A DNA stretch of 9,431 bases from T1SED10-198M sp003554345 [NCBI: Candidatus Sumerlaeota bacterium] (lineage in GTDB: Bacteria > Sumerlaeota > T1SED10-198M), in the NCBI GenBank assembly GCA_003554345.1, contig PWGE01000033.1:1-9431 (forward strand). The letters are read 5' to 3'. The position numbers and the translations under genes were made by a program. Below the pieces are notes generated by a model. That model made no database searches. It was not told the DNA's origin and was given only the letters and a program-made list of their open reading frames with translations. Position 1 is the first letter of the stretch, and every line of letters starts with the position of its first letter. Positions 1 to 9,431 of the stretch are shown here, piece after piece.

Positions 1-1
1 C

Positions 2-535
2 CCGGGACTGAACTTCCACCCGGCCCTCGGTCATCGTATAATCAATGGTGTTTTGCCCGACAATACTACGCAAAGCCACTTCAGCAGCAGTATGTAAAAC
101 CACTTCTGGCTCTTCCACCTGGAAGAGAAAACTGGCTGGATCCACCACACGATACTGTACAAAAAGATGGACTTTTACAATATTCTCATCACCGGTCAGC
201 ATGAGAGCCTCTTCTTCAACACTATCTGCACGTTCCGTTCGATAGCCTATCTCCGTACGTCGTACTGTGGCAACATCAACCACATCGTGCTCTTCAAAAG
301 GAGTGGGAAGGCGATATCTCAAGCCCGGAGTGGTGGTGCGGACATGCCTGCCAAAACGTCGAACAACTCCCTGTTCTCCAGGGCCGACAATGTATAATCC
401 TGAGACTGCCCATAACAAAATAAGTATGAGCAGGAGAATACCATAGACCTTTTTGTTTTCCCTGTTCACATACTTTTTCAGCGTTTTTAGTATCTCTTCA
501 AAGTTCCAGTCAGCATTCTCAACTTTCCATTCCAT
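2..535 (-). CDS. hflK: HflK-like SPFH/Band 7 membrane protein (3' part cut off by window edge)
   Basis: HflK forms, with HflC, a large inner-membrane SPFH complex that surrounds and modulates the FtsH protease. Translating the minus strand from ATG at 535 gives 178 residues with no stop, running off the left edge. Residues 1-29 are polar and cytoplasmic, about 30-49 form one hydrophobic transmembrane helix, and the SPFH domain follows at once with the family hallmark YIVGPGEQGVVRRFG (49-62). Further on are MLTGDENIVKVHLFVQYRV (112-130), then DPASFLFQV and a helix with ALRSIVG and the TEGR motif (169-172). All of these match the usual HflK order. The start is supported by AGAGG on the minus strand about nine bases upstream. 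HflK usually precedes hflC, which would lie beyond the left edge. The N-terminal extension is shorter than the Gly-rich one of E. coli HflK. Family assignment is strong. Telling HflK from a generic SPFH paralogue rests on the TGDENIV and TEGR motifs. Confidence 0.92.
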   Translation of the reverse strand, partial: MEWKVENADWNFEEILKTLKKYVNRENKKVYGILLLILILLWAVSGLYIVGPGEQGVVRRFGRHVRTTTPGLRYRLPTPFEEHDVVDVATVRRTEIGYRTERADSVEEEALMLTGDENIVKVHLFVQYRVVDPASFLFQVEEPEVVLHTAAEVALRSIVGQNTIDYTMTEGRVEVQSR

Positions 536-559
536 TATAATACCTCTTTATAAAGAAGT

Positions 560-588
560 ATTTTATCATATTTTGCCCATCTTCTCAA
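560..588 (-). promoter_or_regulatory. Sigma-70-type promoter of hflK
   Basis: On the minus strand a -35 element TTGAGA (583-588) and a -10 element TAAAAT (560-565) are separated by exactly 17 bases. The spacer ends in TGA, giving an extended -10 (TGnTAAAAT). Transcription would begin near 553, leaving a leader of about 18 bases before the hflK ATG at 535. Both hexamers match 5 of 6 consensus bases. This is prediction from sequence only. Confidence 0.62.
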
Positions 589-706
589 ATGCCCCTTACT
601 CCACATATAAAAGTCAGTCGTCTCATAAAGGATGTCCCCTCTTTTTATTGTGTTTTAAATAAAACAGTGGACAATAGAACCATACTTTCCCGGGAGTTGT
701 CATGAA
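589..706. other. Divergent spacer between hflK and the glycosidase-like gene
   Basis: This is the rest of the 171-base divergent intergenic region. I see no tRNA, repeat or strong hairpin in it. A plus-strand promoter for the gene at 707 is expected here, but none stands out. The best guess is TTGTGT (648-653) with GACAAT (670-675) at 16-base spacing, which is weak. GGGAG at 692-696 is the ribosome binding site of the next gene. The short ORF crossing 453-662 on the plus strand is antisense to the hflK start and has no family features. Confidence 0.4.
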
Positions 707-3523
707 ATGAAGTTCAAAATCAACAAGTCAGTTATATTTTTACTTTTCATGTGTTGCAGCACTCTTCTTTTTTGCTGGACTGATCCCGACAGGGATTTAG
801 AACGTCGGACCCTGATGGTAGATCCCACCATCGATGAGAAAGAACCTTTTTGTTATCTTGCAAAGTCAACCACCACCTTATCCCTACCCGGCACTGATGG
901 AACGCAGGTTACTTTTGATGGATCCCTTTATACAGGAGCAGCTGAACTGGCCTTTTTTTATGGTAAACCTTTACAACCTCTTCTGGCACGCAACAGGGAG
1001 CTGACAGATGGATGGATACCCATTGTACAATACCAGTTTTCAGAAAAAGGAATAGAATACCACATTGAAGCCTTTTCTTATCCTCTGGATGGAGATATAG
1101 ACCAGGCCATGATCAACTTTATTCAGGTTCGTATGACAAACAATACTGAAGAAACCACCCGTGGATATTTTTCTCCTGCTATTCGTTTCACAGGCATTGA
1201 TCATCGATTCGAACATATGCGTCCTTATGATTACAATCCCGAATGGGAATATACAATGGATAACGGCTATCTGGCTCGTGAAGAAGAGTCCCTGTTTTTT
1301 TACCCTCCTACCGCAACTCTTAAAGTTGTTCCCGGTATCACATATGAAGAACCATACAGAGGATCTGACTTTCATCTGATAGATAGCTCCCCTCATGGTT
1401 TTGCTTTTTTTAACCCTGAGTTAGAACCCGGGGAATCAAACGTTTTACACTTCTTTTTCCCCCGAAAACCTGTCCCTCTGGAAGAAAAAGAACTTTTAAA
1501 AAAGATACAAAAACTGGATTATTCACAATACCGAAAAGAAACCCTTAACTACTGGAAAAATCTTTACCAGCAAGGGGCTGAACTCCACATACCAGAAGCA
1601 AAAGTCCAGGAGGCACATAAAGCCAGCCTGATGTACACCTGGCAGGGAATCTGGAGAAACGAAGATAAAGACTGGATACAGGGTGTAAATAAGCTTCAAT
1701 ACCGTGGTTTCTGGTTAAGAGATGGAGCATATATTTTACGCAACCATGATATATGGGGTCATAATGATCTGGTTCGTAAATTACTTCAAATATATCCTGA
1801 TTATCAAAATGAAGAAGGATTATTTCTTTCCTGGGAAGGCCAATTAGACGGCTTCGGACAAGCCCTGTATACCCTCGCCCAACATGCACTTATAACGCGG
1901 GACAGAGAGTACGCCGCTGAGATCTATCCCCACTTTATAAAGGCAATGGAATGGTTATATAATACCCGTGAAGAAGATGAGATGAACTTGATGCCACCAT
2001 CCAGTTCCGGAGACAATGAACTTATTGAAGGCCGTTATACCGGTCATAATCTCTGGGCACTGCTTGGTGTTCGTTCTGCCATCCGTCTCGCCTTATTTTT
2101 AGAAAAGGAAGAGGACGCTCAATACTTCAAAGAACAATATGAGGAATTTAAAACTGTTTTCAAGGAAAAATTGCGACTGAATACCGGAAAGGAGGGCGTC
2201 ATTCCGCCTGGTATTGATACAGAAGGTGGACAGGACTGGGGCAATCTCATCGGTCTCTTTCCCACGGAAGTGCTCCATCCTGACGATCCTCGCATATACT
2301 CAACACTGCAGTATTTACGCCGGGAGAAATATCAGGAAGGGTGCATGACATATCTGGGAAACATACACCATTACCTGACAGTCAAAGCGACTCAAAATTT
2401 TTTAATGACACAACAACCTCAAGAGGTACTCAGGGACTTTTATTCTATTCTGGTCCATATGGGTTCCTGTCATGAAATGTTCGAATGGGAAGCTCAACCC
2501 TGGGGTGACAGAGACACTGCAGGCAACCTTCCACCTCACGGATGGGGAGCCGCCATGTTTAATCTTCTCCTGAGAAACATGCTTGTCCAGGAAAGGGGAG
2601 GAGATGGCGGTATCAACTGTCGCAACCTCCATATTTTTTCAGTTATATCACCGGAATGGGCACAGGAAGGTAAAAACATTTCCCTGCAAAACGCTGTGAC
2701 AGACCTGGGCAGGATTAGCCAGAAGCTCACTTTCACATCAGAGGGAGCAACTCTTTCTTTTGAGAGTGATTTTCATACCAACCCGGCAGAAATCGTATTT
2801 ACCGTTCCCTGTTTTGTTTCCCTCACCTCTTTTGAGACAGATGCACAAAAATCTGATAAAAAAGGAAACAATATTCATTTTTCACCGGATCTCACCCATG
2901 CAGAGTTCCAGTGGGAAATTGAAAGTCACCAACATACAAGTTTCAAAAAAGCATTACATGAGTACAGGCAAGAATACCGTCGGCGTTTTCAACAATATGT
3001 CAAGGAAGGGCATCCTCCCTTCAAAATATCTCCACCTCCCTTGAAAGATGACAGCCTGAGAAAAAAAGAATATAAAACAATGTATTACCCCTCAGGCAAA
3101 AGCATTGCCGTGGGAAAACCAGTTCAGGCAGGCAGCCCTATAGACGAGGCCTTTGCTCCTTCCATGGCAGTAAATGGAAAAATTTATGACCGTGTTAATT
3201 CCTTCTGGGCCGGGGGAGGTCTTCCTCAATGGCTAAAAATTGATTTAGAAGACACTCATCTCGTCAATAGCATCCATGTTTTCCCCTATTGGGATGGAGC
3301 AAGATACTATCAATACAATGTTGAGGTATCTGAAGATGGAAAGTTATGGAAAGAGGTGGCAGATATGAAAAACAACACTACACCCTCTTCCCCCCTGGGA
3401 TTTAAGCATCAATTTGATCCTGTAGAAGCACAATATATTCGCATAAACATTTTGTATAACAGTGAAAACCACAATGCTCATCTGGTAGAAGTAAAGGTAT
3501 TTGAAAAAACAGACGAAAAATAA
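707..3523 (+). CDS. Exported six-hairpin glycosidase-like protein with C-terminal F5/8 type C (CBM32-like) domain
   Basis: This is a 938-residue protein, probably acting on polysaccharide outside the cytoplasm. Residues 1-23 look like a signal peptide: basic MKFKINK, then a hydrophobic run ending LLFC. Cys23 could be a lipid anchor, but Phe at -1 is a poor lipobox. Residues about 45-260 are rich in beta strands and aromatics, like the beta-sandwich preceding many (alpha/alpha)6 glycosidases. Residues about 270-630 look helical, with motifs typical of six-hairpin enzymes: GFWLRDGAYIL (334-344), SWEGQLDGFGQAL (375-387), SSSGDNELIEGRYTGHNLW (432-450) and EWEAQPWGDRD (593-603). Asp/Glu in these are catalytic candidates; I cannot name the GH family. 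Residues about 790-935 match F5/8 type C domains, with GKPV, AVNGK, FWAGGG, QWLKIDLEDTHLVNSIHVF, an SEDGKLWKEV segment and a terminal beta strand. The start has GGGAG ten bases upstream. The pseudopilin operon follows 157 bases later on the same strand. Exact substrate unknown. Confidence 0.82.
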   Translation: MKFKINKSVIFLLFMCCSTLLFCWTDPDRDLERRTLMVDPTIDEKEPFCYLAKSTTTLSLPGTDGTQVTFDGSLYTGAAELAFFYGKPLQPLLARNRELTDGWIPIVQYQFSEKGIEYHIEAFSYPLDGDIDQAMINFIQVRMTNNTEETTRGYFSPAIRFTGIDHRFEHMRPYDYNPEWEYTMDNGYLAREEESLFFYPPTATLKVVPGITYEEPYRGSDFHLIDSSPHGFAFFNPELEPGESNVLHFFFPRKPVPLEEKELLKKIQKLDYSQYRKETLNYWKNLYQQGAELHIPEAKVQEAHKASLMYTWQGIWRNEDKDWIQGVNKLQYRGFWLRDGAYILRNHDIWGHNDLVRKLLQIYPDYQNEEGLFLSWEGQLDGFGQALYTLAQHALITRDREYAAEIYPHFIKAMEWLYNTREEDEMNLMPPSSSGDNELIEGRYTGHNLWALLGVRSAIRLALFLEKEEDAQYFKEQYEEFKTVFKEKLRLNTGKEGVIPPGIDTEGGQDWGNLIGLFPTEVLHPDDPRIYSTLQYLRREKYQEGCMTYLGNIHHYLTVKATQNFLMTQQPQEVLRDFYSILVHMGSCHEMFEWEAQPWGDRDTAGNLPPHGWGAAMFNLLLRNMLVQERGGDGGINCRNLHIFSVISPEWAQEGKNISLQNAVTDLGRISQKLTFTSEGATLSFESDFHTNPAEIVFTVPCFVSLTSFETDAQKSDKKGNNIHFSPDLTHAEFQWEIESHQHTSFKKALHEYRQEYRRRFQQYVKEGHPPFKISPPPLKDDSLRKKEYKTMYYPSGKSIAVGKPVQAGSPIDEAFAPSMAVNGKIYDRVNSFWAGGGLPQWLKIDLEDTHLVNSIHVFPYWDGARYYQYNVEVSEDGKLWKEVADMKNNTTPSSPLGFKHQFDPVEAQYIRINILYNSENHNAHLVEVKVFEKTDEK

Positions 3524-3567
3524 TAGAATTGTGATTCTATCGAATTTGAGAAAAGCACTCTTTTTTT
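3523..3567 (+). terminator. Possible terminator after the glycosidase-like gene
   Basis: A perfect 7-base inverted repeat, ATAGAAT (3523-3529) and ATTCTAT (3534-3540) with a TGTG loop, overlaps the last base of the stop codon. A run of seven T (3561-3567) lies about 20 bases further on, preceded by a second small A-rich/T-rich hairpin (AAAAG, CACT loop, CTTTT). The first stem is A/T-rich and not directly followed by T, so it is not a textbook intrinsic terminator. The two together could end transcription or let some read through into the pseudopilin genes. Confidence 0.35.
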
Positions 3568-3578
3568 CAGAAAATTTA

Positions 3579-3587
3579 TGGTAAAAT
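3579..3587 (+). promoter_or_regulatory. Extended -10 promoter candidate of the pseudopilin operon
   Basis: TGGTAAAAT at 3579-3587 is an extended -10 element (TG, one base, TAAAAT), with the same TAAAAT hexamer as the hflK promoter. No good -35 sits 16-18 bases upstream (the region is T-rich), as is common where an extended -10 compensates. Transcription would start near 3594, giving a leader of about 87 bases that is A/T-rich and apparently unstructured. Confidence 0.42.
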
Positions 3588-3680
3588 GGATACCAAGAAT
3601 TAGAGTTCATAAATAAAATATATAAAATGCATAAAAATGTGATAAATTATAGGAGAGAAGACAAAGGGAAGATTTTAGAC

Positions 3681-4397
3681 ATGAATAAAAAATCGGGGTT
3701 TACCCTCCTTGAAATCATTGTAGTGGCGGCTTTGATATCGCTCTTGTCTGGTATAGCGGTTATATCCATCCGAACACTTTATGAAAGGGCCCAAATCAAC
3801 ACCACTCGTGCAGAAGTTGGCCAGATATCCAAAGCCCTCAGTTTTGCTCATCAGGATACGGGAATTTTCCCCAAGTTTCATGTACTGGAACAACCGGTCA
3901 CTGTTCTGGAAGATGAAGACATCTTCCCCCCTGAAGCTCTGGAGAACATACATTATATTGGAATGGACTTAAGGCAGGCTGACATGAGGCGCATTCTGGA
4001 ACGTTGGAATGGTCCTTATTGGGGGGTTTCTGTAAGAAGAAACAATCCTCCGGTTAATGTAGGTCCCGATGGACTCATAGGAACAGACGAGGATGAGATT
4101 CCCTATAATTTTCTTCTCCCCATAGATCCTTTTGGCAACCCATATGTTCTTTATCTTCTCACCTATGATCCCGACCATGAGCTGTCAGATGAACACGGAG
4201 TACGACCTATTCAGTCACCGAGTGAAGATCCTGATTTTATGTGCGCTGTTGTAAGTTATGGGCCAAGTGGATTGCCGGGAGGCGATCCCGATATTGAACG
4301 CCTGGATAATTCCACTGAAACCCGATATCAGGAAACTTTTGAAAGCTATCGGGCAGTACTTGATGAAGAATCCGATGATATTGTAATAAGTTTTTAA
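3681..4397 (+). CDS. GspG-like pseudopilin P1 (prepilin-type, Gly cleavage site)
   Basis: A prepilin-like protein of 238 residues, expected to be cleaved and N-methylated by a type IV prepilin peptidase and assembled into a periplasmic pseudopilus or pilus. Residues 1-6 (MNKKSG) are the leader, then F|TLLEIIVVAALIS with Glu5 of the mature chain and a hydrophobic helix to about residue 30. GspG-like features follow: a long amphipathic helix (R31 to about 60), RWNGPYW (108-114), PIDPFGNPYVLY (147-158, Phe for the usual Trp), SYGPSGLPGGD (192-202) and the acidic end SDDIVISF. An extra loop VGPDGLIGTDEDE (127-139) between the two GPY-type motifs resembles the C-terminal loop of P2. ATG at 3681 is chosen because GGGAAG lies about nine bases upstream and the leader is six residues. 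The in-frame ATG at 3627 would give an unlikely 24-residue leader and has no ribosome binding site. It is first of five tandem paralogues. Confidence 0.88.
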   Translation: MNKKSGFTLLEIIVVAALISLLSGIAVISIRTLYERAQINTTRAEVGQISKALSFAHQDTGIFPKFHVLEQPVTVLEDEDIFPPEALENIHYIGMDLRQADMRRILERWNGPYWGVSVRRNNPPVNVGPDGLIGTDEDEIPYNFLLPIDPFGNPYVLYLLTYDPDHELSDEHGVRPIQSPSEDPDFMCAVVSYGPSGLPGGDPDIERLDNSTETRYQETFESYRAVLDEESDDIVISF

Positions 4398-4416
4398 GAA
4401 GAATATAATACTCGCA

Positions 4417-4420
4417 GGAG
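4417..4420 (+). promoter_or_regulatory. Ribosome binding site setting a TTG start for P2
   Basis: GGAG (4417-4420, within GCAGGAG) lies seven bases before TTG at 4428. The next in-frame ATG falls inside the hydrophobic helix (mature Met8), so TTG is the only start that preserves the prepilin leader. Confidence 0.75.
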
Positions 4421-4427
4421 TAATAAC

Positions 4428-5174
4428 TTGAAAAGAAGCAAATTCCTGAAAAGAAAAAAAGCCTTTACTGCCGTTGAATTAACAATGGTTGCGGCAATAA
4501 TAGCCATTCTTTCCTTACTGATTGTTCCGGTATTAAGAAGACGTACCGAAAAGGCACGGGTATCTGCCTGCCGAAGTGAGATGAAGTCGTTTGCCACCGC
4601 ACAAACCCTTGCCCAGGCAGAAACCGGTCATTATTACCGTTTATTTGACCTTAACAGCAGACCAGAGTTTGACACGGATGATAACGATTACCTCCGGGAA
4701 GTTCCCCTGTATGACTGGAAAGGAAGGCGCTTTACCGATCAAGAGCGTCGCATCCTGGTCGATGACTGGGAAGGCCCGTATGTTGAGTTTGAAGAAACCG
4801 CTCCTGAAAAATGGATGTATCTCCAGGAGCTATTCGAACTGGCACCCTATTACTTTTTCACCCAGCCAGCTCATGAAACAGATGGAAATACCACGGGAGG
4901 CATTTACATTGACCCTCAGACCGCTCAGAATTTTGCCGAGGCAATGGTACCTCTTGACCCCTGGGGCAATCCCTATTTTTTCTTTGGCCCCGAATCAGGT
5001 GATGAAACAACCTACCATTCCAGTATTATCTGGTCTCTTGGACCCGACGGAATTGTAGGAGATAAAGATAATCCCATAGAAGTTATGGAAAATCCAGACA
5101 GTTACCGGAGAAATCCTGAAGAGGGTGGCCAGTTTGGTCAGGGTGACAGTCTTGATATATCTCACCAATTTTAG
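4428..5174 (+). CDS. GspG-like pseudopilin P2 (Ala cleavage site, TTG start)
   Basis: A 248-residue prepilin-like protein. The basic 12-residue leader ends KRKKA, cleaved before FTAVELTMVAAIIAIL. Ala is at -1 where Gly is usual, and Glu5 is kept. The hydrophobic helix ends near residue 36 and continues into a charged amphipathic helix (RRRTEKARVSACRSEM). Then come ETGHYYRLFDLNS (65-77), DDWEGPYVEF (112-121), VPLDPWGNPYFFF (174-186), the closest match here to the GspG Pro-Asp-Pro-Trp-Gly-Asn-Pro-Tyr signature, SLGPDGIVGDKDN (203-215) and the end SLDISHQF. The Gly-Pro-Asp-Gly/acidic tail corresponds in place to the calcium-binding loop of GspG. The protein is about 100 residues longer than classical GspG, mainly in the variable part between the helix and the PWG motif. 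The start is TTG, fixed by a strong ribosome binding site. Role as a pseudopilus subunit is inferred from family; partners are not in the window. Confidence 0.88.
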   Translation: MKRSKFLKRKKAFTAVELTMVAAIIAILSLLIVPVLRRRTEKARVSACRSEMKSFATAQTLAQAETGHYYRLFDLNSRPEFDTDDNDYLREVPLYDWKGRRFTDQERRILVDDWEGPYVEFEETAPEKWMYLQELFELAPYYFFTQPAHETDGNTTGGIYIDPQTAQNFAEAMVPLDPWGNPYFFFGPESGDETTYHSSIIWSLGPDGIVGDKDNPIEVMENPDSYRRNPEEGGQFGQGDSLDISHQF

Positions 5175-5193
5175 CGGGGAGGAAAAAAAGGTA

Positions 5194-5856
5194 ATGAAAT
5201 ACGTAACAACTAAGATAAACAATGAAAAAAAAGCTTTCACTCTGGTCGAAGTACTGATAACTCTAATTATTCTGACTATTCTCACCATGATTTTAGTGCC
5301 CCGGTTAACTGAGCGCACCGAGCGTGCCAGGGTCACCGCTGCCGCCTCTGACATTCGAGCTTTAGAAAGAGCCCAGAGCAGTGTAGAAATAGATACCGGC
5401 TATTTTGTTCGATTATTTGTATTAAATGACAGCCGACGCGAAGAAAATGGAAATAACCAGGAAAACAATCTTTTTCAGTATCCCCCCACGATTGAGTATG
5501 CTATAGATCCTGAAACCGGTTTATTACTAGAGGTTGACCTATCGAACGAAACTATTTATGATTGGTATGGTCCTTATATTACATACGATAAAGTATGGGA
5601 CGATCAATTTGACGAACAGGACAACCCCTATCGGCAAATTCCTCTTGACCCGTGGGGAATGCCTTATCTCTTATTCACCCATAGAGGGTTGGTTGAAGAA
5701 CGGGGAGAGCCCCAGGGCTTTATAGAGGAAACCCACGATCAATTCAACCAAATGACTATTCTAAGCACGGGACCCGACCGGAGTCCGGGTGACCGTGAGG
5801 AAGATGATGATGAATACGGGGCTCCTGATTCAGACGATATTTATCGAAGCTTTTAG
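5194..5856 (+). CDS. GspG-like pseudopilin P3 (Ala cleavage site)
   Basis: At 220 residues this is the shortest of the five. Leader residues 1-14 end NEKKA, then FTLVEVLITLIILTILTM, with Glu5 and Ala at -1. The amphipathic helix carries RTERARVTAAASDIRALERA, close to P2. EIDTGYFVRLFVLND (65-79) aligns with the ETGHYYRLFDLNS stretch of P2. YDWYGPYITY (122-131) and IPLDPWGMPYLLF (149-161) are the two GspG motifs. STGPDRSPGDREEDDDE (191-207) and the end SDDIYRSF form an acidic tail that would suit a bound divalent cation. ATG at 5194 is used rather than 5125, because the latter lies inside P2 and would give a 37-residue leader. GGGGAGG (5176-5182) sits 11 bases upstream of the chosen start, a slightly long spacing. 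The gap to P2 is 19 bases, so translation is probably from one message. Confidence 0.87.
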   Translation: MKYVTTKINNEKKAFTLVEVLITLIILTILTMILVPRLTERTERARVTAAASDIRALERAQSSVEIDTGYFVRLFVLNDSRREENGNNQENNLFQYPPTIEYAIDPETGLLLEVDLSNETIYDWYGPYITYDKVWDDQFDEQDNPYRQIPLDPWGMPYLLFTHRGLVEERGEPQGFIEETHDQFNQMTILSTGPDRSPGDREEDDDEYGAPDSDDIYRSF

Positions 5857-5869
5857 AGGAGATCTTTGA

Positions 5870-6604
5870 ATGAAGCATACAAGAAAAAAAGGATTTACTT
5901 TGCCAGAATTACTGGCGGTGGTAGCTATAATTGCCATATTATCAGCTATTCTGGTACCCACCCTTTCCCAGCGCATTGACAAAGCCCGTACAGCTGCTGC
6001 TTTACAGGATATGAAAGAACTGGCTCAAGCTCAGGAAACCTGCTCGGCAATATTCGGATATTACGTGGCTTTAAGGGTGCTCAATGCCTATCCTGCTACC
6101 CGTGTAGGGGTTAGTCCCAGGCCGGATGGCGAAATTCAACAGTACAACAACACCTATCTCATTGACCCCAACCGGTCAGTTGACGACCAACTGGGCGATC
6201 AACGCACTCTGCAGGATCTTGCTGATACCTATCCCACAGCTATGGATTTCTGGGAAAAATGGCCAGGTCCATTTATAAACTTTCAACGCTTTCACGGTAA
6301 AGATGATGAAACGATTGACGCTCGATTTGACTCTCCCCTTGACCCATGGGGCTCTCCTTACCGCTTGTTTTCTCCCATAGGAATCACGGGTGATCCTCCA
6401 GAAGCCACGAATTATTCAATAGAAAGCTTTGATGATGCCCGGCTCACCACTACTGACGACTATTTCGGACGATATGCCATCGTTTCCTTTGGAAAAAATC
6501 GTGAGTTTGAAATAGATTCTTTTGAATCCACTGAAGGTATAGATGACCTGTTTTATACCTTTGGTCGTTATACCACCGAAACTGTATATAGACCCAGGTT
6601 TTAA
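5870..6604 (+). CDS. GspG-like pseudopilin P4 (Gly cleavage site)
   Basis: A prepilin-like protein of 244 residues with a short leader MKHTRKKG, then FTLPELLAVVAIIAILS: classic Gly at -1 and Glu5. QRIDKARTAAALQDMKELAQAQ continues as the amphipathic helix. FGYYVALRVLNAYP (62-75) is the counterpart of the RLFxLN stretch in P2 and P3. WPGPFINF (131-138) and SPLDPWGSPYRLF (155-167) are the GspG-type motifs. The C-terminal loop has diverged: SFGKNREFEIDSF replaces Gly-Pro-Asp-Gly, IDDLFYTF (224-231) takes the place of the usual terminal Asp-Asp-Ile, and the chain ends VYRPRF with an extra stretch of about 13 residues. Any calcium site of the GspG kind is therefore less certain here. GGAG (5858-5861) lies eight bases before ATG, directly after the P3 stop; the intergenic gap is only 13 bases. 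Confidence 0.87.
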   Translation: MKHTRKKGFTLPELLAVVAIIAILSAILVPTLSQRIDKARTAAALQDMKELAQAQETCSAIFGYYVALRVLNAYPATRVGVSPRPDGEIQQYNNTYLIDPNRSVDDQLGDQRTLQDLADTYPTAMDFWEKWPGPFINFQRFHGKDDETIDARFDSPLDPWGSPYRLFSPIGITGDPPEATNYSIESFDDARLTTTDDYFGRYAIVSFGKNREFEIDSFESTEGIDDLFYTFGRYTTETVYRPRF

Positions 6605-6619
6605 CAAATTGAAGATACC

Positions 6620-6624
6620 AAGGA
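6620..6624 (+). promoter_or_regulatory. Ribosome binding site choosing the first of two adjacent ATGs of P5
   Basis: AGGAG at 6620-6624 is eight bases before ATG 6633 and eleven before ATG 6636, so 6633 is preferred. The longer in-frame start at 6543 lies inside P4 and would put 30 extra residues ahead of a normal prepilin leader. Confidence 0.65.
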
Positions 6625-6632
6625 GTCCATAC

Positions 6633-7340
6633 ATGATGAAAAAAATAAAAGCCTTTACCCTGTTAGAACTGGTCATTGTGGTCATGATTATCGGAATACT
6701 CAGTGCTGCCCTTTTACCTGTTCTCACCAACCAGGTATTAAAGGCGCGTATTGCAAGGACAAAGAATGATATTAGAGTGTTAGAAACAGCAATATCCCGT
6801 TTCAAAATTGATACCGGCGAATATCCTCCCAGCGGAAGTGATATTACTGATAACGTGGCCACGGGGAATGGATATCTTTCCCGTTTTCTGCGTCATGAGC
6901 CTCAGGCAATGGATGTCGATGTCGGTGTTCACGAAGACGATGACATTTATGAATTTATAATGCGCATTCAGGAATACTGGGACGGTCCTTATATTGAAGT
7001 GCCTCGTGAACAGCTGGACTTTGAGGGTTATCCAGATCAGACCGAAGGTATTGCCACTTCTCTTGATGAAACCGCGCGTTCTACCGGTCGGGGAGAACCA
7101 GCGGGAAGTGATCCTAATAACCAGCAAATCCTGGATGCCTTCAGAGAGCCCTTTCGTTACATCAATCATAACGATTATGAAGAATATATGGGAACAGAAA
7201 GAGATCCTGATGATCCTTTTGCCCAAACGGAAACCTATTATAATGCTCAGACCTTTCAGATTGTTTCAGGGGGACAGGATCTTATCAGTCTTCCTGCACC
7301 TGAAATAGGTCTGGACAAAGATGATATAACTAACTTTTAA
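6633..7340 (+). CDS. GspG-like pseudopilin P5 (Ala cleavage site, degenerate PWG motif)
   Basis: A 235-residue prepilin-like protein. The leader MMKKIKA is followed by FTLLELVIVVMIIGILS, with Ala at -1 and Glu5. Next, KARIARTKNDIRVLETAISRF and KIDTGEYPP (58-66) are the closest match in the array to the classical GspG region, where an Asp-x-Gly-x-Tyr-Pro motif follows the helix. YWDGPYIEV (115-123) is intact, but the second motif has decayed to LDAFREPFRYI (167-177): Pro-Trp-Gly is lost while the Pro-Phe/aromatic pattern remains. The tail reads VSGGQDLISLP (211-221) and ends DKDDITNF, strongly resembling the Asp-Ile-x-Asn-Trp end of GspG but with Phe. It is last in the operon; recF converges 64 bases downstream. 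It may be the oldest or functionally distinct member, since it differs most in the middle from P2-P4. Confidence 0.87.
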   Translation: MMKKIKAFTLLELVIVVMIIGILSAALLPVLTNQVLKARIARTKNDIRVLETAISRFKIDTGEYPPSGSDITDNVATGNGYLSRFLRHEPQAMDVDVGVHEDDDIYEFIMRIQEYWDGPYIEVPREQLDFEGYPDQTEGIATSLDETARSTGRGEPAGSDPNNQQILDAFREPFRYINHNDYEEYMGTERDPDDPFAQTETYYNAQTFQIVSGGQDLISLPAPEIGLDKDDITNF

Positions 7341-7358
7341 TAGCGTCGAAGATAGTAG

Positions 7359-7385
7359 AAAGTCCGTCTTCCACTCCAGGACTTT
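7359..7385. terminator. Stem-loop between convergent P5 and recF
   Basis: AAAGTCC (7359-7365) and GGACTTT (7379-7385) form a perfect 7-base stem with a 13-base loop, in the 64-base spacer between the two convergent genes. A fourth T follows on the plus strand, and three A's lie on the other flank (four with the preceding base interrupted), so it could act weakly in both directions. The loop is long and the T tract short, so efficiency is doubtful. Confidence 0.4.
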
Positions 7386-7404
7386 TCAGGTAAAATGATA
7401 AATG

Positions 7405-8490
7405 CTATAGGCGGCTTATATTCCCCTTTTCAATACGAAAAACACGTCCTCTTTCCCGCAGATACTCATCCAGTTTGATAGTGGTAAAAATAACCTGCAT
7501 TTCCTCAGGCAGCGCATGAAGAAAAGCCTGCAGGCGATCAGCATCAAGTTCCGAACTAAAATCATCAATCAACAGAACAGGTAATTTTTGCGTCTTCTGG
7601 TAAATATAAGCCACGCTTGCCATTTTAAGAGCCAGCACCAGTGATTTTAACTGGCCCTGTGAAGCATAATGACGAACCGGCGCTTCATTTAAAACAAAAA
7701 GAATATCATCCAGGTGAGGGCCCCAGAGAGAAACACCCTGTTCTTTTTCTCTCTCCAGATATCGGATACCTATGTCACGTACTTTTCCCGGCTGAAAGAA
7801 TTCAGAGAACCCTTTAAAAAGGTATGTATAGTCTATCTGTTCTTCTGATCCGAAAAGAGCGGCATATTGTTCTTTTACCAGAGGAAAAAACTCTTCCACA
7901 TACTGTAATCGTAAGTTATACAGCTGAATAAGCCTTTCATAGAACTCTTCCTGATAAACACTCACCAGGTGGTTATCTCCATGTTCGTGAAACTCTTTAA
8001 GTACCCGGTTTTTTTCTCCCACGGCATGCCGATACTTCTGCCAGGCGAGTAAGTACTCTTCATCCAGTTGTGAAAAAAGGGCATCTACAAACTGACGACG
8101 ACTGGAAGGGGGACCGCTTACCACTGATATTTCATCGGGTGAATAGATCACTATTTTTAATCTGCCAATATAATCATTCAAGCGCTCAAAACGATTTTGA
8201 TTATATTTATAGATTTTTCCTTTTTTATTAGCCAGAATTTCCAGGAGAAAGTCGCCTTCCAGCGACTGAATATTTCCCTGACTTTTGAGATATGAGGCCC
8301 CAAAACGTATCAACTGTTCATCGCGTGCATTTTTAAACGACTTTCCAAAAGCAAGATAATAGATACTTTCCAGAAGAGCGCTTTTTCCCTGGGCATTTTT
8401 GCCCCAAATGACATTCCAGCCAGGAGAAAGATCCAGGGTCGCCTGTTGAATAATGCGAAAATTTTCAGCTTGAAAGGATTCTATTTTCAT
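7405..8490 (-). CDS. recF: DNA replication and repair protein RecF
   Basis: RecF is a cytoplasmic SMC-like ABC ATPase that binds gapped DNA and, with RecO and RecR, loads RecA at stalled forks. The 361-residue length is typical. Residues 1-29 give the usual start (MKIESFQAENFRII), followed by Walker A GKNAQGKS (30-37) and SIYYLAFGKSF (42-52). IVIYSPDEISVVSGPPSSRR (113-132) holds the family pattern before the helical lobe (about 140-250). Then come GPHLDD (257-262), the ABC signature region SQGQLKSLVLALK (277-289), Walker B PVLLIDD (304-310) and the D-loop SELD (313-316). Two departures from common RecF are visible: GPHLDD where GPHRDD is usual, and SQGQLKS for SQGQQRT. No ribosome binding site precedes ATG 8490, yet this start gives the standard N-terminus. 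It lies 45 bases downstream of ribH on the same strand and has its own promoter candidate. In many bacteria recF sits with dnaA/dnaN/gyrB; it does not here. Confidence 0.95.
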   Translation of the reverse strand: MKIESFQAENFRIIQQATLDLSPGWNVIWGKNAQGKSALLESIYYLAFGKSFKNARDEQLIRFGASYLKSQGNIQSLEGDFLLEILANKKGKIYKYNQNRFERLNDYIGRLKIVIYSPDEISVVSGPPSSRRQFVDALFSQLDEEYLLAWQKYRHAVGEKNRVLKEFHEHGDNHLVSVYQEEFYERLIQLYNLRLQYVEEFFPLVKEQYAALFGSEEQIDYTYLFKGFSEFFQPGKVRDIGIRYLEREKEQGVSLWGPHLDDILFVLNEAPVRHYASQGQLKSLVLALKMASVAYIYQKTQKLPVLLIDDFSSELDADRLQAFLHALPEEMQVIFTTIKLDEYLRERGRVFRIEKGNISRL

Positions 8491-8510
8491 ACTGCCGACA
8501 ACCGGGGAAG

Positions 8511-8539
8511 AGTATAACTGGCCAGGAACAAGGTGTCAG
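8511..8539 (-). promoter_or_regulatory. recF promoter overlapping the ribH stop codon
   Basis: On the minus strand CTGACA (8534-8539) and TATACT (8511-8516) are separated by 17 bases; each hexamer matches 5 of 6 consensus bases. The TGA stop of ribH lies inside the -35 element. The predicted start near 8504 would leave a leader of only about 14 bases before the recF ATG, with no Shine-Dalgarno sequence in it. Confidence 0.55.
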
Positions 8540-9000
8540 CCAATTTTTCGTATAAGATTTGCTATTTCTACCACACTCATGGCTGCATCGAACCCTTTAT
8601 TTCCAGCTTTAGTACCTGCTCGCTCTATTGCCTGTTCAATAGTATCGGTTGTCAATACCCCAAAAGAAATAGGGGAGTGATAATTGAGAGAGAGATTGGC
8701 AATACCCTTCGTCACCTCCGCAGCGATATAGTCAAAATGTGGAGTACTACCCCGGATTACTGCTCCCAGACAAAGATAAGCGTCATGTTTATCCTGTTCA
8801 AGAAGTTTGTTTAAGATCTGAGGTAACTCGAAAGCTCCGGGGGTCCAGTAAATATCAATATCCTTATCTAATGTACCCAGTCGTTTCAATGCATCCAGAG
8901 ACCCTGATAATAACTTACCTGTTATAAACTCATTAAAGCGACTTACCACAATGGCCACTTTTAATCCACGAGCATCCAATTCTCCATGATGTTCTTTCAT
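8536..9000 (-). CDS. ribH: 6,7-dimethyl-8-ribityllumazine synthase
   Basis: Lumazine synthase joins 5-amino-6-ribitylamino-uracil and 3,4-dihydroxy-2-butanone 4-phosphate in the penultimate step of riboflavin synthesis, usually as a pentamer or 60-subunit capsid in the cytosol. The 154-residue length is typical. Motifs in order: VSRFNEFIT (19-27, substrate-stacking Phe in RFN), TPGAFELP (53-60), [16 protein letters not shown] (78-93) with the catalytic His88 in [22 protein letters not shown] (111-129) and [11 protein letters not shown] (130-140) with the phosphate-binding Lys/Gly stretch. The start at 9000 is preferred to an upstream in-frame ATG at 9072, because AGAGGG lies seven bases before it and the longer form would overlap trxB. 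The gap to trxB is 13 bases, so the two are probably co-transcribed. No other rib genes are in the window and no FMN riboswitch is visible. Confidence 0.96.
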
Positions 9001-9013
9001 AATCAATCCCTCT

Positions 9014-9430
9014 TTATAATAACTTTTGTTGTTGTATATATTTATATCCCTGAAAGGCTGCTTTTGCCCCATCGGCTGCGGCAGTAACTATTTGTTTAAG
9101 AGGTGAGTCTGTAACATCACCGGCAGCATAAATGCCGGGCACAATGGTTTCCTGGCGGGAATTCACGCGAATATATCCATGTTCATCACAGGAAACCAGC
9201 TCTCTAAAAGGTTGAGAATAAGGGACAAACCCCACACATATAAAAACAGCAGAGACCTCAAGGCTTTTAGAATTACCTTCCCGGGCGTTTTCTATGATTA
9301 ATTTTTCCACACTATTATCACCTTCAATAGAACGTGGCAGATAAGGAAGGACAAACTCTACATTTTCCAGACATGAAAGTTGTTTGACAAGAGCATACTC
9401 GCCTCTAAATTCATCCCGGCGGTGAATGAC
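9014..9430 (-). CDS. trxB: Thioredoxin reductase, C-terminal part (5' part beyond window edge)
   Basis: Thioredoxin reductase passes electrons from NADPH through FAD and a CxxC pair to thioredoxin in the cytoplasm. The 138 visible residues begin in the NADPH domain with [18 protein letters not shown], the HRR-x-x-x-R motif that binds the NADPH 2'-phosphate, and continue through [30 protein letters not shown] and [20 protein letters not shown] to the FAD-binding end [20 protein letters not shown] with ADGAKAA. The redox CxxC is N-terminal to this piece and cannot be seen. An internal GTG at 9310 could be mistaken for a start, but the reading frame is open to the window edge and homologous throughout. 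The stop (9014-9016) is followed at once by the ribH ribosome binding site. A thioredoxin-reductase-like flavoprotein of other specificity is possible, but the HRR motif favours NADPH. Confidence 0.92.
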
Positions 9431-9431
9431 A

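What the first reader, a model, noticed from the sequence alone, without database searches (positions are those of the whole stretch)
3681..7340. Five tandem GspG-like pseudopilins without any secretion machinery
Five consecutive genes, separated by 13 to 30 bases, each encode a prepilin signal with Glu5, a W-x-GP[YF] motif and (in four) a P-[LI]-D-P-[WF]-G motif. Classical type II secretion operons have one major GspG plus minor GspH-K of different architecture. Here five GspG-type paralogues stand alone with no ATPase, platform protein, secretin or peptidase in the window. This suggests a multi-subunit or interchangeable pseudopilus, or a different pilus-like fibre. Family hallmarks are established; the special function is inference.
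Basis: partly seen in the sequence, partly recalled or inferred. Interest (0 to 1): 0.68.

Follow-up and report, generated by a model that had tools for sequence, protein, structure and literature searches.

The report
Ancient five-pilin set in fixed order
Five side-by-side genes for pilus-like proteins turn out to be a very old set, kept in the same order across a whole bacterial phylum and one other, and in relatives they sit in the same operon as a pilus or secretion machine, which suggests that each of the five has its own job in building an unusual fibre.

Summary
In detail: P1-P5 (3681-7340) are five tandem prepilins with Glu5 and GspG hallmarks. The window lies in a Candidatus Sumerlaeota MAG. 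'Without machinery' is true only of this contig. In relatives the array usually follows GspK (24 of 29 testable loci); in G005 it ends an operon PilB-PilT-GspE-GspF-H-I-J-K(lamin-tail)-P1-P2-P3-P4-P5, and the window's genome has orthologues of that machine on contigs C69 and C159. 39 of 40 Sumerlaeota genomes show the array or the part their contig holds, in this order (G011 has a P3-derived gene in slot 4); so do both held genomes of a second, unnamed phylum. P1, P2, P4 and P5 are clear orthologous groups, P3 a weaker one; orthology reaches the second phylum well for P1, P2, P4, weakly for P5, not cleanly for P3. P5 is nearest to classical GspG, yet 4 of 5 genomes tested also have a true GspG elsewhere. 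So these are neither GspH-K nor interchangeable copies, but long-kept, distinct G-type subunits of a type IV filament machine with PilT-type ATPases. Most likely they form ordered layers below the H-I-J-K tip; a mixed shaft is the main rival. Both AlphaFold jobs failed. New variant of a known kind.

The parts
3681..4397 (+). P1, slot-1 G-type prepilin (238 aa), GFTLLE, WNGPY, PIDPFGNPY, ends SDDIVISF; the gene next to GspK in most relatives
4428..5174 (+). P2, slot-2 G-type prepilin (248 aa, TTG start with AGGAG upstream), slot signature FTA-x-E, WEGPY, PLDPWGNPY
5194..5856 (+). P3, slot-3 G-type prepilin (220 aa), AFTLVE, WYGPY, PLDPWGMPY, ends SDDIYRSF; the slot with the weakest orthology signal
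5870..6604 (+). P4, slot-4 G-type prepilin (244 aa), GFTLPE, WPGPF, PLDPWGSPY; its profile matches in 39 of 40 Sumerlaeota genomes (in G011 a P3-derived slot-4 gene, in G029 a cut slot-3 gene)
6633..7340 (+). P5, slot-5 G-type prepilin (235 aa), AFTLLE, WDGPY, decayed DPWG, ends DDITNF; nearest to classical GspG

Best explanation
P1-P5 are five ancient, non-redundant GspG-type pilin subunits of a type IV filament machine that also has PilB/GspE and PilT-family ATPases, a PilC/GspF platform, and GspH-, I-, J- and K-like minor pilins. They are matured by a prepilin peptidase and enter the growing filament from the inner membrane (Glu5 present), behind a tip/priming complex whose outermost subunit is a GspK without Glu5 that carries a lamin-tail domain. 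The likeliest arrangement is a defined series of layers, one or a few copies of each, linking that tip to the shaft, with P5 (closest to GspG) nearest the shaft or forming it. Shown: homology, slot grouping, gene order, operon in relatives, genome complement. Inferred: assembly order, copy number, retraction and the final function (adhesion or twitching more likely than classical protein secretion).
For: 38 loci from 38 other Sumerlaeota genomes keep the order: 31 show all five (an end gene cut by the contig end in 4), G011 has a P3-derived gene in slot 4, 6 are cut by contig ends. Window P4 scores 72 and 49 bits to window P3 and P2, but about 80-161 bits to its best match in 32 of the 39 other Sumerlaeota genomes. 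Slot HMMs: own score 158-374 bits in uncut genes, next-best slot 163 or less (the HMMs were built from the same sequences and the best slot was chosen, so the margin leans this way). Trees: P1, P2, P4, P5 one clade each, P3 with G011 slot 4. Both genomes of a second phylum carry GspH-I-J-K-X-P1-P2-P3-P4-P5 in this order; their P1 (98/92), P2 (100/98), P4 (99/87) and, weakly, P5 (86/49) join the same slots. GspK directly before P1 in 24 of 29 loci. Glu5 prepilin motif in 0 of 24 GspK but 33/34, 34/35, 35/36, 34/35, 33/33 of P1-P5. PilT family above cut-off in G005 (1) and G000 (2); G000 secretin C56 above the PilQ cut-off; PilM in G000. Separate canonical GspG in 4 of 5 genomes. In M. xanthus minor pilins with a Glu5-less PilX on top prime the pilus (PMC7541494, 12 passages seen).
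Against: No structure: AlphaFold models of P4 and P1 have pLDDT 41.3 and 43.5. No expression, microscopy or copy-number data. With the window's own P3 as query, slot 3 is not the best BLAST match in 10 of 36 loci, and slot 3 of the second phylum falls on the P4 side of the tree. The array is unlinked from GspK in the window and in 5 of 29 testable loci. No prepilin peptidase found in G000 (87.7% complete). GspE and GspF scores do not separate T2SS from type IVa pili (the G167 ATPase passes the GspE cut-off). H, I and J are named from weak matches below cut-off plus gene order; in G000 H and I rest on position and prepilin motif. The components of G000 lie on separate contigs and are not shown to be one machine.
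Confidence: 0.5

Rival explanations
1. P1-P5 copolymerise into the shaft itself: a heteropolymeric pseudopilus or pilus with five major subunits.
For: All five keep Glu5 and, mostly, GspG-type motifs; in the G005, G007 and G304 operons read no other pilin gene besides the H-K-like ones lies between GspF and the end of the array; P5 groups with classical GspG (96 SH-aLRT; 99/53) and is the slot duplicated in place in G007, G022 and G167.
Against: About 15 scattered pilins of another type in the window's genome could supply the shaft, though their resemblance to PilA is weak (61.8-80 bits against a cut-off of 400 in the four scanned); a fibre with five obligate shaft subunits has no precedent that I recall.
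Confidence: 0.25
2. A diverged type II secretion system in which five G-type pseudopilins push out substrates (for example hydrolases).
For: GspG is the best model for all five; H-, I-, J-, K-like neighbours; the G167 ATPase passes the GspE cut-off and all ATPases of this kind score close to it.
Against: PilT-family ATPases lie in the same cluster in G005 and G000 (above cut-off) and as a cut piece in G167; pilT is mandatory in the published type IVa pilus model (PMC6668835, passage), and classical T2SS lack it (recalled). 4 of 5 genomes hold a separate canonical GspG. The G000 secretin C56 passes the PilQ cut-off and not the GspD one; C102 passes neither; C336 was not scanned.
Confidence: 0.15
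3. Redundant recent tandem duplicates, or an interchangeable or phase-variable pilin set.
For: They are adjacent and homologous; one slot was refilled by a neighbour's copy in G011.
Against: The slots are old separate clades in fixed order, and P4 is closer to its counterparts in most other genomes than to its neighbours in the window.
Confidence: 0.03

Closest known systems
T2SS major pseudopilin GspG (TIGR01710, PF08334)
   Same: Prepilin signal with Glu5, W-x-GPY, PxDPWGxPY and S-x-G-x-DG loop in one architecture
   Different: Five paralogues instead of one; median 212-291 residues from the cleavage motif on (range 185-471) against 125-141 in 13 of the 14 classical ones read and 139 in the last; all below the GspG equivalog cut-off; a separate canonical GspG exists in 4 of 5 genomes tested
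[quoted passage not shown]
   Same: PilT family, PilQ-type secretin, PilM, PilB/PilC relatives and an H/I/J/K-type minor pilin set with a Glu5-less top subunit
   Different: Five G-type pilins follow the minor pilins in the operon; GspK carries a lamin-tail domain; PilY1 was not looked for; no PilA seen in the operons read
Thermus thermophilus pilin cluster (Tt1218, Tt1219, Tt1222; PMC5131608, passages)
   Same: A cluster of several pilin-like proteins of a type IV pilus, some closest to T2SS pseudopilins
   Different: Those relate to GspI, GspJ and PilA4, not to five G-type subunits
Omnitrophota pilin locus (L121)
   Same: GspF, two G-type pilins, H-, I-, J-like and GspK genes in one run; the second G-type gene groups with P5 (100/82)
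   Different: Not five slots; mixed with other pilin types

Membership tests
GspG (T2SS major pseudopilin, equivalog TIGR01710) | Score above the equivalog cut-off 88.85 | tested here: not met
   40.7-56.4 bits for all five
GspG (T2SS major pseudopilin, equivalog TIGR01710) | Full-length G architecture: helix, W-GPY, DPWG, S-G-D-G loop | tested here: met
   hhalign 99.6-99.9% over the blocks for P1, P2, P4, P5; P3 aligned over the helix only, its motifs read by eye; P5 of the window has a decayed DPWG
GspG (T2SS major pseudopilin, equivalog TIGR01710) | Single major subunit of the pseudopilus | not testable with these tools
   needs protein abundance
GspH/I/J/K minor pseudopilins | Best match to H, I, J or K; K without Glu5 | tested here: not met
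   GspG model best for all five; separate H-, I-, J-, K-like genes beside the array; P1-P5 keep Glu5
Type II secretion system | GspE/F with GspC, D, L, M and no retraction ATPase | tested here: inconclusive
   E/F scores do not separate T2SS from pili; PilT family present; C, L and M not searched; feature list recalled
Type IVa pilus | PilT-family ATPase | tested here: met
   415.7 and 450.6 bits in G000, 435.5 in G005, cut-off 319.1; pilT mandatory in the model of PMC6668835 (passage)
Type IVa pilus | PilB, PilC, PilM and PilQ in one machine | tested here: inconclusive
   G000 PilQ 304.1 against 284.35 and PilM 153 against 27 pass; PilB 620.2 against 675.65 and PilC/GspF 435.9 against 700 and 423.8 against 424 do not; they lie on separate contigs
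Type IVa pilus | Major pilin PilA assembled by this machine | not testable with these tools
   about 15 candidate pilins in G000, weak PilA matches; assignment unknown

The most novel reading that the evidence does not exclude
A type IV filament with a programmed subunit sequence: five obligate, non-interchangeable G-type pilins stacked in fixed order under a lamin-tail GspK tip, with gene order K-P1-P2-P3-P4-P5 mirroring position from tip to base, in place since before two phyla separated (or passed between them as a unit).
Probability: 0.25. Interest if true: 0.82.

Novelty: new variant of a known kind. Interest (0 to 1): 0.62.

Why it matters
Textbook T2SS put one G-type major subunit behind four minor ones. 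Here a machine lineage has kept five distinct G-type subunits in one order across a phylum and in a second one. That makes a testable case for how filaments of this superfamily get a defined subunit order, and gives a handle on adhesion or motility in a phylum that has, as far as I recall, no widely used cultured model. Fang et al. [quoted passage not shown] Searches pairing Sumerlaeota or Sumerlaea with pilus (2 papers), type IV pili (0) or secretion system (3), on multiple GspG or pseudopilins (1 paper; 12 of 32 listed), lamin tail domain with pilin (1) and Omnitrophota with pseudopilin (0) listed no paper whose title or abstract start describes this array. Apart from the papers named, I saw only titles and abstract starts, and the library holds open-licence papers only.

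Tried and rejected
AlphaFold2 of P4 (A2, 7 rows) and P1 (A3, 7 rows): mean pLDDT 41.3 and 43.5, no residue at 90 or above; not used, and no fold search was run. PDB profile searches of P5 and P4 matched mainly the pilin helix. Promoter/terminator scan: counts near shuffle level (12 against 8.7, sd 3.0; 3 against 4.2, sd 1.8), not used. A motif control over the 71 loci outside Sumerlaeota found 0, 1 and 2 genes with both G-type motifs in 51, 19 and 1 loci, but the same expression found only 2-4 array genes in the 7 Sumerlaeota loci that hold the array, so it only suggests that tandem G-type genes are uncommon there. Recent duplication: rejected by the trees. First tree: quick, 113 rows, 4 outgroup rows left out, G026 P4 and G034 P5 skipped; an outgroup row (L131) sits weakly beside P1. 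Second tree: careful, 106 rows, 15 Sumerlaeota genomes with the window, two more outgroup rows left out. Monophyly of P1-P5 against all other GspG is not shown: the deep forks are weak, and P5 with classical GspG has 96 SH-aLRT in the first tree but 99/53 in the second. A few ORFs taken for array genes lack a readable prepilin motif (G010 P1, G009 P2, G032 P3, G026 P4).
Full report
What is in the window. Five + strand genes, 3681-7340, gaps 13-30 bases, encode prepilins P1-P5. All have Glu5 and W-x-GP[YF]; P1-P4 have P-[LI]-D-P-[WF]-G. Upstream is a 938-aa gene with a weak glycoside-hydrolase signal and an F5/8 type C domain (707-3523); downstream are recF and ribH on the other strand, and the two ends carry parts of hflK and trxB. 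No machine gene lies in the window.

Where it comes from. The window is contig C433 of a 2.55 Mb, 454-contig genome, 87.66% complete. Of the nine best P4 relatives in the named collection (L082-L090), 7 are titled Sumerlaeota or Sumerlaeia and 2 only 'bacterium'. Three of the named contigs have the same length and match position as contigs of G005, G003 and G020, which are of the window's phylum; so the phylum is Candidatus Sumerlaeota.

The machine exists in this genome. G000 has 19 T2SSE matches and 3 secretins. Contig C159 reads GspE end-GspF-H-I-J-GspK (cut by the contig end); its GspF is 65% identical to that of G005, the four other GspF hits in the G000 contigs read 28-38%. Contig C69 reads cut ATPase-PilT-PilB-PilT-GspE (cut), its GspE 69% identical to that of G005. 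H and I of C159 are named by position and prepilin motif; J and K have weak but real matches. Two PilT-family ATPases pass the family cut-off and secretin C56 passes the PilQ cut-off; PilM is on C432. A prepilin peptidase was found in 4 of 4 other genomes but not in G000. I take C69 and C159 for neighbours in the genome but did not join them.

Relatives. In G005 the order is PilB-PilT-GspE-GspF-H-I-J-GspK-P1-P2-P3-P4-P5. H, I and J score below their equivalog cut-offs; GspK passes the Pfam T2SSK cut-off but not the NCBIfam one. GspK has a lamin-tail domain above the Pfam cut-off in L066, L062, L071 and L074, just below it in L064 (34.2 against 34.3), and weakly (25.1) in the cut GspK of G000. 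GspK lies directly upstream of P1 in 24 of 29 loci with P1 and at least 2 kb of room. The exceptions are G010, G011, G014, G031 and G034; the window is a further case. G010, G011, G014 and, as a cut piece, G034 have GspK at another place; none was found in G031.

Conservation. The P4 profile matches at E <= 1e-15 in 39 of 40 Sumerlaeota genomes; the miss, G038, is 88% complete. In G011 the best match is the P3-derived slot-4 gene and in G029 a cut slot-3 gene. I read 38 loci from 38 genomes: 31 carry all five in order (an end gene cut in 4), G011 carries five with the P3-derived gene in slot 4, and 6 are cut by contig ends; with the window that makes 39. G007 and G022 have an extra P5. Slot HMMs separate uncut genes by 158-374 bits against 163 or less, but they were built from the same sequences; the closest case is a cut gene (G029 P3, 102 against 100). 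With the window proteins alone as BLAST references, slots 1, 2, 4 and 5 are matched best by the window's own gene of that slot in the loci listed, slot 3 in only 26 of 36. Slot signatures differ, for example FTA-x-E in P2.

Beyond the phylum. Among 330 genomes (40 Sumerlaeota, 290 others), G167 and G304 have tandem hits and G300 a single one. G304 carries GspF-H-I-J-K-X(280 aa)-P1-P2-P3-P4-P5; G167 carries H-I-J-K-X-P1-P2-P3-P4-P5 and a second P5, with PilT-PilB-GspF nearby on the other strand. They are the only two genomes held of their phylum, and their GspK also has the lamin-tail domain. In the careful tree their P1, P2 and P4 join the Sumerlaeota slots with good support, P5 with weak support, and P3 falls beside P4.

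What they are. They are G-type: GspG is the best NCBIfam model for each, and four of five align with classical GspG over all blocks. They are not H-K. They are not the canonical T2SS GspG, which 4 of 5 genomes hold elsewhere, at 7 loci above cut-off; G000 has none above it. P5 is the nearest to it.

How it likely works. GspK lacks the Glu5 motif in 24 of 24 and is expected at the tip, as proposed for GspK and PilX (PMC7541494, passages). P1-P5 keep Glu5 and so can be followed by further subunits. One-to-one retention in order argues for non-redundant positions. In G000, 15 of 33 pilin rows read (from 30 of the 35 N_methyl matches) share a C-terminal [DN]PTNG motif and could supply the shaft, though they match PilA only weakly; that is why I prefer layers under the tip over a five-component shaft, without certainty. 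PilT-family ATPases speak for retraction. Order, copy number and function are inference.

Verdict.

Noticed in passing
G000 loci L001-L030 (for example L001, L002, L004, L017): 15 of 33 pilin rows read from the window's genome share a near-identical N-terminus (GFTLIELLIVVAIIAILAAIAIPNFL or close) and a C-terminal [DN]PTNG motif followed by S-x-G: a large scattered pilin family; the four scanned show no specific Pfam family beyond N_methyl and T2SSG. The 33 rows include P1-P5, a cut copy of P5 and one cut ORF.
   Followed up: partly
L081:8400-9308: In G011 the slot-4 gene is a duplicate of P3 (225 bits to P3; 97/83 with G011 P3 in the tree), so a slot was refilled by a neighbour while the number of five was kept.
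   Followed up: partly
L066:12903-14987, L226:4793-6667: GspK with a lamin-tail domain and helix-hairpin-helix, in both phyla; one search for lamin tail domain with pilin listed one paper, on a haloarchaeal biofilm.
   Followed up: partly
L225:11910-12752, L226:6676-7518: A 280-aa gene between GspK and P1 in both genomes of the second phylum; one has a weak cohesin match (18.3 bits, below cut-off), the other none.
   Followed up: no
L121:8682-18241: Omnitrophota locus with GspF, mixed pilins, two G-type pilins and H-, I-, J-like and GspK genes: a possible looser cousin.
   Followed up: partly
G001:C1:630103, G002:C4:8208, G003:C9:227701 (L088), G010:C63:55500 (L200), G033:C29:11321: Five genomes of one Sumerlaeota family (f2) have a further P4-like gene away from the array.
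   Followed up: no
G000:C336 (L041): A secretin domain inside a 1414-residue open frame, far longer than the other two secretin frames.
   Followed up: no
window 707-3523: 938-aa protein with a weak oligosaccharide-amylase/GH116-like region (below cut-offs) and a C-terminal F5/8 type C domain, just upstream of P1 where GspK lies in most relatives.
   Followed up: no
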